Virus record (IMG/VR): IMGVR_UViG_3300017917_001501
Location: 1-60,976 of that record
Strand: one strand, 5' to 3'
Origin: a virus
Length of the DNA: 60,976 bases
Position numbers and translations under genes: made by a program. The notes beneath the pieces were generated by a model. That model made no database searches. It was not told the DNA's origin and saw only the letters and a program-made list of their open reading frames with translations. Below, piece after piece: positions 1 through 60,976 of the stretch. How positions within the stretch are numbered: position 1 is the stretch's first letter; each line of letters opens with the position of its first letter.

Positions 1-1514
1 AAGAAATCTTGGTAATCAAGGATATTACATAGACTACGCTGTAGGATACGACAAGCGCGGCGCATGTCCTCAGGATTACGGAACGCACCCCAGTTAATGG
101 ATCCTAGTGTACATAAGGCTATACGGCCTTCTGGGTCATCTAGTCTCTTGAACGGCTTTGTAGGTAATAGGATTTCACAGCAAAGGTTACTCTGATAAAT
201 TGTATGATATTCTGGATCAAATGGTCCTTGATTCATTACGTTGTCAATGAACACAAGATAGATACGCCCTGTATCTGTACGTTCTTTTAAGATGCCGCCT
301 TTAAATACTTCTTCTGCTGACATTACCTTTTTACGTAAGCCAGATTTTTTCTCATACTTCACATATAGTTCTTCAAACAGTTCTGTGTTCTTATAGAATG
401 CTTCGTATAAGTCAGGTACTTCGTTAGGATCAAAGAATGTTATATTTTCTTTGTTTTTAAATCTACGCCAGAACATAGCATTTAGTACAACACCGTAGTC
501 CATGTGACGTACACGTGTTTCTTCTGTTCCTTGGTTGTTCTTTAATACAATTAGGTCATCAAATTGATGATGCCAAATTGGATAAAACACAGTGGCACTA
601 GCGTTACGAATGCCACCTTGCGAACAACTACGTAAGTCACCAAACCATTTCTTCAAGAATGGTATCATACCAGTGTGCATTATCTCGCCACCACGGATGG
701 GGCTACCTAACGGACGTAAGCGTCCAATCTCCAAACCAATGCCTGCACGTTTGCTAGCATACTTGGCCATCATTTCACCAGAAGCAAATATGCTATCCAA
801 ATCATCGTCACTGCGAATAAGAACGCAAGAACTAAACTGTTTTGTCGGAGTGCCAAGACCAGCAAGCACAGGTGTGGCAAGAGTAAACAAACCGTCACTA
901 GCGGCATTATAATACTCCTTAATATAACGTAATCTTTGTGCAGGATCTTCTTTGTGCATTACTGTTGCGGCGGCAATCATATAACGCACCTGAGGTGTTT
1001 CATAAATTTCTTTTGTAGCACGGTTGCGCACAAGGTATTTTTCGATGAGTTGTTCAATCGCAGCGTAGCTATATTCTTCGTCTTTCAAGTGATCGATAAT
1101 ATCATTCATACGATTCCACTCGTCTTCAGAATACCATTCAAGTAGTTCATTAGTATATAGACCTACACCAATGTTTTTCTTAACAATTTCTAATAGATGC
1201 GGAACTTCGTAATCGCCATAGACATCTTTGCGTAGCATACTTAAGCGTTGCTTGCCTGCTACGTATTGATAATTTGTATGCCCTACATCGGGATTGGATT
1301 CTACGTCAATTAGGTCAACTATAGCACGAAGTGTAATTTCGTCAATTTCTCTTGTGCTGATACCATCGTAAAAATGCGGTTGCGCTTTGATCTCAATCAT
1401 ACTCTGACTTACGTCAGCTATACCTGCGCATACTTTAGACACCTGAGCTTGCCATTTCTCAATTGCTAAAGGTACTCGTGCTCCACTGCGTTTTGTGACT
1501 TGAATGCTACTCAC
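1..1514 (-). CDS. nrdA: Ribonucleoside-diphosphate reductase alpha subunit, class Ia (C-terminus beyond window)
   Basis: Reduces ribonucleotides to deoxyribonucleotides for phage DNA synthesis; normally works with a diiron beta subunit (NrdB), which is not in this window. About 504 residues are present and the reading frame runs off the left edge. The N-terminus (VTKRSG) begins an ATP-cone-type allosteric domain. Redox Cys230 lies in SSCVL, and N443-x-C445-x-E447 is the radical-site triad, with the same spacing as the E. coli enzyme. No ATG is available: I chose the GTG at 1514 because AAGAGGT precedes it by about 8 nt. Its need for a diiron partner fits the iron theme of the window. Confidence 0.95.
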   Translation of the reverse strand, partial: MSSIQVTKRSGARVPLAIEKWQAQVSKVCAGIADVSQSMIEIKAQPHFYDGISTREIDEITLRAIVDLIDVESNPDVGHTNYQYVAGKQRLSMLRKDVYGDYEVPHLLEIVKKNIGVGLYTNELLEWYSEDEWNRMNDIIDHLKDEEYSYAAIEQLIEKYLVRNRATKEIYETPQVRYMIAAATVMHKEDPAQRLRYIKEYYNAASDGLFTLATPVLAGLGTPTKQFSSCVLIRSDDDLDSIFASGEMMAKYASKRAGIGLEIGRLRPLGSPIRGGEIMHTGMIPFLKKWFGDLRSCSQGGIRNASATVFYPIWHHQFDDLIVLKNNQGTEETRVRHMDYGVVLNAMFWRRFKNKENITFFDPNEVPDLYEAFYKNTELFEELYVKYEKKSGLRKKVMSAEEVFKGGILKERTDTGRIYLVFIDNVMNQGPFDPEYHTIYQSNLCCEILLPTKPFKRLDDPEGRIALCTLGSINWGAFRNPEDMRRACRILQRSLCNILDYQDF

Positions 1515-1530
1515 TTGAATACCTCTTTGT

Positions 1531-1992
1531 TTAATATTTTTCTAACTGTAAATCTTTTGCTGTGTATCTATACAACAACTGTAATTTTGTTTCTTCAATC
1601 TGTTTTGTATTTACTATCTCGTAAGGATAGAAATTAAGAATATATTTTCCCTGATTTAACCATGCTACATTGTATCTAGTTTTAGTATCGTAGTCATAGT
1701 AAACACGTAATTCTATGTTATTACATTTATGCCCAGTGAAGTATATAGTATAAATGATTCCTAGGGCTTTAGCAACATCGCAGTAGTAGTTTTCGGCAAT
1801 TAAAGTCCAAGGATCTGGCCAATCTGCCGTGCTGTCAGGACTAAGGTAAAAGGTAACAAATGGAGCAGTGCTCCATAAGTTATTAAGTTCAACAACTGCC
1901 TTTTCGTAGGCTAAATCTGACAGTTTATGTCTAAAATCTTTCCAGTATGTTAACCTATCGTTAACACGCAAGTTCCAAAAATTAGTATACAC
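1531..1992 (-). CDS. Hypothetical phage protein, 153 aa, downstream of tail spike
   Basis: I do not recognise this family. The protein is soluble-looking and rich in Tyr, Trp and Asn, without signal peptide or membrane segment. It follows the beta-helix tail protein by only a few bases, so it is probably co-transcribed and could be a tail chaperone or an accessory tail protein; that is positional inference only. The start is GTG at 1992, just after the TAA of the upstream gene, which suggests translational coupling because no clear ribosome binding site is seen. Confidence 0.6.
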   Translation of the reverse strand: MYTNFWNLRVNDRLTYWKDFRHKLSDLAYEKAVVELNNLWSTAPFVTFYLSPDSTADWPDPWTLIAENYYCDVAKALGIIYTIYFTGHKCNNIELRVYYDYDTKTRYNVAWLNQGKYILNFYPYEIVNTKQIEETKLQLLYRYTAKDLQLEKY

Positions 1993-1994
1993 AA

Positions 1995-3569
1995 TTAAGC
2001 AAACGTTCTTAAAGAATATTTTAGTGTAGCATCAGTGCCTGTACTTGTTGTAGTATAGGTCATTATTGCTAGATTGTTTGTTGTGTCATTAATAAATGAT
2101 AGCACTACTCCTGTGTTTGCTGTTTCTGTGTACTCGTCGTCATATATTACGTTACCGCCGTACTGTGCGGCTTTAATTATACCTGTTCTATAATTATTTC
2201 CTCGCACGATAGAATATTCAGCTACAATAGAAGAAGTAACTGAAGTAACCGCTAGAGATGTGTTTGCAGCACTTGATGTTGCATCAAGCAGTGTTTCAGT
2301 ATCGCCCGGGAATGTTACTGCTGATCCTAAGGCAAATGCTGATAGGAATTTAGGTGTTGCAGCTGAATCATTCGCTTCTAACACTGGTTCATTTATTAAC
2401 TCTGATATAGTTCTATCAAACGTGTCAAAGAAACCAAAATTGTTGCGTGTATTCCAGTAAAGTACTGATGATGTAGGCGCACCAGTGTCCATAACTATTG
2501 CGTTACCTGTACCTACATTTTTAAAATTGTTATAGGCACTGATTGTAGAACTACTGTCGCCTGCATATATAGCCTGCTGGTTAATATTATCAAAAGTACT
2601 GGATGTTACTTTAAAACTTTCAGGGCTATATGTGCCAGAAGCGGCAACAATACCTTGATACAAAGTGTCAAATAAACTGTTGTTGATCAATACACTGCTA
2701 ACGCCACCGGTAACACTGATCCCATAGGTTGTTCTTGAAAATTCACACTGGTCGAATGTGACCTGACTAATATTACCCGCAGTGTCTAGCATCAGCACTG
2801 CTGACTTATTGTTGCCTGTGGTTGTTGGAGTTGGTAAAGAACCGTAGAACTTAACACGCTCAAACGTTACTTTATTAGCACTGTCAACTACAGCAATATG
2901 GTCATCTGTGGTTGTTTGTAGTGCTAGGTCAGCAATTTTTATAGTGTGTGGTAATTCAGCACTGTTATCACCAATTAATGTGTCAATTTGACCCAGACTG
3001 TCTCTTAAGACTACAACTACGTTTGAGGAATTAGTATGTTTTAGTATTGTTGATTCTGGTCCATCACCAACAATATAAGCATAAGGAGGAACGGTTAATG
3101 CTTTGTTGCCTAGATTATAAGTACCAGCCGGGATCTTTAAGGTACGACGTACTCCAATGGTATTGTAGTAAGTTCCTTTTGGATATACCTGATCTATAGC
3201 ACGTTGAAGTGCTGCGCTGTCATCAGTTACACCGTCACCTTTGGCACCAAAGTCTCTTGCGGATATCTGTTCATCAAATTTGTTTTGAAGTGTGCGCTTA
3301 ACATCACTGAAACTATTGACCCCTGTCTGACTTATAAAGCCCGACTCTGCGCCTTGGAATGTGTAGCTTTCAATAGCGGCCAACACGTCCTGACCTGCGG
3401 TAATAATTTCTGTATTACCAAGTTCTGGAGCACCTTCTTCAAGAGTCCCGTTACCAATGAATAAGCGTTGTGTGTCAACACTCCACCCTAATTCACCTGC
3501 AGCCAGCTGAGGCAAGTTTTCCTGTAAGCCGCGGCGAACTTGAATTCTAGATATCTGTATTACAGCCAT
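1995..3569 (-). CDS. Tail spike/fibre protein with pectate-lyase-like beta-helix
   Basis: Likely receptor-binding or polysaccharide-engaging tail protein. Residues 1-45 (IQISRIQVRRG ... GELGWSVDTQRLFIGNG) form the short N-terminal module typical of marine T4-like tail fibres, probably the virion attachment part. Around residue 105, ARDFGAKGDGVTDDSAALQRA is the classical entry to a right-handed parallel beta-helix (pectate lyase fold), followed by repeated short strands to about residue 400 and a beta-rich C-terminal domain. A late promoter TATAAATA lies at 3595-3602 and an AGG ribosome site precedes the ATG. Enzymatic activity cannot be judged from sequence alone. Confidence 0.85.
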   Translation of the reverse strand: MAVIQISRIQVRRGLQENLPQLAAGELGWSVDTQRLFIGNGTLEEGAPELGNTEIITAGQDVLAAIESYTFQGAESGFISQTGVNSFSDVKRTLQNKFDEQISARDFGAKGDGVTDDSAALQRAIDQVYPKGTYYNTIGVRRTLKIPAGTYNLGNKALTVPPYAYIVGDGPESTILKHTNSSNVVVVLRDSLGQIDTLIGDNSAELPHTIKIADLALQTTTDDHIAVVDSANKVTFERVKFYGSLPTPTTTGNNKSAVLMLDTAGNISQVTFDQCEFSRTTYGISVTGGVSSVLINNSLFDTLYQGIVAASGTYSPESFKVTSSTFDNINQQAIYAGDSSSTISAYNNFKNVGTGNAIVMDTGAPTSSVLYWNTRNNFGFFDTFDRTISELINEPVLEANDSAATPKFLSAFALGSAVTFPGDTETLLDATSSAANTSLAVTSVTSSIVAEYSIVRGNNYRTGIIKAAQYGGNVIYDDEYTETANTGVVLSFINDTTNNLAIMTYTTTSTGTDATLKYSLRTFA

Positions 3570-3594
3570 GTTCTTAACCTATGATTTATTCTTA

Positions 3595-3602
3595 TATTTA
3601 TA
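3595..3602 (-). promoter_or_regulatory. Late promoter TATAAATA for tail spike gene
   Basis: Perfect T4-type late -10 element on the minus strand, overlapping the stop region of the upstream nuclease gene and about 25 nt before the tail spike ATG. It gives a leadered transcript with a ribosome site. Confidence 0.7.
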
Positions 3603-4296
3603 CGAGTTTGTAGTACTGCTCAACTCTCTCGAGCCAACGATTAGTCCACAAATCCCAGTCTGCGCCTTCTACAGTCCAAGTTTGATATTGCACAGGTTCG
3701 TTGGGTTTAGGCGCCACAGCCATTAGAATAACGCCTTGACGTATGTCAGTTCCGTGTGTTTCGTTATGTGCTAGTCCATAAGCGGCCAACTGGAGGAAAT
3801 AGTCTTCAATCCACTCCGTTTTCTTAGGTTTATTGGTCTGTTTGTAGTCTAAAATGGCGGGTTTTGACTTATAAACTCCGCAGGCGTCAGTAGTACCAGC
3901 ATAAAGCCCGCTAACGTATAAAGGGACTTCGATTCCCCATATTTCATCTACGTGAACTAGCCCTTCGTCGATAATGGCTTTAGCCATTTGGTGTGCTTGT
4001 TGGCTGTAGGGATTACTACCTGGGTCATTTAGTGTACGATTATTTTTAACATAATCTTCTAGGTACTTGTGCATACGTGTGCCGCGCCCTGCTGCTTCTG
4101 TGGTAATTTCTTGAGCACGCTGTTCGCCAACTGATTTACGCCAGTTAGCTAAGGCTTCACGCTTTTCTTGAGGTTTGGTCTTATCTAGAATAGTAGTAAC
4201 ACTTGGAACCTTACTACCATCGGGTAAACAATAGTGTCGTTTTCCGTCTACTGTTTCTCTGTTTATTGGGGTATAATCGTATCGTTGTATAAGCAT
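3598..4296 (-). CDS. PD-(D/E)XK nuclease, RecB/Cas4-like
   Basis: Probable DNA exonuclease of the PD-(D/E)XK superfamily, of a kind common in marine T4-like phages. Seen: VPSVTTIL near residue 32, an RGTRMHKYLEDY helix with the conserved GxxxH near residue 72, and the catalytic region around residues 125-150, where GTTDACG supplies the Asp and ILDYKQTNK the D-x-K pair. Length 232 aa is typical. It may process host DNA or recombination ends. The gene appears to have its own promoter (4303-4331) whose -10 is exactly 6 nt from the ATG, predicting a leaderless message; no ribosome site is seen. Confidence 0.8.
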   Translation of the reverse strand: MLIQRYDYTPINRETVDGKRHYCLPDGSKVPSVTTILDKTKPQEKREALANWRKSVGEQRAQEITTEAAGRGTRMHKYLEDYVKNNRTLNDPGSNPYSQQAHQMAKAIIDEGLVHVDEIWGIEVPLYVSGLYAGTTDACGVYKSKPAILDYKQTNKPKKTEWIEDYFLQLAAYGLAHNETHGTDIRQGVILMAVAPKPNEPVQYQTWTVEGADWDLWTNRWLERVEQYYKLV

Positions 4297-4302
4297 ATTA
4301 AT

Positions 4303-4331
4303 AGTATATATGCTTTAGACTAGACTGTAAA
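4303..4331 (-). promoter_or_regulatory. Sigma70-like promoter TTTACA-N17-TATACT, leaderless geometry
   Basis: The -35 TTTACA (4326-4331) and -10 TATACT (4303-4308) are separated by 17 nt; only 6 nt lie between the -10 and the ATG of the nuclease gene, so transcription would start at or next to the A of ATG. Confidence 0.55.
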
Positions 4332-4640
4332 GGATTCTCCGCAGCCACATTTACCAGATTCGTTAGGATTGATAAATTCAAAGCCTTCATTTAGACCTTG
4401 TTTTGTCCAATCCATTTGTAGTCCATCAATGTAGACTAGATCTTTTTGTGTGGTAAAAATATTCACGCCGTGGCAGGTATATTCAACGTCATCTGGACTA
4501 AGTGTGTCTACAAATTCTAGCACATAGGCCATACCACTACAGCCAGCGGTACGCACACCTACTCGTATGCCCATTCCTTTACCACGTGCATCCAAACTAG
4601 CACGTACTTTTTCTGCGGCTCGTTCAGTCAAAGAGATCAT
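4320..4640 (-). CDS. iscA: A-type iron-sulphur carrier protein, IscA-like
   Basis: Delivers Fe-S clusters, or iron, to apoproteins. The 106 aa length and the three conserved cysteines match the family: Cys34 in AGCSGMAY and the C-terminal pair Cys98/Cys100 in CGCGESF. Its start overlaps the end of the DUF1289 gene by 17 nt, and that gene in turn overlaps iscU, so the three form one translationally coupled cassette downstream of an apparent late promoter at 5189-5196. The likely clients in this genome are the radical SAM enzymes encoded nearby. Confidence 0.92.
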   Translation of the reverse strand: MISLTERAAEKVRASLDARGKGMGIRVGVRTAGCSGMAYVLEFVDTLSPDDVEYTCHGVNIFTTQKDLVYIDGLQMDWTKQGLNEGFEFINPNESGKCGCGESFTV

Positions 4641-4785
4641 GATTTATCCTGTTTATGATTTCCTGTTTTTCTTCGTTAGTAAAATTATCCCAGTTTTCGA
4701 CTTCTTCTGCATATCTATAGCAACCTTGACACACTCCGTCTCTGAGGCTACACACTCCTATGCAAGGACTTTCAACTTGATTCAT
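4624..4785 (-). CDS. DUF1289 small Cys-rich protein (53 aa)
   Basis: A short gene between iscU and iscA that is easily missed. The protein begins MNQVESPCIGVCSLRDG and continues CQGCYR, giving Cys8, Cys12, Cys19 and Cys22 in the CxxxC...CxxC pattern of DUF1289, followed by the family's W-x-x-x-x-x-x-E helix. DUF1289 function is not established; a metal or Fe-S cluster at the four cysteines is likely from family knowledge. It overlaps iscU by 14 nt upstream and iscA by 17 nt downstream, which supports a role in the same Fe-S assembly pathway. Confidence 0.8.
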   Translation of the reverse strand: MNQVESPCIGVCSLRDGVCQGCYRYAEEVENWDNFTNEEKQEIINRINHDLFD

Positions 4786-5155
4786 GCTTCTTCCTATAAT
4801 CTTCTATAGCACTCTTGATAGCATCTTCCGCGAGTACTGAACAGTGTATCTTAACCGGTGGGAGTGCAAGTTCTTCTGCAATCTCCGAATTCTTAATCTC
4901 TTGGGCTTGGTCAAGCGTACGGCCTTTGAGCAACTCAGTGACCAACGAACTAGACGCAATCGCCGAACCACAACCGTAGGTTTTGAATTTTGCATCTGTG
5001 ATAATACCATCTTCTACCTTTATCTGTAGTTTCATAACGTCACCGCAGGCAGGAGCACCCACCATGCCAGTACCAACATCTGGGTCGTTTTTATCAAATG
5101 ACCCTACATTACGAGGGTTCTCATAATGGTCAAGAACTTTTTCTGAATAGGCCAT
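4772..5155 (-). CDS. iscU: Iron-sulphur cluster assembly scaffold, IscU-like
   Basis: Scaffold on which Fe-S clusters are built. The protein has the three ligand cysteines (Cys37 in GAPACGD with Asp39, Cys62 in YGCGSAIASSS, Cys105 in KIHCSVLAEDA) and LPPVK (98-102), the motif bound by the HscA chaperone, so it could use the host HscA/HscB system. A cysteine desulphurase is not encoded here, so host IscS would be the sulphur source. I set the start at the ATG at 5155 (MAYSEKVLDHYENPRNVGSF, as in bacterial IscU) rather than the TTG four codons upstream, because that TTG overlaps the GGAG ribosome site. Confidence 0.95.
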   Translation of the reverse strand: MAYSEKVLDHYENPRNVGSFDKNDPDVGTGMVGAPACGDVMKLQIKVEDGIITDAKFKTYGCGSAIASSSLVTELLKGRTLDQAQEIKNSEIAEELALPPVKIHCSVLAEDAIKSAIEDYRKKHESS

Positions 5156-5187
5156 ACTAATCTCCAATAGTTGAGTAATTTACTAAA

Positions 5188-6486
5188 CTATTTATTATCT
5201 TCCATATTCTTAAAAATATTAAAAAGATTTTTATCTTTAGATTCTAAAGAATCGTATAGCTTTTTATTATATACGTCAAGAGCGGCACTGGTCAACCTAT
5301 CCCAACGTGCTGTAGTTTTTAGATATTCTGTCCAGTATTTTGATTGTAGTATAGGGTCTGGTGTTTGTTCAAGTAACTCTTGTATTTTAATTACGTTTGC
5401 TTTAAACACTTTATTTTTTTCGCTGTTTAAAAAACTATTTGACAGTACACCATTGATATCTTTTATTAGTTTAGGTCTTAGATATTCTGGCATGTACTGT
5501 ATGTCTAACCACTCGGGGCGATATAAAGTCAAATCGTAAGTAGGCGGATACTCAATAGCATGCTTCTCTGAAAACTCCTGGAAATATCTAATCCAGTCAG
5601 TTAAGTAAAAAATATTATTAATGGAAAATACAGGACTTAACATCATTTCAAAATTTGGGAATATTTTTGTATATTCAGCAAATTCATCTAGGTTTTTGCT
5701 CATCTTTTCCCATTTAACTGGCCAACGTACATAATGATAGTTGTCGCCTACACTATCAACACTTATAGATAATCTAACCTTGCGAAAATTCTGTGTCAGA
5801 TCTTCGTACAACGACCTTGTGGTTACTGTGCCATTAGTTGTAATCTGTAGTACAATTCTTTGACTGATTCCTTGTTGTTTAATCCAGTCAATTAATTTAT
5901 AGAAGTCGGGCTGTACTGTACTTTCACCGCCTGAAATAACAAGTATGACATTCTCATGTTTGGCTACCGCGTTGGTTAGTGTATCCAATACTGCATTCCA
6001 CAATCGTGGTTCTTCAGATAGTGTCCGACTTGGCTCATCAATTCCGTTCCATACTTTGTTGTATAAACTACTGATAGTTCCTGCACAACTTCTGCAGGCC
6101 ATGTTGCATAAACTTGACAGCGTAGCCTGCACATAGTATTCGTCAATCTCTCTGCGGTGTATAAGTTTCAGTAGTCGATCTGTGTCAAAGCCCAGCAGTG
6201 GGCGCATACGTTCACTAATTTTGCCATCATCCTCACATTTGTAACAGTGTTGGCAGAGTCTTTCTTCAGCTATACCAGCTTCAATCTTTTCTTTAAGTTG
6301 TTCTATTGGAGCAAACACATCATCTGAATATTCTTTGACAAGATTGCAGCAAGGGCTTATGCCATCTTCCATAAAAAATACCTGTGTGTTTGCCCAGGGG
6401 AACACACAAAAGTGTCGGTTTTTGAGTGCCCAGGCATAGCGATCTGTGTCGATCATTGATATATCAACGATAGGTATTGATTTCAT
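5188..6486 (-). CDS. Radical SAM protein, twitch/SPASM-like (432 aa)
   Basis: Predicted radical SAM enzyme. The canonical CxxxCxxC is Cys127, Cys131, Cys134 (CNMACRSC), with the SAM-binding GGE at 186-188. Before the core there are extra cysteines (Cys27, Cys46-Cys47, Cys78, Cys81, Cys84) that resemble auxiliary cluster ligands placed N-terminally rather than C-terminally. The same arrangement recurs in the next gene and in those at 14381 and 51896. Substrate unknown; peptide or sugar modification are both possible. The message may be leaderless: ACTAAATA ends 5 nt before the ATG. Neighbours are iscU/iscA downstream. Confidence 0.88.
   Translation of the reverse strand: MKSIPIVDISMIDTDRYAWALKNRHFCVFPWANTQVFFMEDGISPCCNLVKEYSDDVFAPIEQLKEKIEAGIAEERLCQHCYKCEDDGKISERMRPLLGFDTDRLLKLIHRREIDEYYVQATLSSLCNMACRSCAGTISSLYNKVWNGIDEPSRTLSEEPRLWNAVLDTLTNAVAKHENVILVISGGESTVQPDFYKLIDWIKQQGISQRIVLQITTNGTVTTRSLYEDLTQNFRKVRLSISVDSVGDNYHYVRWPVKWEKMSKNLDEFAEYTKIFPNFEMMLSPVFSINNIFYLTDWIRYFQEFSEKHAIEYPPTYDLTLYRPEWLDIQYMPEYLRPKLIKDINGVLSNSFLNSEKNKVFKANVIKIQELLEQTPDPILQSKYWTEYLKTTARWDRLTSAALDVYNKKLYDSLESKDKNLFNIFKNMEDNK
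5189..5196 (-). promoter_or_regulatory. Late promoter AATAAATA for the isc cassette
   Basis: NATAAATA-type element on the minus strand inside the end of the radical SAM gene, about 34 nt upstream of the iscU ATG, with GGAG in the leader. It suggests that Fe-S assembly proteins are made late. Confidence 0.6.
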
Positions 6487-6491
6487 AATGA

Positions 6492-6499
6492 TATTTAGT
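6492..6499 (-). promoter_or_regulatory. Late-type element ACTAAATA, leaderless geometry
   Basis: Lies exactly 5 nt before the ATG of the radical SAM gene at 6486. In T4 late promoters the octamer spans about -13 to -6, so the A of ATG would be +1. Confidence 0.45.
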
Positions 6500-7673
6500 A
6501 GTAGGGTTTGTACTGCGGAACAATATCAGGAAGATGTTCGCCGCGCATAGCATCATGTATTTTGGCGTACTCGATGAACTTTTTAAATCCTACACTATTA
6601 AAGTTGTCCTGCTCCAATATGCTAATACTATCAGACAATATAGCACGATTTTCAGGACTGAGTTCAAGTGCTGTTTTTAGTATCTCTATTGCTTCTGCTC
6701 TGAGCTCATTGGGTAGGCAATTTAAAAATAATTCTTCTTCCACTACTACCGGCTGTATTGATAATTTCTTGGCTAGTTTAGGATAGCGTTGCTGAAAAAA
6801 CTTAACTAAATCTGCTATGTTAAAAATATTATACATATTTAAAACACTATTAATGGTGATATGTATGTTATCCAACTGGTAGACAGTGTCTAAATTCTTT
6901 ATAACCGTATCAAATTTTGATCCGTTGCGTATATAATCGTTGACTGTGTCTGTACCGTCTATACTAACAATAAGATCTATTGTTTTAAATTTACCAAATA
7001 GTTTTAATATGTGATCGCTTAACACTGTTAAATTTGTATTAATAATTAAATCAGTGTCGCTGTCCTGCCAAGACTCTAAGAAATCTAAATTGTACTGCTC
7101 AATTAGCGGTTCGCCACCGGCAAAATACAGTCTGAATAAATGTTCATCTACTACCGGAAAAGCGTGATTATATTTTTGTTTGATCTGTCCAACATAAAAT
7201 TTAGCATCTCTTAACGACTCGGGTATTTTATTGTATTCAGCTTGTATAGCACTGCTGTTAGCTGGGTTGCAGGTTCTACAGCGTAGGTTACATACATTAC
7301 TATAACGTATGTCTAACATCTGCGGTAATAGATTTTCGTCCTGCTGAAATTTTTTAATTACAGCTACAGCTTGACTGCGTTTATTCTCGTCAGATAACCA
7401 GCCTTGTGTTTCTGCGTAACCGGGTGAGGTTAGATTGTGTTCTGTTAATTTTTTACAACCTGCGCATTCTGTAGGGTATTCTCCATTAAGAAATGCCTGT
7501 CGTATTCTACGATACTGCTCAGTATTAAAAGAATCTACGTTATCAGTGCCCTGATCAATGTCAAGTCCGCCTGTATGACAGCATAACTTATAATTTCCAT
7601 CATACCAGAGCGTCTGACGTGTGAAAGGAAGTATGCAGAAATGTCTGCTTGCTAGTAGATTATCAACATTCAT
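6495..7673 (-). CDS. Radical SAM protein, twitch/SPASM-like (392 aa)
   Basis: Second radical SAM enzyme of the tandem pair. The Fe-S motif is Cys128, Cys132, Cys135 (CNLRCRTC); GGE is at 186-188 (YFAGGEPLI). N-terminal cysteines at 13, 31-32, 70 and 73 repeat the pattern of the neighbouring gene, so the two look like diverged paralogues. The partial radical SAM barrel continues through strands such as LIINTNLT and IDLIVSIDGTD. It is separated from the downstream paralogue by 8 nt. Substrate unknown; a heterodimer or sequential action on one substrate is possible but is inference. Confidence 0.88.
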   Translation of the reverse strand: MNVDNLLASRHFCILPFTRQTLWYDGNYKLCCHTGGLDIDQGTDNVDSFNTEQYRRIRQAFLNGEYPTECAGCKKLTEHNLTSPGYAETQGWLSDENKRSQAVAVIKKFQQDENLLPQMLDIRYSNVCNLRCRTCNPANSSAIQAEYNKIPESLRDAKFYVGQIKQKYNHAFPVVDEHLFRLYFAGGEPLIEQYNLDFLESWQDSDTDLIINTNLTVLSDHILKLFGKFKTIDLIVSIDGTDTVNDYIRNGSKFDTVIKNLDTVYQLDNIHITINSVLNMYNIFNIADLVKFFQQRYPKLAKKLSIQPVVVEEELFLNCLPNELRAEAIEILKTALELSPENRAILSDSISILEQDNFNSVGFKKFIEYAKIHDAMRGEHLPDIVPQYKPYY

Positions 7674-7678
7674 TTAGA

Positions 7679-8068
7679 TTATATAAACAGTGGTGAGTTG
7701 CGCTTTTTGCCAGCACGTTTTGCCATGTCGTCTACCGTATCCACTGGATTCTGTGTAGGGTCACCCTCGGGTGGATTTGTAGTAGTTCCGCTGTTGTCTT
7801 CTGTGTCATCGGCTGAACGCAGAGTCACATGATCTTTATTATAACTTTTAATAAGATTTTTAACTGCGGGATTATTTTCATTTGCAGCTACAAGTGCATC
7901 GTAGTCAAATGTTTTATCTGTGTTTAATACTAGATTAATTAAACTTTGTGTGGAAATTTTTGGTTCTTCACCGCGGTCCTTATAGCGGTTACGTAATAAC
8001 TCCAGAGCCGTTGTTAAATTTGACTCTGGAGTGTTTTTTGGACTGTGTATGAACTCATTTAGACGCAT
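7679..8068 (-). CDS. Hypothetical phage protein (129 aa), possible head-associated
   Basis: Not recognised. Residues 1-100 are mixed helix; the C-terminal 40 residues are low-complexity Thr/Asn/Pro/Asp followed by basic residues (KRAGKKR). The N-terminus MRLNEFIHS resembles those of the proteins at 8070, 10709 and 11938 and, loosely, the T4 capsid-targeting peptide, so packaging in the prohead is a possibility. Its ATG follows the upstream stop by one base, indicating coupling. Confidence 0.6.
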   Translation of the reverse strand: MRLNEFIHSPKNTPESNLTTALELLRNRYKDRGEEPKISTQSLINLVLNTDKTFDYDALVAANENNPAVKNLIKSYNKDHVTLRSADDTEDNSGTTTNPPEGDPTQNPVDTVDDMAKRAGKKRNSPLFI

Positions 8069-8069
8069 G

Positions 8070-8753
8070 TTAGCGTTTTTCGCGGCCTAGTTCTTCAGCA
8101 CCACCAACTGCGGCATCAGTTGCTGCAAAGCCATCAGTTTCTGGTTCTTCCATGTCTAAATCGCTTGCTGGAGGCGGAGGTAATTCTCCTGGTAGGCCAG
8201 CATCTGCACCACCTAAATCCATTGGTTGCGGAGCAGTGCCTGTTAAAATACCAACACCACTGTCAACACCTTCACGTGCTGATTGTAGTTGTGCCATTAG
8301 GCCTTCTAGTGTAGTTCCAACTGCTTGTTTGAATTGGTCAGCTTGTTCGCTACCAACTTGGTCACGAATGCTGTCAAGTAATTGAGGTAGTTGTTCATTT
8401 TGCATTTTACCAACTTTCTCAATAACGTCTTGTATGCTATCAACCATGTCTTTAGCGGCAAGTAATACTTCAGCATTACCAACTTCGCCTTCGTTTAGTT
8501 GACTGCGTTGTTCTTCTAACCAACTGTTCAGGCTTTCTTGAACTGTTAGTAATTCCATATAGCGTGGATTTGTTTCTGCACGATGGAAATCTGGGCTACG
8601 GCGAATCTTAGTAAGATTAGCTGAAATCGTTTCGCTTAAACGCTGTGCTTTAGCTATAGACAATTTATCATAGTCTATCGCAAAGCCAAAACGACTTTCC
8701 ATAAACTTGTTAATACGTTTTGCGGATGTCTTAGACATTTCTGATAGTTTCAT
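8070..8753 (-). CDS. Hypothetical phage structural/core-like protein (227 aa)
   Basis: Helical protein with a long predicted coiled-coil-like middle (residues about 90-170, rich in Gln, Glu, Leu) and an acidic, Pro/Gly-rich disordered tail (PPPPASDLDMEEPE). The N-terminal half contains a conserved-looking block (RRSPDFHRAETNPRYMELL). I recall similar proteins in marine T4-like phages but cannot name a function; a scaffold/core role would fit the composition. The start has AGGA upstream. A late promoter AATAAATA at 8848-8855 lies upstream inside the preceding gene. Confidence 0.65.
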   Translation of the reverse strand: MKLSEMSKTSAKRINKFMESRFGFAIDYDKLSIAKAQRLSETISANLTKIRRSPDFHRAETNPRYMELLTVQESLNSWLEEQRSQLNEGEVGNAEVLLAAKDMVDSIQDVIEKVGKMQNEQLPQLLDSIRDQVGSEQADQFKQAVGTTLEGLMAQLQSAREGVDSGVGILTGTAPQPMDLGGADAGLPGELPPPPASDLDMEEPETDGFAATDAAVGGAEELGREKR

Positions 8754-8765
8754 AGTTAAAAATTC

Positions 8766-9260
8766 CTAAACTTTAATATATTTAGCCGAATCTAGACTTT
8801 TCTTTAATTGTTTTTTAGCCTGTTCCAGTTTCGCCATTGTTTCAGTATATTTATTACTGAATAGATCAACGTTCCATTGATCATTAGCCTCTTGAGCTCG
8901 TCGATATCTATATCTGTATAGTGTTGCGTCAAATTCTAGTGCACCTACTAGTGTATCCCCTAACTGTATTTCTGCCGCTATATCATCACGTTTTTTATGC
9001 TTGGCTATACAGTAAAATATAGCGTCTTTTCTATTAAAAAAATCAAACAGCTGATTGTTACCGTCAAACACTCTCCAACACTTGTCATCATCTTTTATTA
9101 TCTTAAAGCGTCCAACAATTAAAGTGCCAGCACCAATTTGATAACAAAATGGTAATGGTCCTTGATTTAATTTTTCTAATTCGCTTTCAGTAAACCGACG
9201 TATCTTTTCTAAGTCAACTTCAGCTAATTCTCTTTTTGTAGATGATTTTTCCGTTTTCAT
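8766..9260 (-). CDS. Hypothetical phage protein (164 aa)
   Basis: Not recognised. Basic, soluble-looking, with a beta-rich middle (FCYQIGAGTLIVGRFKII) and a charged helical C-terminus. Its start overlaps the end of the preceding small gene by 41 nt and no strong ribosome site is seen, so it is probably translated by coupling. It belongs to the run of late virion-type genes between 7.7 and 10.3 kb. Confidence 0.55.
   Translation of the reverse strand: MKTEKSSTKRELAEVDLEKIRRFTESELEKLNQGPLPFCYQIGAGTLIVGRFKIIKDDDKCWRVFDGNNQLFDFFNRKDAIFYCIAKHKKRDDIAAEIQLGDTLVGALEFDATLYRYRYRRAQEANDQWNVDLFSNKYTETMAKLEQAKKQLKKSLDSAKYIKV
8848..8855 (-). promoter_or_regulatory. Late promoter AATAAATA
   Basis: NATAAATA element inside the 8766-9260 gene, about 95 nt upstream of the gene starting at 8753, on the same strand. 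An internal late promoter is plausible; chance occurrence in AT-rich DNA cannot be excluded. Confidence 0.4.
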
Positions 9261-9429
9261 TGATTCTTAATAATACGTCTTTGATAGTCAATTGGTTCGC
9301 CAACACTTGTTCGCGTTCAGTCAATTGATTTTTTGCGATAGGAGACTCATCAACAAACTTAGATAACAATTCTGTTTCTTCGTTGGTGATAGGTAATAAA
9401 ACTTTATTTGTTAATTCAACAATTTTCAT
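9220..9429 (-). CDS. Small hypothetical protein (69 aa)
   Basis: Short charged protein beginning MKIVELTNKVLLPITNEE, similar in style to small conserved proteins of marine myophages. It is preceded by a late promoter (9453-9460) and by a perfect inverted repeat GTTAACC-TTG-GGTTAAC, with AAGG before the ATG. It overlaps the next gene by 41 nt. Function unknown. Confidence 0.6.
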   Translation of the reverse strand: MKIVELTNKVLLPITNEETELLSKFVDESPIAKNQLTEREQVLANQLTIKDVLLRINENGKIIYKKRIS

Positions 9430-9433
9430 GTAA

Positions 9434-9450
9434 GTTAACCTTGGGTTAAC
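9434..9450. promoter_or_regulatory. Perfect inverted repeat GTTAACC-TTG-GGTTAAC at a late start site
   Basis: 7-bp arms and a 3-nt spacer immediately downstream of AATAAATA (9453-9460), so it covers the predicted +1. It could be an operator or a 5' mRNA hairpin. Compare AGGTTAA-T-TTAACCT at 38146-38160 and AGTGTTAACACT at 45442-45453. Confidence 0.4.
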
Positions 9451-9452
9451 TT

Positions 9453-9460
9453 TATTTATT
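9453..9460 (-). promoter_or_regulatory. Late promoter AATAAATA
   Basis: NATAAATA element 24 nt upstream of the ATG at 9429, just past the end of the upstream gene. Confidence 0.55.
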
Positions 9461-9770
9461 AGAATAGTGCGCGGCTTAAAAATCCTATAAAGCCTGCTAG
9501 AATTACGCCAAAGATACTTAATAGAATTTGTATGGTGCGACTACTGTGTTTTTCGTCGCCTGCGGTTACGGCGTTTTTAATGTCAACAAGATGGTCTTCA
9601 AACTTGTCCATACGTTCGTCCAAGTTGTCCATACGCCCTTCTAAATTTTCAAGTTTAGTTTCCAAGTTCTTGTACCTCTCGGCACAGATCTCAACGTGGG
9701 CTTCTAGATTTTTCTTTTCAATTTCTGTAGTGGTTGACATACGTCTCGCTCTCAATAGCGATGCTTTCAT
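9459..9770 (-). CDS. Coiled-coil protein with C-terminal membrane anchor
   Basis: Residues about 15-75 form a heptad-rich coiled coil (NLETKLENLEGRMDNLDERMDKFE); residues about 82-102 are a single membrane segment (IQILLSIFGVILAGFIGFLS), placing the coil on one side of the inner membrane. This architecture resembles small phage lysis-associated or holin-like proteins (XhlA type), but no function is proven. An alternative ATG eleven codons in (MSTTTEIEKK) may be the true start. Confidence 0.65.
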   Translation of the reverse strand: MKASLLRARRMSTTTEIEKKNLEAHVEICAERYKNLETKLENLEGRMDNLDERMDKFEDHLVDIKNAVTAGDEKHSSRTIQILLSIFGVILAGFIGFLSRALF

Positions 9771-9829
9771 TGTGCCTTAATCTGTTGCCTGTTGTGTGCC
9801 TTAATAAGATGCCTAGCATCAAATAATAT

Positions 9830-10252
9830 TTAGTTGCTTTGTTGAGCAATAAAGTATATATTTTTTTCAGGACCACTGGCATAGAACAAAGGTAATGGGG
9901 GTATGGCTGTTTCGTCTAATCCCAAAATTATAGGAGTAATTTTAAAATCGTCTTTGAGTGCGCCATATCGATCATGGTCAATGCTGTACACATCTTCTCG
10001 CTCAACACTAAATTCAAACTGCCAGATACGATGTTGTCCATGATAATTTATTCCAAAGCTATAATTTTTTATATCGTCTATAGCACTGTCTAAATAATCA
10101 AAACTCAGCAGTTGCGCACGTAAACTTAATAGTTGTTGTACCGTTTCCCAGTTACGCTGTTGATTACGCTGTTTAATCTTTTCGTTTGTCAATACATTGG
10201 TTTTTGTTATGTCGATTAATGTATATGCGTGATATTTGTATATTAGGTCCAT
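9830..10252 (-). CDS. Hypothetical phage protein (140 aa)
   Basis: Not recognised. A soluble protein with many aromatic residues and a beta-rich C-terminal half, in the late virion-type block. No ribosome site precedes the ATG; instead CTTAAATA lies exactly 5 nt upstream (10258-10265), which predicts a leaderless late transcript. Confidence 0.6.
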   Translation of the reverse strand: MDLIYKYHAYTLIDITKTNVLTNEKIKQRNQQRNWETVQQLLSLRAQLLSFDYLDSAIDDIKNYSFGINYHGQHRIWQFEFSVEREDVYSIDHDRYGALKDDFKITPIILGLDETAIPPLPLFYASGPEKNIYFIAQQSN

Positions 10253-10257
10253 GTCAA

Positions 10258-10265
10258 TATTTAAG
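10258..10265 (-). promoter_or_regulatory. Late-type element CTTAAATA, leaderless geometry
   Basis: Ends exactly 5 nt before the ATG at 10252, the same spacing as at 6492, 33272, 53855, 56589 and 59891. Confidence 0.4.
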
Positions 10266-10271
10266 CCATTA

Positions 10272-10300
10272 AAAAAGGCAGATAAAAAATCTGCCTTTTT
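10272..10300 (-). terminator. Intrinsic terminator after the 101-aa gene
   Basis: 12-bp stem AAAAAGGCAGAT/ATCTGCCTTTTT with a 5-nt loop; T-rich on both strands, so possibly bidirectional. Located 27 nt past the stop of the 10327-10632 gene. Confidence 0.85.
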
Positions 10301-10326
10301 GTATCACTAACTAATTTAAAATTAAA

Positions 10327-10632
10327 TTAGAATGTGAAGTTAGCTACAGTAGTACCAGATACGGCTGCGTTACAGATACCTTCCAATGAACCTGGTGTTG
10401 TGTTAGCTGCAGGAGCTGCACCAGAGATAGCAACACGGAAAGCACCGGATGCTGGAGTACCTAAGATTTCAACAGTTGCTACTGTTTCAATTGCACGAAC
10501 GATTTTTTCAAAATCGCTATCTACAGCATCATAACCTGTATGAACACCTGTTTTAGATACAGTGTACATAGCTAAGTCACGGCCTGTTGTTACTACTGGT
10601 AAAGCACCACCATTTGTACGAGTTACTGACAT
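10327..10632 (-). CDS. Small Ala/Thr/Gly-rich protein, probable virion component
   Basis: 101-aa protein with a composition (Ala, Gly, Thr, Val, few charged residues) typical of abundant capsid or decoration proteins. It is the only gene here insulated as a single unit: late promoter CATAAATA (10675-10682), a strong AGGAG ribosome site and an immediate strong terminator (10272-10300). These features indicate high late expression. I do not recognise the family, so the structural assignment is inference. Confidence 0.7.
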   Translation of the reverse strand: MSVTRTNGGALPVVTTGRDLAMYTVSKTGVHTGYDAVDSDFEKIVRAIETVATVEILGTPASGAFRVAISGAAPAANTTPGSLEGICNAAVSGTTVANFTF

Positions 10633-10674
10633 AATATTTCTCCTAAATTATTTTACGCATATCGCGCATACATT

Positions 10675-10682
10675 TATTTATG
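10675..10682 (-). promoter_or_regulatory. Late promoter CATAAATA
   Basis: NATAAATA element about 42 nt upstream of the ATG at 10632; the leader contains AGGAG. Drives the monocistronic unit closed by the terminator at 10272-10300. Confidence 0.65.
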
Positions 10683-10708
10683 CCGTGCGTAAAAAAATAA
10701 CTGAGTAG

Positions 10709-11941
10709 TTAATTGCGTTTTAAAAAGTTTTGGCGTGAAAATTCCAGTCTGTCAACAAGTTTAACAGCACCGCCATCGTGCCCAATGGCCACAAAACCTT
10801 CGGGTGTTGTAACTCGATATCCGTCGGCAGTTTTTTGGAATGTGCCAACACTTTCAACTTGACGTAGTTTGTTTAACAGCATGCCTTTTAACTCAATCAC
10901 TCTTTTGTATACGGCTAGTACGCCTAGTAGAGTATTGCTGTTATCTGCTACCCACTGCTCTTTGGCAGTAATTTTAGCCAAGCGGTTTTGTGCTACACGG
11001 TCGGTTACATTTTGTACATCTTTCATTAGCTCAGCATTGTAGTGAGCCATAAATTGTTTGAGGAATTCTACAGGCTCACCTATCTGTGAACCACTGCGTA
11101 TCATCTTGTTGATAAAAGGTTTAATGTTGCGTGCGAACTCTTTATTAGAAACAACTATATCAAATCTCTGCTGACCAATTTTTTCCATTGTTTTGTAAGT
11201 GGCCTGCATGTATTGTTGTATTTTAAGATTTTCGTTGGGTTTTAGACTAGCAACACCTGTTAAATCTTTATATGTAGCATCATCAAACCATACATCGGCA
11301 TGCTGATTAAGTCCGCCAACATTAACACCAAATGATGCTTTCATGGTATCAATAGTATCGCCTTCATAGGCTGTATGAAAAATAATACCTATTTTAGCAC
11401 GAGCAATACGTTCACCTAGGTGGCTGTTAACTGGTACGGCATAGGTAATAGTGTTTGGTGTAAACACATAGCTATCTTCGCCATTGACGTTAACCACTGT
11501 TACATCACCTTCAGTAAACATTAGGTCGCCTTGTACTACCCCACCAATACCAATCTTAGGCAAATGCTTTAATGCCTGTGCAAGTTTTTCGGCTAGCTCG
11601 GGAGTTTCGCTGTACCAATTTTGTATGTCTCTAATTGACTTACAACGTTTTGGTTCGCCTTTGGCAAACACCGATTTAGTACCAACAAAGAACTTGCCGT
11701 CAGCAGGGTCAATACCACAGATAATAGCCGGACTCCCATCCCATTTGACTGTTAGATTTGAAGTAGTGCCTGTACCTTCGGCCAACATATGACGCAGGCT
11801 TTCCACGTAGTTTAGTGCTTCTAGTGCGCCAGCATATCCGCTGTTAAAAATAAGATCTTCAAGGTGTTCAAGGTGAACATTCTTAGCTGATTCAGTTAAC
11901 AGCCAGTTGGGTGTTTCTTTTTTTATTTCAAATAATTTCAT
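10709..11941 (-). CDS. Nucleotidyltransferase/ligase-like phage protein (410 aa)
   Basis: Belongs to a family common in T4-like marine phages that I believe is usually left as a domain of unknown function. The sequence shows motifs like those of covalent nucleotidyltransferases (DNA/RNA ligases): K66-W-D-G in LTVKWDGSPAI (motif I, KxDG), FVGTKSVF (near motif Ia/II), GGVVQGDLMF (near motif III) and a C-terminal PEGFVAIGHDGGAVKLVD (like motifs IV-V, EGxVxK...KxK). If these are real, K66 would take up AMP or GMP. Alternative: an inactive structural relative in the head. The N-terminus MKLFEIKKE resembles those of neighbouring proteins. Confidence 0.65.
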   Translation of the reverse strand: MKLFEIKKETPNWLLTESAKNVHLEHLEDLIFNSGYAGALEALNYVESLRHMLAEGTGTTSNLTVKWDGSPAIICGIDPADGKFFVGTKSVFAKGEPKRCKSIRDIQNWYSETPELAEKLAQALKHLPKIGIGGVVQGDLMFTEGDVTVVNVNGEDSYVFTPNTITYAVPVNSHLGERIARAKIGIIFHTAYEGDTIDTMKASFGVNVGGLNQHADVWFDDATYKDLTGVASLKPNENLKIQQYMQATYKTMEKIGQQRFDIVVSNKEFARNIKPFINKMIRSGSQIGEPVEFLKQFMAHYNAELMKDVQNVTDRVAQNRLAKITAKEQWVADNSNTLLGVLAVYKRVIELKGMLLNKLRQVESVGTFQKTADGYRVTTPEGFVAIGHDGGAVKLVDRLEFSRQNFLKRN

Positions 11942-12723
11942 ACTCTAGTTTGACCACGTGCTTTTGCAACAAGCTGTCGATTTTTTAAAAGTTGTTCAAG
12001 TTTTTGAATTTCAGCTGGATCAGTTACACGCTTACGAGTATCCATGCGCCACCATGCGCCAGTTAGATCTTTTACTACATTAATACCAGCGTTAGTTTTA
12101 ACAGTTACTAGTCCTTGCTGTGTTGGTGCAGGTGCAGTTCTACCAACTGCTTTATCAAATGCCGCATCAACTTTCATTAGCTCGTTGGCCGATACTACAG
12201 GATCTTTAGTAATCCAATTTTTCCATCCTGTCTTGGTCTTTTGATAAGATTGATTACCAATGGTTAGAATACTACGATTTGGGTCCCAGGTAACACCGGC
12301 GTTGGCTTTAGCAGAAGGAGCTACTATACGTATGCCAGCTTGTTGTAGCTTGGCTGCAACATATTCGGCAGTCCTTGTTAGTTCTTCGCCGGTTAAGCCT
12401 TCATTTAATGCTGTCGACGACGATAGTGCTTTAACAATATCGTCCATTTTGATAGTTTTACGTGCGCCAGCTTGTTGTATCAAACTTTGAATTACGTTGT
12501 CTATAGCCTGTTCACGTGGCGTTGTTAAACCTGGTAGGTCCATAGCACGCGATGGATCTGCTTTACCGTGCCTTGCTTTGTACGCATCATAATCTTTTAC
12601 AGCATTAGGTGCTATTGCTTGAGCAACCCCTTTAGCCAATGGCGAAAACATTCCACGTGCTGTGCCCAGGAACCCCTTCTGCGTTGGCAAAATTTGCTCT
12701 TGAATTACATCATTAATCTTCAT
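11938..12723 (-). CDS. Hypothetical phage protein (261 aa)
   Basis: Not recognised. Start chosen at the ATG at 12723 (MKINDVIQEQ, AGGA about 9 nt upstream) because the longer frame upstream only reads through the overlapping 12713-12961 gene. A middle region (about residues 60-110) is helical; the C-terminal part holds a short beta motif (WDPNRSILTIGNQSYQKT) reminiscent of a small binding domain. It overlaps the ligase-like gene by 4 nt (ATGA), so the two are coupled. MKINDVIQE ends in IQE, compatible with a T4 gp21-type IxE cleavage site. Confidence 0.65.
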   Translation of the reverse strand: MKINDVIQEQILPTQKGFLGTARGMFSPLAKGVAQAIAPNAVKDYDAYKARHGKADPSRAMDLPGLTTPREQAIDNVIQSLIQQAGARKTIKMDDIVKALSSSTALNEGLTGEELTRTAEYVAAKLQQAGIRIVAPSAKANAGVTWDPNRSILTIGNQSYQKTKTGWKNWITKDPVVSANELMKVDAAFDKAVGRTAPAPTQQGLVTVKTNAGINVVKDLTGAWWRMDTRKRVTDPAEIQKLEQLLKNRQLVAKARGQTRV

Positions 12724-12961
12724 CTTTACATTTCCTAATGCCGCGAGTAAATTTGCTAGGATCTTGACTCTTGATTGCATTAATAAGACGGCGCTCAAGC
12801 TCGCCTGCTGTTTCAGCATCATAGCTTTCACGAATATGATTGATAAGATTAATAGCGCCGGCAATAATATTGTTAGCACGACTTTCTATTAAGTTTGCCT
12901 TATCTTTGTGAACTAGCAGCTCATCAAGTTCTGTGAGTATGCTCCGAGTACGCTTTTGCAA
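12713..12961 (-). CDS. Small helical protein (82 aa)
   Basis: Highly charged, all-helical protein of unknown function at the head of the three-gene run ending at 10709. It starts with TTG at 12961, with GGAG about 8 nt before it and a late promoter AATAAATA at 12982-12989. It overlaps the next gene by 11 nt. Confidence 0.6.
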   Translation of the reverse strand: MQKRTRSILTELDELLVHKDKANLIESRANNIIAGAINLINHIRESYDAETAGELERRLINAIKSQDPSKFTRGIRKCKDED

Positions 12962-12981
12962 AATTTTACTCCAATTTAGTA

Positions 12982-12989
12982 TATTTATT
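12982..12989 (-). promoter_or_regulatory. Late promoter AATAAATA
   Basis: NATAAATA element in the divergent gap between the minus-strand gene at 12961 and the plus-strand gene at 13046; oriented toward the minus-strand operon. Confidence 0.6.
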
Positions 12990-13045
12990 TGCGATCAAGA
13001 ATAAATTTATTTCTACTATTATAGCATTCATTAAATAAACTTACA

Positions 13046-13516
13046 ATGACAGAAACTATCAATTTTTACATGGTGTTTGAATCTATCTACTGGGATAAAC
13101 CTCCGGCCGCAGAAATTTCGCTCAATGGTAAAACCTTGTTCAATGGCCTCATTAACCAACAACAATTTGTTGTTGAATTTGACGAAACACTAGAGTTTGA
13201 TCAGTCTTACACCTTGTCAATACGCCGTTATGGCAAAGATGACAATCAGTGTCGTATTTTAGAGGATGGTAGTTTACAAGATCAAATTTTAATATTACGT
13301 CAACTTAAAATTGATCGCACTGATGTAAAAAATTTAATTGATAGCATAAGTTATAACTGTCCAGAATATCCAGAACCTTGGGCCACAGAACAGCGTGTTG
13401 CCGGAGTAGAACTAGAAGAAAAAGTTCTGGCAGAAACCTGGTTTGGACATAATGGTATTTGGTCATTGACCTTTACAGCACCTTTTTATCGATTTTTATT
13501 TAAGAGCCTACAATGA
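13046..13516 (+). CDS. Beta-sandwich-like hypothetical protein (156 aa)
   Basis: First of two genes on the plus strand, against the general direction. The N-terminal 70 residues look like alternating strands (AEISLNGKTLFNGL ... YTLSIRRYGKD), reminiscent of carbohydrate-binding-type sandwiches; no catalytic motif is apparent. It overlaps the following PLP-fold-like gene by 4 nt (ATGA) and faces a radical SAM gene, so the three may act together. Function unknown. Confidence 0.65.
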   Translation: MTETINFYMVFESIYWDKPPAAEISLNGKTLFNGLINQQQFVVEFDETLEFDQSYTLSIRRYGKDDNQCRILEDGSLQDQILILRQLKIDRTDVKNLIDSISYNCPEYPEPWATEQRVAGVELEEKVLAETWFGHNGIWSLTFTAPFYRFLFKSLQ

Positions 13517-14355
13517 CCTGGACTTTAGAACAAACAACAAAAAAACTACTGCCGTTACAGGACGATTATCTAAATAATTTAAAACGTTCCTGGTTTCAAG
13601 AACCTCAGACCTATGTTAACTACCACGAATTTAAGATTTTAGCCGAACGTTGGTTTAAGTCGACACAGGTAAACGACATACAAGGATGGAATGCTTTTCC
13701 TTGTGTTGATGTAATGTTGGGCTGTACTCATTTTATTGAAGCCTTTATACTAAAATATGGGTGGGATGGTATGCAGATACTGCCTAACGAATATGCCTAC
13801 TACGCATTAATTGGGGGTAAGCACGGAACCGAAGTTGGCAATCTGCGGCCCGGTGTGCCCTTAATAGTGTCATTGCCAAATTGGCGCTGTGCTGACCTAC
13901 GATGGGACTGGGAAGATGTTTTACGTGAGTGCGAAGCTAAAAACATTGACATACACATAGACTTTGCTTGGATAACTTCTGCCAGAAATATCAATATAGA
14001 CCTAGATCATCCAACCATTAAAAGTTTTGGTATGAGTATGAGTAAGTATGCTTTAGAATGGAATCGCATTGGGCTTCGTTGGAGTCGTCAACGGACATCA
14101 GATTCTATAACAATGTTTAATCATTACTACGGAGATGTCAACAGTAATCTAACGTCCTGTGGTGCTTATATGATTAAAAACATTCCTAGAGATTACGGGT
14201 GGAACAATTATGGCGATCAACACGAAAAAATTTGTCGTCGACTTGGTCTTAACACAACCAACCTACTGCATGTTGCACACAATGTTGATCGTTCAGAGTC
14301 TATTGGTATTGGAAAACTTTTAACTATTCGTCCAGATTCAAGCCCTACAGTCTAA
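13513..14355 (+). CDS. PLP-transferase-fold-like protein (280 aa)
   Basis: Not a confident family match, but the core resembles fold-type I aminotransferases: an acceptor-strand region HIDFAW near residue 148 (the usual cofactor-contacting Asp position) and SFGMSMSKYALEWNRIGLRW near residues 171-190, similar to the S-x-S-K ... R-x-G-x-R pattern of the PLP-binding lysine. At 280 aa it is much shorter than typical (about 380-430), with the C-terminal domain missing or reduced. It could be a minimal aminotransferase or a non-catalytic relative. Coupled to the upstream gene by a 4-nt overlap. Confidence 0.6.
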   Translation: MTWTLEQTTKKLLPLQDDYLNNLKRSWFQEPQTYVNYHEFKILAERWFKSTQVNDIQGWNAFPCVDVMLGCTHFIEAFILKYGWDGMQILPNEYAYYALIGGKHGTEVGNLRPGVPLIVSLPNWRCADLRWDWEDVLRECEAKNIDIHIDFAWITSARNINIDLDHPTIKSFGMSMSKYALEWNRIGLRWSRQRTSDSITMFNHYYGDVNSNLTSCGAYMIKNIPRDYGWNNYGDQHEKICRRLGLNTTNLLHVAHNVDRSESIGIGKLLTIRPDSSPTV

Positions 14356-14380
14356 TAACTGAAATCGCTTGTACATAAAA

Positions 14381-15520
14381 TTATAATAATTTGCTCCACT
14401 CAGGACATAATTTAGAAAAGTCATTGCCACGTACTAGGTCAATGGCATTCACTGCTTTCCAAAATGGTGCATTATCCATTTTTTCTATCACAGAAAGACT
14501 TTCAACTAAGTCTATCAGTTGTGGATAATTTTTAAACTTTTCTAATAGAATATATTTGATATCGGGACTAATACTTCGAATACCAAAACTTCCAATTACT
14601 TTTTGAAAAATTAAATTAGTTGGATCGCCGTAACGATTGACTGTGTATTTGTTGTTATACCAATCAACTAGTTCATCAAGATAATACAAATTTAAATAAC
14701 CCCAGGAACAATTTATATTGTACATATAATTGTCTGGGGCATTAGTATTGTACCAATCTAAATTATTACATACTTCTTGCCATTTGGCACCAGTGCGTTG
14801 ATATTCAAATCTGGTACCTACGTCATCGATACTAAAGTAGAGTTCAACTAATTTGCATTTTTCCCATAATGCTAGTACGTCATCGGATACTTTAACAGTT
14901 CCATTGGTATTGTAAAATACTCTAACATCACTGAGTCCACGTACTTCATCAATATTTTTAAGTAAATTTATGTGGCTTGAGGACATTAAAGGTTCGCCAC
15001 CACCATGAAAATGTACATTCACAATGTTTTTAAGTTGCTCATTGTTAGCAATTTCAATTTGATTAAATTTGTCAAACTTAAAAACACTGACATCAGCATC
15101 AGGATGTATTTTTTCAAAATCTGGTATCCAAGTAGTACTATGACGTGGTCCACAAATCATACATTTTAAATTGCAAAGATTGCCAACGCTGTAATCAAGA
15201 CTTTGTGGGGCATCTATGTCAATGTTACTATCATGATGAAATTGTTCCCAAGATTTTTTTGCGCCCCGGCGTCGACTTTCTAAACCAGAATTTTCAGCAT
15301 TATAACAGTATTGGCAACCTGGTATTAGTTGATTATTTTCCACTGCGATTTTTATTTGTTTACGCCCTGAGCTAGTCCACGCTTTACCAAGGTCAAGTGT
15401 GTTATCTGTACTAGTGTATCCTTGATAAAAGCTACAAGGATTATAATTAATGGATCCGTTAAATGACCATACAGAAATATTTTTGTATATTTCGTAACAA
15501 AAATATTTTTTATCTTCCAT
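14381..15520 (-). CDS. Radical SAM protein, twitch/SPASM-like (379 aa)
   Basis: Third radical SAM enzyme. CxxxCxxC is Cys116, Cys120, Cys123 (CNLKCMIC); GGGE at 173-176. Upstream cysteines at 29, 69 and 72 match the N-terminal auxiliary-type pattern of the other phage paralogues. It converges on the plus-strand pair 13046-14355 with a 25-nt gap that shows no clear terminator. Substrate unknown. Confidence 0.86.
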   Translation of the reverse strand: MEDKKYFCYEIYKNISVWSFNGSINYNPCSFYQGYTSTDNTLDLGKAWTSSGRKQIKIAVENNQLIPGCQYCYNAENSGLESRRRGAKKSWEQFHHDSNIDIDAPQSLDYSVGNLCNLKCMICGPRHSTTWIPDFEKIHPDADVSVFKFDKFNQIEIANNEQLKNIVNVHFHGGGEPLMSSSHINLLKNIDEVRGLSDVRVFYNTNGTVKVSDDVLALWEKCKLVELYFSIDDVGTRFEYQRTGAKWQEVCNNLDWYNTNAPDNYMYNINCSWGYLNLYYLDELVDWYNNKYTVNRYGDPTNLIFQKVIGSFGIRSISPDIKYILLEKFKNYPQLIDLVESLSVIEKMDNAPFWKAVNAIDLVRGNDFSKLCPEWSKLL

Positions 15521-15539
15521 GACGTTTTTATTTTCTCTA

Positions 15540-16934
15540 TCAGTTGTCAGAGTTTTTCAATCCAGCAAGCATACTCTTAAGTTTGGTGCTGTTAACTTCG
15601 GCATTAATTTTTGGAGCATCTTCTTTGTTTACAGTACTACCTGTTTTAATACTGTCAAGGATATTGTTGACACGACTTGCACCACCGGCAAAGTTAGCAT
15701 CATCACTAGCGCCACTATCTGTGATACGCATAGTTTCAATATCATAGTCTAGATCAATCTTCTGTCCTACACCTGTACTACTACGCGACTTCATACATTG
15801 AATTTGATATCGACCACGCTCGCGCATCGCTCGGCTTGTAAAGATACCAAACACATTATCTGCTGTGTTGATCTTACTTAAGCCACCTGCGATATGGCTA
15901 TGGTCAAATTCAATTTCTTCAACAGCACTACGATTCAACTGTGACGCTGTTACAAACAACACGCCCAACTCACGTGCCAGATTACGCAGTTCTTCCGAAA
16001 CATACTTGTCTTTAACAAACAAGTCGTTTGGACTAACTTTAGCACTGACTGGCATAACTAAGTCCAAGTAGTCAACCATAACAAAGTCAACCTTGCGCCC
16101 TGTTTGGATTTGATATTCTTTTAAGTATGCTCTAATGTCGTTAACGTTGCTCTGTGCCGGCATGCCCTTGATCTGATACTGTCCTGCTTTCTTGCTAACA
16201 AGACGTACTTTCATTGTAGTTGTGTCAATGTCTTTGCGTATGTCTTTTGTGCTCATACCTGTCAACATCGCATCAGTACGCAACGCACAAAGTTCTTCAC
16301 TCAACTCTAGTGTGATATACACTCCACTTAGTCCTTGCTGTAACCAGCTGAGTGCTATGTTCATCATAACCAATGACTTACCAGAACCAGATCCACCAGC
16401 AAAGATGTTTAGTTCGCCTCGACTGAACCCACCATATAGAAGTTTGTCCAGTTGTGGCCAACCAGTGCTAACTTGTCCACCACTGTTGTAATACTTCTCA
16501 ATACGCAGTTTAGGATCAGCAAAGTAATCTGTGCCCATGTCTTTGGTCAAACTTATTTGTACAGCATCTTTAATAAGTTTTTCTACAGGATTAAAGTCAC
16601 CTTTTTCTAACATGTCTGCGGCTTTAAGAATAGCACGTTCAAGTTCTTGCTTCTTAGTAAAGCCCTCAAACTCTCCCATAAACCATTCATAGTGATTTTC
16701 AGTTAAGTCTGGCACGTGTTTAAGTTCCACACCTGTAACTGCCTTGACCTGTTCAAGTGTGGGCATAGCCTTGTGTTGGTCAGTGTGTTCTTTAATGAAA
16801 CGTGCCACATCACGTAGGCTTCTGTCAAAGTTTTCTGGATTATAGATGTTTTGGACACGCACATAACTCTGCGCATCCTGTAGCATCATTTCAATAAAAA
16901 GTTTCTGTAGGTCTGGTGAATAGTCTTTAGTCAT
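15540..16934 (-). CDS. Replicative DNA helicase, DnaB/T4 gp41-like
   Basis: Hexameric 5'-3' helicase of the phage replisome. Walker A is GGSGSGKS at 180-187; Walker B-type VDFVMVDYLDLV follows near residue 290, then TASQLNRSAVE and a DnaB-type C-terminal SRAMRERG ... KSR arginine-rich segment. Length 464 aa matches gp41. It is directly downstream of the primase gene (5-nt gap), the usual gp61/gp41 pairing. Confidence 0.92.
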   Translation of the reverse strand: MTKDYSPDLQKLFIEMMLQDAQSYVRVQNIYNPENFDRSLRDVARFIKEHTDQHKAMPTLEQVKAVTGVELKHVPDLTENHYEWFMGEFEGFTKKQELERAILKAADMLEKGDFNPVEKLIKDAVQISLTKDMGTDYFADPKLRIEKYYNSGGQVSTGWPQLDKLLYGGFSRGELNIFAGGSGSGKSLVMMNIALSWLQQGLSGVYITLELSEELCALRTDAMLTGMSTKDIRKDIDTTTMKVRLVSKKAGQYQIKGMPAQSNVNDIRAYLKEYQIQTGRKVDFVMVDYLDLVMPVSAKVSPNDLFVKDKYVSEELRNLARELGVLFVTASQLNRSAVEEIEFDHSHIAGGLSKINTADNVFGIFTSRAMRERGRYQIQCMKSRSSTGVGQKIDLDYDIETMRITDSGASDDANFAGGASRVNNILDSIKTGSTVNKEDAPKINAEVNSTKLKSMLAGLKNSDN

Positions 16935-16939
16935 ATACT

Positions 16940-17968
16940 TTAATTATGCTGTCTTTTTCTCATTAATTCAATTTTCAATTTGCTCGATTCACGTGCGTCC
17001 AATATACTCTTTAGTACAAACAATTTGCCATACTTAACCACTGCTTCATTAATGTCTTTACAGGTTTCTTGCCATACAGGAAAGCTCACACTCCATCCAT
17101 ACTCAATAGCCTTCTTTACTAGTTGTGCGCCTGCTTTGTCAGCATCAGGTACTACAATAACTTCACGGCCTAAACTATCAATAATGTCTGCTTGCGTTTC
17201 ACTACAGTCATTGCTCATAACAGCTACACCATCTATGCTCATGGCATCAAAAGGACCTTCACATACAATCACAAACTTAGCATCAGGTAGTTGATTGTTT
17301 AAGTTGAATACAATGTTAGGTTCATAGTTGCTGTAATACTTGGGTTTGACTCCGTCTACAAACGCACGTGAGGTATAGCCTATGATTTTACCTTCCCAGT
17401 AGATAGGAATAATTACACGTTGATGTAGACTATGTTCTGTGCTGTCAGTCCAATAAAAATCATATTTTTTTGGATCAATCTTACGTTCGTTTACGTAGTC
17501 AACGGCTGTGTTTAACAATGGCGGTACATTTCTAAAATCATCTAAAACCATAAATGATAAGAACTGCTGAAAACTTAGAGCATTTTCAGGTAATTCACGA
17601 ACCTTAAACTCAATCTTTTCTTCTTGCTCAAGTTTAACCTCTTCTGGGTTAACTAGTTCACGGATACGTATTGCTTCGATTACTAAGCGTTTAACATCAT
17701 TTTCGTCGGCACCTAACCAGCGTAAGAATTTACGGAACTTAAATGTTAGGTGTCTACCCGGTTGATAACTGGCTTTGAAGTTACAGTTGAAACAGTGATA
17801 ACTGACACTACCATCAGCGTTAGCGGTCAGTCCACCTCTACCTCGTGTATCAGCACTTTCACCATTGTGAACACAGCAGGGAGCATTAAAACTAGTCCAA
17901 CCACTGGGTGTGGTTTTGCGTTTCGCAGGAAGAATAGACTTTACGTAATCTTGAACTGTATTCAGCAT
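16940..17968 (-). CDS. DNA primase, T4 gp61-like
   Basis: Makes RNA primers and works with the gp41-like helicase downstream. An N-terminal zinc-binding module (CCVH at 31-34, Cys59, Cys62) is followed by a Toprim-type domain (FVIVCEGPFDAM, then VVPDADKAGAQ). The 342-aa length matches gp61. A sigma70-like promoter sits at 17975-18003 with its -10 exactly 6 nt from the ATG, predicting a leaderless early transcript; no ribosome site is visible. Confidence 0.92.
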   Translation of the reverse strand: MLNTVQDYVKSILPAKRKTTPSGWTSFNAPCCVHNGESADTRGRGGLTANADGSVSYHCFNCNFKASYQPGRHLTFKFRKFLRWLGADENDVKRLVIEAIRIRELVNPEEVKLEQEEKIEFKVRELPENALSFQQFLSFMVLDDFRNVPPLLNTAVDYVNERKIDPKKYDFYWTDSTEHSLHQRVIIPIYWEGKIIGYTSRAFVDGVKPKYYSNYEPNIVFNLNNQLPDAKFVIVCEGPFDAMSIDGVAVMSNDCSETQADIIDSLGREVIVVPDADKAGAQLVKKAIEYGWSVSFPVWQETCKDINEAVVKYGKLFVLKSILDARESSKLKIELMRKRQHN

Positions 17969-17974
17969 ACTAAT

Positions 17975-18003
17975 ATTTTAGCATACTGTGTGGGGAAAAT
18001 CAA
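17975..18003 (-). promoter_or_regulatory. Early promoter TTGATT-N17-TAAAAT, leaderless geometry
   Basis: -35 at 17998-18003, -10 at 17975-17980, 17-nt spacer, then 6 nt to the primase ATG. The start point would fall on the initiation codon. Confidence 0.6.
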
Positions 18004-18012
18004 GTAATTTGA

Positions 18013-18753
18013 TTAAAGACCGTAGCGCCAGCGTAGTGCGTTGTAGTTTTGAGTAATTTGACTGTCTGTAAGTGCTCGATTGTAGACTTTCCAAGCACCA
18101 ATGTTACCAACAAAATTACCATTTACACCACCTAAATACAGACCAAATCCATCTGACTTGCCTAAACTTAAGAATGTTGCTGGGGTTGGATTAGATTTAG
18201 TTACAATGCCTGTCGAAGCTACTTTGGTACCATTCACGTATAAGTTACCTTGATTAGATCCGTTGTAGGTAAACACGATATGATACCAGGTACCACCTGC
18301 GGTTGCTGGTGTTGATGCTATAGCAACCCCGCCATCAAAGTATCCTGCGGCAATACGGTTATTACTTAGGAAACCCATTTGCGCATCAGTCCACCCACTG
18401 TTTACAGTGTTATTACTCCACTCACCTATCAAGGTGTAACTGGTATTACTAGCGGCAGGTTGGCACCACACATCAAAGGTATAACCAGCTGCGGTGTTTA
18501 GTGTTGTTCCGAATCCGGTATAAACGTTAGCAAAAACACTACCATTGAAATAGATAATGTTATGACCGGTACTGGTTACAAAGGTTGTAGCAGTGCCAAC
18601 AATGTTAGCATCTCTATTATTATCTGTGCTGTCATTCCACGTAACTCCAGAGGTATATGTAGCCGCATCTAAGTTCATGCTAAGGTTAGCAGAGATAATG
18701 TCAGGTACATCTACTACTGTTAAACTAGATATTGTTACACCTTGTATAATCAT
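18013..18753 (-). CDS. LamG/concanavalin-like tail-fibre-associated protein
   Basis: 246-aa protein with a laminin-G-like (concanavalin) jelly-roll: GYTFDVWCQPAAS, TWYHIVFTYNGSNQGNLYVNGTKVAST and IGAWKVYNRALTDSQI are the usual strand signatures. Such domains bind carbohydrate at the tip of tail fibres. It follows the 927-aa fibre gene by 3 nt, with AGGA bridging the stop and start, so it is probably the last gene of the tail-fibre operon. Confidence 0.82.
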   Translation of the reverse strand: MIIQGVTISSLTVVDVPDIISANLSMNLDAATYTSGVTWNDSTDNNRDANIVGTATTFVTSTGHNIIYFNGSVFANVYTGFGTTLNTAAGYTFDVWCQPAASNTSYTLIGEWSNNTVNSGWTDAQMGFLSNNRIAAGYFDGGVAIASTPATAGGTWYHIVFTYNGSNQGNLYVNGTKVASTGIVTKSNPTPATFLSLGKSDGFGLYLGGVNGNFVGNIGAWKVYNRALTDSQITQNYNALRWRYGL

Positions 18754-18756
18754 GTA

Positions 18757-21540
18757 TTATCCTAGGTATGTAACGTGCCAATTATCGTTCTGATCAAAGG
18801 TTATGTTACCTGCTAAAATGTTAGCACTTAACCAATCACCTGCTGCTAATACGATTGTACCGTTTACACCAAAGTGTGTAGCAGTATTAGAGTTAGTATC
18901 TGTCTCCCAGAAGCAGGCAACATTACCTTGTGAATTACTACCATTTTTCAACACAGCGATTTGATTTAACCCGTTATTAGTACCAACACGAGCATTTAAT
19001 CCTACACTGTATATACCTGCCACAGGTGCTGTAAATATACCAGTTGTTGCGTTAAAATAGTTGCCTTGGTTGAATACTGTGGTAATTGCAAGACCTTTAA
19101 GATTAACGTTAGCTGTTAATGTTTGTGGAATATTCTGTGTGCTGCCATCCACACGGAATGCTGGACGATTAGGCATCGTAACACCAGCTGTTCCGTTAAC
19201 AGTTACATTACCAGGGAATGTTGCCCTACCTGTGTTATCAAACACAGTTGAATAACTACCAGCAACTAAAGTAACGTTTGGACTTGTACCAGTCACATTT
19301 CCAGTAATTGAAATATTACCAACAAAGTTTGCAGCGGTAACATTACCAGTTACATCTACATTTGCCCCATAGAAAGTGTTAAATCTGCTAGCAGGGGCAC
19401 CTATGTTGCCAGTGCCACTGGTTCCAGCCTGCTGTATGGCAGTAGCCTCACTACCATATAAGGCAATTCTTGCAAAACCTATTAGACCATTGGTGCCGTT
19501 GTAATTTAGTTGAGCATTACGAGATCCGTTAGGGCCTACTAAGAAACCATTGCCGCCAATTAATACACCGTTACCTGCCCAGTTGTTTGTATCTGGGATT
19601 AGGCTAACGTGTGTGCCTAAACCAATATAAGCGTTACTACCAAGTTGTTTTAAGTAACTTGAAGCATTGCCTAAAATGACGTGTCCGCCAGCGGCTGTTG
19701 TTAGATTGTTAACTAGGATATTACCATTGTATGTTGGTAAGTATGCAGCTACTTGTGTATTACCATAGGTACTAGCACCAGTGTAAGCTGTAGTCTGGAC
19801 AGTGTTATCAGCAAATTTAACGCTTGTAACACCATCAATCACGCTGGCTGCACTGCTGTCAAAACTAATGTTGCCGCCACTTGGGAATATTAAATTACCG
19901 TCAGTTTCAAATGTCCATTGGTGACTATTTGATCTAACAATTATTGGCGGATCGATTCCGGCGCCAACCATAACGTGACTGTTTTCGCCACCTAAGAATA
20001 ACTGTGATGAACTGTCGTCTTGATTACCACCTGCACGAATGTGTATATGACTTGGTGCTGTAGGATCGATGATAATATATTGATCACTGCCTAAATTAGT
20101 GTCTGGCACTAATTGTATAGTTGAGGCGCCGTAGCCATCACCTGAACTGTTAGCAACAAAGTTAACAGCACTGTTACCACTGATTAAGTTGCCAGGCAAT
20201 TCAAGTTTGCCAGTAGTGGCAAAACTCCAGGTATGGATTCCAACCACATTACTAGTAAAAGTGTAGTTATCATTGTACCAAAATGGATCAATTTCTTCTG
20301 TGTCTGTTGCGATTTCCCAGTTGCCCGGAGAAATTTCAGTTACCGCAGTCACAGTAGTTGTGCCTACTAGATTGTTACCAGTCACTGTCCACCCAGGCGC
20401 TACTTGAGCTATGTCAGGACTGCTTCCGGTTGAGGTAAAGAATGTCGGTGTTCCAGGGCCGCCAACCAAACCACCTTCGCTGAGGCCCAACACAGTGGTT
20501 ATGTCTGGTGTTTGTATTGTAACATTGCCACTTACTGTGGCTATATCAATACTGCTGTTGCCATTGGTTATTGGTAATCCAGCACCAATGCCATTCAATA
20601 TACTCACACCATTGGCATAGTTAATGCTGGCACTGTTGCTTGGCAGAGTCAGATTGCCAGTGTTGTCAAATTTCCAATCGTGTTGCGGACCGGCGTTGGC
20701 GCCTGTGCTGATTGCCACATTGCCTAGTCCACTAAATGGACTGTTGAAACCTATTACAGCTATGTTGCCAGGAGCCGTGGTAGTTTCAGCCCAACCTAAT
20801 GCCACAAAGGCATTAGCACCTTCGCCAATCAATTGAACAGGTGCGTCGTATTGAAGAATGCTTGAGCCACCAACAGGAGTGCTACCAATTACTAAATTAG
20901 ACGGAGTAGTGAAATTACCATCTGTGCTAAACATCCAATTATGTACATTTGCACCACTTACATTGGCTTGTATAGCAAACCCGTTGTCACTGTACACCAC
21001 TAATCCTGGCTCATCTTCTCCTATTCTACTAGTTGCACCGGGAAATACCAAGTCACCATTAGTGTTAAAATTCCATGTGTATGTGAGATTACCAAATCCA
21101 GCAAATGAAGTTATGGATACACCATTGGAGACATCGCTGACACGAACATTGTTCAATTCGCCGCCTAGAAACAAGTCAGCAGTTGATTGATCTATCTCAC
21201 CACCGGCACGGATGTGAATATGCCCAGGCTCACCAACTGTAGGATCAATGACAAGATATTGATCACTGCCATTGCGTCTCAATTCCTCATCGGGCACTAG
21301 TTTAATAGTATCACGATTTAATCCATCGCTACTGTCAGCATCTCCGCCGTAGAATGTGCCTTTGTTTAGAACTTTATTCTTTACATTGGTTCTTATACCG
21401 TCGGCGATCAATAATTCTAACTTATTGTTGTCACCAACATAAAGTGCCATTTCTCCATAGGGACGTATTTCACTGGTGTCGGTATTATTAGCTCCATCGC
21501 CTTCAATCTTGCTTACATTTATTCTTCTTACTGTTGTCAT
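18757..21540 (-). CDS. Long tail fibre with C-terminal C1q-like domain
   Basis: 927-aa repetitive fibre protein. The body contains repeated modules alternating GNLTLPG-type and SHIHIRAGG-type segments (for example DPTAPSHIHIRAGGNQDDSS, with a near copy at about residues 145-160), typical of phage fibre shafts. The last about 130 residues (NQGNYFNATTGIFTAPVAG ... AVLKNG) form a C1q/TNF-like trimeric head, a common receptor-binding tip. Located between two other fibre genes. Very Gly/Asn/Thr-rich. Confidence 0.85.
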   Translation of the reverse strand: MTTVRRINVSKIEGDGANNTDTSEIRPYGEMALYVGDNNKLELLIADGIRTNVKNKVLNKGTFYGGDADSSDGLNRDTIKLVPDEELRRNGSDQYLVIDPTVGEPGHIHIRAGGEIDQSTADLFLGGELNNVRVSDVSNGVSITSFAGFGNLTYTWNFNTNGDLVFPGATSRIGEDEPGLVVYSDNGFAIQANVSGANVHNWMFSTDGNFTTPSNLVIGSTPVGGSSILQYDAPVQLIGEGANAFVALGWAETTTAPGNIAVIGFNSPFSGLGNVAISTGANAGPQHDWKFDNTGNLTLPSNSASINYANGVSILNGIGAGLPITNGNSSIDIATVSGNVTIQTPDITTVLGLSEGGLVGGPGTPTFFTSTGSSPDIAQVAPGWTVTGNNLVGTTTVTAVTEISPGNWEIATDTEEIDPFWYNDNYTFTSNVVGIHTWSFATTGKLELPGNLISGNSAVNFVANSSGDGYGASTIQLVPDTNLGSDQYIIIDPTAPSHIHIRAGGNQDDSSSQLFLGGENSHVMVGAGIDPPIIVRSNSHQWTFETDGNLIFPSGGNISFDSSAASVIDGVTSVKFADNTVQTTAYTGASTYGNTQVAAYLPTYNGNILVNNLTTAAGGHVILGNASSYLKQLGSNAYIGLGTHVSLIPDTNNWAGNGVLIGGNGFLVGPNGSRNAQLNYNGTNGLIGFARIALYGSEATAIQQAGTSGTGNIGAPASRFNTFYGANVDVTGNVTAANFVGNISITGNVTGTSPNVTLVAGSYSTVFDNTGRATFPGNVTVNGTAGVTMPNRPAFRVDGSTQNIPQTLTANVNLKGLAITTVFNQGNYFNATTGIFTAPVAGIYSVGLNARVGTNNGLNQIAVLKNGSNSQGNVACFWETDTNSNTATHFGVNGTIVLAAGDWLSANILAGNITFDQNDNWHVTYLG

Positions 21541-21555
21541 TTTGTCAGTTCCTGA

Positions 21556-24500
21556 TCAATCATCATAATATTCTGAGCCATAGAACACTTTTGCGGTCCA
21601 ATGTATTTTCAATGTTTTTGCTTCGCCGTCTATGCGACGATAACTGATGGTACCTTCATTTTGTACCAACCATAAGTCATCGTTTTCTCCGTCGGTAGAT
21701 CCGCTAGACACCTCAGTGTGGGTAATATGTTCTTCTCCATCGTCGTCTACAATATGTATGGTTCCTATTATAGTGCTTTCTCCTGTAAAAGCATGATAGT
21801 CAATAACTGCGCCGCGGAAGTTACTACTACCCCCAGGCAATTCAGACTTGTTCCACCATATCACAGGATCTGCTCCTGTTGATGTTCTATAGTAGATATT
21901 GTCGCCGGTATTGACACTAACCTGTATATTCCCAATCAAGTATATCTGTAAGAAGTTATTAGTAGAGGATCCAACAATTTCAGCATTATACCAAGTGCTA
22001 TTGTCAAAACTGATCTCAATGCTGAAATTGGTTGGTCCATTGTATAGATTGTACAGGTCTTGATCCCAGGTTAGATAAACATACCAGTCATTGGTAATAG
22101 TATTATACGAAGTACCAGTAATCGCAGCCTGCGTTACTCGCCCAGTAACTGTTACAGACTTATAACCAGAGACTTCTTCAATCCTACGACTTCCGATCGC
22201 TGTAGATTTGACACGACCCAATCCTTCGGCAGATTTTAACACAGTGCCGTCGGTAAACTTAATACCTTCATTGAGTTTGGTTAGATCCAATTCATAGCGT
22301 ACATAACTGAATCCGCCACCATTTCCGCCCTGTGTCCAATTCAACCACTGTATAGCATAATACTTGTCTGTGTCTGGAACATACATCACTGCTTGCGAAC
22401 CCGGAACACGATTACCTAGTTGTCCATTTCCGTATGCTGCATAGAAGTTAGTGTATGTTCTTGACTCAACATCAGATAAGTCATCCCAACCATCTACGTT
22501 CCATTCTGTTCCGCCTGGGCTGACATCGCTGTCCCAAGAACCTTCTCTGTAAGGATTATAAATGCCGTTGTTAGCATCTCTGGTGATACCTACACCGGCA
22601 CCATCGCCGTCGTCGGCCACGAAGACATCAATTTCTTCACCATTGTCGGTTTTTACAAAATAGTTAGGATCTGTGATTTCCGTTCTGGTATAACTGTAGG
22701 AACCGCCATTATTCTGACCCCAGTTAGTAAAATCAAACTTATAGTATTTGTCAGTAGTAGTATCACGCATTACTAATTCTGCGCCAACTACATTGTTGCC
22801 AACTTGCCCACCTAAGGCGGATCTAAATGTTGTAAAACTTCGATTGCCAATGCCTACTAAATTATCCCAACCGTCTGCGTTCCATTCTGTTGCTAGGGGA
22901 CTTGAATATGTGTTGTTGTCATATTCTGTTTCTACGGCAATATTGTAAAGTGCTTGGTTAACGCCTCTGGTCAATACTACACCTGGACTGATTTCATCAC
23001 GCACCGATGATATTAGTTCTATGCTGACAGCATTATATGTGCCTGGTGTGTTATTAGCTACGCCAGCAAATGTAGGAGTAGTAACAGTTAGTATATTTCC
23101 CAATTCACCTACGGTTGCTATTTCAAATATAACGTCAGACGCTAGATCGTTGCCGCCAACATTATAATACCATACTTTGTATCGTTGACCTACTACATAC
23201 CCTGTGCCAGCATTTACTATGGTAAGGCTATCTATAACTGGACCTGCCCCAATGACTACTTCAACTGTAGCTCCTTGTCCGCTGACTGGTGCTGTTACAG
23301 TAACAGGACTGCCAAAGGTTACAGGCTGTATGATGAATGGGCTATTAGTAACTTCTACATACGGCAATGTTGTACTGCCACTAACTGCATTGCCGTTAAC
23401 TAATAATGCACCCGAATTATCTATACTTACAGGCACGCTGTTAATATAAATTGTGTTGTTACTGACCCATAGATCCTTCCATTGGTGTGTAACGTTACCT
23501 AAACTATAGGTTACGTTGGCACTAGGGATGATATTACCAACGGTAGCAGTACCACGTACTTCAAGGTCGTTCACTACAGAATCTGTAAATGTGCGAACAA
23601 TTAAATTAGTAAAGTAACTCTTCACACCCGCAGAATCTATGTCAGCATCAAAACCAATGCTGTAATCCCCGGCTGGAAGAGTTTCGTTGATTGTTCTAAC
23701 GTCAATAGCTGATCCGCTGGCAACATTACCAGCAAATGTTTCTACAGTTACCACTCCAGGATTGTAACCAAATTTAACAGTGTACCAATTACCTGGAGAT
23801 AACAACGGAATTCCAGGAGCAGTGTTGGCAGTAGTCTGACCGTATAGAACAGGAATACCCGCATCAAACTGGAAAGCAATTCTACTAACATCTGCGCCAG
23901 CACGCCAAATTGGTCGAGTATCTGCAGAGAAAATTGCAATACCATGATCGTTATTGGCTTGACTAAATCTGATAGTTGCAATAATTTCTACAGTTTCATT
24001 TTCGTGGAATCTTAGATTTGTCTGTACAGGATAGGCAAAGTCATTGTCAGCATTACCAGCAAAGAACATACCTGTGGCATCAAAACCGTATTGCACACCT
24101 TCCTGATTTTTACCGCCGGGTACATAGCTCAACCATGTAGGTTTACTGGTCAGTGTAGTTGTTAAATTGCTACGCCATTGGGCACCAGTATAGGCTGTGG
24201 TCTGTACGCTTAGGTCATCAAATATTATGTTACCAGCACGAACGTTGCCAGCATAAGTTGGCAAGTAGGCTGCAACATTACTGTTACCATAGGTAACAGC
24301 CTGTAGGTTAGCTATCAAACTTTGTTGTGCCTGTGCGTTGGCCTGTAGACTTGAAATGTTACCTTGTATTGTTGTAATTGCCTGAGCCTGTGACCCAGCA
24401 TTACTGGTCAATGTTGCTATGTTAGATAAAATAGTAGTAGAGAAACTAGAGTCATCACCTAAGGCCGCGGCTAATTCATTTAATGTATCCAGTACGCCCG

Positions 24501-24774
24501 GTGCACCATCTACTAAATTAGTAATAGCAGTATTAATTAATCCGTTGATAACAGTAACATTAGGATATGTTGCGGAAGTAAAACCAACAATATCGTTAAC
24601 TGTTAATGTAATATTACCTGTACGACCAGCAACACTAGTGACACTGTTGCTAAGACTGTTGACGTTGCTTTCTATTTGAGCAAAGTTTTGATTAATTGTA
24701 TTAAACGCGGTGCGTAACGGATCTCCATCACCTGCTGATGGACCTGAGCCTATGTTTACGTTAGATAAAATCAT
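21556..24774 (-). CDS. Long tail fibre protein (1072 aa)
   Basis: Largest protein of the window, first gene of the fibre operon. The N-terminus (VNIGSGPSAGDGDPLRTAFNTINQNF) is a fibre attachment motif I associate with marine T4-like phages; a coiled-coil stretch (residues about 85-160) follows, then internal duplications (two copies of a block ending in a Trp-rich WNADGWD/WNVDGWD motif around residues 620-780). A late promoter GATAAATA lies at 24799-24806. Probably the proximal or shaft part of the fibre; adhesion specificity cannot be read. Confidence 0.83.
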   Translation of the reverse strand: MILSNVNIGSGPSAGDGDPLRTAFNTINQNFAQIESNVNSLSNSVTSVAGRTGNITLTVNDIVGFTSATYPNVTVINGLINTAITNLVDGAPGVLDTLNELAAALGDDSSFSTTILSNIATLTSNAGSQAQAITTIQGNISSLQANAQAQQSLIANLQAVTYGNSNVAAYLPTYAGNVRAGNIIFDDLSVQTTAYTGAQWRSNLTTTLTSKPTWLSYVPGGKNQEGVQYGFDATGMFFAGNADNDFAYPVQTNLRFHENETVEIIATIRFSQANNDHGIAIFSADTRPIWRAGADVSRIAFQFDAGIPVLYGQTTANTAPGIPLLSPGNWYTVKFGYNPGVVTVETFAGNVASGSAIDVRTINETLPAGDYSIGFDADIDSAGVKSYFTNLIVRTFTDSVVNDLEVRGTATVGNIIPSANVTYSLGNVTHQWKDLWVSNNTIYINSVPVSIDNSGALLVNGNAVSGSTTLPYVEVTNSPFIIQPVTFGSPVTVTAPVSGQGATVEVVIGAGPVIDSLTIVNAGTGYVVGQRYKVWYYNVGGNDLASDVIFEIATVGELGNILTVTTPTFAGVANNTPGTYNAVSIELISSVRDEISPGVVLTRGVNQALYNIAVETEYDNNTYSSPLATEWNADGWDNLVGIGNRSFTTFRSALGGQVGNNVVGAELVMRDTTTDKYYKFDFTNWGQNNGGSYSYTRTEITDPNYFVKTDNGEEIDVFVADDGDGAGVGITRDANNGIYNPYREGSWDSDVSPGGTEWNVDGWDDLSDVESRTYTNFYAAYGNGQLGNRVPGSQAVMYVPDTDKYYAIQWLNWTQGGNGGGFSYVRYELDLTKLNEGIKFTDGTVLKSAEGLGRVKSTAIGSRRIEEVSGYKSVTVTGRVTQAAITGTSYNTITNDWYVYLTWDQDLYNLYNGPTNFSIEISFDNSTWYNAEIVGSSTNNFLQIYLIGNIQVSVNTGDNIYYRTSTGADPVIWWNKSELPGGSSNFRGAVIDYHAFTGESTIIGTIHIVDDDGEEHITHTEVSSGSTDGENDDLWLVQNEGTISYRRIDGEAKTLKIHWTAKVFYGSEYYDD

Positions 24775-24798
24775 GGAAATACCCTAGTTATTATAGAG

Positions 24799-24806
24799 TA
24801 TTTATC
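24799..24806 (-). promoter_or_regulatory. Late promoter GATAAATA for tail-fibre operon
   Basis: NATAAATA element 24 nt before the ATG of the 1072-aa fibre gene, in the gap after the 24815 gene. Confidence 0.6.
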
Positions 24807-24814
24807 GCGGATTG

Positions 24815-25249
24815 TTAGTAAATGTTGTGCAGGACTTGTAGCTGTCCAGCGGCACCCCAGTTGTCATCTGTGTAGGCCGGTAGTGTCAAATTACCTGTGG
24901 TATAGCTAATTGTGTAGTTGTACATTTCATCAGCAAAGTTAGCTATATTTGCTTGATCTAAAGTAACAGAACCAATGGCCGCAGAAACGTTACTAATTGT
25001 AACAGGACTAGACCAAACTGCTGCATTGCCGTCAGCTGAGGTTACGCTAAATGTAAATGCCTTTCCAGAAACATTAGCGGCTTTTTGGTCACTGTTTCTG
25101 AAACTTATAGTAATTACATTGTCAACATTGTCATAAACTTTTACTGTTCTAGCGTACACGATTCTATTCCTTGTTGGTAAGGATGGATCCTCGTCCAAAA
25201 GTAAGACTTGGATTCTATTATCATATAAATAACTTGAGATGTGATGCAA
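24815..25249 (-). CDS. Conserved structural phage protein (144 aa)
   Basis: Resembles a conserved small beta-rich virion protein of marine T4-like phages that starts M-H-x-I-S-S-Y-L-Y and continues with an NRIVYARTVKVY strand. Placed directly upstream of the fibre genes, it is probably a baseplate or fibre-connecting protein (inference). It begins with TTG at 25249, with AAGG upstream, and has the late promoter GATAAATA at 25271-25278. Confidence 0.7.
   Translation of the reverse strand: MHHISSYLYDNRIQVLLLDEDPSLPTRNRIVYARTVKVYDNVDNVITISFRNSDQKAANVSGKAFTFSVTSADGNAAVWSSPVTISNVSAAIGSVTLDQANIANFADEMYNYTISYTTGNLTLPAYTDDNWGAAGQLQVLHNIY
25224..25231 (+). promoter_or_regulatory. Late promoter TATAAATA (plus strand)
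   Basis: Perfect element directed at the plus-strand gene starting at 25288. It lies inside the coding start of the divergent minus-strand gene 24815-25249. Confidence 0.6.
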
Positions 25250-25270
25250 TTTATCTGTATCCTTATTACA

Positions 25271-25278
25271 TATTTATC
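25271..25278 (-). promoter_or_regulatory. Late promoter GATAAATA (minus strand)
   Basis: Directed at the gene starting at 25249; it lies in the leader of the divergent plus-strand gene, so the two divergent promoters are interlocked. Confidence 0.6.
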
Positions 25279-25287
25279 GAATCGTAC

Positions 25288-25662
25288 ATGGAAGATAGCT
25301 ACAAGAATTTACTCAATCAATATCCTTTTATCAGCTATCTAACCTACGGCGGTAACGAGTACATTGGCATAATACAGAATTTTGACGAGTTCATTACAAC
25401 TATCTATGACTTTAGTTTACTAAAAACCTTAGATCAAAAAACTCGCTATCTAGAACTAGCAGATCAGTGGTGGTGGGAATCAAATAGGCTTGTGCCTATT
25501 AATGTATTTTTAAAACAGGACTGGATTGAATTCAGACCTTGTCTTCGAACATTTAATAGCAAGGACGTAAATATACAACACGGTCCTTACGTTAGTCTTA
25601 GAGAAATAGCCAATAAAAGAAGTAAGCGTAAAAGTATTACGCTGGTTCGCAGAGTAGGTTAA
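25288..25662 (+). CDS. Conserved phage hypothetical protein (124 aa)
   Basis: A lone plus-strand gene. The protein has the pattern YLTYGGNEYIGIIQN ... WWWESNR ... IPINVFLK ... FNSKDV ... HGP-x-VSL, which I recall as a conserved protein of cyanophage-like and other marine myophages; function unknown. I chose the ATG at 25288 (MEDSYKNLL) rather than upstream frames that run through the divergent gene's promoter. It converges with the minus-strand DnaE-like gene, overlapping it by 26 nt at the 3' ends. Confidence 0.75.
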   Translation: MEDSYKNLLNQYPFISYLTYGGNEYIGIIQNFDEFITTIYDFSLLKTLDQKTRYLELADQWWWESNRLVPINVFLKQDWIEFRPCLRTFNSKDVNIQHGPYVSLREIANKRSKRKSITLVRRVG

Positions 25663-26209
25663 GATTTACCACAACCAATTGAGCATAAGCCACAGCGTGT
25701 GATTTTTTAAACGCATATTCACCCTCAACCTTGTCCCAAATAGTAGCACCAACCTCACTCCAAGAGCGACCTATTAGATGTCGTTTAGCCGGACGAATAA
25801 CTGCTAAGAACATAGCCAAACGTGGTATAGTATCCACAGGCTCGGGCATTTTAAGTAATGTATCGTAGTGATTGTTCACATGAATTAACTGCTCACATAT
25901 TGATCTATCATACAACTTAGTCCAGTCTGGCTCACGCATTAGTTCAACTAAATGTTGTTCACTGCGTACTTGTTTGTACAAGTTTACATTTAAGAAGTCT
26001 AGTTTCATGTAGCCGCGTTCTTCGGCATCGTTGTAATCTAGACTAGCATATCCAGTAAATGGATCTACTGGAATGGCTGTAGCATAAACTCCAGTGTTAT
26101 GTTTAACTAACCGACCATCGCGAATAATACTAGCAGGTACTGTTTCTAGCACTGCCAGTGCTTGTTCGCGATCGGCAAAGTCTATGTCAATGTCACTGCG
26201 GAATTTCAT
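25637..26209 (-). CDS. Miniature DnaE-like (DNA polymerase III alpha-like) protein
   Basis: A 190-aa protein that keeps, in the same order as bacterial C-family polymerases, short signature blocks: SDIDIDFADRE (residues 5-15; like the catalytic PDFDIDF), VKHNTGVYA (35-43; like HAGGV), YMKLDFLNV (67-75; like KFDFLG) and FKKSHAVAYAQL (167-178; like FNKSHAAAY). The full polymerase is over 1100 aa, so this is a skeleton without PHP, most of the fingers and the OB domain. It may bind DNA or nucleotides in replication; polymerase activity is uncertain. Last gene of the uvsW early operon. Confidence 0.7.
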   Translation of the reverse strand: MKFRSDIDIDFADREQALAVLETVPASIIRDGRLVKHNTGVYATAIPVDPFTGYASLDYNDAEERGYMKLDFLNVNLYKQVRSEQHLVELMREPDWTKLYDRSICEQLIHVNNHYDTLLKMPEPVDTIPRLAMFLAVIRPAKRHLIGRSWSEVGATIWDKVEGEYAFKKSHAVAYAQLVVVNLNLLCEPA

Positions 26210-26916
26210 AGTCCAGCTTCCTTAAGAATCATTTTAACCCACTCAGTGTCAGCTACGTAATCTACAAACTTACGTTGCCAATAGTCTGGATCTATCCAAG
26301 GCATAATCATAGCCAACTGCTCTTCATTTAATGACTCAAGAAAACCAATACCTGTGTCACAATTAAACACAATCCAAGGACTAACACGACCTGTACTGAT
26401 GTGAAAGCAGATCCTATTGCTATTACCATATCGAAAATAGTCTCGGAGACCTCCTTTAATTTCTGGATTCTCGTCGACATACTCTTGCATTTCAACGAGT
26501 GCTCGTTCGAGTGCATCTTGTACCGCCTCCTTTCTTACATATTGATGTAGATATTCAGAGTAGACTGCTTCATGTGTCCAGTGATCAAGTTTCTTATTTT
26601 GTTTGATCACATATTCAATAAACGCACGTGTATTCACCGCACGAATATTAACCATATGTCTGCCAAATTTAACAAACGCAGAATAATAAGGGCTAGCAAC
26701 AAAATCAGCATAGCTTTTAAGTTTAGCTGATCCCTGTGTCATTTCGTAGAAACGCAAGTACGATTGATATCCTAGCTGTACGCCTACTTCTTTTTCCTGT
26801 TGCCAGCGCCGTTTGGGTTCGCAAAGATGTGCCGCTAAAGTTGATTCTTTGCGGAACTCTTTGTCGCAGTATTTGCAACGATAGTTATTTAAATCGGGCT
26901 TTGATTGACTTGTCAT
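26206..26916 (-). CDS. Zinc-finger-containing phage protein (about 236 aa)
   Basis: The N-terminal 35 residues hold a C2H2/C2HC-like finger (YRCKYCDKEFRKESTLAAHLC). The rest is a helical domain of unknown fold. Start taken at the ATG at 26916 to limit the overlap with the gp62-like gene to 32 nt; a longer frame begins at 26961. The downstream overlap with the DnaE-like gene is 4 nt. Its place in the replication operon suggests nucleic-acid binding. Confidence 0.7.
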   Translation of the reverse strand: MTSQSKPDLNNYRCKYCDKEFRKESTLAAHLCEPKRRWQQEKEVGVQLGYQSYLRFYEMTQGSAKLKSYADFVASPYYSAFVKFGRHMVNIRAVNTRAFIEYVIKQNKKLDHWTHEAVYSEYLHQYVRKEAVQDALERALVEMQEYVDENPEIKGGLRDYFRYGNSNRICFHISTGRVSPWIVFNCDTGIGFLESLNEEQLAMIMPWIDPDYWQRKFVDYVADTEWVKMILKEAGL

Positions 26917-27364
26917 CGTGTCCGTATGCTCTTGCCAAGTCTTCAATATCTCGTTGATCATTTATTTCAGCTAATAGTTCTACTTCGTCTTGTTTAAGAT
27001 TAGGAAACAGTTCTGCTATAAATTTCTGTAGCTTATTGTTTCCTTCTTTTTTCTTAGAAGCCAGCCAACTGTGATGTTGACGTCCCATATTAGGACTAAC
27101 AGTTGTACAACATAACCATTGTAACTTAGGATGCCGGTTTAGGTCAAAGAAATTTTTATTCACACGCTCGTTAGTGGCCATTAGATAGTAGGCCTGTAAA
27201 TCTGCACTGCCGCCTACTGTAGCACCATAGCGTAGCATTAGATATGTACTGAATTTTTTACGCTCTTCGTCTGTAAATTTGTCATAGTAGTCTCGATCCT
27301 TGCGATCAAAGGCAGCCATTTCATTACCAATGTACAGTGGGTCGTTATTGGGCTGTTGTGCCAT
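26885..27364 (-). CDS. Sliding-clamp loader small subunit, T4 gp62-like
   Basis: Resembles the gp62 subunits of marine T4-like phages: AFDRKDRDYYDKFTDEERKKF at the N-terminus, then RHPKLQWLCC near residue 78, a KKKEGNNKLQKFI segment and a C-terminal DIEDLARAYG-type helix. With gp44 (not in this window) it loads the gp45 clamp. The 159-aa length is close to cyanophage versions. Overlaps its neighbours by 1 nt upstream and 32 nt downstream. Confidence 0.75.
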   Translation of the reverse strand: MAQQPNNDPLYIGNEMAAFDRKDRDYYDKFTDEERKKFSTYLMLRYGATVGGSADLQAYYLMATNERVNKNFFDLNRHPKLQWLCCTTVSPNMGRQHHSWLASKKKEGNNKLQKFIAELFPNLKQDEVELLAEINDQRDIEDLARAYGHDDKSIKARFK

Positions 27365-27600
27365 TATTTTCCTCTGCGTAGATAAGCAACAACTTGATCA
27401 ATACTCTGTTGCATCTGGCGATATTGACCGCGTAGTTGTTCAATCTCTGCCTGTTGATTTTCTACTAGTCGCATCAAACGATCAAATGCTTCGGTCTGCT
27501 CACGTAACTTTTTGTCATGACTTAATAAGTTAGGGCGCGGCGGTGCGTTTGGATCTACCACCTTCTTTTTCTTTTTTGCTCTGTACATTTCAAATGCCAT
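27364..27600 (-). CDS. Small coiled-coil protein (78 aa)
   Basis: Basic N-terminus (AKKKKKVVD) followed by a heptad-rich helix over residues 30-75. Function unknown. Within the early replication operon, sharing TAATG-type overlap with gp62 downstream, so a replisome accessory is conceivable. Confidence 0.65.
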   Translation of the reverse strand: MAFEMYRAKKKKKVVDPNAPPRPNLLSHDKKLREQTEAFDRLMRLVENQQAEIEQLRGQYRQMQQSIDQVVAYLRRGK

Positions 27601-27811
27601 TGTTGTAATCCTTGCTTAACTTATATATCATTATACACTGATTTAAGGCTTCTTGTAAAGTGGGATTTGTACGTGCCGCAAGACGAATTTCTCCCCAGAG
27701 TTTATCTTCTCGTACATGCTCTACTAAAGGCCTACCATCGCTGGTTCTTGGATCATGTATTCCTTCGTACATCATGTCATCAGTTATTAAATCTGGGTTG
27801 ATGTTTACCAT
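27590..27811 (-). CDS. Small hypothetical protein (73 aa)
   Basis: Acidic helical protein, no recognised motif. Its start overlaps the preceding gene by 7 nt and its end overlaps the coiled-coil gene by 11 nt; position in the operon is the only clue. Confidence 0.6.
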   Translation of the reverse strand: MVNINPDLITDDMMYEGIHDPRTSDGRPLVEHVREDKLWGEIRLAARTNPTLQEALNQCIMIYKLSKDYNNGI

Positions 27812-28305
27812 ATTTTACCGTAGTCAATAACTTCGCTTTGTCTGCTAATATCTTTGACAAAGTAAGCACACATAGGTCTTTCACTGTTTTCAATTGGCAC
27901 TGCTAGTAGTTGCCCAGGTTTTAATTTAGGAAAATACCATTTAACATCTTGGTAGATGTCAACAATTTCAACTGGATGAAACTCAGGTTTAAAACTGTTC
28001 AGCGGATTAAAAGTAAACACGTTAAACCCACGATCATTGATACTAGTCAGTGGAATAACTTCAAGATCACCAATGTCAGGCTCACCAATTAATACCTGCC
28101 AGTCTACCGGCATCTTGACTAGGTTGCCACCAATGTTTAGAACCAGTGCTGGACTGTTAAATGATTCTAAAAAAATCAGCGGAATAAAGAAGTAGTCAGG
28201 ATTCTTAGGATCGCTGTTGTCTAATATAGCAAAACGTAAATCATCTACCTCATCGGGTATTTCGTTCATTTCAAATGCTTGATTTTCTAAGGTTAATATG
28301 TACAC
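27805..28305 (-). CDS. Conserved hypothetical protein downstream of uvsW
   Basis: About 166 aa, beta-rich, without catalytic motifs I can name (IPLIFLESFNSPALVLNIGG). I prefer the GTG at 28305, whose first base overlaps the uvsW stop (TAGTG) with GGAG 8 nt upstream, over the GTG three codons earlier. A comparable protein often sits beside uvsW in marine T4-like phages, as far as I recall. Confidence 0.65.
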   Translation of the reverse strand: MYILTLENQAFEMNEIPDEVDDLRFAILDNSDPKNPDYFFIPLIFLESFNSPALVLNIGGNLVKMPVDWQVLIGEPDIGDLEVIPLTSINDRGFNVFTFNPLNSFKPEFHPVEIVDIYQDVKWYFPKLKPGQLLAVPIENSERPMCAYFVKDISRQSEVIDYGKIW

Positions 28306-29762
28306 TATTTCCACTCCACTTTTTCTACCTCAAAAGGGTAGTTTGCTTCTTTATAAAATGCCTTGCGTTTTGTAAGATGCCGTTTGGCAAACTTACAGGT
28401 TGATGTTATATCCCAGATCTGTACAAAGTCTTTGTCTTCAGCCTTACGTATACCACGTCCTATGCTTTGAATAACTCTAACAAATGATTTCCCAGGCTCC
28501 ACCAAAACCAAATTAAAAATACGAGGGATATTAATACCAACAGCCGCCACACCATAAGTTGCCACGATAACTTTGTCATCACTTGTTGCCACTTCGTCAT
28601 ATTGTTCTTTGCGTTCATCTGCTTTAGTTCCTCCTGAAACAAATACTGCATCACGAATCTTTTCTACTAGCTGTTTACCGGGAGCAATACGGTCAACAAG
28701 AATAAGTGTATTGCCACTAGATCTAATTGATTCAACTAACTTAGCAATATAGTCCAATCGTTCATCTGTTTCTAGTAGATAGCGTAATTCGCTTTGATAA
28801 TCTCGGTATTCTACATAGTCTACTAGCTGCAGAATATTCACATGACACTGTGCTAGTACACCTTGATCTTGTAATTCGCTAGCACTGAGTTTACCTACTA
28901 CACTGCCTAGGCTACACAGCAGGCTAACCTGTTCATAATCTTCTTTGGGTATTGTACCAGTTAGTCCCCAACGGATTGGTATATGACCCATTACACCAGT
29001 TAGCAGTGTTTTAAGAGCGTCTGCTTTGGCCATGTGTACTTCATCAACCATAACACAGACTACACCTTCTAAGAACTCACCTATAGTAATGTCTGCTTCA
29101 CTGTTCTTAGTGTTCTTAAGTAGAATGTTAAGACTCTGCCAGGTACAGATAGTGTGTGTATGCCCAAATTCTTTACGATCACCAAAGTACACACCCACAT
29201 CAAGTCCTAGGTTGCGATAGTCTGCTTCGGTCTGTGTTACTAAACTTTTGTTTGGCACAATAACCACAGTACGTCCATGTGCTTCACAACTCCAACTCAA
29301 GGCCGCTGTCATTAGTGTCTTGCCTGCGCCTGTAGCCACTTCCTGGATACACTGTGGATTTTCTAAGAATCGATTGATAATTTCCACTTGATAATCACGT
29401 AGTACCACTGGCTGTCCTGCCATTGGATGTTTGTTGGGCCACACACGATCAGCAAACGTTTCTTCGGTTACTTCATCAAAGGCAAACTGTGTGTTATACT
29501 CACGCAGATCATCTAAGACAATTTCGTAACCACGTTCATCTAAGTATGGAATAATTTCTGGCAGTAGGTTTACGTAGGTACTACCACCTAATTGAAAGAA
29601 AGCAACCTTACCATCCCAACGTCCAAGACGAACTGCTGGCAGATAGCGTGCGCCAGGTATTTCATATTTGAACTTGTTGCTTAATGTTTTACGTTCAGTT
29701 AACTCAAGTCCTTCAATCTTGACATTAACTTCATCACGTATTACCAATCTAGCTGTGGCCAT
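28305..29762 (-). CDS. uvsW: UvsW-type SF2 DNA/RNA helicase
   Basis: Recombination and replication-restart helicase that resolves R-loops and branched DNA in T4. Walker A ATGAGKT at 143-149, DEVH box at 240-243, WGLTGTI motif III-like near residue 275, and the C-terminal QSIGRGIRKAEDKD motif VI. N-terminal about 100 residues match the UvsW-type substrate-binding region (LPAVRLGRWDGKVAFF). Length 485 aa is close to the T4 protein. Coupled by TAATG to the upstream 375-aa gene. Confidence 0.92.
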   Translation of the reverse strand: MATARLVIRDEVNVKIEGLELTERKTLSNKFKYEIPGARYLPAVRLGRWDGKVAFFQLGGSTYVNLLPEIIPYLDERGYEIVLDDLREYNTQFAFDEVTEETFADRVWPNKHPMAGQPVVLRDYQVEIINRFLENPQCIQEVATGAGKTLMTAALSWSCEAHGRTVVIVPNKSLVTQTEADYRNLGLDVGVYFGDRKEFGHTHTICTWQSLNILLKNTKNSEADITIGEFLEGVVCVMVDEVHMAKADALKTLLTGVMGHIPIRWGLTGTIPKEDYEQVSLLCSLGSVVGKLSASELQDQGVLAQCHVNILQLVDYVEYRDYQSELRYLLETDERLDYIAKLVESIRSSGNTLILVDRIAPGKQLVEKIRDAVFVSGGTKADERKEQYDEVATSDDKVIVATYGVAAVGINIPRIFNLVLVEPGKSFVRVIQSIGRGIRKAEDKDFVQIWDITSTCKFAKRHLTKRKAFYKEANYPFEVEKVEWK

Positions 29763-30889
29763 TATTCTTCATCTCTTAATCTTACGTAGCTGTAGTGTAT
29801 GATTTTTTCTGCACGATTCATCCAATCCATACGTGAACCGCCGTACATCATTTCTACAGTTGATACTAACAGCGGAATCGGAAAGTCCCAGTGTTTAGGT
29901 ATCTTGTTAACATATATAACCTTGGTTGTGTAAAAGTTATACTCTGGTGTTTTGGTACGTCCAGCAGGATCAAAACGTACAACTTCATTTTCGTTAAATC
30001 TACTCAAATCAAATGTTTGATGTGTACCTGGGTTATATATGTACACTGGCCAGCGATTGGCCAATTCAGCATAGTCGAATACTAATTCCAAACTTCCTGC
30101 TTCTGTTGATGGCACATGAATAATTCTATCTGGACCAAACAAATCCAGTAGTTCGTCGTAGCGTACTGTGCTGTCAATGGTGTAACCCAATACACCTGCA
30201 CAGTCAACTAAACGTATAACATTGTCCAGTCCAAATCCACCTAGGTGCTCATTAACATAGTTGACCAGGCTTTCTGCCGCATTAGTAATCTCAAATCCTG
30301 TGTCTGTTCGAACAAGTTTGATTTCATAGAGCGCGGTTTCTGACTGTAATACTTTATTATACAGATTTCTTATGTCAAAATCAACATCAATCTTCCAGGT
30401 ATCTGCCCATGCCACTAACCAATTAACATTGTATTCGGTTACGGCCATTGTCCAAACTTTATCCTCATGATTCCACTGAACATACCCTTGACTGATTTCT
30501 CTAAACTTACGCAGGTCATCGATCCAATTTTGGTTATAGGGAAATTTGATTTTAATTTGACCATTTTCTATCCAGGCACGCTGAGTGCGATCAACTTTAC
30601 GCAAAGGTAGTCGGAATGTAGGATTAGTTTCCACTGGCTCAATGCTGATGCCTTGATTAGCATACTGACGTTTGTATTTAAGAACTAGTTTAACTGCCAG
30701 TTCACCCTGCTTGTCTGTAAGTGCCTGACTACCCCAAACGCTAGCATTAGCCATACTTTCTACAATCTTAACATCGTAGCGAGCCAAGCTGAACGCATAT
30801 TTGCTAGTATTAAATAGCACATGAGTACCACCGGGTTCATAGCCTGCTAGTAATTCAATGTAGTCTTCGACGTGGGGAAATGTTAACAT
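29762..30889 (-). CDS. Conserved phage protein preceding uvsW (375 aa)
   Basis: Not assigned. A repeated theme W-x-x-x-x-x-x-W-x-M (YVQWNHEDKVWTMAVTEYNVNW, residues about 135-157) resembles the HARP/substrate-recognition segments found next to SNF2-like helicases, so it could be a helicase partner of UvsW. First gene of the early operon 30889 to 25637. Promoter at 30896-30924 has its -10 exactly 6 nt before the ATG, predicting a leaderless transcript. Confidence 0.7.
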   Translation of the reverse strand: MLTFPHVEDYIELLAGYEPGGTHVLFNTSKYAFSLARYDVKIVESMANASVWGSQALTDKQGELAVKLVLKYKRQYANQGISIEPVETNPTFRLPLRKVDRTQRAWIENGQIKIKFPYNQNWIDDLRKFREISQGYVQWNHEDKVWTMAVTEYNVNWLVAWADTWKIDVDFDIRNLYNKVLQSETALYEIKLVRTDTGFEITNAAESLVNYVNEHLGGFGLDNVIRLVDCAGVLGYTIDSTVRYDELLDLFGPDRIIHVPSTEAGSLELVFDYAELANRWPVYIYNPGTHQTFDLSRFNENEVVRFDPAGRTKTPEYNFYTTKVIYVNKIPKHWDFPIPLLVSTVEMMYGGSRMDWMNRAEKIIHYSYVRLRDEE

Positions 30890-30895
30890 ATAATT

Positions 30896-30924
30896 AGTAT
30901 ATGATATTTAATCCTGAAGGTCAA
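30896..30924 (-). promoter_or_regulatory. Early promoter TTGACC-N17-TATACT, leaderless geometry
   Basis: -35 at 30919-30924 and -10 at 30896-30901, spacer 17 nt, 6 nt to the ATG of the uvsW operon. The terminator hairpin of fhs lies immediately upstream (30935-30958). Confidence 0.75.
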
Positions 30925-30934
30925 CCTAAAAAAA

Positions 30935-30958
30935 AGCCTAGGTGTTTCCACCTAGGCT
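30935..30958 (-). terminator. Intrinsic terminator after fhs
   Basis: 10-bp stem AGCCTAGGTG/CACCTAGGCT with a 4-nt loop, followed on the minus strand by eight T residues. Confidence 0.9.
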
Positions 30959-30966
30959 ATGAGGAC

Positions 30967-31003
30967 CATTACACTAGGAGCTAGACAATGAATAAGTGTA
31001 ATG
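30967..31003. repeat. 9-bp inverted repeat CATTACACT/AGTGTAATG
   Basis: Perfect 9-bp arms with a 19-nt loop between the fhs stop and its terminator. Possibly a 3' mRNA stability element or a second hairpin of a composite terminator. Confidence 0.5.
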
Positions 31004-31019
31004 GGTACTACAAAAATAT

Positions 31020-32630
31020 TTAATCAAGTCCTGTAATCTCACCTTTAGAATTGATATCAATACGTTCTGCGTTGGGTACTGTGGGCAAGCCGGGCATAGT
31101 CATAATATTACCGCAGACTGCTACAATAAATTCAGCACCGCTGCATAGTCTCAACTCACGAACTGTAAGCGTATGCCACTGTGTTGCGGCTTCTTTATTT
31201 GCAGGATCATCGCTAAAACTGCTCTGTGTTTTAGCAATACACACAGGATAGTGCCCATAATCTCGCTGTAGTTCATCTAACCTGGCACTGACTTTAGCAT
31301 CCATTTGTACACCATTGGCACCGTAGATGTTACGTGCTACAGTGTTAAGTTTATCCCATAAAGTATCCGTATCTTTGTAGGTCAATGCCATGGGCTTGTT
31401 ACTGCCGTCAATAGCCATAATCACTTCGTGTGCTAATTCTACTGCACCTTTACCGCCATCAGCAAAGTGTGTACATTCAACTGCTTCGATATCAAACGTA
31501 TCACGTACATGGCTAATAAGACGCTGCACTTCTGTGTCTGTGTCGTCTGCAAAACGGTTAACAGCAACCACACAAGGCAGGTTATAGTGCGTTTTAATGT
31601 TGGCTATGTGCTTATCCAAGTTATCATAGTTACCCCAGTGTTTAACTGCCCTTACAGTAGCAACTAGCACCGCTACATCGGGCTGTAAACCGCTTTTACG
31701 GCACTTGATATTAATGAACTTTTCAGCACCTAAATCGGCGCCAAATCCTGCTTCTGTGACTACATAATCAGCAAGACGTAAGCCTAATTTAGTAGCAATT
31801 ACACTGTTGCAACCGTGTGCTATGTTAGCAAAAGGACCGCCATGTACCAGCGCAGGAGTACCCTCTAGCGTCTGCACTAGGTTAGGTTTTACAGCATCTT
31901 TTAACAAGGCTGCCATAGCACCATGTGCTTTTAAATCTGCGGCTGTAACAGGCTTTTTATCTAGAGTATATCCTACAGTAATCTTACCCAAACGCTTTTT
32001 TAAGTCTTTAAAGTCGTTGGCGAGGCACAGTATAGCCATTACTTCTGACGCTACTACAATGTCAAATCCTGTTTGACGGGTAACACTATTATGGGCTCCT
32101 AGACCTACACAAACGTCGCGTAACGCACGATCGTTCATGTCCGATACTCTGCGCCATGTGATATTATTTGTATCTAAATTTAACTTGTTACCCCAGTGTA
32201 AATGATTATCAATTAAACTAGCTAACAGGTTATGTGCTGAAGCAACTGCATGGAAATCGCCTGTAAAGTGTAGGTTGATATCTTCCATTGGGTACACCTG
32301 AGCATACCCACCGCCAGTAGCACCACCTTTCATACCAAACACTGGACCTAATGCTGGTTCACGTAAGCAGACAATGCTGTCATACTTTAGTTTACGTAAC
32401 CCATCTGCGAGTCCAATGGTTGTTGTGGTCTTACCTTCACCTGCAGGAGTGGGTGTTACAGCGGTAACTAGAATTAGTTTGCCGTTGGGTTTGTTTTTGA
32501 TAGACGCAAAATCAACCTTGGCCTTGTAACTACCATAGGGTTCAATGGCATCTTTAATTTTAAGTTTTTTTGCTATGTCTTGAACTGTTTTGGCTTTATA
32601 GCTCTGATTGATTTTGATGTCTGATTTCAT
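31020..32630 (-). CDS. fhs: Formate-tetrahydrofolate ligase
   Basis: Makes 10-formyl-THF from formate, ATP and THF, feeding purine, formyl-Met-tRNA and one-carbon synthesis. P-loop TPAGEGKT at 61-68, followed by the family's typical [20 protein letters not shown] and [12 protein letters not shown] blocks. The 536-aa length is close to the usual about 555. It begins 3 nt after tonB and ends at a strong terminator. In a phage it would supply formyl groups (initiator tRNA) and nucleotide precursors; a methylotrophic or formate-rich host is suggested but not shown. Confidence 0.95.
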
Positions 32631-32633
32631 TGA

Positions 32634-33266
32634 CTAACTTTCAAGTGTAAATCTCACTGGTACCGTAACTTCAGCAACTACAGCGTGATTGTTAAATTTT
32701 GCTGGCACAAACCGCCAGGTTTTTACTGCCCGCAAAGCACTTTGATCTAATAGTTCATACCCACTAGATTCTGATACTGCAACTACTGCGGCTTCTCCTG
32801 TAGCAGATACAGTAACACGTAACAATACACGACCTTGTTCACCTCTACGACGAGCTAGTGGCGGATACTCTGGTATTGGATTGTGTAAGTATTCGGCACT
32901 AAAACTAGGCGGAATAAACTCCTCTACTGCTTTAACTGGTTGTGCTACTACAGCATGTGCCACTTGAGTATTTATAGGCTCCGCTACTGCTGGAGTAGAA
33001 TCTACTGCGGGTGCTGCAGCAGGTGCGGCTACTATTGTTTTAACCACAGTAGGCGCAGGCTTGCTCACAGGTTTCGACACAGGAGGTGTATTAGTCTGTG
33101 TAGTTTTATGTGGTTGTAGTTCTATCAACCTAACTGTAATAGGTTCTGTGTGTTCTTTTACAGGCTTTGGCGGAGTATAGGCACTAACAGCCCAGCCTAA
33201 TACTAGGGCATGGGCTGTGATGCTAAAGGCCATGGGCCAAATTTTTTGTAAACGCGAATAAGACAT
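32634..33266 (-). CDS. tonB: TonB energy-transducing protein
   Basis: Couples the proton motive force to outer-membrane receptors for iron chelates and other ligands. Complete architecture: short cytoplasmic start, one membrane segment with the SxxxH-type motif (residues about 12-30, SITAHALVLGWAVS), a Pro/Ala/Val-rich periplasmic linker (about 35-120) and a C-terminal TonB domain (NPIPEYPPLARRRGEQG ... VSESSGYELLDQSALRAVKTW). ExbB/ExbD must come from the host. Start set at the ATG at 33266: TGTAAATA ends exactly 5 nt before it; the upstream TTG (33287) is less convincing. Confidence 0.9.
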   Translation of the reverse strand: MSYSRLQKIWPMAFSITAHALVLGWAVSAYTPPKPVKEHTEPITVRLIELQPHKTTQTNTPPVSKPVSKPAPTVVKTIVAAPAAAPAVDSTPAVAEPINTQVAHAVVAQPVKAVEEFIPPSFSAEYLHNPIPEYPPLARRRGEQGRVLLRVTVSATGEAAVVAVSESSGYELLDQSALRAVKTWRFVPAKFNNHAVVAEVTVPVRFTLES

Positions 33267-33271
33267 ATTCT

Positions 33272-33279
33272 TATTTACA
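33272..33279 (-). promoter_or_regulatory. Late-type element TGTAAATA, leaderless geometry
   Basis: Ends 5 nt before the tonB ATG; no ribosome site is present. A similar CTTAAATA (33292-33299) lies 20 nt further upstream. Confidence 0.4.
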
Positions 33280-33303
33280 CAATTCAATTTCTATTTAAGA
33301 ATT

Positions 33304-33474
33304 TTACCGTTTGGCAAACGAAACATTGACTACAACAAGGATAAGATCAATTAAACAACCAAACCAATTACCTTGACTGAAGTCAACAAAGAAGTAAGCA
33401 CTAAACCAACCAGTTAAGAACCAGCAGATTTCTGTATCATATTTTACAAACCAATTATAAATGCTCTTTAACAT
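33304..33474 (-). CDS. Tiny membrane protein (56 aa)
   Basis: Aromatic-rich protein with hydrophobic stretches around residues 17-31 and 38-52, ending FAKR. Start ATG at 33474 overlaps the TAA of the previous gene (TAATG). Last of a run of at least six very small membrane-type genes; function unknown. Confidence 0.6.
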   Translation of the reverse strand: MLKSIYNWFVKYDTEICWFLTGWFSAYFFVDFSQGNWFGCLIDLILVVVNVSFAKR

Positions 33475-33659
33475 TATTTTGTTCCTTTATTCAAACGTTC
33501 AACAGTTTCATTAACGCGATCACTTAACCGACCAAGTGTGATATATGCAGCATGAGCGCGACCAAAACAATAACCACCAACTGCACCAAAAACCCAAAGT
33601 AAAAAATAAAAATCATTTTGGGTAAGTGGGCCTAACTTAAAATAATCTAAAAATTCCAT
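33474..33659 (-). CDS. Small membrane-anchored protein (61 aa)
   Basis: Residues about 16-38 (FYFLLWVFGAVGGYCFGRAH) form one membrane segment, followed by a charged amphipathic helix (LSDRVNETVERLNK). Start and stop overlap its neighbours by one base each. Function unknown. Confidence 0.6.
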   Translation of the reverse strand: MEFLDYFKLGPLTQNDFYFLLWVFGAVGGYCFGRAHAAYITLGRLSDRVNETVERLNKGTK

Positions 33660-33781
33660 TACCTTTTGTCCTTATAAACTTTAACTACCACAGGACCAAC
33701 TCTATATGTTTTATGTCCTGGGTTGTCACGTGTGTAAAATAGTCGGCCTTCGAAGCCTATGTAATTAACAGTATACTTCAT
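33659..33781 (-). CDS. Tiny basic soluble protein (40 aa)
   Basis: Beginning MKYTVNYIGFEGRLF, with a likely beta structure. I chose the ATG at 33781, coupled to the TAA of the preceding membrane gene (TAATG), over the longer upstream frame that only overlaps that gene. Function unknown. Confidence 0.55.
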   Translation of the reverse strand: MKYTVNYIGFEGRLFYTRDNPGHKTYRVGPVVVKVYKDKR

Positions 33782-33942
33782 TACTGCTTCACCGGAAATA
33801 CAGCACGGGCGATATCTGTAAGCACCCACCCAAATGCAAAAAGGCCCAATAGGCGTTGTGCTGTTTCGTTCCATACTCCAACTAGGCCAACTAAGAAAAT
33901 ACCTACTACAATGAATAGGATTTGTTTTGTGTATTGTGACAT
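33781..33942 (-). CDS. Tiny membrane protein (53 aa)
   Basis: A strongly hydrophobic segment (residues about 8-24, ILFIVVGIFLVGLVGVW) and a second weaker one (about 31-41). AAGGAG precedes the ATG. The stop overlaps the next start. Part of the small membrane-protein string. Confidence 0.6.
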   Translation of the reverse strand: MSQYTKQILFIVVGIFLVGLVGVWNETAQRLLGLFAFGWVLTDIARAVFPVKQ

Positions 33943-33966
33943 ATATTATGTCTCCTTAAATTAAAT

Positions 33967-34101
33967 TTATTTGATGTCGTTGCGGCCTGCTAGTAGAAGC
34001 ACTGTTAGTAAAAACCACCAAGCACTCCAGTTTTGCGTTGTTACCAGATAGGCCGTTCCGCCTAGTAACACGAGATTATAAATCATTGCCAACACTATCA
34101 T
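33967..34101 (-). CDS. Tiny membrane protein (44 aa)
   Basis: Two hydrophobic segments (residues about 1-20 and 25-39) separated by TTQNW, forming a hairpin in the membrane. The ATG overlaps the TGA of the upstream gene. Function unknown. Confidence 0.6.
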   Translation of the reverse strand: MIVLAMIYNLVLLGGTAYLVTTQNWSAWWFLLTVLLLAGRNDIK

Positions 34102-34352
34102 CTTAAAGCCTCACTTGGCGTCGATAGAGCTTTCCACATAATATCTTTTAGCTCTTGCTGATATTTGCGTATGTTTGTGTATTGGAACCAAGCAACGTAT
34201 CCATTGATTAAAGTAATTGTCCAGCTAATCGCCATTGTCCAATATTCTTGTTTAACCATATGATTATATCCAAACCATATGTTCAACAAACTAATTGAAA
34301 GGTTAAGTGCTACTATAACCCAACCCCAACGAATTGCTCTTTGGCGCCACAT
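34098..34352 (-). CDS. Small two-pass membrane protein (84 aa)
   Basis: Membrane segments at residues about 10-27 (WGWVIVALNLSISLLNIW) and 39-56, then a charged C-terminal helix (YQQELKDIMWKAL). Coupled to the neighbours on both sides. Function unknown; holin-like or superinfection-related roles are possible. Confidence 0.6.
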   Translation of the reverse strand: MWRQRAIRWGWVIVALNLSISLLNIWFGYNHMVKQEYWTMAISWTITLINGYVAWFQYTNIRKYQQELKDIMWKALSTPSEALR

Positions 34353-34582
34353 TACTTCTTGCTCCGGATTGCCTCTTTAACCTTGTCTAGGTTGATTTCA
34401 AGTTCGCGGTCCAGGCTATTGTAGCCTAGCATAAAGAATGCCCATATCAGCGCACAGCCCATAAGACCTGTAAACAAGTCTGCAAAATTGCTATAGTTGT
34501 ATAACACCGTAGCCACTTGCCAAATTATAAATGCCCAAAAGATTACGTTCCATTGGTTAACGTGTTTGAAATACTGTTTCAT
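34352..34582 (-). CDS. Small two-pass membrane protein (76 aa)
   Basis: Membrane segments around residues 12-27 and 35-52, then a basic amphipathic tail (DREINLDKVKEAIRSKK-like). It resembles its neighbour at 34098 in layout, so the two may be diverged duplicates. Overlaps the upstream gene by 4 nt. Confidence 0.6.
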   Translation of the reverse strand: MKQYFKHVNQWNVIFWAFIIWQVATVLYNYSNFADLFTGLMGCALIWAFFMLGYNSLDRELEINLDKVKEAIRSKK

Positions 34583-34800
34583 GCGCCCAAAGTCTCCCTG
34601 CTGTGATCTAAAATTAATGTACCATCATCGTACTCATAAAACTCTGCATCACTGTCTACAATAGTCAGGCTTAGATCACAGTGACGAATATCGTAATCTT
34701 TGAAGTTATGATCTGCATCATATACACGGAACTTGTAATCTTCTCCCGTGTATATGAGGCACCCAGTTACCCCATTGGCTGAAGTAACTTTCTCTGACAT
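34579..34800 (-). CDS. Small acidic hypothetical protein (73 aa)
   Basis: Beta-rich, Asp/Glu/Tyr-rich soluble protein. I start it at MSEKVTSANG (ATG at 34800), with AGGTG 6 nt upstream, rather than three codons earlier. Directly follows the AAA+ ATPase gene, so it may be a partner of it. Confidence 0.6.
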   Translation of the reverse strand: MSEKVTSANGVTGCLIYTGEDYKFRVYDADHNFKDYDIRHCDLSLTIVDSDAEFYEYDDGTLILDHSRETLGA

Positions 34801-34801
34801 A

Positions 34802-35827
34802 TTATGCACCTGCTTTCATACAAGTTGTTTTAGCCAATGCTTCCCAATTTGTAGGAAAACTCTTATACAACTGCGCTACTTTAATAGCCATACGCAAACT
34901 TACTTCACGCAACTTGTTTTTGTTTGCGTCCATAAAGTCAATGATGATGTCTTGTCCAATGTCAGCAATACCCATATCACCAAATAGCGCACCAGTCTTA
35001 GCAATCTGCTTAATACGCAAGATTTTGTCGCGCTGTGTATCCAATGTCAAATCTAGATAGTGACAACGGCTGTGTAGTGCTTCTAGGTGATCTTTCAAAC
35101 GTTGTGACTTAACCTGATCAAACTTCAAGTTAGTAATAAAGATTACAGCACCCTTAAACACAAAACTGTTAGGAATACCTTCATCCTTAAGTACACGTGA
35201 CTCTAGCAACCAGTTAATCTTACGTGACTTGCCACTGTCAAGTGCACCTTTAAGCAAGTTTAGTGCTACATCATCAAACAGCACAGCGTCACAGTCGTCT
35301 AGTACCAATACTGAATTTTCATCGCTGTATTCGTACAGTTTCTTGTACAAACCAATAGCACTAGCACTGCCCTTAACTACTTCGTGTTTGGGCTTAACAT
35401 TTGCTACGTGTTGGAAAAGATTAGCCTTTTCAATTTGGTCCTCAACAATGTAACTCTTACCTACACCTGGAGGGCCACTTACAATCAGCGCACGTATGTC
35501 ACCGTTCAAACATGCCTTAGTCATGCTCTCAAGTATTTCAAAACGTTGCCCAATTTCAGCAATACGTTCTTCGTCTGTTTGCCCTGCGTGTGTGTCTGCT
35601 TCTGCACTAGGGATAGTGCCTGTGTATTCTGTTGCGTCTACAAATTCATAATCTGTAGGCGTTGCGATGCTTACGCGAATCTTGTCCTTGCCAAAGCGTC
35701 CTGTACCATCTACAGTAAGGAAGCCGCCCTTGCTACCAAGTTGATACTGTTTTACCAGTGGAAATACTTCGTTAGTGATAGTTTGATTGCGATAACTACC
35801 ACTTTTAATCTTTACAAAACCAGTCAT
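34802..35827 (-). CDS. AAA+ ATPase (341 aa)
   Basis: Walker A GPPGVGKS at 118-125, Walker B LVLDDCD at 174-180, sensor-1-like IFITNLKF near 227. The N-terminal 90 residues form a separate beta-rich domain ending in an acidic linker. Close to MoxR/clamp-loader-like phage ATPases, with no clear identity to T4 gp44. Possibly a remodelling enzyme acting early: it has its own consensus promoter (35859-35887) and an AGGAG ribosome site. Confidence 0.8.
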   Translation of the reverse strand: MTGFVKIKSGSYRNQTITNEVFPLVKQYQLGSKGGFLTVDGTGRFGKDKIRVSIATPTDYEFVDATEYTGTIPSAEADTHAGQTDEERIAEIGQRFEILESMTKACLNGDIRALIVSGPPGVGKSYIVEDQIEKANLFQHVANVKPKHEVVKGSASAIGLYKKLYEYSDENSVLVLDDCDAVLFDDVALNLLKGALDSGKSRKINWLLESRVLKDEGIPNSFVFKGAVIFITNLKFDQVKSQRLKDHLEALHSRCHYLDLTLDTQRDKILRIKQIAKTGALFGDMGIADIGQDIIIDFMDANKNKLREVSLRMAIKVAQLYKSFPTNWEALAKTTCMKAGA

Positions 35828-35858
35828 TGTCTTTGCTCCTTTGTTTTAATGTTTTGTA

Positions 35859-35887
35859 ACTATAACACCTCTGCGGGTGTTTGTCAA
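35859..35887 (-). promoter_or_regulatory. Early promoter TTGACA-N17-TATAGT
   Basis: -35 at 35882-35887, -10 at 35859-35864, 17-nt spacer; leader of about 25 nt with AGGAG before the AAA+ ATPase gene. Confidence 0.8.
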
Positions 35888-35895
35888 GAAGTTTT

Positions 35896-36078
35896 TTAGG
35901 CTAATTCTGCACCCACAAATTCTAGTTCCATTAGGGCATCTTCTAAACTATCAAAGCCACAGACATCATACTCTACTGTGTAACTTTTAACATAGTAAGG
36001 GCCGTTGCCTGGACTTGCTTCTGTGTCAATACCTACTTCGCCCACACCTGGAATTACTTTAAGAATTTTGTCTGACAT
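35896..36078 (-). CDS. Small early protein (60 aa)
   Basis: Acidic soluble protein starting MSDKILKVIPGVG; AAGGAG lies 6 nt before this ATG, so I prefer it to the longer upstream frame. Downstream of the early promoters at 36326 and 36715. Function unknown; such short early genes often encode host-takeover factors. Confidence 0.6.
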   Translation of the reverse strand: MSDKILKVIPGVGEVGIDTEASPGNGPYYVKSYTVEYDVCGFDSLEDALMELEFVGAELA

Positions 36079-36088
36079 GCTAGTCTCC

Positions 36089-36292
36089 TTAGATAAAATC
36101 GTAAGCGTATTCGCCAGTGTCGCCAATTGGGCTCATCTGAACTGCGCCTACTTTTTCGATTAGAGTGTGAAGAACTGCGGTTGCTTGTTGTTCTGTAATA
36201 GTGCTAACAAACAGTGTACCATTGAAAAAATCAGTGGTTACGGGCTTGTCAAGGGTGATTTTAACGTACTGTTTAACGATAGTTTCAAACAT
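36089..36292 (-). CDS. Small early protein (67 aa)
   Basis: Starts MFETIVKQYVKI at 36292, with AGGAG upstream, inside the transcript from the perfect promoter at 36326-36354. Alternating hydrophobic strands suggest a small alpha/beta fold. Function unknown. Confidence 0.6.
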   Translation of the reverse strand: MFETIVKQYVKITLDKPVTTDFFNGTLFVSTITEQQATAVLHTLIEKVGAVQMSPIGDTGEYAYDFI

Positions 36293-36325
36293 ATTTCGCT
36301 CCTGTTTTGTTAGTTTATGTGTAGC

Positions 36326-36354
36326 ATTATACACTCATTTTACCAAAATGTCAA
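36326..36354 (-). promoter_or_regulatory. Consensus early promoter TTGACA-N17-TATAAT
   Basis: Perfect -35 (36349-36354) and -10 (36326-36331) with a 17-nt spacer, followed by a leader with AGGAG. Expected to be very strong with host sigma70. Confidence 0.9.
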
Positions 36355-36361
36355 CCAAAAC

Positions 36362-36682
36362 TTAGTCAGGGCGACTACCAGCATAAGCACGGAAACCATA
36401 TTTCTTAAGTACATCAGCATAGGCACGAGCACCAGCTTCTAGCGTAGCCATACATTGGCCGTTGTAGTTACCTGGACTCCACAAGTTTAGGCACTTTGGA
36501 CGGTAATCTTTCTTAAAGCCAATCTTCATAAGTTCTTTAGCTTCTTTGCTGTTAGTGCGATCTACAAACACATTAACCCACGCAAAACCACAGTAGGCGT
36601 GTTCACCGTATTGTTGAAGGAATGTTGCTTGAGCTAGGTTAGCGGCTACTTCTGCTTCGTTACGAATTGCTTGAAAGTCCAT
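36362..36682 (-). CDS. Conserved small phage protein (106 aa)
   Basis: Starts MDFQAIRNEAEVAANLAQA, AAGGAG upstream. Contains CGFAWVNV and WSPGNYNGQCMATLEAGARAYADVL, a pattern I recall from conserved hypothetical proteins of many tailed phages; function unknown. Has its own strong early promoter (36715-36743). Confidence 0.7.
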   Translation of the reverse strand: MDFQAIRNEAEVAANLAQATFLQQYGEHAYCGFAWVNVFVDRTNSKEAKELMKIGFKKDYRPKCLNLWSPGNYNGQCMATLEAGARAYADVLKKYGFRAYAGSRPD

Positions 36683-36714
36683 TTGTCTTGCTCCTTATTA
36701 AGTTAACAAGTGCA

Positions 36715-36743
36715 ATTATACGCTGGATTTACCAAAAAGTCAA
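36715..36743 (-). promoter_or_regulatory. Early promoter TTGACT-N17-TATAAT
   Basis: -35 at 36738-36743, -10 at 36715-36720, 17-nt spacer. The spacer begins with TTTTGGTAAA, which is also found in the spacer of the promoter at 36326. Confidence 0.85.
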
Positions 36744-37483
36744 CCGTTTTTTGTCTGAATTTGTCGGATAATTGAGCCCCAGATGTCAAAACGATAACTA
36801 CCCCAACTGTTATCGTAATCGCCGGGTTTTGCGTGATGATTATTGTGCAGGCCTGCGCCCAATAACCAAAGATCGCACCAAAAATTATTAGTGCTGGTAT
36901 TTTCTAACTTATTGTCTTTAGTGCCGCGGCTATGGCAAACAACATTAACTAGAAAGTTGGTCCATAGTGTAGCCCAGACATTTACAGCATAATACCAAAG
37001 AGCTGTAGCAGAAACTAGTGCTAGTGCCAACATGATAATTGCTTGTATTTTAAAATAGTGTCGGTGTTGAAACACTAACCAAGGGTCGCTGATTATATCG
37101 CGCACCAGTCTACCATTAAACTCAGTGGTATTGTGTTGATAGAATATTGTACCCAAAAGATTTGTGTGTGGATTGTGCGGATCACGGTCGGTATCGCTGT
37201 ACATGTGGTGCAATCTGTGTACACCAACAAATGCCAGTATACTACCTTCGCCGGATAAGGTATTTAAAACAATAATTACTCGTTCCCATAGTCGGCTAGT
37301 ACAAAAACTACGATGACTCCACAAACGATGTGCACCGACCTCACTGCCTATGCCTTTGGTCAAGAAGTAGAACACAAAGATTAAAAAAGGAGCTTCCCAA
37401 CCTAGATCTATATAGAACGGCAGTGCAACAATTAAAATTGCACTGATAACTATTAGCAATAGATGTTTGTGTTTATAATCCAT
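36740..37483 (-). CDS. Membrane fatty-acid (acyl-CoA/acyl-lipid) desaturase
   Basis: Diiron desaturase that introduces a double bond into acyl chains at the inner membrane, probably altering host membrane fluidity during infection. The three histidine boxes are present: HRLWSH (52-57), HRLHH (89-93) and HNNHH (213-217), with paired membrane segments around residues 7-45 and 148-185. At 247 aa it is a short, core-only version, as in other marine phages. Another iron-dependent enzyme of this window. Confidence 0.92.
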   Translation of the reverse strand: MDYKHKHLLLIVISAILIVALPFYIDLGWEAPFLIFVFYFLTKGIGSEVGAHRLWSHRSFCTSRLWERVIIVLNTLSGEGSILAFVGVHRLHHMYSDTDRDPHNPHTNLLGTIFYQHNTTEFNGRLVRDIISDPWLVFQHRHYFKIQAIIMLALALVSATALWYYAVNVWATLWTNFLVNVVCHSRGTKDNKLENTSTNNFWCDLWLLGAGLHNNHHAKPGDYDNSWGSYRFDIWGSIIRQIQTKNG

Positions 37484-37509
37484 ACTAATAGTTATCCGTG
37501 AATAAGATA

Positions 37510-38118
37510 TTATCTACGATTATTGGCACGAGCGGGCTCATCGCTGTAGAATATGTGTCCACCGATACGACCCAACCGTTCTAATCCCCAATGCGGACGA
37601 ACATGTGTATTATGAAAATACAATGCTTCGGCCATGTACGTGTGGTTTAGTGTGATACCTTCGTACATAACAGCCATAGCCACTTCTACACTTTCACGCC
37701 AGCGGTCACTGACGTATTTTACTGGTGCTGGCGGATTACATACCCATGAAAACTGACAAACCGTGACCTTACGGTAAACTGTACGAGTCTTTTGTATTGG
37801 TTTGTCCTGCACCCAAAACGGTCTTTTAACTGCTGTAGTTTCAGTTACCTGTTGTGCTCGTGATAATTCTGTTTTTTGATTAACTACTCCGCAGACTGTT
37901 TTAGGAAACTTGTCGTTCTGTGTACGATTTAGTGTAACCTGGGCTACTGCCATCATACCTTCACGCCCTTCTAGGCCTGCTTCGTAGTATATGTTTTTGG
38001 CCAAACAGAGCAGTTGCGGATCCATATCCGGTTGTTTCTGTTTTGCCTGTGCTTGATTTAACTGTATAACGCATAAGGACATTATTGTCCAGGCCGCTAT
38101 CTTTGAGATTGCTCTCAT
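37510..38118 (-). CDS. SleB-type cell-wall hydrolase (probable endolysin)
   Basis: Hydrolase_2/SleB family, cleaving peptidoglycan. An N-terminal hydrophobic stretch (residues about 7-24) is a signal peptide or signal-anchor-release segment, so export would not need a holin. The catalytic Glu is E46 in KNIYYEAGLEGREGMMAVAQV, the family signature; CQFSWVCN and a C-terminal ALYFHN ... GGHIFY complete the domain. AGGAGG precedes the ATG. A perfect inverted repeat (38146-38160) lies just upstream. Confidence 0.9.
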   Translation of the reverse strand: MRAISKIAAWTIMSLCVIQLNQAQAKQKQPDMDPQLLCLAKNIYYEAGLEGREGMMAVAQVTLNRTQNDKFPKTVCGVVNQKTELSRAQQVTETTAVKRPFWVQDKPIQKTRTVYRKVTVCQFSWVCNPPAPVKYVSDRWRESVEVAMAVMYEGITLNHTYMAEALYFHNTHVRPHWGLERLGRIGGHIFYSDEPARANNRR

Positions 38119-38145
38119 ACTTTGCCCTCCTGTTAGTATTGTCTT

Positions 38146-38160
38146 AGGTTAATTTAACCT
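38146..38160. promoter_or_regulatory. Palindrome AGGTTAA-T-TTAACCT upstream of endolysin
   Basis: Perfect 7-bp arms around one base, overlapping the stop codon of the upstream gene and lying 28 nt before the endolysin ATG. Operator or leader hairpin; compare 9434-9450. Confidence 0.4.
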
Positions 38161-38354
38161 TGAACTAGACCGGTTGCTGCATTTCGGTCTATAAAGTAAC
38201 GACATGGTCGAGTAAGTCCTTCTCTCATTCTTACTAAATCATAATCGTTAAATGGTGCTTCATTTACTTGCACACTTGATGTGTGTCTGTGGCACTGCTC
38301 TCTTTCTGCACAGTAACGACCTGCACAGTAGTACTTCGATTCGGTTGTTGTCAT
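38154..38354 (-). CDS. Small Cys-containing protein (66 aa)
   Basis: Cysteines at 9, 14, 20 and 51 with His22/His23 (CAGRYCAEREQCHRH) look like a small metal-binding site. AGGAGG precedes the ATG (GGAGGAATTAT). Upstream of the endolysin gene. Function unknown. Confidence 0.6.
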   Translation of the reverse strand: MTTTESKYYCAGRYCAEREQCHRHTSSVQVNEAPFNDYDLVRMREGLTRPCRYFIDRNAATGLVQG

Positions 38355-38435
38355 ATAATTCCTCCGATCGTAGTATTAGTTAGTCCAGAATATCTAGACT
38401 TTTATACGTACTTTTGTCGGAGATAATTTAGATAA

Positions 38436-39260
38436 CTACTCTAGATTTAAAATTCCAGGGTTTTCTTTAAGGAATTTCATGCGATAATGATTCCAAATAT
38501 AGTACAAATCATCACTTTCATACTGGTTTATTAAAACTTTTAGATTACTCAATGCTTCCATATCTGCTGCATAAGGGTGATATTTTGGCAACAGTGTATC
38601 CGAATTGTACTGATACGGTAAAGTTCTGAATCCTTCTAAATCTAAAAATGTAGGTATCAGTCGTTCAATTAAAAACGTAAAGTTTGGTAGACTTGGATCG
38701 TGTGCATAGTTGCTACGGCCTGCACCAAATACCTCATCTTTAAACACAGGATCTTTATCTGCTTCAGTGAACAGTTGGCGACTAAACTTCATAAACTTAT
38801 TCCAGAACTCCCGGCTGCCAACGACGTAGTTTGCAAACGTAGTAACCTTGCGGTCCAATACCATATCTCGGACAGTTATATCTTTGTAACCAAGTTTTTC
38901 AAAGAACTTATTACCAATGTTGCTTATACCAGCATGATGTATGTCACCTTGCTCCCAGCTATTTAAAAACACTGCTTCGTTGATCAAACAAGGATTTATA
39001 AAGTAGACGTCGTAACCTGGATTGTCTTTAATATAGTTGACAAATTGTTCACCGGTTATTCCGGTTTTGTCAGTGAACTTCCAGCTAACGAAACCCCAAT
39101 AGTCTAAGTTTTCCTTGACACAATTTTCATATTCTTTATCCCAGATGTACCATTCGCGTAGTTCTGGACGTGGGTTAGCAGTGTTATCGTAGGCTACAAA
39201 ATTCTCAGTATCTAAGAATTGTTGTTGCTCATCTTTAAAGTACAGTTGAAAAATTTTCAT
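38436..39260 (-). CDS. Glycan-locus protein, glycosyltransferase-associated (about 274 aa)
   Basis: The sequence DNTANPRPELREWYIW and NPGYDVYFINPCLINEAVFLNSWEQGD resembles proteins found in surface-polysaccharide loci; I cannot place it in a named GT family. Starts at MKIFQLYFKDE or four codons upstream (MSNSMKIF); both overlap the preceding glycosyltransferase. Last gene of the eight-gene glycan cassette. Confidence 0.6.
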   Translation of the reverse strand: MKIFQLYFKDEQQQFLDTENFVAYDNTANPRPELREWYIWDKEYENCVKENLDYWGFVSWKFTDKTGITGEQFVNYIKDNPGYDVYFINPCLINEAVFLNSWEQGDIHHAGISNIGNKFFEKLGYKDITVRDMVLDRKVTTFANYVVGSREFWNKFMKFSRQLFTEADKDPVFKDEVFGAGRSNYAHDPSLPNFTFLIERLIPTFLDLEGFRTLPYQYNSDTLLPKYHPYAADMEALSNLKVLINQYESDDLYYIWNHYRMKFLKENPGILNLE

Positions 39261-40020
39261 GGAGTTTGACATAATAATTAATATCCTCAGTAAGGTCCCT
39301 GCTGCGAGGAACAAATTCGTTTTCTAATCTATAGGTTAATGTTTCGGCATTAGTGATGTGGTGGAATCCCCAGCCTCTTAATCGATCAATATGTGGTATC
39401 TGAGTCTGTATCTGCAATTTACGATTTAACTGTCCATTGTCAAACGGACACCATCCATAGTATAATACAGCCAACCGATCAGTGGTGTAAAAATTGTAGT
39501 GACGTCCTGGTGCCATACAGTCTGACGTACTGGTCAATGGATACGGGTCTTGAGTACAGTGTAGTCTACGAGCACGTCTTTCTAAAAATGCTTGGTCACT
39601 GTCGCGGAAACTAAACCCGTGAAACTTTTGTTTATACAATGGTTCAGTTGGATCTACAGTTCGCTCACGGTCGCAGTCTACCATAAAGATGCTGGGCACT
39701 AGTATTGATTTAGGTCCTGCATCATCCATTACCAAATAGTCACCAATTAACTGTTCTGTAACGTTTAAACAGATCTTCCAACCTTCAATTTGACTTTCAA
39801 TGTCGTTAACTTCTGAGTCAATATTGTCTGCTTGAAAATTTGGATTACGACTAGTGACGATATCCCACGTAGGACAAATCTCCTGAATAATTTCTACACT
39901 TCTGTCGGTACTGTGATAATCGATCATTATTCCGTGATCAAATATCTGACGATGGTGTTTTAGAAACCACGGTAGCATCCATTCTTCGTTGTAAAAGTGG
40001 CAAAGTAAAGTTTTACGCAT
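39235..40020 (-). CDS. Glycosyltransferase, family-2-like
   Basis: Begins RKTLLCHFYNEEWMLPWFLKHH, the typical entry of the glycosyl-transferase-2-like (DUF4422-like/GT2_4) family, followed by GIMIDYHSTDRSVEII and an FMVDCDRE segment that may hold the metal-binding Asp motif. Likely transfers a sugar from a nucleotide donor onto a glycan or protein. Overlaps the methyltransferase gene upstream by 8 nt. Confidence 0.75.
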   Translation of the reverse strand: MRKTLLCHFYNEEWMLPWFLKHHRQIFDHGIMIDYHSTDRSVEIIQEICPTWDIVTSRNPNFQADNIDSEVNDIESQIEGWKICLNVTEQLIGDYLVMDDAGPKSILVPSIFMVDCDRERTVDPTEPLYKQKFHGFSFRDSDQAFLERRARRLHCTQDPYPLTSTSDCMAPGRHYNFYTTDRLAVLYYGWCPFDNGQLNRKLQIQTQIPHIDRLRGWGFHHITNAETLTYRLENEFVPRSRDLTEDINYYVKLHENFSTVL

Positions 40021-40648
40021 CTTGGATTGGGTTCTTTAAAATTAACCATTTTTCATCAGGAAATTGATTCATGGGTATACCGTCAACATTCAATACTTCT
40101 GCAAATCTACTTGCATTTTCATCTGACACAGATCCATTTCTAATTCCAAAGATCATTGTTGTAGTAGTTTTTGATACTGACAAAAGTCTATCCATATATC
40201 TATCTATGCTTACGTGCATACCAAAGCTACATAAACTAAAAATTAAATCAGCCTTGGGTAGATCTAGCCAACTGTCTTCTTCAGTATCAAAAGTTCTAAT
40301 ATTTTTAATACCATTTAATTTGCAAAAATCAGCAGTTAAATTTAAATCGTTGTAGTATTCATCTTCAATTGGCATATACTTTCCGGTATTTTCGGTGCGA
40401 CCGTGTCTGTCAGCTAAGATGTATTCTACTGTGTCGTCTTTAAGTAAATGATTTAAAAATATACTGCCGCGTCCTAGTCCACAGCCTACTTCGAGAACTG
40501 TTTTTGGATGTCCCAAATATGATTCAATTTGTGAGAATTCATGAACACTTAAATCACTATAAATCTCTATGTCTGTTTTTGCTTCCCAGATCTGCTCTTG
40601 CATATAAACAAGATGCTGATCATTGAATTTGTAATTATATCTTTCCAT
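40013..40648 (-). CDS. Class I SAM-dependent methyltransferase
   Basis: Rossmann motif I VLEVGCGLGRGSIFL near residues 52-66, acidic end of strand 2 at YILADRHG, and LIFSLCSFGMH as motif IV-like. 211 aa. In the middle of the glycan cassette, so probably methylates a sugar or a glycan intermediate; each turnover yields SAH, which the phage AhcY could remove. Confidence 0.78.
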   Translation of the reverse strand: MERYNYKFNDQHLVYMQEQIWEAKTDIEIYSDLSVHEFSQIESYLGHPKTVLEVGCGLGRGSIFLNHLLKDDTVEYILADRHGRTENTGKYMPIEDEYYNDLNLTADFCKLNGIKNIRTFDTEEDSWLDLPKADLIFSLCSFGMHVSIDRYMDRLLSVSKTTTTMIFGIRNGSVSDENASRFAEVLNVDGIPMNQFPDEKWLILKNPIQDA

Positions 40649-40651
40649 AGA

Positions 40652-41863
40652 TTATTCTACCTTTATTGTTGGAAAGTATCTTACAAATACGTCGTTACTA
40701 TTGTCGCGTGCCGTTTTAATTTTACGTTTAATCTCGTCAAAGAAATTCCAGGCCAGTGGAACAAACGCTACATTCAAGTCCTGGCATTCATTGAGCATAT
40801 CTATTCCTACTACAGGAATACGCATGCCCGGACTAAAACGTCCTTGTTTTAGTGGGTTGTCATCGATGATAAAATCTAAACTAATATTACCAAAGTTAAG
40901 CAAAGTCATACCTTTAGCGGCAGCACCGTAGCCAGCAATAACAAAACCTTCAGCACGATAGGCAATGATAGTTTCTTTCAGGTCAGACACTGCCTTTTGT
41001 GCTCGGCGAGCATATTCAACATAAGTTGCAGGTGTTTGTAACCCCAAATTGCGTTCTTCTCTAAGGACCTGCTCTACGTTGCCCTCACGTGGCTGTTTAC
41101 TAAACACAAAAACATAACTGTTACCGTGAATTGGAGTCTTCTCAATACCAATCAAATGTAAGCCAGCACGCTGAGCTAGTTCGTTCATTGAGTTGGCACA
41201 GAAGAAACTTAAGTGTTCGTGATAGATAGTATCAAACTCATTATTCTTAACCATGTCAGCTTGACTTGTTTGAATAAACAATACACTCTTATCGTGCATG
41301 ATTGCTTTACATTGTCTTAAGAAGTCCAACGGATAGTCGTTATGTGCAAATACATTCTGCGCTGTGATAACGTCTACACGATTTAAGTAGTGTGCTACAT
41401 GTTCTTGTTTAAAGTAATCGCAGATAACTTCGTGTGACTGCGAACTTATTGGATGTAAATTAGTTGCAGGATCAATCCCATAGGTCTTTAAGCCTAATGC
41501 CTTAAAGCTGTTTAACTGACTGCCATCGTTGCAGGCAATATCTAACACGCTCTTAGGCCGTTCTTCAAAGTAGCCAAGTGTGTAGTTAGCAAACCAATCA
41601 AAGTAATCACGTAAGGTTTGACTTGTGCCGCTTACGTACAAGTAGTTTTTAAACAGTAGGTCAGGATTTACGGCGTGACTTAACTGTAAATGATAGCAGT
41701 CGCGACAGAGATTTAATACCAATGGAAAAGTAAGTTCTTCGTCATTTTCAGACTCAAGGAAACTATTGGCCATTGGTTGTATGCCCAGGTCCAGAGTCAA
41801 TGACAAATTTTGACTACCACAGCACAGGCATTCTTTAAGTTCTTTTGCGTTCTCTATACTCAT
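40652..41863 (-). CDS. Sugar C-methyltransferase-like protein
   Basis: Three-part architecture of sugar C-methyltransferases (TylC3/NovU type): an N-terminal zinc module (Cys12, Cys14/15 and Cys53, Cys56: CLCCGS ... CRDC), a central SAM Rossmann domain (SVLDIACNDGSQLNSFKALG near 105) and a C-terminal domain (FVIAGYGAAAKGMTLLNF, then LDFIIDDNPLKQG). The 403-aa length is typical. Probably builds a branched deoxysugar together with the epimerase/dehydratase genes on either side. Confidence 0.85.
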   Translation of the reverse strand: MSIENAKELKECLCCGSQNLSLTLDLGIQPMANSFLESENDEELTFPLVLNLCRDCYHLQLSHAVNPDLLFKNYLYVSGTSQTLRDYFDWFANYTLGYFEERPKSVLDIACNDGSQLNSFKALGLKTYGIDPATNLHPISSQSHEVICDYFKQEHVAHYLNRVDVITAQNVFAHNDYPLDFLRQCKAIMHDKSVLFIQTSQADMVKNNEFDTIYHEHLSFFCANSMNELAQRAGLHLIGIEKTPIHGNSYVFVFSKQPREGNVEQVLREERNLGLQTPATYVEYARRAQKAVSDLKETIIAYRAEGFVIAGYGAAAKGMTLLNFGNISLDFIIDDNPLKQGRFSPGMRIPVVGIDMLNECQDLNVAFVPLAWNFFDEIKRKIKTARDNSNDVFVRYFPTIKVE

Positions 41864-42779
41864 GTTCTTTTTCCCAATTATAAATCATGTAATTATCTCT
41901 GCGGCCAACGTGGCATTCATCAAATCTTGTGGCTAGATTATCTATTATTGTAGCAGGCGTTTCTGAAAATGTAAACCTGTAGGTACGCTCAAACAGTGCT
42001 GTGCTAAGACCAAAGTCGTAACCACCTGGTCGTAATCCATTATCGACTACAGGAACATCTAATCGTCGACCAACTTCGTCGGCTATTTCTTTCACAGTGG
42101 TATTGAAACTAGCCAAATTATATACACCAGCAACAGGCTCTTCAATACAGAACGCCACAGCTCTACATAGGTCTTCAATACCTAACAAGGCTCGATTAAT
42201 GTGTCCGTTGGTTATGTTAACTTTGCCATAGTTTATAGCGTTCCATACCATGGCATTGATCATAACATCAGCGCGGAGATGTGGTGCCCAACCGTTAACT
42301 GTGCCAAAGCGCAGGCCAATAATTTTACGGCCTTTGCTAATAGCCTGCTGTGCCTGTAGATCAAGAGTATACTTGGTTATGTCATAATGATTAACTGGCA
42401 TGAACAGTTTTAGTGTCTCTATGTGTGGCTCACCAGGTTTACTGTTACCATAGACGCTGGCACTACTAGCATAGATTAATGTTTGGTCTTGGCGTAGTTT
42501 GCTGACTAGTTCAGAAAAATTAGTGACATTGTTTAACCAAGGACCTTCGATTGGCCCTTGACAGGTGGCCACACTACTGTGTCCTGCCAGTAGGATCACT
42601 GTGCCGTAGGATTCTAGGTCAGACGTTTTTAATTTATGATAGTCTACTCTGCGGCTGGTTAAATCATAATTATACCAACAACAGTCAACGCTATCAACAG
42701 TATACTTTTCACCTAAAACTTGTCTTAGTCTCGATCCGACATATCCTGCGCCACCGATAACTAAGACACGTTTAGTCAA
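41835..42779 (-). CDS. NAD-dependent sugar epimerase/dehydratase
   Basis: Extended SDR family: GGAGYVGS (residues 9-16) binds NAD(P); SSASVYGNS and HYDITKY (the YxxxK pair) are the catalytic Ser and Tyr/Lys. 314 aa. Overlaps the C-methyltransferase gene by 29 nt. Acts on a nucleotide sugar in the glycan cassette. Confidence 0.85.
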   Translation of the reverse strand: MTKRVLVIGGAGYVGSRLRQVLGEKYTVDSVDCCWYNYDLTSRRVDYHKLKTSDLESYGTVILLAGHSSVATCQGPIEGPWLNNVTNFSELVSKLRQDQTLIYASSASVYGNSKPGEPHIETLKLFMPVNHYDITKYTLDLQAQQAISKGRKIIGLRFGTVNGWAPHLRADVMINAMVWNAINYGKVNITNGHINRALLGIEDLCRAVAFCIEEPVAGVYNLASFNTTVKEIADEVGRRLDVPVVDNGLRPGGYDFGLSTALFERTYRFTFSETPATIIDNLATRFDECHVGRRDNYMIYNWEKEHEYRERKRT

Positions 42780-43512
42780 TTACCATCATCCCATTTGGAG
42801 CGATATTGCCCTGAAGACCGACAGTGTCAATTTCTACTAGGTAGTCTTTTGGAACAAATTTAGCCATACTGTGTTCTACATCAATGTACTTTTGCTTGTT
42901 AAATGTATCAAACATGTTTTGAATCAACACTGCAAATAATGCCAATGTGTCATCGAACAAGCTACTGTCAAAACTGTATAGACGTGTTTGCAGTAGATGG
43001 TCTACACCGGTATCCTCTTGCGGAATCCAGCTAGCCTGGCGTTTTTTAAACACATACTTACGTACAGTATTTTCATTGTCGTGTTGATCAATGTCAAACT
43101 TGTCAGTTAGAATATAACGTCCACTTAGTTTAAAAATACGACTGCTATTTTTTATAATTTCAAACAGCTCTGGGTCGGTCTTGATGTGTGTTAATGCTTT
43201 GGCAATACCCAACGCTTCCATGGCATTTTTACCTACGTCATAATTCTGAACGTTGTTGTGGAAATACTGTATATCTTTATCGTCGCTATTGTCAATGTAG
43301 TAGTCAACTGTGTCTAACAATTCATTGAATACATCGCTGTTATCGTTTTGAACGTCGACCTTGCTGTTGTCAACTAAAATTAACGTAGCATCTGGAAGAT
43401 ATTTACGTGCGCTCTTAACTGTTTCCAATGTTTGTTCGGCACGTTGCTCTGGGGTATAGATACCATAGTTACTATAGATTGCAGAAGTTATTAATACTGT
43501 TTGTTTTTTCAT
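42772..43512 (-). CDS. Hypothetical glycan-cassette protein (246 aa)
   Basis: Begins QTVLITSAIYSNYGIYTPEQRAEQTLETVKSARKYLPDATLILVDNS, which resembles the nucleotide-binding start of GT-A-like glycosyltransferases or WbbJ-like locus proteins, but there is no clear DxD motif. Overlaps neighbours by 4-8 nt. A sugar transferase role is inferred from context only. Confidence 0.6.
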   Translation of the reverse strand: MKKQTVLITSAIYSNYGIYTPEQRAEQTLETVKSARKYLPDATLILVDNSKVDVQNDNSDVFNELLDTVDYYIDNSDDKDIQYFHNNVQNYDVGKNAMEALGIAKALTHIKTDPELFEIIKNSSRIFKLSGRYILTDKFDIDQHDNENTVRKYVFKKRQASWIPQEDTGVDHLLQTRLYSFDSSLFDDTLALFAVLIQNMFDTFNKQKYIDVEHSMAKFVPKDYLVEIDTVGLQGNIAPNGMMVID

Positions 43513-44180
43513 ATTGGGGTGCTCGTAATAAGTTTGGTTTCAGGCTTTTCACCTTTGTCAATAACAACAATACTATCATAGTAGTGCATACCTACAACGT
43601 TTTGGTAAAACTCAGCAAATTTCATATTGTCTGGGTGTTGATCCAGACCTTTAAAGTAAGCACTGTTCATAGTGTCTGTTATGAGCTTGCTGTAGTTTAA
43701 AAACGTACTTGGCGCTTTAAGACTACCACCGTACTCTGGCCAATAGTTAGTGTGTGTATCTTCACACATATACACACCACCTTTCTTGATATGCGGCCAG
43801 ACTTTTTGCAAGGTTAGGATCTGATGATCTACACGATGACTACCGTCATCTAAGAACACGTCAATTTCTGGATAGTCCTGTAAAAACTTATCCCAAAATG
43901 CTGGATCGCCTTGATCGCCGTTAACCTGTACGCAACCTGGAGTTTGATGTTCTGGTTTAAATGCGTTTGGATCTACATCAATACCTACAATGGTTGCGCC
44001 TTCACCAAAATACTTTTGCCACATTTCAGCACTGCCGCCACGACAAATACCTACTTCAACTACCACAGGCTTCTTGCCTACATACTGACTAAAGTGGCGT
44101 TCATAGATGTCAAAGTAGTGACTCCATTTGCCACAGTGTCTTTCTAGATTATTAAAAATATCAATTAGCATCGTAACCAT
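43509..44180 (-). CDS. SAM-dependent O-methyltransferase (CmcI/Methyltransf_24-like)
   Basis: VVVEVGICRGGSAEMWQKYF (motif I) and TIVGIDVDPNAF (motif II), then IDVFLDDGSHRVDHQI, a combination typical of macrolide/rhamnosyl O-methyltransferases of the CmcI/MycE kind, where the Asp and His bind a metal. Probably methylates a sugar hydroxyl in the glycan cassette. Overlaps the dehydratase gene by 16 nt. Confidence 0.8.
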   Translation of the reverse strand: MVTMLIDIFNNLERHCGKWSHYFDIYERHFSQYVGKKPVVVEVGICRGGSAEMWQKYFGEGATIVGIDVDPNAFKPEHQTPGCVQVNGDQGDPAFWDKFLQDYPEIDVFLDDGSHRVDHQILTLQKVWPHIKKGGVYMCEDTHTNYWPEYGGSLKAPSTFLNYSKLITDTMNSAYFKGLDQHPDNMKFAEFYQNVVGMHYYDSIVVIDKGEKPETKLITSTPI

Positions 44181-45190
44181 CTCTCATTCGCTAAGGTCCA
44201 ATTCACTACTTCACCAATACGTTGACTTAGCGCAACCTTTGGTACCCAACCTAATGACTTCATGTATTCACCGCTTAGACTATAACGTAAGTCATGCCCT
44301 GGGCGACTACTATGGAAGTCTACCATGTCATACTTAAGTTCTTTACCCTGTACATCAGCAATTAACTGTGCTAGTTGCAGGTTGTTAATTTCCTCTGCGC
44401 CTACAAGGTTAAACTTAGGACATTTAGCACCACCATAATCTTCTTCGAGTGTTGCTCGCAAGTTAAGTAAGAATACCATAGCATCTGCTACGTCTGCCGC
44501 ATGGATATAGTGACGACTACCCGGAATAGTGCGTGTGCTGTCGCTGTGGATTGTAATAGTTTCGCCATCGTTTACCTTACGAATACACATTGGAATGTAT
44601 TTCTCTGGATGTTGCCGTTGACCAAACACGTTCATAGTGTGTGTTACATAGATAGGCATCTTATAAGTGTTTTCAAATGCCACTGCTAGTTCTTCGCCAC
44701 CAGCTTTAGTTGCTGAATAAGGATTTGAACTATTGTAACGATCACGTTCTTTGTAGTCTACACCATTTGGTGCTGGTCCAAATACTTCGTCTGTTGAGAA
44801 GTAAATGAAACGTTCTAAGTTGTCTAAGCTACGAGCATACTCTAAAATGTGCCCTGTGCCTACTACGTTGTCCCAGACAAATTCCATTGGAAATTCGATG
44901 CTACGGTCAACGTGTGAACCTGCGGCTAAATGTAGTATGTAATCTACTCGGCCTACTTCTCTGCGCACCAATGGATTTAGTTCTGCTCGCAGATCATGGA
45001 ATACCACACGTAAACGTTTACGTACACTAGGATCTAGGTCCTGCGCCATGTCGTGCAAGCGGTTAAGATTACCTGAGAAATCTAATCGGTCTAGACTTAC
45101 TACATTCCAATCAGTTTCGCGCAGGATTTTTTCAATTACGTGGTGTGCTACAAAGCCCGCACCACCAGTTACCAGAACGGTTTTTGACAT
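44165..45190 (-). CDS. dTDP-glucose 4,6-dehydratase-like SDR
   Basis: First gene of the glycan cassette. TVLVTGGAGFVAHHV at the N-terminus, STDEVFG (residues about 130-136) and YSATKAGGE (YxxxK) are the RmlB-type motifs; HTMNVFGQRQHPEKYIP matches the substrate loop. Makes a 4-keto-6-deoxy sugar nucleotide. Start at the ATG at 45190 (GGAG 6 nt upstream); the apparent earlier start is a TTG within the ribosome site. Driven by the late promoter at 45229-45236. Confidence 0.88.
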   Translation of the reverse strand: MSKTVLVTGGAGFVAHHVIEKILRETDWNVVSLDRLDFSGNLNRLHDMAQDLDPSVRKRLRVVFHDLRAELNPLVRREVGRVDYILHLAAGSHVDRSIEFPMEFVWDNVVGTGHILEYARSLDNLERFIYFSTDEVFGPAPNGVDYKERDRYNSSNPYSATKAGGEELAVAFENTYKMPIYVTHTMNVFGQRQHPEKYIPMCIRKVNDGETITIHSDSTRTIPGSRHYIHAADVADAMVFLLNLRATLEEDYGGAKCPKFNLVGAEEINNLQLAQLIADVQGKELKYDMVDFHSSRPGHDLRYSLSGEYMKSLGWVPKVALSQRIGEVVNWTLANERWLRC

Positions 45191-45228
45191 CGAAATCTCC
45201 AATATTTGTTGAATTTACAGCTATAAAG

Positions 45229-45236
45229 TATTTATT
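45229..45236 (-). promoter_or_regulatory. Late promoter AATAAATA for the glycan cassette
   Basis: NATAAATA element 38 nt before the dehydratase ATG; the leader contains TTGGAG. Confidence 0.6.
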
Positions 45237-45258
45237 TTTGCGAGATTTGAGGCAAAAA

Positions 45259-45414
45259 TTATGCGGTTTGTGCCACTCTTGCATCTACGTATTCTTTAAT
45301 GAACTTGATAGCTTTACGTGGGCTATCAAATACGTACTCTTGCGCATCTTCTTCGGTGTTTAAGATAACAATAAAGCCATTTGCGGCCTTACGAATTTCA
45401 ATTGAATCAAACAT
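45259..45414 (-). CDS. Small early protein (51 aa)
   Basis: A short gene: begins MFDSIEIRKAANGFIVIL and continues with an acidic turn (TEEDAQEYVF) and a basic helix (RKAIKFIKEY), an alpha/beta mini-fold I recall in small marine-phage proteins. AAGGAT lies upstream of the ATG, and the gene has its own promoter (45457-45485) with a palindrome over the start region. Function unknown. Confidence 0.65.
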   Translation of the reverse strand: MFDSIEIRKAANGFIVILNTEEDAQEYVFDSPRKAIKFIKEYVDARVAQTA

Positions 45415-45441
45415 GTTTGTATCCTTATATAAGTTTATACG

Positions 45442-45453
45442 AGTGTTAACACT
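45442..45453. promoter_or_regulatory. Palindrome AGTGTTAACACT at an early transcription start
   Basis: Perfect 12-bp palindrome just downstream of the -10 at 45457-45462, over the expected +1. Operator-like. Confidence 0.4.
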
Positions 45454-45456
45454 AAT

Positions 45457-45485
45457 ATATTAACATCTATAGAAAATTAGGTCAA
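45457..45485 (-). promoter_or_regulatory. Early promoter TTGACC-N17-TAATAT
   Basis: -35 at 45480-45485, -10 at 45457-45462, 17-nt spacer; drives the 51-aa gene. Abuts the terminator of ahcY (45491-45508). Confidence 0.6.
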
Positions 45486-45490
45486 CAAAA

Positions 45491-45508
45491 AGCCCACCGA
45501 AGTGGGCT
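45491..45508 (-). terminator. Intrinsic terminator after ahcY (UUCG loop)
   Basis: Stem AGCCCAC/GTGGGCT closed by a TTCG tetraloop on the minus strand, followed by TTTTG and directly by the -35 of the next promoter. Identical hairpin at 47301-47318. Confidence 0.9.
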
Positions 45509-45520
45509 GTTTTGGTTAGA

Positions 45521-46810
45521 TTAATATCTATACGTGTCTGGCTTATACGGCCCAACTATTTCAACACCAATGTACTTTGCTTGCTCTGGTGTAAGTTCAG
45601 TTAGGTGTGCACCAATTTGAGCTAGGTGTAGTTTTGCAACCTTTTCATCTAACTGTTTAGGTAACAAATAAAGTTCACCAATGTTGTAGTTTTTCCAGTT
45701 GTTGTACATTTCAATCTGTGCTAGAACTTGATTGGTAAAACTGTTTGACATTACGTAACTTGGATGACCTGTAGCACAGCCTAGGTTAACCAATCGTCCT
45801 TTGGCTAACAAAATAATGCGTTTGCCATCAGGAAAAATTACATGATCAACCTGTGGTTTAATTTCTTCCCACTCATACTGCTCAAGACTAGCTACATCAA
45901 TTTCACTGTCAAAGTGACCAATGTTACAGACGATAGCATTGTGTTTCATCTTGGTCATGTGTTCGTGTGTAATGACATCAATGTTACCTGTGGCTGTGAC
46001 AAATATATGTGCATGCTCTGCGGCAAAGTCCATGGTAGTTACATAGTAGCCTTCCATTGCGGCCTGTAGTGCGCAGATTGGGTCAATTTCTGTTACCCAC
46101 ACACGTGCACCTAGTCCACGTAGACTTGCAGCACTGCCTTTGCCTACATCACCGTAGCCTGCTACCACAGCAATCTTACCAGCAATCATACTGTCAGTGG
46201 CACGTTTGATACCATCAACTAAACTTTCACGACAGCCGTACAAGTTATCAAATTTAGTTTTAGTTACACTATCATTAACATTGATAGCACGCATTTTGAA
46301 CTCACTTTTTTCGATTGCTTCGCGTATTTTGTGTATACCAGTGGTAGTTTCTTCTGTAACACCAATGATGCCATCTAACAGACCAGGGTGGTGTTTGTGT
46401 ATGTACCATGTTAAATCGTGACCATCATCTAAAATCATATTAGGACGCCAGTTATCTGGTCCACTTAGTGTAGCTTCAATGCACTGCCAGTACTCTTCTT
46501 CAGTCTCACCTTTCCAGGCAAACACAGGAATACCTTTAGCAGCCAAGTAAGCAGCCGCATGATCCTGTGTGCTAAAGATATTACAACTTGACCAGCGTAC
46601 TTCTGCGCCCAATGCTACTAGTGTATCTATCAATACTGCTGTTTGAATAGTCATGTGTAGACTACCACTGATACGTGCACCTTTTAAAGGTTGTTGTTCA
46701 CGATACTCTTTGCGTACAGCAATCAACCCTGGCATTTCTGTTTCTGCGATTGCTACTTCTTTACGGCCCCATTCGGCTAGGCCAATATCTTTTACTTTAT
46801 AATCGGTCAT
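45521..46810 (-). CDS. ahcY: Adenosylhomocysteinase
   Basis: Hydrolyses S-adenosylhomocysteine to adenosine and homocysteine, relieving product inhibition of methyltransferases. Full-length (429 aa) with the NAD motif [13 protein letters not shown] (about 214-226), the substrate-binding [15 protein letters not shown] near the N-terminus and [14 protein letters not shown] near the C-terminus. Three methyltransferases in the adjacent cassette are likely beneficiaries. Probably in one operon with the small genes 46814-47260. Unusual in a phage. Confidence 0.96.
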
Positions 46811-46813
46811 TAG

Positions 46814-46999
46814 TTAGTCCCCAGATGCTTCGCGACTAGCTGAATTTTCTCTAGGACGACGATTTTTGTTTACAACATAACTGTGCTCGGCATCGATCAT
46901 TGATTGTTTATAAACTGCTCGTCTATTTCTGTCAACGATTGTGCTCATCACACGTTTAACTGATTTACTTAAATTAAAACTTGCATTGGTTTTTGCCAT
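46814..46999 (-). CDS. Small basic protein (61 aa)
   Basis: Arg/Lys/Asn-rich (KSVKRVMSTIVDRNRRAVYKQ) and probably nucleic-acid binding by composition. AAGGAG precedes the ATG. Sits 3 nt upstream of ahcY. Function unknown. Confidence 0.65.
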   Translation of the reverse strand: MAKTNASFNLSKSVKRVMSTIVDRNRRAVYKQSMIDAEHSYVVNKNRRPRENSASREASGD

Positions 47000-47008
47000 T
47001 GTATCTCC

Positions 47009-47260
47009 TTAGTAATCTGCATTCACTCTAACATTTAAAACAAAATTCTCTACTACTAGCTTGGTAATTGCCGCTAGCATTATTGCTTCTTTATCTTCTT
47101 TGTCGTTGTCCCAATTGGCGCCATAGTATTCGTAGACTTGGCTGCCTACTATTTGATAGACCTTATCTCTATCTAGGTGCGTTTGACTCCAATCTATAGA
47201 ATCATCAAGCTCAACATTCTTAGCCAGATCAATAATTTCTTCTTGTGTATATTTCATCAT
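47009..47260 (-). CDS. Small hypothetical protein (83 aa)
   Basis: Acidic helical protein starting MMKYTQEEIIDLAKNVELDD. First gene of the operon with ahcY. Its promoter (47267-47295) places the -10 exactly 6 nt before the first ATG, so the transcript should be leaderless. Function unknown. Confidence 0.65.
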   Translation of the reverse strand: MMKYTQEEIIDLAKNVELDDSIDWSQTHLDRDKVYQIVGSQVYEYYGANWDNDKEDKEAIMLAAITKLVVENFVLNVRVNADY

Positions 47261-47266
47261 AGTAAT

Positions 47267-47295
47267 AGTATATATGTTTTAAAATACAGGGTCAA
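47267..47295 (-). promoter_or_regulatory. Early promoter TTGACC-N17-TATACT, leaderless geometry
   Basis: -35 at 47290-47295, -10 at 47267-47272, spacer 17 nt, 6 nt to the ATG at 47260. Directly downstream of the porin terminator. Confidence 0.75.
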
Positions 47296-47300
47296 GAAAA

Positions 47301-47318
47301 AGCCCACCGAAGTGGGCT
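47301..47318 (-). terminator. Intrinsic terminator after porin (UUCG loop)
   Basis: Same AGCCCAC-TTCG-GTGGGCT hairpin and T tract as at 45491-45508, here 26 nt past the porin stop. Confidence 0.9.
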
Positions 47319-47344
47319 TAGATTGTGGTTAACTAAACGTATTC

Positions 47345-48508
47345 TTAGAAGAATAAGATAGCACCCGCTGAGTAACTGTCGCTTTCGTTTTGTAAACCGT
47401 TGTGTGATTTACTTTGAATGCGATTGTATTCAGCAACTAAGTTTAAGTTCTTAGTCAATGGATGGTATGCACCAACAGTGTAACGTTCGTTGAAGTCAAC
47501 TAGGTTAGCTGTATCTGTACTACCAGTACGGTCAAGGTTGCTACGACCAAATGCTGCACCAAGTTTGGTCTTGGTTGGCAATACGTATGTAGCTTGTAAG
47601 TAGTAACCATCGCTGTTACGACGTGAACCTGTGGCATCTACACCATCAGCACCAAACAATGTTGTACCAGCGCCTTTACCATTGTAGTAGTAAGCTGTTA
47701 CACCTGCTGGGCCTAGGTTAGCTGTACCACCAATGTCCCAAGCGTAGGATGTGTATGTACCTGCGGTTAGACTGTTAACTTTGTAGTTAGCAGCACTGGT
47801 CCATAGTTTACCATTTACACCAGCTACATTGTAGTCATAGTTAACTTTACCTTCGTAACCAAAGTTGTCTTGATATAGATCGTTGTTGCTTGTTTGGTTA
47901 GGGTTAGTAATAGCTACTGTTGCACTTAGGCCATTCCAGTTTGGTGTTGTGTAGGCAATTTGACCTTTCCATGCTGGATAGATGTAACCACTACCAATAC
48001 CACCTAAGGTTGTTGTGGCACCGCTGATTCTAGCACCGCCGCCTACACCTAACAATGTCATGTCGTTTAAGATAGCATCGCTACCAAATACGCCTAGGTC
48101 TTTACCTAGTTTTACACTACCCCAGCTCTTGTCGCCAAAGCTAATATATGCTTGACGATTTAGTGGAGTTAGTTCATCACCTGCTCTTGAATTGTCACTT
48201 ACGTTAGGTTGGAAGCTGATTGTAAATTCTACGTCTAGATCATTTTGACGTGATTTACCAGTGAAGCCAATCCATGCTGGCAATAGGCCAGTGTTGATAC
48301 CACGTGCGTGAGTGTTACCTTGTGCGTCTTGCTTGGTAGCAATACCGCCAACGATGTCGTTGTTATTCTTTGCGTTAGTAACTGTAGCGTAGGCGTTAAC
48401 GTTACCGTTAATGTCTAAGGTCCATTCACCAGCTGGAATAACGATACCAGCGTTTGCTGTAGACGCAAACAGACCTGCCATCATAGTTGCTAATAATGTT
48501 TTCTTCAT
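47345..48508 (-). CDS. Outer-membrane porin (Gram-negative type)
   Basis: A 387-aa porin with a clear Sec signal peptide (KKTLLATMMAGLFASTANA, cleavage after about residue 20), alternating amphipathic strands throughout and a C-terminal Phe (SAGAILFF) for BAM recognition. The style (INGNVNAYATVT start, Gly-rich extracellular loops) fits the porins of Betaproteobacteria. It has its own leader with AGGAG and its own terminator. It could replace host porins, admit small solutes or iron chelates, or block superinfection, as the porin of lambdoid phage PA-2 does; these are alternatives. Confidence 0.9.
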   Translation of the reverse strand: MKKTLLATMMAGLFASTANAGIVIPAGEWTLDINGNVNAYATVTNAKNNNDIVGGIATKQDAQGNTHARGINTGLLPAWIGFTGKSRQNDLDVEFTISFQPNVSDNSRAGDELTPLNRQAYISFGDKSWGSVKLGKDLGVFGSDAILNDMTLLGVGGGARISGATTTLGGIGSGYIYPAWKGQIAYTTPNWNGLSATVAITNPNQTSNNDLYQDNFGYEGKVNYDYNVAGVNGKLWTSAANYKVNSLTAGTYTSYAWDIGGTANLGPAGVTAYYYNGKGAGTTLFGADGVDATGSRRNSDGYYLQATYVLPTKTKLGAAFGRSNLDRTGSTDTANLVDFNERYTVGAYHPLTKNLNLVAEYNRIQSKSHNGLQNESDSYSAGAILFF

Positions 48509-48644
48509 TACTTTAGTTCTCCTAAATTTGGATTAACACCTTATAGTGTGTTGCTATTCAGTGTCAGTTATTTAGTGAACTAAGTAAATATCGTGTGGTT
48601 TTTTTGCCGACTTTTTGGTAAAATTAGGCAAAAGTGTTGTTTTT
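48509..48644 (-). promoter_or_regulatory. Porin leader region
   Basis: 136-nt gap between feoA and the porin gene. It contains AGGAG 7 nt before the porin ATG and an AT-rich stretch with ACTAAATAAC (late-like) but no convincing sigma70 pair; an unassigned promoter is expected here. Confidence 0.4.
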
Positions 48645-48863
48645 TTACAACACTTTTATGTGATTTGCTAGTTCTCTACGTAGACAAAGGTCCGTAGTAC
48701 CTGCACGTATGTGAATAGGGCCATTCCACGGTGCTTGTCTTATGACAGTAACTTGAGAACCTGTGCGTACCCCCATGGCACATATACGTCTGAAAAAAGC
48801 ATCGTCGCAGTGTATATGCTCAATAGTCACTGTTTTGCCTACTGGCACTTGATCTAAGGTCAT
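48645..48863 (-). CDS. feoA: FeoA-domain protein
   Basis: A 72-aa SH3-like FeoA domain (MTLDQVPVGKTVTIEHI ... RRICAMGVRTGSQVTVIR ... LCLRRELANHIKV), the small partner of the FeoB ferrous-iron transporter. No FeoB is present, so it would act on the host FeoB or as a metal-responsive module. Its ATG overlaps the stop of the phosphoesterase gene by 4 nt. With TonB and porin it forms an iron-acquisition group. Confidence 0.9.
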   Translation of the reverse strand: MTLDQVPVGKTVTIEHIHCDDAFFRRICAMGVRTGSQVTVIRQAPWNGPIHIRAGTTDLCLRRELANHIKVL

Positions 48864-49660
48864 AGGTCAATATACTGTAGTTGAAAAGTTTGAGCACGTG
48901 CTTCATGTCCTACGTAGCCGCGTGGGTTAGCACAAACACGAGTGGTACCTATCATATAATCAAACGGATCATGTGTATGACCGTGACACCATAGATTTAT
49001 TTTATCACGATATGCTATGTATTCTTCTAGGTCATTAACAAAGCCATAGTTTATTAAACCACTGTTAGCATACTTAGGATCGATGCTCTTAAGTGTAGCA
49101 CCGTGATGTCCCACTACTACATATTTGTCCGTGGTATTATTAGTTAAAACAGCATCAATATATTGTAAGAACTTACGATTACGATCAGCGGCATCTTTAG
49201 GCAAAAACTTTTTAGTACCATCTGTGGGCTTACTGCTGTCTTTGATACAACGGAAGTCGTGCATCATGTGTTCAACTGCGTGCATGGTTAGCGGATCCTC
49301 ACCGTTACAATCAGTCCACAGTGTACCGCCAATAAAAGTGGTATCCTCTATAATGTATGTTTCGTCACAAAGGACATGAATGTTTGGTAAATGACTTAGA
49401 CAGTATTTAATTTTCTCTTCGGCCGCTACAATCTCATAGTCGTAAAATTCATGATTACCTAAGATGTAGATAACCTCAGAGAATTCTTGGCTGACACGCT
49501 CAAAGAAATCAAAGTAACGCTTGGCGTAGTGATTGCCAAATCTAAAATGATTAATCACACAGATATCACCGGCCAATATCAGAACATCAGCGTTGTTGGT
49601 GTTGCGGAGGTCAATGTCTCCAAACTCCAGATGTAAATCACTGGCCAGTGCTATTTTCAT
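48860..49660 (-). CDS. Calcineurin-like metallophosphoesterase
   Basis: Dinuclear-metal phosphoesterase: D8-L-H10 in ASDLHLE, GD at 31-32, GNHE at 67-70, and C-terminal GHH ... CHGHTHDPFDY. 266 aa. Substrate unknown; phage members act on nucleic acid or nucleotide phosphates. AAGGA precedes the ATG. Upstream of feoA. Confidence 0.88.
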   Translation of the reverse strand: MKIALASDLHLEFGDIDLRNTNNADVLILAGDICVINHFRFGNHYAKRYFDFFERVSQEFSEVIYILGNHEFYDYEIVAAEEKIKYCLSHLPNIHVLCDETYIIEDTTFIGGTLWTDCNGEDPLTMHAVEHMMHDFRCIKDSSKPTDGTKKFLPKDAADRNRKFLQYIDAVLTNNTTDKYVVVGHHGATLKSIDPKYANSGLINYGFVNDLEEYIAYRDKINLWCHGHTHDPFDYMIGTTRVCANPRGYVGHEARAQTFQLQYIDL

Positions 49661-49669
49661 TGTGTTTCC

Positions 49670-50140
49670 TTAAAGGTTAACTACTTCTTTCAACCGATCT
49701 GCGGCATAGCTAGCGGCAAATGCGCGAGGTTTAACCATTGGCACTACATTACACATGCCTCGGATATAACCAATTGCTTGCTGTACTACACAGCTACTTC
49801 CGTACATTTCGTTAGGATTAATGTCTAGGTGTACTTCAACTTCACGATCTTCAAGAACTTCATGTAGTTTTAAGTATAGTTCTGAAATTTTATATACTTC
49901 GTTCATTAGACGCATACTTGGGCGATCTCTGCGTTGGTCGTAGTCGCGTTCCACGCTCGATTCGCCAAAGATTTTACAGCCGTGTTTTCCGTCAATATGA
50001 ACTACTACAGCCAATGTATATTCCGCATGCCATTGACCATTTTTACGGAAGCGACGACTGTCTCCGCCAATATAGATTTTAGTTTCAGGACTTTGTGCGT
50101 TGATGTAAGCGCAAAGTTCATCAATGTTTAGTGGTTTCAT
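49670..50140 (-). CDS. YkuK/DUF458-like RNase H-fold protein
   Basis: IYIGGDSRRF at about 20-29 (first Asp of an RNase H-like core), EYTLAVVVHI strand, then the DUF458 hallmark REVEVHLDINPNEMYGSSCVVQQAIGYI. 156 aa from the ATG at 50140, which has AAGGA 5 nt upstream; the ATG two codons earlier is within the ribosome site. Possible nuclease or nucleic-acid binding; activity unproven. Confidence 0.8.
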   Translation of the reverse strand: MKPLNIDELCAYINAQSPETKIYIGGDSRRFRKNGQWHAEYTLAVVVHIDGKHGCKIFGESSVERDYDQRRDRPSMRLMNEVYKISELYLKLHEVLEDREVEVHLDINPNEMYGSSCVVQQAIGYIRGMCNVVPMVKPRAFAASYAADRLKEVVNL

Positions 50141-50166
50141 AACCATCCTTTCACAAATATTTAGTT

Positions 50167-50242
50167 TGGTGGAACCTCGTGGAATCGAACCACGTCCTAA
50201 TGCTCTTCAGGCATCCGCGCGAACCATCTACGCCAAAGTTCC
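50167..50242 (-). tRNA. tRNA-Phe(GAA)
   Basis: Cloverleaf with acceptor GGAACTT/AGGTTCC, anticodon loop CTGAAGA, T-loop TTCGATT and encoded CCA. Overlaps the stop codon of the phosphatase gene by one base. Confidence 0.92.
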
Positions 50243-50658
50243 TATATCATACCCAACTGTTCCATTAACTTCTTTTTAACCATCAAGTTGGGCACACGGA
50301 ATTTTTCTGTATCTCTAAATCCCATCATAACACCAACTTCAGCTACAGCACCGCTACGGGCAACACCCATATGGCAGTGAACTACTACATTCATGCCTTC
50401 GTTCCATGCTTCTTGTAGCGCAGACGCGATGCCTTTAGCATCTTCGTTAGTGATAGCACAGCTATACAGTACACCGTCTTTCTCGTTATCTTCTACGTCT
50501 AAGAAGTAGAACTGTCGTGTTTTTCTAAACTCATACCGCGGTGTGGGAAACTCCGTGCCCGGGTCTACTATCTGTATCAACATGCTGTTAATACCTGGGT
50601 CAAAATGATAGCCTTTACGGACGTCATCAAGACTAATATTTTCAATCCATGGCTTCAT
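50242..50658 (-). CDS. Dual-specificity/tyrosine phosphatase
   Basis: Signature HCxxGxxRS as HCHMGVARSG (Cys95, Arg101), with candidate general acid Asp55 in FLDVEDNE. 138 aa. It could dephosphorylate host proteins or RNA 5' ends early in infection. Perfect AAGGAGG ribosome site. In the early operon 51452 to 50242, and its stop touches tRNA-Phe. Confidence 0.88.
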   Translation of the reverse strand: MKPWIENISLDDVRKGYHFDPGINSMLIQIVDPGTEFPTPRYEFRKTRQFYFLDVEDNEKDGVLYSCAITNEDAKGIASALQEAWNEGMNVVVHCHMGVARSGAVAEVGVMMGFRDTEKFRVPNLMVKKKLMEQLGMI

Positions 50659-50846
50659 TTTAACCTCCTTCCTTTAAATTTTGTATCTTTAACTGTGCGA
50701 CGCTTGTACCATGTGTAGGGTTCACCGTTGGGCAACAACCCATCTATAACCCCATCAGCTCCCTGTTCACCAATAAAGATTAAAGGCTCTTCAACTTTTT
50801 GTCTTAGAGCCTCTCGATCCTCAACCCATTTAGGTTTCTTACTCAA
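50655..50846 (-). CDS. Small basic protein (63 aa)
   Basis: Lys/Arg-rich with a central beta turn (GEQGADGVIDGLLPNGEPYTW). Overlaps neighbours by 4 nt on both sides. Function unknown. Confidence 0.6.
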   Translation of the reverse strand: MSKKPKWVEDREALRQKVEEPLIFIGEQGADGVIDGLLPNGEPYTWYKRRTVKDTKFKGRRLK

Positions 50847-51193
50847 AAATCATAATCCTTTAAATCACTGTGATCTGCGCCAAGTGCTTCCCAGGCAATA
50901 GTCTTTTGAAACGCTTGATACGCAGGACCTTTGTTTAACCAACTGGCTACTGCTTCTTCACTCCCCCAACTACCCATTGGAGCAAACTCCTGTAACCATA
51001 GTAGGTATTTGCCTAAGATTGGTTTATTCCAAGTGTCGGCACAACTGACTACTTCAGTCCATGGGCGGTCACATAGTAAGGCTGTTAAGAAACTGCCAGG
51101 TGATAAAGCATGTAAGAAATAGTTCTTAAGTGCTTCTTGACTCATATCTGGCAAGTGGCTCATACCATCTACCCAATCAAATTTAGTCTTCAT
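50843..51193 (-). CDS. Hypothetical early protein (116 aa)
   Basis: Trp-rich helical protein, no recognised motif. Overlaps the upstream gene by 11 nt and the downstream gene by 4 nt. Co-transcribed from the promoter at 51459-51487. Confidence 0.6.
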   Translation of the reverse strand: MKTKFDWVDGMSHLPDMSQEALKNYFLHALSPGSFLTALLCDRPWTEVVSCADTWNKPILGKYLLWLQEFAPMGSWGSEEAVASWLNKGPAYQAFQKTIAWEALGADHSDLKDYDF

Positions 51194-51452
51194 ATTGCCA
51201 CCCTTCTAATTTAATATTTGTTCTGCGATTTATTTCGCGTAACAGCCCTTCGTAGGCCTTGGTTTTTTCTTGACTAGCACGTTCCAACATGTTAACACAG
51301 TTAAGGATATGGCTAGTTTCCATTTCTTCAATAGGTATTAATTCACGCTCTTTTGTGAGCCAATAATCGTCATGTAGTTCACGAAATTTCTTAAAATCTA
51401 TGTCGTTTGGAGTACTTAATATAGTCCAAACTTTTTTCTGTTGCTTGTTCAT
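51183..51452 (-). CDS. Hypothetical early protein (89 aa)
   Basis: Charged, helical. First gene of the early operon with the phosphatase. The promoter's -10 (TAAAAT) is exactly 6 nt before the ATG and no ribosome site can fit, so a leaderless mRNA is predicted. Confidence 0.62.
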   Translation of the reverse strand: MNKQQKKVWTILSTPNDIDFKKFRELHDDYWLTKERELIPIEEMETSHILNCVNMLERASQEKTKAYEGLLREINRRTNIKLEGWQYED

Positions 51453-51458
51453 TTTCGT

Positions 51459-51487
51459 ATTTTAACACCTTTTAACTAAAATGTCAA
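51459..51487 (-). promoter_or_regulatory. Early promoter TTGACA-N17-TAAAAT, leaderless geometry
   Basis: -35 at 51482-51487, -10 at 51459-51464, 17-nt spacer, 6 nt to the ATG at 51452. The 3' end of tRNA-His is one base upstream of the -35. Confidence 0.75.
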
Positions 51488-51488
51488 G

Positions 51489-51565
51489 TGGGGTGTCTAA
51501 TCGGTTACGATCCGATACTCCAAGTTCCACAGACTTGTGTGCAGAGCCACTACACTATAGACACC
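51489..51565 (-). tRNA. tRNA-His(GTG)
   Basis: Begins with the extra G(-1) opposite C73 that marks tRNA-His; anticodon loop CTGTGGA; CCA encoded. Confidence 0.92.
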
Positions 51566-51571
51566 ATTGAT

Positions 51572-51648
51572 TGGCCGGCCCTGAGGGATTCGAACCCCCA
51601 ACCTCCAGTTTCGAAGACTAGTAGTCTATCCAGTTGACGTAAAGGCCG
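51572..51648 (-). tRNA. tRNA-Arg(TCG)
   Basis: Acceptor CGGCCTT/AGGGCCG, anticodon loop CTTCGAA, T-loop TTCGAAT, CCA encoded. Confidence 0.9.
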
Positions 51649-51655
51649 TATTAGT

Positions 51656-51730
51656 TGGTGGTGATAGTTAGAGTTGAACTAACACTGTACTCCGTATGAA
51701 GGAGGCGCACTGCCATTATGCTATATCACC
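51656..51730 (-). tRNA. tRNA with CAT anticodon (elongator Met or Ile2)
   Basis: Acceptor GGTGATA/TATCACC is fully paired, unlike the initiator at 56454. Anticodon loop TTCATAC. CAT can be Met or, if lysidinylated, Ile(AUA). Confidence 0.85.
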
Positions 51731-51731
51731 G

Positions 51732-51809
51732 TGGAGCACACGGTCAGATTTGAACTGACGGTTTTAGGGATTTGCAGTCCCTTGCATTGGGCCACTCTGC
51801 CACGTGTGC
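51732..51809 (-). tRNA. tRNA-Cys(GCA)
   Basis: Acceptor GCACACG/CGTGTGC with U73, anticodon loop CTGCAAA, CCA encoded. Confidence 0.92.
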
Positions 51810-51817
51810 GTGTTGTT

Positions 51818-51891
51818 TGGCTCCGGTGGAGGGAATCGAACCCCCACTAACGGTTTTGGAGACCGCCGCACTGCCATTATACTACACCGGA
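51818..51891 (-). tRNA. tRNA-Trp(CCA)
   Basis: Acceptor TCCGGTG/CACCGGA, discriminator G, anticodon loop CTCCAAA, CCA encoded. Confidence 0.92.
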
Positions 51892-51895
51892 ATAG

Positions 51896-53233
51896 TTATT
51901 GCTCATTGCGAGCTTGATTAAATTGATCTACTAACCAAGGCCACAGATCTTGCCAATGTGTGCCTCTGCGTCGATCCATTTCGTTGAGATATGTTTCTAA
52001 CATTAAGATTTTTTTAGGATCTCTAGGTGTTTTTTCTATGCTGTCCGCAATACCCTGCATGTAACCTTTGTAGTTACGTTGATACTGTGTGTTAGTAGGC
52101 ATTGTATCTAAAATACGTTGCATATCTTCTGTAAAAACACCTGCACCAAACCACAGTGGATTTAACTGTGTTGGTTCCATTACGTGCATAAAACTTATAC
52201 AAATATGACGTGTTGGGTCTCTTTGTTTGTCCAATTCATTTAATTTATGTATAAGTTCAGGCAAAGTTTTAATACTCAATGGTGTAATTGTTAGATTAAC
52301 ATTTAGTACTATCCATTGATCAAACGCACCTTGCGCTACATAGTTAAAGTTTCTTTCCCATTCAGCTAAGTTTAATCCCCAGCGTAGATATTCTGCCTGA
52401 GGCCCCCAACAGTCTAGACTAGCACTTAAGTTTACACGTTTGATTTTCTTTTCATCAACCATGCGTTTTAAACGCTGTATATACCCAACAAATCTTTTAT
52501 GGTCTATTTTTAAATTTGTTACAAAGGTCAATAGTAGGTCTGGATTTGGATAGTTGTCCCAATGATCAAGAACCATGTCAAACTCTTTTTGGAAGAAAGG
52601 TTCCCCGCCGAGCATACCAAAATTCCAAATTTTATGTCCGTGATTGCGCAACCATTCAAACAGTTTATCGCGCATAGCATCGTAACGATCTTGGTCTCTA
52701 CGCCAACTTGGATGAACTAAGATTCCGTCTTCTTCTGCATTAAACCTACGATTTTCTTCTTCCCACATGGTACTAAAATGCGGGCCGCAGTATAAGCAGG
52801 CCATGTTACATACGTTGTTAAAATAAACTTCAACAATAGTAGGTGTTACTTCCACTGCCTCGGGATTTTCTAGTAGTTCTGGTGGTAGTACGTTTGTGTG
52901 ATTTTCAAAACACCCATCTAAATTTTGTAGCTGTACTAGTCTATCACTAATACCACCTTTGTCTTCGATGTGCTTACAGTAGGTGCATCCACTGATACCA
53001 TACTTGTTTGTTTCACTTTCTTCAGGCCACCTACCTGCTAGCATACGTCTACGGTCGTCTAGTTTTTTAGGCAAGTTATGAAACTGATCAAAATTTTCAG
53101 GTCCAAAGGAATTGTGTACAGTTCTATGACAACTAGCAGTTGTGCCTTTGTTTAGATATATAGTGCTCCAAGACCATTTAAGGTAGCAGGATGTTTCACT
53201 CTTAATTGGCCACACTCGTTTTTTATCTGTCAT
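51896..53233 (-). CDS. Radical SAM protein, twitch/SPASM-like (445 aa)
   Basis: Fourth radical SAM gene. CxxxCxxC is Cys142, Cys146, Cys149 (CNMACLYC), with MLGGEPFF following near residue 215. N-terminal Cys35, Cys83 and Cys86 repeat the auxiliary pattern of the paralogues. Its start overlaps the end of a 2OG-Fe(II) oxygenase gene by 11 nt, a pairing that suggests both act on the same substrate. Two iron enzymes fused in one operon between tRNA groups. Confidence 0.86.
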   Translation of the reverse strand: MTDKKRVWPIKSETSCYLKWSWSTIYLNKGTTASCHRTVHNSFGPENFDQFHNLPKKLDDRRRMLAGRWPEESETNKYGISGCTYCKHIEDKGGISDRLVQLQNLDGCFENHTNVLPPELLENPEAVEVTPTIVEVYFNNVCNMACLYCGPHFSTMWEEENRRFNAEEDGILVHPSWRRDQDRYDAMRDKLFEWLRNHGHKIWNFGMLGGEPFFQKEFDMVLDHWDNYPNPDLLLTFVTNLKIDHKRFVGYIQRLKRMVDEKKIKRVNLSASLDCWGPQAEYLRWGLNLAEWERNFNYVAQGAFDQWIVLNVNLTITPLSIKTLPELIHKLNELDKQRDPTRHICISFMHVMEPTQLNPLWFGAGVFTEDMQRILDTMPTNTQYQRNYKGYMQGIADSIEKTPRDPKKILMLETYLNEMDRRRGTHWQDLWPWLVDQFNQARNEQ

Positions 53234-53849
53234 ATTCTTCCGGAGCTTTGATTGTTAATCCTATTAATGCACTGTATCTGTCATAGTTGCTGGCATTTTT
53301 ACCTGTGTGCCAATTACAGTAATCGTTAACTGCTAGCCAACCAGTACCAAACCCATTTTTTATTACCATCGGATCGCTATACTGTCTATCAGTGTAAAAA
53401 GTTGTGGCTACATCAGAGTCATTGTATTCGTTAAAGTATATCATACCAGCACAGACTAATCTACGATAGTCATTGTGCGGCTCTAAATGAAATCCCGGTT
53501 TATCTAACATATATTCCATGTGCCAACTAGTCCACTTACGCATTTGATCTTTGTCTAAACTCCATAGTCCTTGAAATGCTGGATTAAATGAGTAGAGCAT
53601 GTCTAAAACTTGATCTCGCACTTGATCAGAGTTAACAAAGTTCATAATTTTAATAAGCACCGGACTCTTAGGATTTTTTAACTTGTAGCGTAAGTTCCAG
53701 TTAGGATTTTCATGCCCCATGGGCGTCCCGTAGGTCCAACTTTCCCAGGTTTCGTTTTCTAACTCACGGCGTATAGTTTTGTAATCTACACCAAAATCAT
53801 AGGAAATGTTTGTAGTAAAAAATCTTTCACTGTTAAATGTTATTTGCAT
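53223..53849 (-). CDS. 2OG-Fe(II) oxygenase-like protein (208 aa)
   Basis: Double-stranded beta-helix dioxygenase pattern: H125-N-D127 in HLEPHNDYRR, distal His181 and Arg191 in NWHTGKNASNYDRYSALIGLTI. Probably hydroxylates a protein, peptide or sugar using 2-oxoglutarate and O2. TATAAATA ends exactly 5 nt before the ATG, so a leaderless late message is predicted. Coupled to the radical SAM gene downstream. Confidence 0.78.
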   Translation of the reverse strand: MQITFNSERFFTTNISYDFGVDYKTIRRELENETWESWTYGTPMGHENPNWNLRYKLKNPKSPVLIKIMNFVNSDQVRDQVLDMLYSFNPAFQGLWSLDKDQMRKWTSWHMEYMLDKPGFHLEPHNDYRRLVCAGMIYFNEYNDSDVATTFYTDRQYSDPMVIKNGFGTGWLAVNDYCNWHTGKNASNYDRYSALIGLTIKAPEEYDR

Positions 53850-53854
53850 AAATC

Positions 53855-53862
53855 TATTTATA
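53855..53862 (-). promoter_or_regulatory. Late promoter TATAAATA, leaderless geometry
   Basis: Perfect T4-type late element ending 5 nt before the ATG at 53849; the best example of the leaderless late arrangement. Confidence 0.65.
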
Positions 53863-53889
53863 GTAGCATAGATTGCCTAGCTATGTTAT

Positions 53890-53963
53890 TGGCGGGGGTA
53901 CCTGGACTCGAACCAAGAATAGCGGGATCAAAACCCGATGTGTTGCCATTACACTATACCCCT
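53890..53963 (-). tRNA. tRNA-Gln(TTG)
   Basis: Anticodon loop TTTTGAT; weak first acceptor pair (A1 x C72), in line with the weak 1-72 pair used by glutaminyl-tRNA synthetase. CCA encoded. Confidence 0.88.
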
Positions 53964-53965
53964 GC

Positions 53966-54040
<75 letters not shown>

Positions 54041-54041
54041 A

Positions 54042-54118
54042 TGGCACGCCTGGAGGGATTCGAACCCCCGACCGTAGAGGTAGAAGCTCTATGCACTAGT
54101 CCGCTGTGCTACAGGCGT
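54042..54118 (-). tRNA. tRNA-Arg(TCT)
   Basis: Acceptor ACGCCTG/CAGGCGT, anticodon loop CTTCTAC, CCA encoded. Confidence 0.9.
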
Positions 54119-54121
54119 ATT

Positions 54122-54212
54122 TGGTCCTCCTGCCAGGACTCGAACCTGGATCAGCCAATTATCTGTTGCTACGGAGTATAAGCCCGCTGTTTTGCCATTA
54201 AACTACAGGAGG
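54122..54212 (-). tRNA. tRNA with TAT anticodon (Ile-like) and about 21-nt variable region
   Basis: Acceptor CCTCCTG/CAGGAGG, D arm GTTT/AAAC, anticodon loop CTTATAC on a 5-bp stem, T-arm CCAGG/CCTGG, CCA encoded. The variable region is unusually long for Ile. An alternative pairing (CAGC/GCTG) would place the extra bases in the anticodon arm. Confidence 0.7.
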
Positions 54213-54218
54213 AATGAT

Positions 54219-54303
54219 TGGTGCGTCGGGCCGGAATCGAACCGGCATGGCTTGCGCCGAGGGATTTTAAGTCCCTTGTGTCTACCTATTTCACCACCAA
54301 CGC
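54219..54303 (-). tRNA. tRNA-Leu(TAA)
   Basis: Class II tRNA with a long variable arm; anticodon loop CTTAAAA; CCA encoded. Confidence 0.92.
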
Positions 54304-54310
54304 ATGTACT

Positions 54311-54404
54311 TGGCGGAGAGCGAGGGATTCGAACCCTCGATACAGGTTTAAGCCCGTATGCTTCCTTAGCAGGGAAGTGCCTTCGACCACTCGGCCAGCT
54401 CTCC
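54311..54404 (-). tRNA. tRNA-Ser(GCT)
   Basis: Class II, acceptor GGAGAGC/GCTCTCC, anticodon loop CTGCTAA, long variable arm, CCA encoded. Confidence 0.92.
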
Positions 54405-54405
54405 G

Positions 54406-54546
54406 TTATCTTGTGAAAAACCTTATGAATTTAATCCAGTAATAACGAATAGCACGATCAGGAATAAAATCCAACAGATTAGTGTTCAACATGGGTTCAC
54501 GTGGAACGTTTTTGTATGCTCGGTTTAAAGTTTCTTTGCTATTCAT
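54406..54546 (-). CDS. Possible small protein (46 aa)
   Basis: Open frame MNSKETLNRAYKNVPREP... ending one base before tRNA-Ser(GCT), directly downstream of the consensus promoter at 54556-54584. There is no ribosome site, so it may be only the leader of the tRNA transcript. Confidence 0.35.
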   Translation of the reverse strand: MNSKETLNRAYKNVPREPMLNTNLLDFIPDRAIRYYWIKFIRFFTR

Positions 54547-54555
54547 TATGTAACT

Positions 54556-54584
54556 ATTGTAACACCGTATCGGTACGTTGTCAA
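54556..54584 (-). promoter_or_regulatory. Early promoter TTGACA-N17-TACAAT for tRNA group
   Basis: -35 at 54579-54584, -10 at 54556-54561, 17-nt spacer. Located between tRNA-Ser(TGA) and tRNA-Ser(GCT); drives the group from Ser(GCT) to Gln. Confidence 0.85.
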
Positions 54585-54592
54585 GTGTTTTT

Positions 54593-54680
54593 TGGCGGAG
54601 GATGTGGGATTCGAACTCACGGTACCTTGCGGTACGACGGTTTTCAAGACCGCTGCCTTAAACCACTCAGCCAATCCTCC
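54593..54680 (-). tRNA. tRNA-Ser(TGA)
   Basis: Class II, acceptor GGAGGAT/ATCCTCC, anticodon loop CTTGAAA, variable arm GTACCGCAAGGTAC, CCA encoded. Confidence 0.92.
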
Positions 54681-54920
54681 GTTCGGGCGGTTTTCTACGC
54701 TCTCCTAACCTCGAATACATAAAGTCGTAGCTTTCTCCCGTTTGATCAGTAACCCAAATGTTTCTATCAACAAATTCGTGCGCACTCCTTTGTTGTGATT
54801 TCCTTTCTGATCTCAGTAGCTTTAGTGTCGTAACACAAGGTTTTTCGCTAACAGTGGCTTCACAGCAACCGTTTCGCTCTGGACTCTACTTACCTTAAAC
54901 CGACTGGTATTAGGAAATAC
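54681..54920 (-). other. 240-bp insert in the tRNA array, possible gene remnant
   Basis: No tRNA found here. On the minus strand one frame stays open after a TAG for about 73 codons and reads protein-like in its second half (AHEFVDRNIWVTDQTGESYD), but it lacks ATG/GTG/TTG and ends inside tRNA-Ser(TGA). It could be a decayed gene or tRNA precursor spacer. Confidence 0.3.
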
Positions 54921-54996
54921 TGGTGCTTCAACCTGGACTCGAACCAGGGACCTAAGCGTTATCAACACTGTGCTCTACCAACTGAGCTATTGAAGC
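54921..54996 (-). tRNA. tRNA-Ile(GAT)
   Basis: Acceptor GCTTCAA/TTGAAGC, anticodon loop TTGATAA, CCA encoded. Confidence 0.92.
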
Positions 54997-54997
54997 A

Positions 54998-55072
54998 TGG
55001 CTCCACAGGGTGGGATCGAACCACCGACACACGGATTAACAGTCCGCTGATCTACCGCTGATCTACTGTGGA
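54998..55072 (-). tRNA. tRNA-Asn(GTT)
   Basis: Acceptor TCCACAG/CTGTGGA, anticodon loop CTGTTAA, CCA encoded. Confidence 0.92.
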
Positions 55073-55079
55073 ATTGATT

Positions 55080-55156
55080 TGGTGGAAGATGTAGGGATCG
55101 AACCTACGACCTTCGCCTTGTAAGGGCGCTGCTCGTACCAGCTGAGCTAATCTTCC
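55080..55156 (-). tRNA. tRNA-Val(TAC)
   Basis: Acceptor GGAAGAT/ATCTTCC, anticodon loop CTTACAA, CCA encoded. Its first base is the last base of the oxygenase stop codon. Confidence 0.92.
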
Positions 55157-55740
55157 TAACTAACTGTAGTATTAAAAGCAATACTAATTCTATCTTCATG
55201 GCTCATATTTGGTTTTACATAATGTAATAACCAACTTGGCCATATCATTAATTTGCCTTCTTCGGGTGTTACTTCCCATGACACAGAATTAAAAAAGTTA
55301 TATTCTTCTATCATCCAATCTTTGATAACATGCGGAACATCTAATAAAGGGTTAGTAAATTCTATTGTTCCGCTGTTTTTTGGTACTTGAACATAGTAAA
55401 TGCCACTAAATGTACTACCTGTGTGTTTGTGTGTGCGATTAAAATCTCTATGTTTATTGACATTGATCCAAGCACTGTCAATCACGTGATTTAATTCTGC
55501 TTTTAATCCTAGATTAATTTGTAACTGTTTGATACGTGATTGTATTTCATCGAACAAGGGTACTAATTCAACATCTAAGTTATCTAACTGCAAATAATTG
55601 CTGTGCCACCCACCTTCGTTGCTAATATGAACACCGGGGGTTGTTTTAGACAACTTTAAACAATAGTCAGCAATAGAGTGATTATCTAAAGTTAGGTAAT
55701 CATGGCATAGAAAATTTCCAAATATAACTTGATTATTCAT
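55156..55740 (-). CDS. 2OG-Fe(II) oxygenase (TIGR02466-like)
   Basis: Family of putative hydroxylases common in marine phages: AWINVNKHRDFNRTHKHTG with H104-x-H106, FSGIYYVQVPKNSGTIEF, distal His173 in WPSWLLHYVKPN and Arg184. 194 aa. The AAGGA ribosome site is followed by the ATG at 55740. Lies inside the tRNA array between tRNA-Gly(GCC) and tRNA-Val. Second iron-dependent oxygenase of the window; substrate unknown. Confidence 0.85.
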   Translation of the reverse strand: MNNQVIFGNFLCHDYLTLDNHSIADYCLKLSKTTPGVHISNEGGWHSNYLQLDNLDVELVPLFDEIQSRIKQLQINLGLKAELNHVIDSAWINVNKHRDFNRTHKHTGSTFSGIYYVQVPKNSGTIEFTNPLLDVPHVIKDWMIEEYNFFNSVSWEVTPEEGKLMIWPSWLLHYVKPNMSHEDRISIAFNTTVS

Positions 55741-55750
55741 ACTGTTTCCT

Positions 55751-55826
55751 TGGAGCGGCTAACGAGTCTCGAACTCGTGACCTATACCTTGGCAAGGTAT
55801 CGCTCTACCAACTGAGCTACAGCCGC
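55751..55826 (-). tRNA. tRNA-Gly(GCC)
   Basis: Acceptor GCGGCTG/TAGCCGC (G7-T66 wobble), anticodon loop TTGCCAA, CCA encoded. Confidence 0.92.
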
Positions 55827-55833
55827 ATAAATC

Positions 55834-55909
55834 TGGTGGAGGTGACAAGGATCGAACTTGCGACATCCAGCTTGCAAAGCTGGCGCTCTCCCAACTGAGC
55901 TACACCCCC
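55834..55909 (-). tRNA. tRNA-Ala(TGC)
   Basis: Acceptor carries the G3-T70 wobble pair that identifies tRNA-Ala; anticodon loop TTTGCAA; CCA encoded. Confidence 0.93.
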
Positions 55910-56125
55910 GTGTAAGTGTCCTGCTACCAGCACCACCTGGCCCAGAACTGAGTCGTTACCCTGTCCGTCTATCAGCTTATGGAGTAGATAGCAAACACCC
56001 ACGATACTTTCAAGGCTCCCGGATAGTGGGACTTGTGGTCTTCGCTAGCGAAATCGTGTGTACCCTGGCGTTATGGTATTGCCAATGACCCACTTTCTAT
56101 AAGGTAAAAGTGTAAACCCAGTGTT
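55910..56125 (-). ncRNA. Hairpin-rich insert in the tRNA array, candidate structured RNA
   Basis: 216 bp without tRNA or credible gene. Several short inverted repeats: CTATC/GATAG, CCCAC/GTGGG, the palindrome TTCGCTAGCGAA, TGGC/GCCA and CACTTT/AAAGTG. Could be a structured RNA cut from the tRNA precursor. Confidence 0.35.
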
Positions 56126-56199
56126 TGGAGCGGGATAAGGGAATCGAACCCTCACCAAAAGATTGGAAATCTCTTGTTCTGCCATTAAACTAATCCCGC
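56126..56199 (-). tRNA. tRNA-Gly(TCC)
   Basis: Acceptor GCGGGAT/ATCCCGC, anticodon loop TTTCCAA, CCA encoded. Confidence 0.92.
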
Positions 56200-56202
56200 A
56201 AT

Positions 56203-56285
56203 TGGTGCCCCAGGAGAGACTCGAACTCTCACGCATAAGCACTGGCTTCTAAGACCAGCGTGTCTACCAATTCCACCACCAGGGC
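56203..56285 (-). tRNA. tRNA-Leu(TAG)
   Basis: Class II, acceptor GCCCTGG/CTGGGGC, anticodon loop CTTAGAA, CCA encoded. Confidence 0.92.
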
Positions 56286-56291
56286 ATTGTT

Positions 56292-56367
56292 TGGTGCTAC
56301 TTCCCGGAATCGAACTGGGGACAACCGCATTACAAGTGCGGTGCTCTACCAACTGAGCTAAAGTAGC
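56292..56367 (-). tRNA. tRNA-Thr(TGT)
   Basis: Acceptor GCTACTT/AAGTAGC, anticodon loop CTTGTAA, CCA encoded. Confidence 0.92.
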
Positions 56368-56368
56368 A

Positions 56369-56444
56369 TGGTACACCATACGAGATTCGAACTCGTGTAC
56401 CCGCCGTGAAAGGGCGGTATCCTAGGCCTCTAGATGAATGGTGC
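56369..56444 (-). tRNA. tRNA-Glu(TTC)
   Basis: Acceptor GCACCAT/ATGGTGT, anticodon loop CTTTCAC, CCA encoded. Confidence 0.9.
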
Positions 56445-56453
56445 ATTAAAACT

Positions 56454-56528
56454 TGGTTGCGGGTGCTGGAATCGAACCAGCGATCTCCAGGTTATGAGCC
56501 TGGCGAGTTTCCTCTTCTCCAACCCGCG
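56454..56528 (-). tRNA. Initiator tRNA-fMet(CAT)
   Basis: Begins CGCGGGT and ends ACCCGCA-ACCA, so base 1 (C) cannot pair with base 72 (A): the hallmark of bacterial initiator tRNA. A11-T24 is also present. Anticodon loop CTCATAA; the anticodon stem is CCAGG/CCTGG, so one of the three usual G-C pairs (29-41) is A-T. First gene of the operon driven by the perfect promoter at 56547-56575. Confidence 0.9.
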
Positions 56529-56546
56529 TCTGTAACTTATCTATCT

Positions 56547-56575
56547 ATTATATAGTAACTGTTTCTGTTTGTCAA
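56547..56575 (-). promoter_or_regulatory. Consensus promoter TTGACA-N17-TATAAT for tRNA operon
   Basis: Both hexamers match the sigma70 consensus exactly (-35 at 56570-56575, -10 at 56547-56552), 17-nt spacer. The initiator tRNA starts about 12 nt after the expected +1. Confidence 0.93.
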
Positions 56576-56588
56576 CCTATTTTGATAC

Positions 56589-56596
56589 ACTAAATA
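56589..56596 (+). promoter_or_regulatory. Late-type element ACTAAATA (plus), leaderless geometry
   Basis: Ends 5 nt before the ATG at 56602; no ribosome site. Confidence 0.4.
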
Positions 56597-56601
56597 TTTC
56601 T

Positions 56602-57780
56602 ATGAGTGTTTTTAATCTACGACTATTTGACATGATATGGCATCATGCTCACTATACAGAAAAAGTATTTGAAGAATATGAAGATCATTTTTTTGACGAC
56701 CCAGACTTTCTGCATCGGCATATTCAACAAGATGGCGCTTGGTCTATTTGTCACAACAAATACTTTGGTCCGTTTACAGACTACTCAGTGGGTCAACTTA
56801 ATCGGTTAGTTGACTTTTATAAAAATACCTCTGTTAATTCTAACTTTATATTAATTAACAGTTTTGATTTTCCTGAGCTTGCTAATATACCGCACGTGTA
56901 TTTTTATCATTTTCCTGAGTACCACGCATACTATTATCCGCTGTATCAAGATTATCGTATAACTTCAACTAAACTAACTAAAAAATTTATATGTCTAAAC
57001 AAACGCGGACATTCATTTAGGCAAGCATTATACCAAGCATTCTATAACTGTCATCTATTAGATGCTAGTTACTTTAGCTATCTCTGTGAAACAGGACACT
57101 GCGGTCAACTTTTTGATGAAACTGTTCATGCTAAAATTGAACAGGAGTTGTTAGACTGGCACAGTCGCTGGCCTGAACTAGCTAGATGGACTACACCAGA
57201 CAAAAAATTTATCACAGTCAACGACCATGATATATTAGATCAATATCAAGACTGGTCCAATCAAGATGGCTGGGCTAACACAACCAACCTTGATCCATCA
57301 TGGATACACGATTCTGCTATGTATGCAACTAGTTTTTGTAGTGTTGTAGCAGAATCAATACCCGATCAACAACGTATAAACTTATCCGAAAAAACTATAC
57401 GTGCCTTTTGCATGGGGCATCCTATTATTATGATAGGAGTTGCAGGTACTGTAGAGTATCTTAGAAATCTTGGGTTTGACATGTTTGATGATATCATTGA
57501 CCACAGTTATGATCATACTATTGATCCTGTTATACGTACTCGTCAGGCATTTGAGCAAATTTTAAAATTAAATGAATATTCCATCGAGGAACTTGACGAC
57601 CTTAACCAACAACTTGTTCCTCGTAGACAACACAACATTGATGTTGTTAAAACTATGTACAACAACATACCTTGCGCAGAATTTAAAATTGCACAAAGTA
57701 TCAGAACATTACTTGGTATACCCGACAACGAATTTCACTCTCTGTACACCAGATACGAAGCCTGGAAGTACGATAGATAG
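56602..57780 (+). CDS. Glycosyltransferase-like protein (392 aa)
   Basis: The C-terminal half has the pattern FCSVVAESIPDQQRINLSEKTIRAFCMGHPIIMIG ... YLRNLGFDMFDDIIDHSYD, which I recall from a family of phage and bacterial glycosyltransferase-like proteins (GT10/GT-B-like, sugar-nucleotide site around the SEKT motif). The N-terminal half is aromatic-rich and unassigned. Start set at MSVFNLRLF (56602), 5 nt after ACTAAATA. It lies on the plus strand, divergent from the tRNA operon promoter. Probably glycosylates a phage or host surface component. Confidence 0.65.
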   Translation: MSVFNLRLFDMIWHHAHYTEKVFEEYEDHFFDDPDFLHRHIQQDGAWSICHNKYFGPFTDYSVGQLNRLVDFYKNTSVNSNFILINSFDFPELANIPHVYFYHFPEYHAYYYPLYQDYRITSTKLTKKFICLNKRGHSFRQALYQAFYNCHLLDASYFSYLCETGHCGQLFDETVHAKIEQELLDWHSRWPELARWTTPDKKFITVNDHDILDQYQDWSNQDGWANTTNLDPSWIHDSAMYATSFCSVVAESIPDQQRINLSEKTIRAFCMGHPIIMIGVAGTVEYLRNLGFDMFDDIIDHSYDHTIDPVIRTRQAFEQILKLNEYSIEELDDLNQQLVPRRQHNIDVVKTMYNNIPCAEFKIAQSIRTLLGIPDNEFHSLYTRYEAWKYDR

Positions 57781-57784
57781 TGTC

Positions 57785-57861
57785 TGGCGACTCGTAGGGG
57801 ACTCGAACCCCTGGCCTCCGCCGTGACAGGGCGGCGTTCTAACCAACTGAACTAACGAGCC
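57785..57861 (-). tRNA. tRNA-Asp(GTC)
   Basis: Acceptor GGCTCGT/ACGAGTC, anticodon loop CTGTCAC, CCA encoded. It lies in the 3' gap between the convergent genes 56602-57780 and 57864-59885. Confidence 0.92.
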
Positions 57862-57863
57862 AT

Positions 57864-59885
57864 TTAACTTGAAATTGGAATAAACTTTTTGTCTTTGTAG
57901 TGCTGATTTAATGCTATTAGATTTTTTTCACGTGTTGCAGTTGATACAGTTTCAACACAGTTATCGGCCCAACCCGACTTAGTTTCCGAAGTAATTACAG
58001 TGTCTAACGATTCTGCACTCCAAATACCATTTCCTATCCAGGAAAAATTAAAACTTTTAGTGCCTTCCATCCAGCGTTCACCAGAGTGAACAAACTCATG
58101 TTTAAAGTCTGCTGTAAAGTTTCCTTGATCATCTATTTTAAAATAACAATTATATGTATGTTTAGCCGCGTCGGGCGCTAGGTACGTACCAAACATATGA
58201 CAATCTGATTTAGGATCAGCTTTGATACTGAATTCAAATGCACCTTTAGCTAGCCACACGGATCTTAAAAACGACCATGTCTCATTTACCACACTGTTAG
58301 CAAATGAACCCAAATTAGTCTCAATGATATAGTAATTAAAGTTTTCAATTCTTATATCACTGACTAGATTTGGATTATCAAATATTAAAGAGTAATACTC
58401 TTTTAATTTGCCATGTTCTTGAGCATTTTTAATAGTACCATGTTCTTTACATAGAAACAGCCAGATATTAAAATACTTCAAACGCATTAGTCTATTAACT
58501 ACAGTGCTGGCCCAGTCTAACTTCCACCACCCTCCAGCAAAAAACTCACCAAATGGGCATACATCATATCTGTGACGATTAAAACTAAAATCAGTTTGAG
58601 GAATGTCACTAAAAGTAGTTCCTGGTGATATTCCATCTATGTTAGATCGATTATTCCACACTAATCCTAAACTTTCAGCAGTGGATTGAAAATCTTCATT
58701 TGGAAAACCTACGATCCAGGTAACAAATACTTCGATACCAGACTTTTTACAGTCTCTGAGATTATTGTTAACTGCTTCAACTGTTATCTTTTTGTTCATC
58801 AGGTCTAGAACTTTTTGACTTCCACTTTCTACACCAAAACTTAAATTTATACAGCCGCCATTTTTAAGATCCATAAAGTAATCAAGATCCATACGACCGT
58901 CACATCTTGCATTACCTAACCATCTTATTCGAATATTTCTTTCAACAAGTCCTAAAGCAAATGCACGTAACTCTGCTAAATTACCGTTGAGTAAACTATC
59001 AATGAACCATATAGTATCTATGTTATATCTTTTTTTGTTTACAGCAACTTCGGTGATTAGTTTACTAGCTTGTCTATCGCGATATTTCCAAAACCATGTT
59101 TCTGTACAGAAACTACACTGCGCTACACACCCTCTGCTTAACTCTGCACTAATACCACCAGCCCATTTATATATACTGAGATCGTAATCTGAATAGTCCG
59201 GTGTTGGTAAAGTATCTAACTCTATTCTATAGGCTTCATATGTTCCACCTAACTTGACTGGCATTTCAACACCGTTTTCAAAATTATTCAGAAAATCAAG
59301 TAATACCTGCTCACCTTCACCAGCAACCCAGTGATTAATTTCTGGCCACGGTGTAAATTCTGGATGGTGACACGAAGGTCCACCAGTGATAATTGTAACA
59401 TCAGGTAATACTTTTTTTACTTCTTTACTGAGCCACTCTGACGGTATTACATTAGTGTCGTACAAACTGAATCCAACAATATCAGGCTTTTCGTCTACTA
59501 TACGTTGTAAGTATACTTTAAGATGCTGTTCTATATGTGGATGCACAGAATCCCAATAATGATTCTTATCAGTCCATTTCCAATAATTAATTGAGTGCCA
59601 TAGAGAATCCAGCTCTACATCTTTCATAATATGATGTAGCTCGCCGTTGATATCAAATACCGCGGTTGGGTATCCAGCTTTTCTTGTCACTCCAGCTAAA
59701 CGAGCCAGATTATACGGTGGAAAATAAATCCCCCAAGACGGCAATATACATAGTACTAATTTAGTGTTTTTTGTACTGGTGGAATATTCTATTTGCTTTA
59801 GATATTTTCGCCGAGGTTTGAACGTTGCCTGCGCATTTGCTGGCACTAAATTTTCTGCTAACCATGTATCTTTATTCATTGACAT
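57864..59885 (-). CDS. B12-binding-type radical SAM protein (673 aa)
   Basis: Fifth radical SAM gene, of a different class. Residues about 40-200 form a Rossmann-like cobalamin-binding domain (LPSWGIYFPPYNLARLAGVTRKAG ... DIVGFSLYD ... TIITGGPSCHH ... WVAGEGE); the core CxxxCxxC is Cys253, Cys257, Cys260 (CVAQCSFC); LGNARCDGRMDLDYF and FGVESGSQKVLDLMNK are typical of the B12 radical SAM (BchE/Elp3-like) barrel. The C-terminal 200 residues (about 460-673) are an extra domain. No DxHxxG motif is seen, so cobalamin, if bound, would be base-off without His. AATAAATA ends 5 nt before the ATG. Confidence 0.88.
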   Translation of the reverse strand: MSMNKDTWLAENLVPANAQATFKPRRKYLKQIEYSTSTKNTKLVLCILPSWGIYFPPYNLARLAGVTRKAGYPTAVFDINGELHHIMKDVELDSLWHSINYWKWTDKNHYWDSVHPHIEQHLKVYLQRIVDEKPDIVGFSLYDTNVIPSEWLSKEVKKVLPDVTIITGGPSCHHPEFTPWPEINHWVAGEGEQVLLDFLNNFENGVEMPVKLGGTYEAYRIELDTLPTPDYSDYDLSIYKWAGGISAELSRGCVAQCSFCTETWFWKYRDRQASKLITEVAVNKKRYNIDTIWFIDSLLNGNLAELRAFALGLVERNIRIRWLGNARCDGRMDLDYFMDLKNGGCINLSFGVESGSQKVLDLMNKKITVEAVNNNLRDCKKSGIEVFVTWIVGFPNEDFQSTAESLGLVWNNRSNIDGISPGTTFSDIPQTDFSFNRHRYDVCPFGEFFAGGWWKLDWASTVVNRLMRLKYFNIWLFLCKEHGTIKNAQEHGKLKEYYSLIFDNPNLVSDIRIENFNYYIIETNLGSFANSVVNETWSFLRSVWLAKGAFEFSIKADPKSDCHMFGTYLAPDAAKHTYNCYFKIDDQGNFTADFKHEFVHSGERWMEGTKSFNFSWIGNGIWSAESLDTVITSETKSGWADNCVETVSTATREKNLIALNQHYKDKKFIPISS

Positions 59886-59890
59886 GCAAA

Positions 59891-59898
59891 TATTTATT
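59891..59898 (-). promoter_or_regulatory. Late promoter AATAAATA, leaderless geometry
   Basis: Ends exactly 5 nt before the ATG of the B12-type radical SAM gene. Confidence 0.55.
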
Positions 59899-59952
59899 GC
59901 GGCAACCTGCTACCATATAGAAACACACTCCGCTGTGAAATGTGTTTTTATA

Positions 59953-60028
59953 TGGTGGGAGCACAGGGACTCGAACCCTGAATGATTGATTAAAAGTCAA
60001 CTGTGATAACCATTTTCACCATACTCCC
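59953..60028 (-). tRNA. tRNA-Lys(TTT)
   Basis: Acceptor GGGAGTA/TGCTCCC, anticodon loop CTTTTAA, CCA encoded. Confidence 0.92.
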
Positions 60029-60083
60029 GTAGTTTACCGCATTTGTCACTATCCATAACAGGACTCCTCTTTAATTAAATGGC

Positions 60084-60174
60084 GTCGCAGTCTGTCCAGG
60101 AGGTTCAGCTTTCCTTTATCCTTTACAACACTGACAGCTTTTAACTGAGAGATCAGTGTAACTGGAACTGCGAC
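60084..60174. ncRNA. Candidate structured RNA between tRNA-Lys and tRNA-Tyr
   Basis: A closing stem GTCGCAGT/ACTGCGAC (60084-60091 with 60167-60174), then CCAG/CTGG, then ACACTGA/TCAGTGT (60128-60134 with 60153-60159). Nested helices over 91 nt and no gene; strand unknown. Confidence 0.5.
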
Positions 60175-60180
60175 ATAAAC

Positions 60181-60265
60181 TGGTGGATGAGGTTGGAGTC
60201 GAACCAACAATGCCAGGGGCGGCGGATTTACAGTCCGCTGGGGTTACCAATTTTCCTACTCATCC
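60181..60265 (-). tRNA. tRNA-Tyr(GTA)
   Basis: Class II, acceptor GGATGAG/CTCATCC, anticodon loop CTGTAAA, long variable arm, CCA encoded. Confidence 0.92.
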
Positions 60266-60280
60266 ATGTTAAAATAAAAT

Positions 60281-60385
60281 GCGGCGAGGAGTTGAACCTC
60301 ACATATCAGTTTTCACAACTGTATACCTCTAGCTAAAGGTATAGGGTGTGGCTGCAGCCTGATTTGCTCCGAGCTACCGCAAGTT
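60281..60385 (-). ncRNA. tRNA-like element without CCA
   Basis: T-arm GAGG-TTCAACT-CCTC near 60285-60300, a CAGTT/AACTG hairpin, and a TATACCT/AGGTATA hairpin; acceptor-like TGCGGT against GCCGCA. No standard anticodon arm and no CCA. Confidence 0.4.
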
Positions 60386-60464
60386 TGGTCGGTAAGGTGG
60401 GATTCGAACTCACGATCTCCTGCTCCCAAAGCAGGCGCTTTAAGCCAGACTAAGCTACTCACCG
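60386..60464 (-). tRNA. tRNA-Pro(TGG)
   Basis: Acceptor CGGTGAG/CTTACCG with the C1-G72 pair typical of bacterial tRNA-Pro, anticodon loop TTTGGGA, CCA encoded. Confidence 0.92.
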
Positions 60465-60473
60465 GTATAAAAG

Positions 60474-60509
60474 AACTCCTAAGCTATCCCCTTAAGCAAT
60501 AGATAGGAG
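60474..60509. repeat. Nested hairpin CTCCTA-CTAT ... ATAG-TAGGAG
   Basis: Two stacked stems (6 and 4 bp) around an 11-nt loop, between tRNA-Pro and the next tRNA-like element. Possible RNA processing signal. Confidence 0.5.
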
Positions 60510-60522
60510 CCATAATTAAATT

Positions 60523-60600
60523 GTGGTGGAGGACTCGAACCTCACAAGTTGCGATCTTGACGACTGCTGTCGCTGTAAGTACCCACTTAAATTCACCACA
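60523..60600 (-). ncRNA. tRNA-like element with perfect acceptor stem, no CCA
   Basis: Acceptor TTGTGGT/ACCACAA (7 bp), T-arm GAGG-TTCGAGT-CCTC, and a GCGA/TCGC stem carrying a 15-nt loop where the anticodon should be. No CCA is encoded. Confidence 0.5.
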
Positions 60601-60635
60601 AACTCATAACGCACTCATGTGAATGCGTATAATAA

Positions 60636-60712
60636 AGCACACTAGACTAGGAGTCGAACCTAGATCGCTTGCGCAGGCATACCATTAGCCTCACCCAATG
60701 TGCTTTATTATA
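60636..60712 (-). ncRNA. Degenerate tRNA-like element, no CCA
   Basis: Acceptor-like AAGCACA/TGTGCTT, T-arm CTAGG-TTCGACT-CCTAG, D-arm-like GGC...GCC, but the anticodon arm is missing or collapsed. Confidence 0.4.
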
Positions 60713-60826
60713 AACAGTATTTTTTTATCCACATAAGGATAAGCCATCCACTGTTCCGCCCGTTTAGCATACTATCTTTTGTGTGCCCTGCTGTAGACCT
60801 CGTTTCTGAGACACATAAAACAAAAA

Positions 60827-60848
60827 ACCCAACTATTTCTAGTTGGGT
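60827..60848 (-). terminator. Intrinsic terminator of the right-edge gene
   Basis: 9-bp stem ACCCAACTA/TAGTTGGGT, 4-nt loop, followed on the minus strand by TTTTTTGTTTT. Confidence 0.9.
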
Positions 60849-60886
60849 CCTTAATTAAAATTCACTTATACTAATATGTATAAACT

Positions 60887-60976
60887 CTAACTAAGGACCC
60901 CCATAAAGCCTGGTGTACGATCACTATTCATATTCTCAATCGCTGACCAATAGGATATCGTGGCTACGGGTAGCTG
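60887..60976 (-). CDS. C-terminal end of an unidentified gene (right edge)
   Basis: 29 codons then TAG in a frame open to the window edge; the peptide ends SDRTPGFMGVLS. The strong terminator 40 nt later suggests an abundant, possibly structural product. Too little sequence to identify. Confidence 0.6.
   Translation of the reverse strand, partial: QLPVATISYWSAIENMNSDRTPGFMGVLS

Follow-up and report, generated by a model that had tools for sequence, protein, structure and literature searches.

An initiator tRNA gene lies within a complete tRNA set in a fragment of a T4-like phage, and we consider it probable (about 0.62) that this tRNA is one member of a set that sustains the initiator pool during infection. 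The window, by which we mean the whole stretch of DNA analysed, is a 60,976-base IMG/VR record of a freshwater bacterial virus. It encodes a UvsW-like helicase, a DnaB-like helicase, a primase, part of a ribonucleotide reductase, and a DUF6267 protein whose relatives occur in T4-like cyanophages and in Methylophilales phage Melnitz. The genome relatives found for its porin (53-60% identical) all come from Methylophilaceae or betaproteobacterial assemblies, and from this one porin and the relatedness to Melnitz the host is likely to belong to the Methylophilaceae. Besides the porin, which is of Gram-negative type, the phage carries host-type genes for S-adenosylhomocysteine hydrolase (45521-46810) and a fatty acid desaturase (36740-37483). 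Five radical SAM proteins, one of them B12-binding, are also encoded in the 61-kb fragment (5188-7673, 14381-15520, 51896-53233 and 57864-59885).

Table 1. Positions of the features discussed, numbered from the first base of the window
Feature	Position	Strand	Remarks
Initiator-type tRNA-Met (CAT)	56454..56528	-	75 nt including encoded CCA; ARAGORN, RF00005, determinants tabulated
Elongator-type tRNA-Met (CAT)	51656..51730	-	Paired 1:72 (G1-C72), Y11-R24 (C11-G24); ARAGORN
Sigma70-type promoter TTGACA-N17-TATAAT	56547..56575	-	-10 ends 18 nt before tRNA; conserved in relatives
Array of 27 tRNA genes, all 20 amino acids	50167..60464	-	Interrupted by ORFs; ARAGORN, Rfam
Porin	47345..48508	-	Genome relatives Methylophilaceae or betaproteobacterial; host clue
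89-aa ORF, predicted leaderless	51183..51487 (ORF 51183-51452)	-	ATG 6 nt behind TTGACA-N17-TAAAAT
208-aa ORF, predicted leaderless late mRNA	53223..53862	-	Late-type element TATAAATA 5 nt before ATG
673-aa B12-binding/radical SAM protein, predicted leaderless	57864..59898	-	AATAAATA 5 nt before ATG
TonB C-terminal domain protein, predicted leaderless	32634..33279	-	TGTAAATA 5 nt before ATG at 33266
Formate-tetrahydrofolate ligase (Fhs), 536 aa, complete	31020..32630	-	Pfam PF01268, E=1.4e-235

The initiator tRNA gene

The preliminary description had proposed a tRNA-fMet with a C1 x A72 mismatch and a CAT anticodon at 56454-56528, and had suggested a covariance-model search as a check. Both ARAGORN and Rfam RF00005 (60.3 bits; cut-off 29) call a tRNA at this place on the minus strand, with the sequence CGCGGGTTGGAGAAGAGGAAACTCGCCAGGCTCATAACCTGGAGATCGCTGGTTCGATTCCAGCACCCGCAACCA. 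Judged from that sequence, the gene is a real and complete initiator-type tRNA. Positions 1 and 72 form no Watson-Crick pair (C1 x A72), and G2-C71, C3-G70 and A11-U24 are present; these four features are among those listed as determining formylation and initiator identity (PMC7949028). The CAU anticodon lies within a CUCAUAA loop (CTCATAA in the DNA), and A73 and an encoded CCA complete the acceptor end. Its identity to E. coli tRNA-fMet is 77%, and that to the elongator tRNA-Met of the same phage is 49%.

Bacterial tRNA-fMet from E. coli and the Methylophilaceae shares the 1:72 mismatch, G2-C71, C3-G70, A11-U24, CTCATAA, A73 and CCA, whereas the phage tRNA is 75-77% identical to these molecules overall, has a shorter D-loop, and carries A29-U41 rather than G29-C41. 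Recent acquisition from the likely host is ruled out by an identity of only 75% to Methylophilaceae initiators, which, unlike the window's tRNA, keep a GGG/CCC anticodon stem. In the phage stem, A29-U41 is followed by G30-C40 and G31-C39, and two of the three pairs of the three-GC rule are therefore kept. The replacement of one G-C pair by A29-T41, pointed out earlier, is thus present but not unusual: A29-U41 initiators occur in 62 of 299 Pseudomonadota genomes, versus 78 with G29-C41 (same template), so the strict three-GC form does not define the initiator family. The same frequency rules out A29-U41 as a special phage adaptation.

The initiator heads a block of tRNA genes within the array, whose 27 tRNAs serve all 20 amino acids and include separate initiator and elongator tRNA-Met genes. 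One further member is a 91-nt tRNA of class II shape with a UAU anticodon and a long variable arm (54122-54212, minus strand), which ARAGORN calls as tRNA-Ile. It has counterparts in related loci (L168 3245-3336, L171 2557-2647 and L173 2331-2421), and these tRNAs resemble tRNA-Ile genes of Vibrio phages.

Initiator tRNAs in other phages

The earlier description of initiator tRNAs as rare in phages is reasonable, yet such genes occur in many unrelated groups of known phages. At E<=1e-3, 176 of 50,697 GenBank phage records match the window's tRNA, and E. coli tRNA-fMet has matches in 345, in overlapping lists that include some apparent host contamination. Phage initiator tRNAs are accordingly uncommon (~1% of records or less at this sensitivity) but already known. 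Initiator-like tRNAs that we inspected occur in Caulobacter phage CcrSC (annotated there as tRNA-fMet), Pseudomonas phage D3, mycobacteriophage Myrna, Lak, Pectobacterium phage CBB, Sinorhizobium phage phiN3 and phiAS5. Those of the first six resemble the window's tRNA in being initiator-like tRNA-Met genes, often within large arrays, but the phages are unrelated and several have U1-A72 or other variants at 1:72. No perfect consensus promoter lies within 70 nt upstream of the inspected initiators of unrelated phages.

Shigella phage Sf14 carries 26 tRNAs for 19 amino acids, and its near-complete set likewise suggests a late reliance on phage tRNAs (PMC12482277). Sf14 is without tRNA-fMet, whereas the array in the window serves all 20 amino acids and includes an initiator. 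Phage Melnitz is a T4-like relative that infects a Methylophilales host (PMC9004378), but the complete Melnitz genome has only four tRNAs, named Arg, Arg, Leu and Trp (PMC9004378), with no initiator, and encodes a tmRNA.

Conservation in related arrays

Related loci were gathered from IMG/VR by means of Fhs, a radical SAM gene and a conserved RNA element. A near-exact pattern of the 56454-56528 tRNA has no other match in IMG/VR, and the comparison of initiators therein comprised 12 intact distinct versions, including the window's own; the other 11 are 69-92% identical to it. Many loci share the array order Pro, Tyr, Lys, Asp, initiator, Thr, Glu, Leu, Gly, element, Ala, Val, Asn, Ile, and the synteny of Asp, promoter, initiator, Thr/Glu, Leu and Gly is retained in many arrays. 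Among the records examined, initiators occur only alongside large tRNA sets (at least 13 tRNAs where record length allows).

The 12 intact initiators all deviate from a standard pair at 1:72, eight with C-A, three with A-A and one with C-U, and they share G2-C71, C3-G70, G4-C69, G30-C40, A73 and the CTCATAA loop. A purine at 11 with a pyrimidine at 24 is found in 11 of them, the exception being U11-A24 in locus L270. Determinants are thus kept while the rest of the molecule drifts, a pattern typical of selection for initiator identity. L170 has a more distant initiator, with U1-A72 and C33. The initiator of L168 is a degenerate copy at which ARAGORN makes no call, and so the gene is not indispensable.

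Other parts of the molecule vary. Half of the 12 phage initiators have a pyrimidine31-G39 combination in place of the G31-C39 that the window's tRNA retains, an arrangement seen in two of 299 Pseudomonadota genomes (closely similar template). As read from their sequences, the initiators of the L265 group, L167 and L198 appear to divide the acceptor and T stems into 8+4 rather than 7+5 pairs; the fold of the L198 initiator has a four-pair T stem. A G-G mismatch at pair 7 is observed in the L265, L167 and L198 initiators with this apparent split.

In four relatives, a conserved basic protein of ~53 amino acids (MAVKKANPMQTRTGKPRLGP...) is encoded directly behind the initiator tRNA (L164 8379-8537, minus strand; L168 523-681; L198 1179-1334; L199 1548-1703). 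This protein was not found in the window, and it has no PHROG match.

The promoter ahead of the initiator

The initiator had also been described as the first gene behind a perfect TTGACA-N17-TATAAT promoter, and the exact sequence is present, with TTGACA at 56575-56570, TATAAT at 56552-56547 and a 17-nt spacer. Two perfect consensus sites occur in the window versus 0.2 expected (first-order Markov model; spacers of 15-19 permitted). In 9 of 13 arrays the initiator lies behind a promoter with 10-12 of the 12 bases matching, in six of these within 25 nt, whereas no comparable promoter lies near the initiator in the other four. In relatives, promoters that are perfect or nearly so stand ahead of the initiator with different spacers, so the arrangement is not due to chance. 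It is also not unique to the initiator: 87 perfect promoters of the TTGACA/TATAAT type occur in 28 partly overlapping loci, and this consensus is the standard promoter of the phage family.

Leaderless messages and formylation

The preliminary description linked the initiator to leaderless messages and to Fhs. Some genes are indeed predicted to be leaderless from their promoter-to-ATG spacing (Table 1), but nothing ties this tRNA specifically to their messages. The promoter-to-ATG arrangement of the 51183 ORF is conserved in L164, L167 and L169, at ~51% protein identity, and relatives of the 208-aa ORF retain a similar late-element spacing. Late-type elements resembling TATAAATA stand 5 nt before the ATG at 7 of 45 starts in the window, versus at most four at any other gap (at least 6/8 match), and one of the seven is the promoter of the 51183 ORF itself. 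Stretches of T4 and cyanophage S-WAM1 have no such peak (at least 7/8 match), and relatives with an initiator of their own show the peak only weakly.

Leaderless candidates are a minority. Six strong promoters are aimed at an ORF start, and four of these give leaders of 29-33 nt, at least three with a clear Shine-Dalgarno (SD) sequence. SD sequences of at least 4 bases precede up to 27 of 55 genes versus a background of 15%, the count being an upper estimate because starts were selected in favour of an SD. Across the family, SD-led genes or tRNAs follow most of the 87 perfect promoters. A link between the initiator tRNA and leaderless messages is therefore possible but weak.

Fhs is encoded, as previously stated, and is 53-58% identical to Fhs of the Methylophilaceae, but the suggested role in formylation is not supported. 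The enzyme occurs in 60 of 80 Methylophilaceae genomes, and neither the formyltransferase Fmt (PF00551) nor a deformylase (PF01327) was found in the records of ten relatives, some of them fragments; in the window itself, Pfam coverage was of the larger ORFs only. Phage Fhs thus need not concern formylation, and these results do not support its membership in a phage formylation module. Methylophilaceae live on one-carbon compounds, and 10-formyl-THF feeds purine synthesis too.

Possible roles of the phage initiator

If the initiator belongs to a general supply of tRNAs, host RNA polymerase would start at the consensus promoter that is standard in this phage and transcribe the initiator ahead of the other genes in its tRNA block. 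Host enzymes would process the transcript, host MetRS would charge it and host Fmt would formylate it. The phage set could then sustain translation, including initiation, once an infected cell's own tRNA genes or tRNAs have been lost or diluted; that infection creates a need for extra initiator tRNA is our assumption. Only one match to the initiator was obtained in each of six Methylophilaceae or related genomes, so strong transcription of the phage copy could affect dosage, and might markedly enlarge the initiator pool in streamlined Methylophilaceae, the likely hosts.

The extra initiator, with Fhs raising the formyl donor, might instead give leaderless phage messages a specific advantage over those of the host on 70S ribosomes. 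Extra fMet-tRNA is reported to boost leaderless translation strongly and canonical translation only mildly (PMC9031893), and both the peak of late-type elements 5 nt before ATG and the spacing ahead of the 51183 ORF, conserved in four phages, are in keeping with such a role. We nevertheless regard it as unlikely, given the small number of candidates, the predominance of SD genes and tRNAs behind strong promoters, the weakness of the peak in initiator-bearing relatives, and the distribution of Fmt and Fhs described above; moreover, SD-led initiation would draw on the same initiator. Since the array holds 27 tRNAs and serves all 20 amino acids, with the initiator as one member, a general supply role suffices without leaderless mRNAs. 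It is also rather improbable that a fast-evolving initiator, with G31-C39 relaxed in half of the versions and an apparent 8+4 split in some, has been tuned to bias initiation toward phage messages, including leaderless ones.

Changes in the stem could alternatively confer resistance to nucleases such as VapC, the phage initiator replacing host initiator that these destroy. Cleavage of initiator tRNA by VapC is cited in passages of PMC10264068 and PMC12482277, the anticodon stem of the phage initiator differs from that of the host, and 36 of the 80 Methylophilaceae sampled have PIN domains. The anticodon loop, however, is identical to the host's, the sampled small Methylophilaceae (~1.2-1.4 Mb), including the porin-related ones, are without a PIN domain match, and phages generally avoid tRNA-fMet where VapC targets it (PMC10264068), all of which makes a counter-defence role improbable. 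We find it still harder to believe that the initiator is a decaying or neutral passenger of the array. tRNA arrays turn over quickly and the L168 copy is degenerate, but 12 divergent versions keep the initiator determinants and most have a promoter ahead of them.

Conserved noncoding RNAs in the arrays

A 216-nt spacer in the tRNA array (55910-56125, minus strand) has a core pattern that recurs in ~26 IMG/VR stretches and is 73-81% conserved across arrays. It has no credible Rfam match and no match among GenBank phages. In an alignment of 15 sequences, 16 of 40 pairs are changed on both sides, and the covariation score is 0.323 versus 0.154 for shuffles and at most 0.085 for slid controls. The single window sequence folds no better than its shuffles, so the case for a structure rests on covariation. 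From these comparisons of sequence, the spacer looks like a candidate for a new family of structured RNAs in phage tRNA arrays, and it is the most novel by-product of the analysis.

A second conserved noncoding stretch is a leader of ~150 nt that precedes the initiator in L164 (8629-8852), L198 (861-1085), L282 and L284. Its ~60-nt core recurs at up to three places per phage, and in the window it is found at 54700-54743 (minus strand), between tRNA-Ser and tRNA-Ile.

Implications

The six initiators that have lost G31-C39 provide natural variants for the three-GC rule of P-site selection, given how seldom their pattern is seen in Pseudomonadota. Expression and formylation of the phage initiator, if they occur, would make this phage group a natural example of a viral initiation tRNA combined with a full elongator set, and would allow a test of how independent of host tRNAs phage translation can become.
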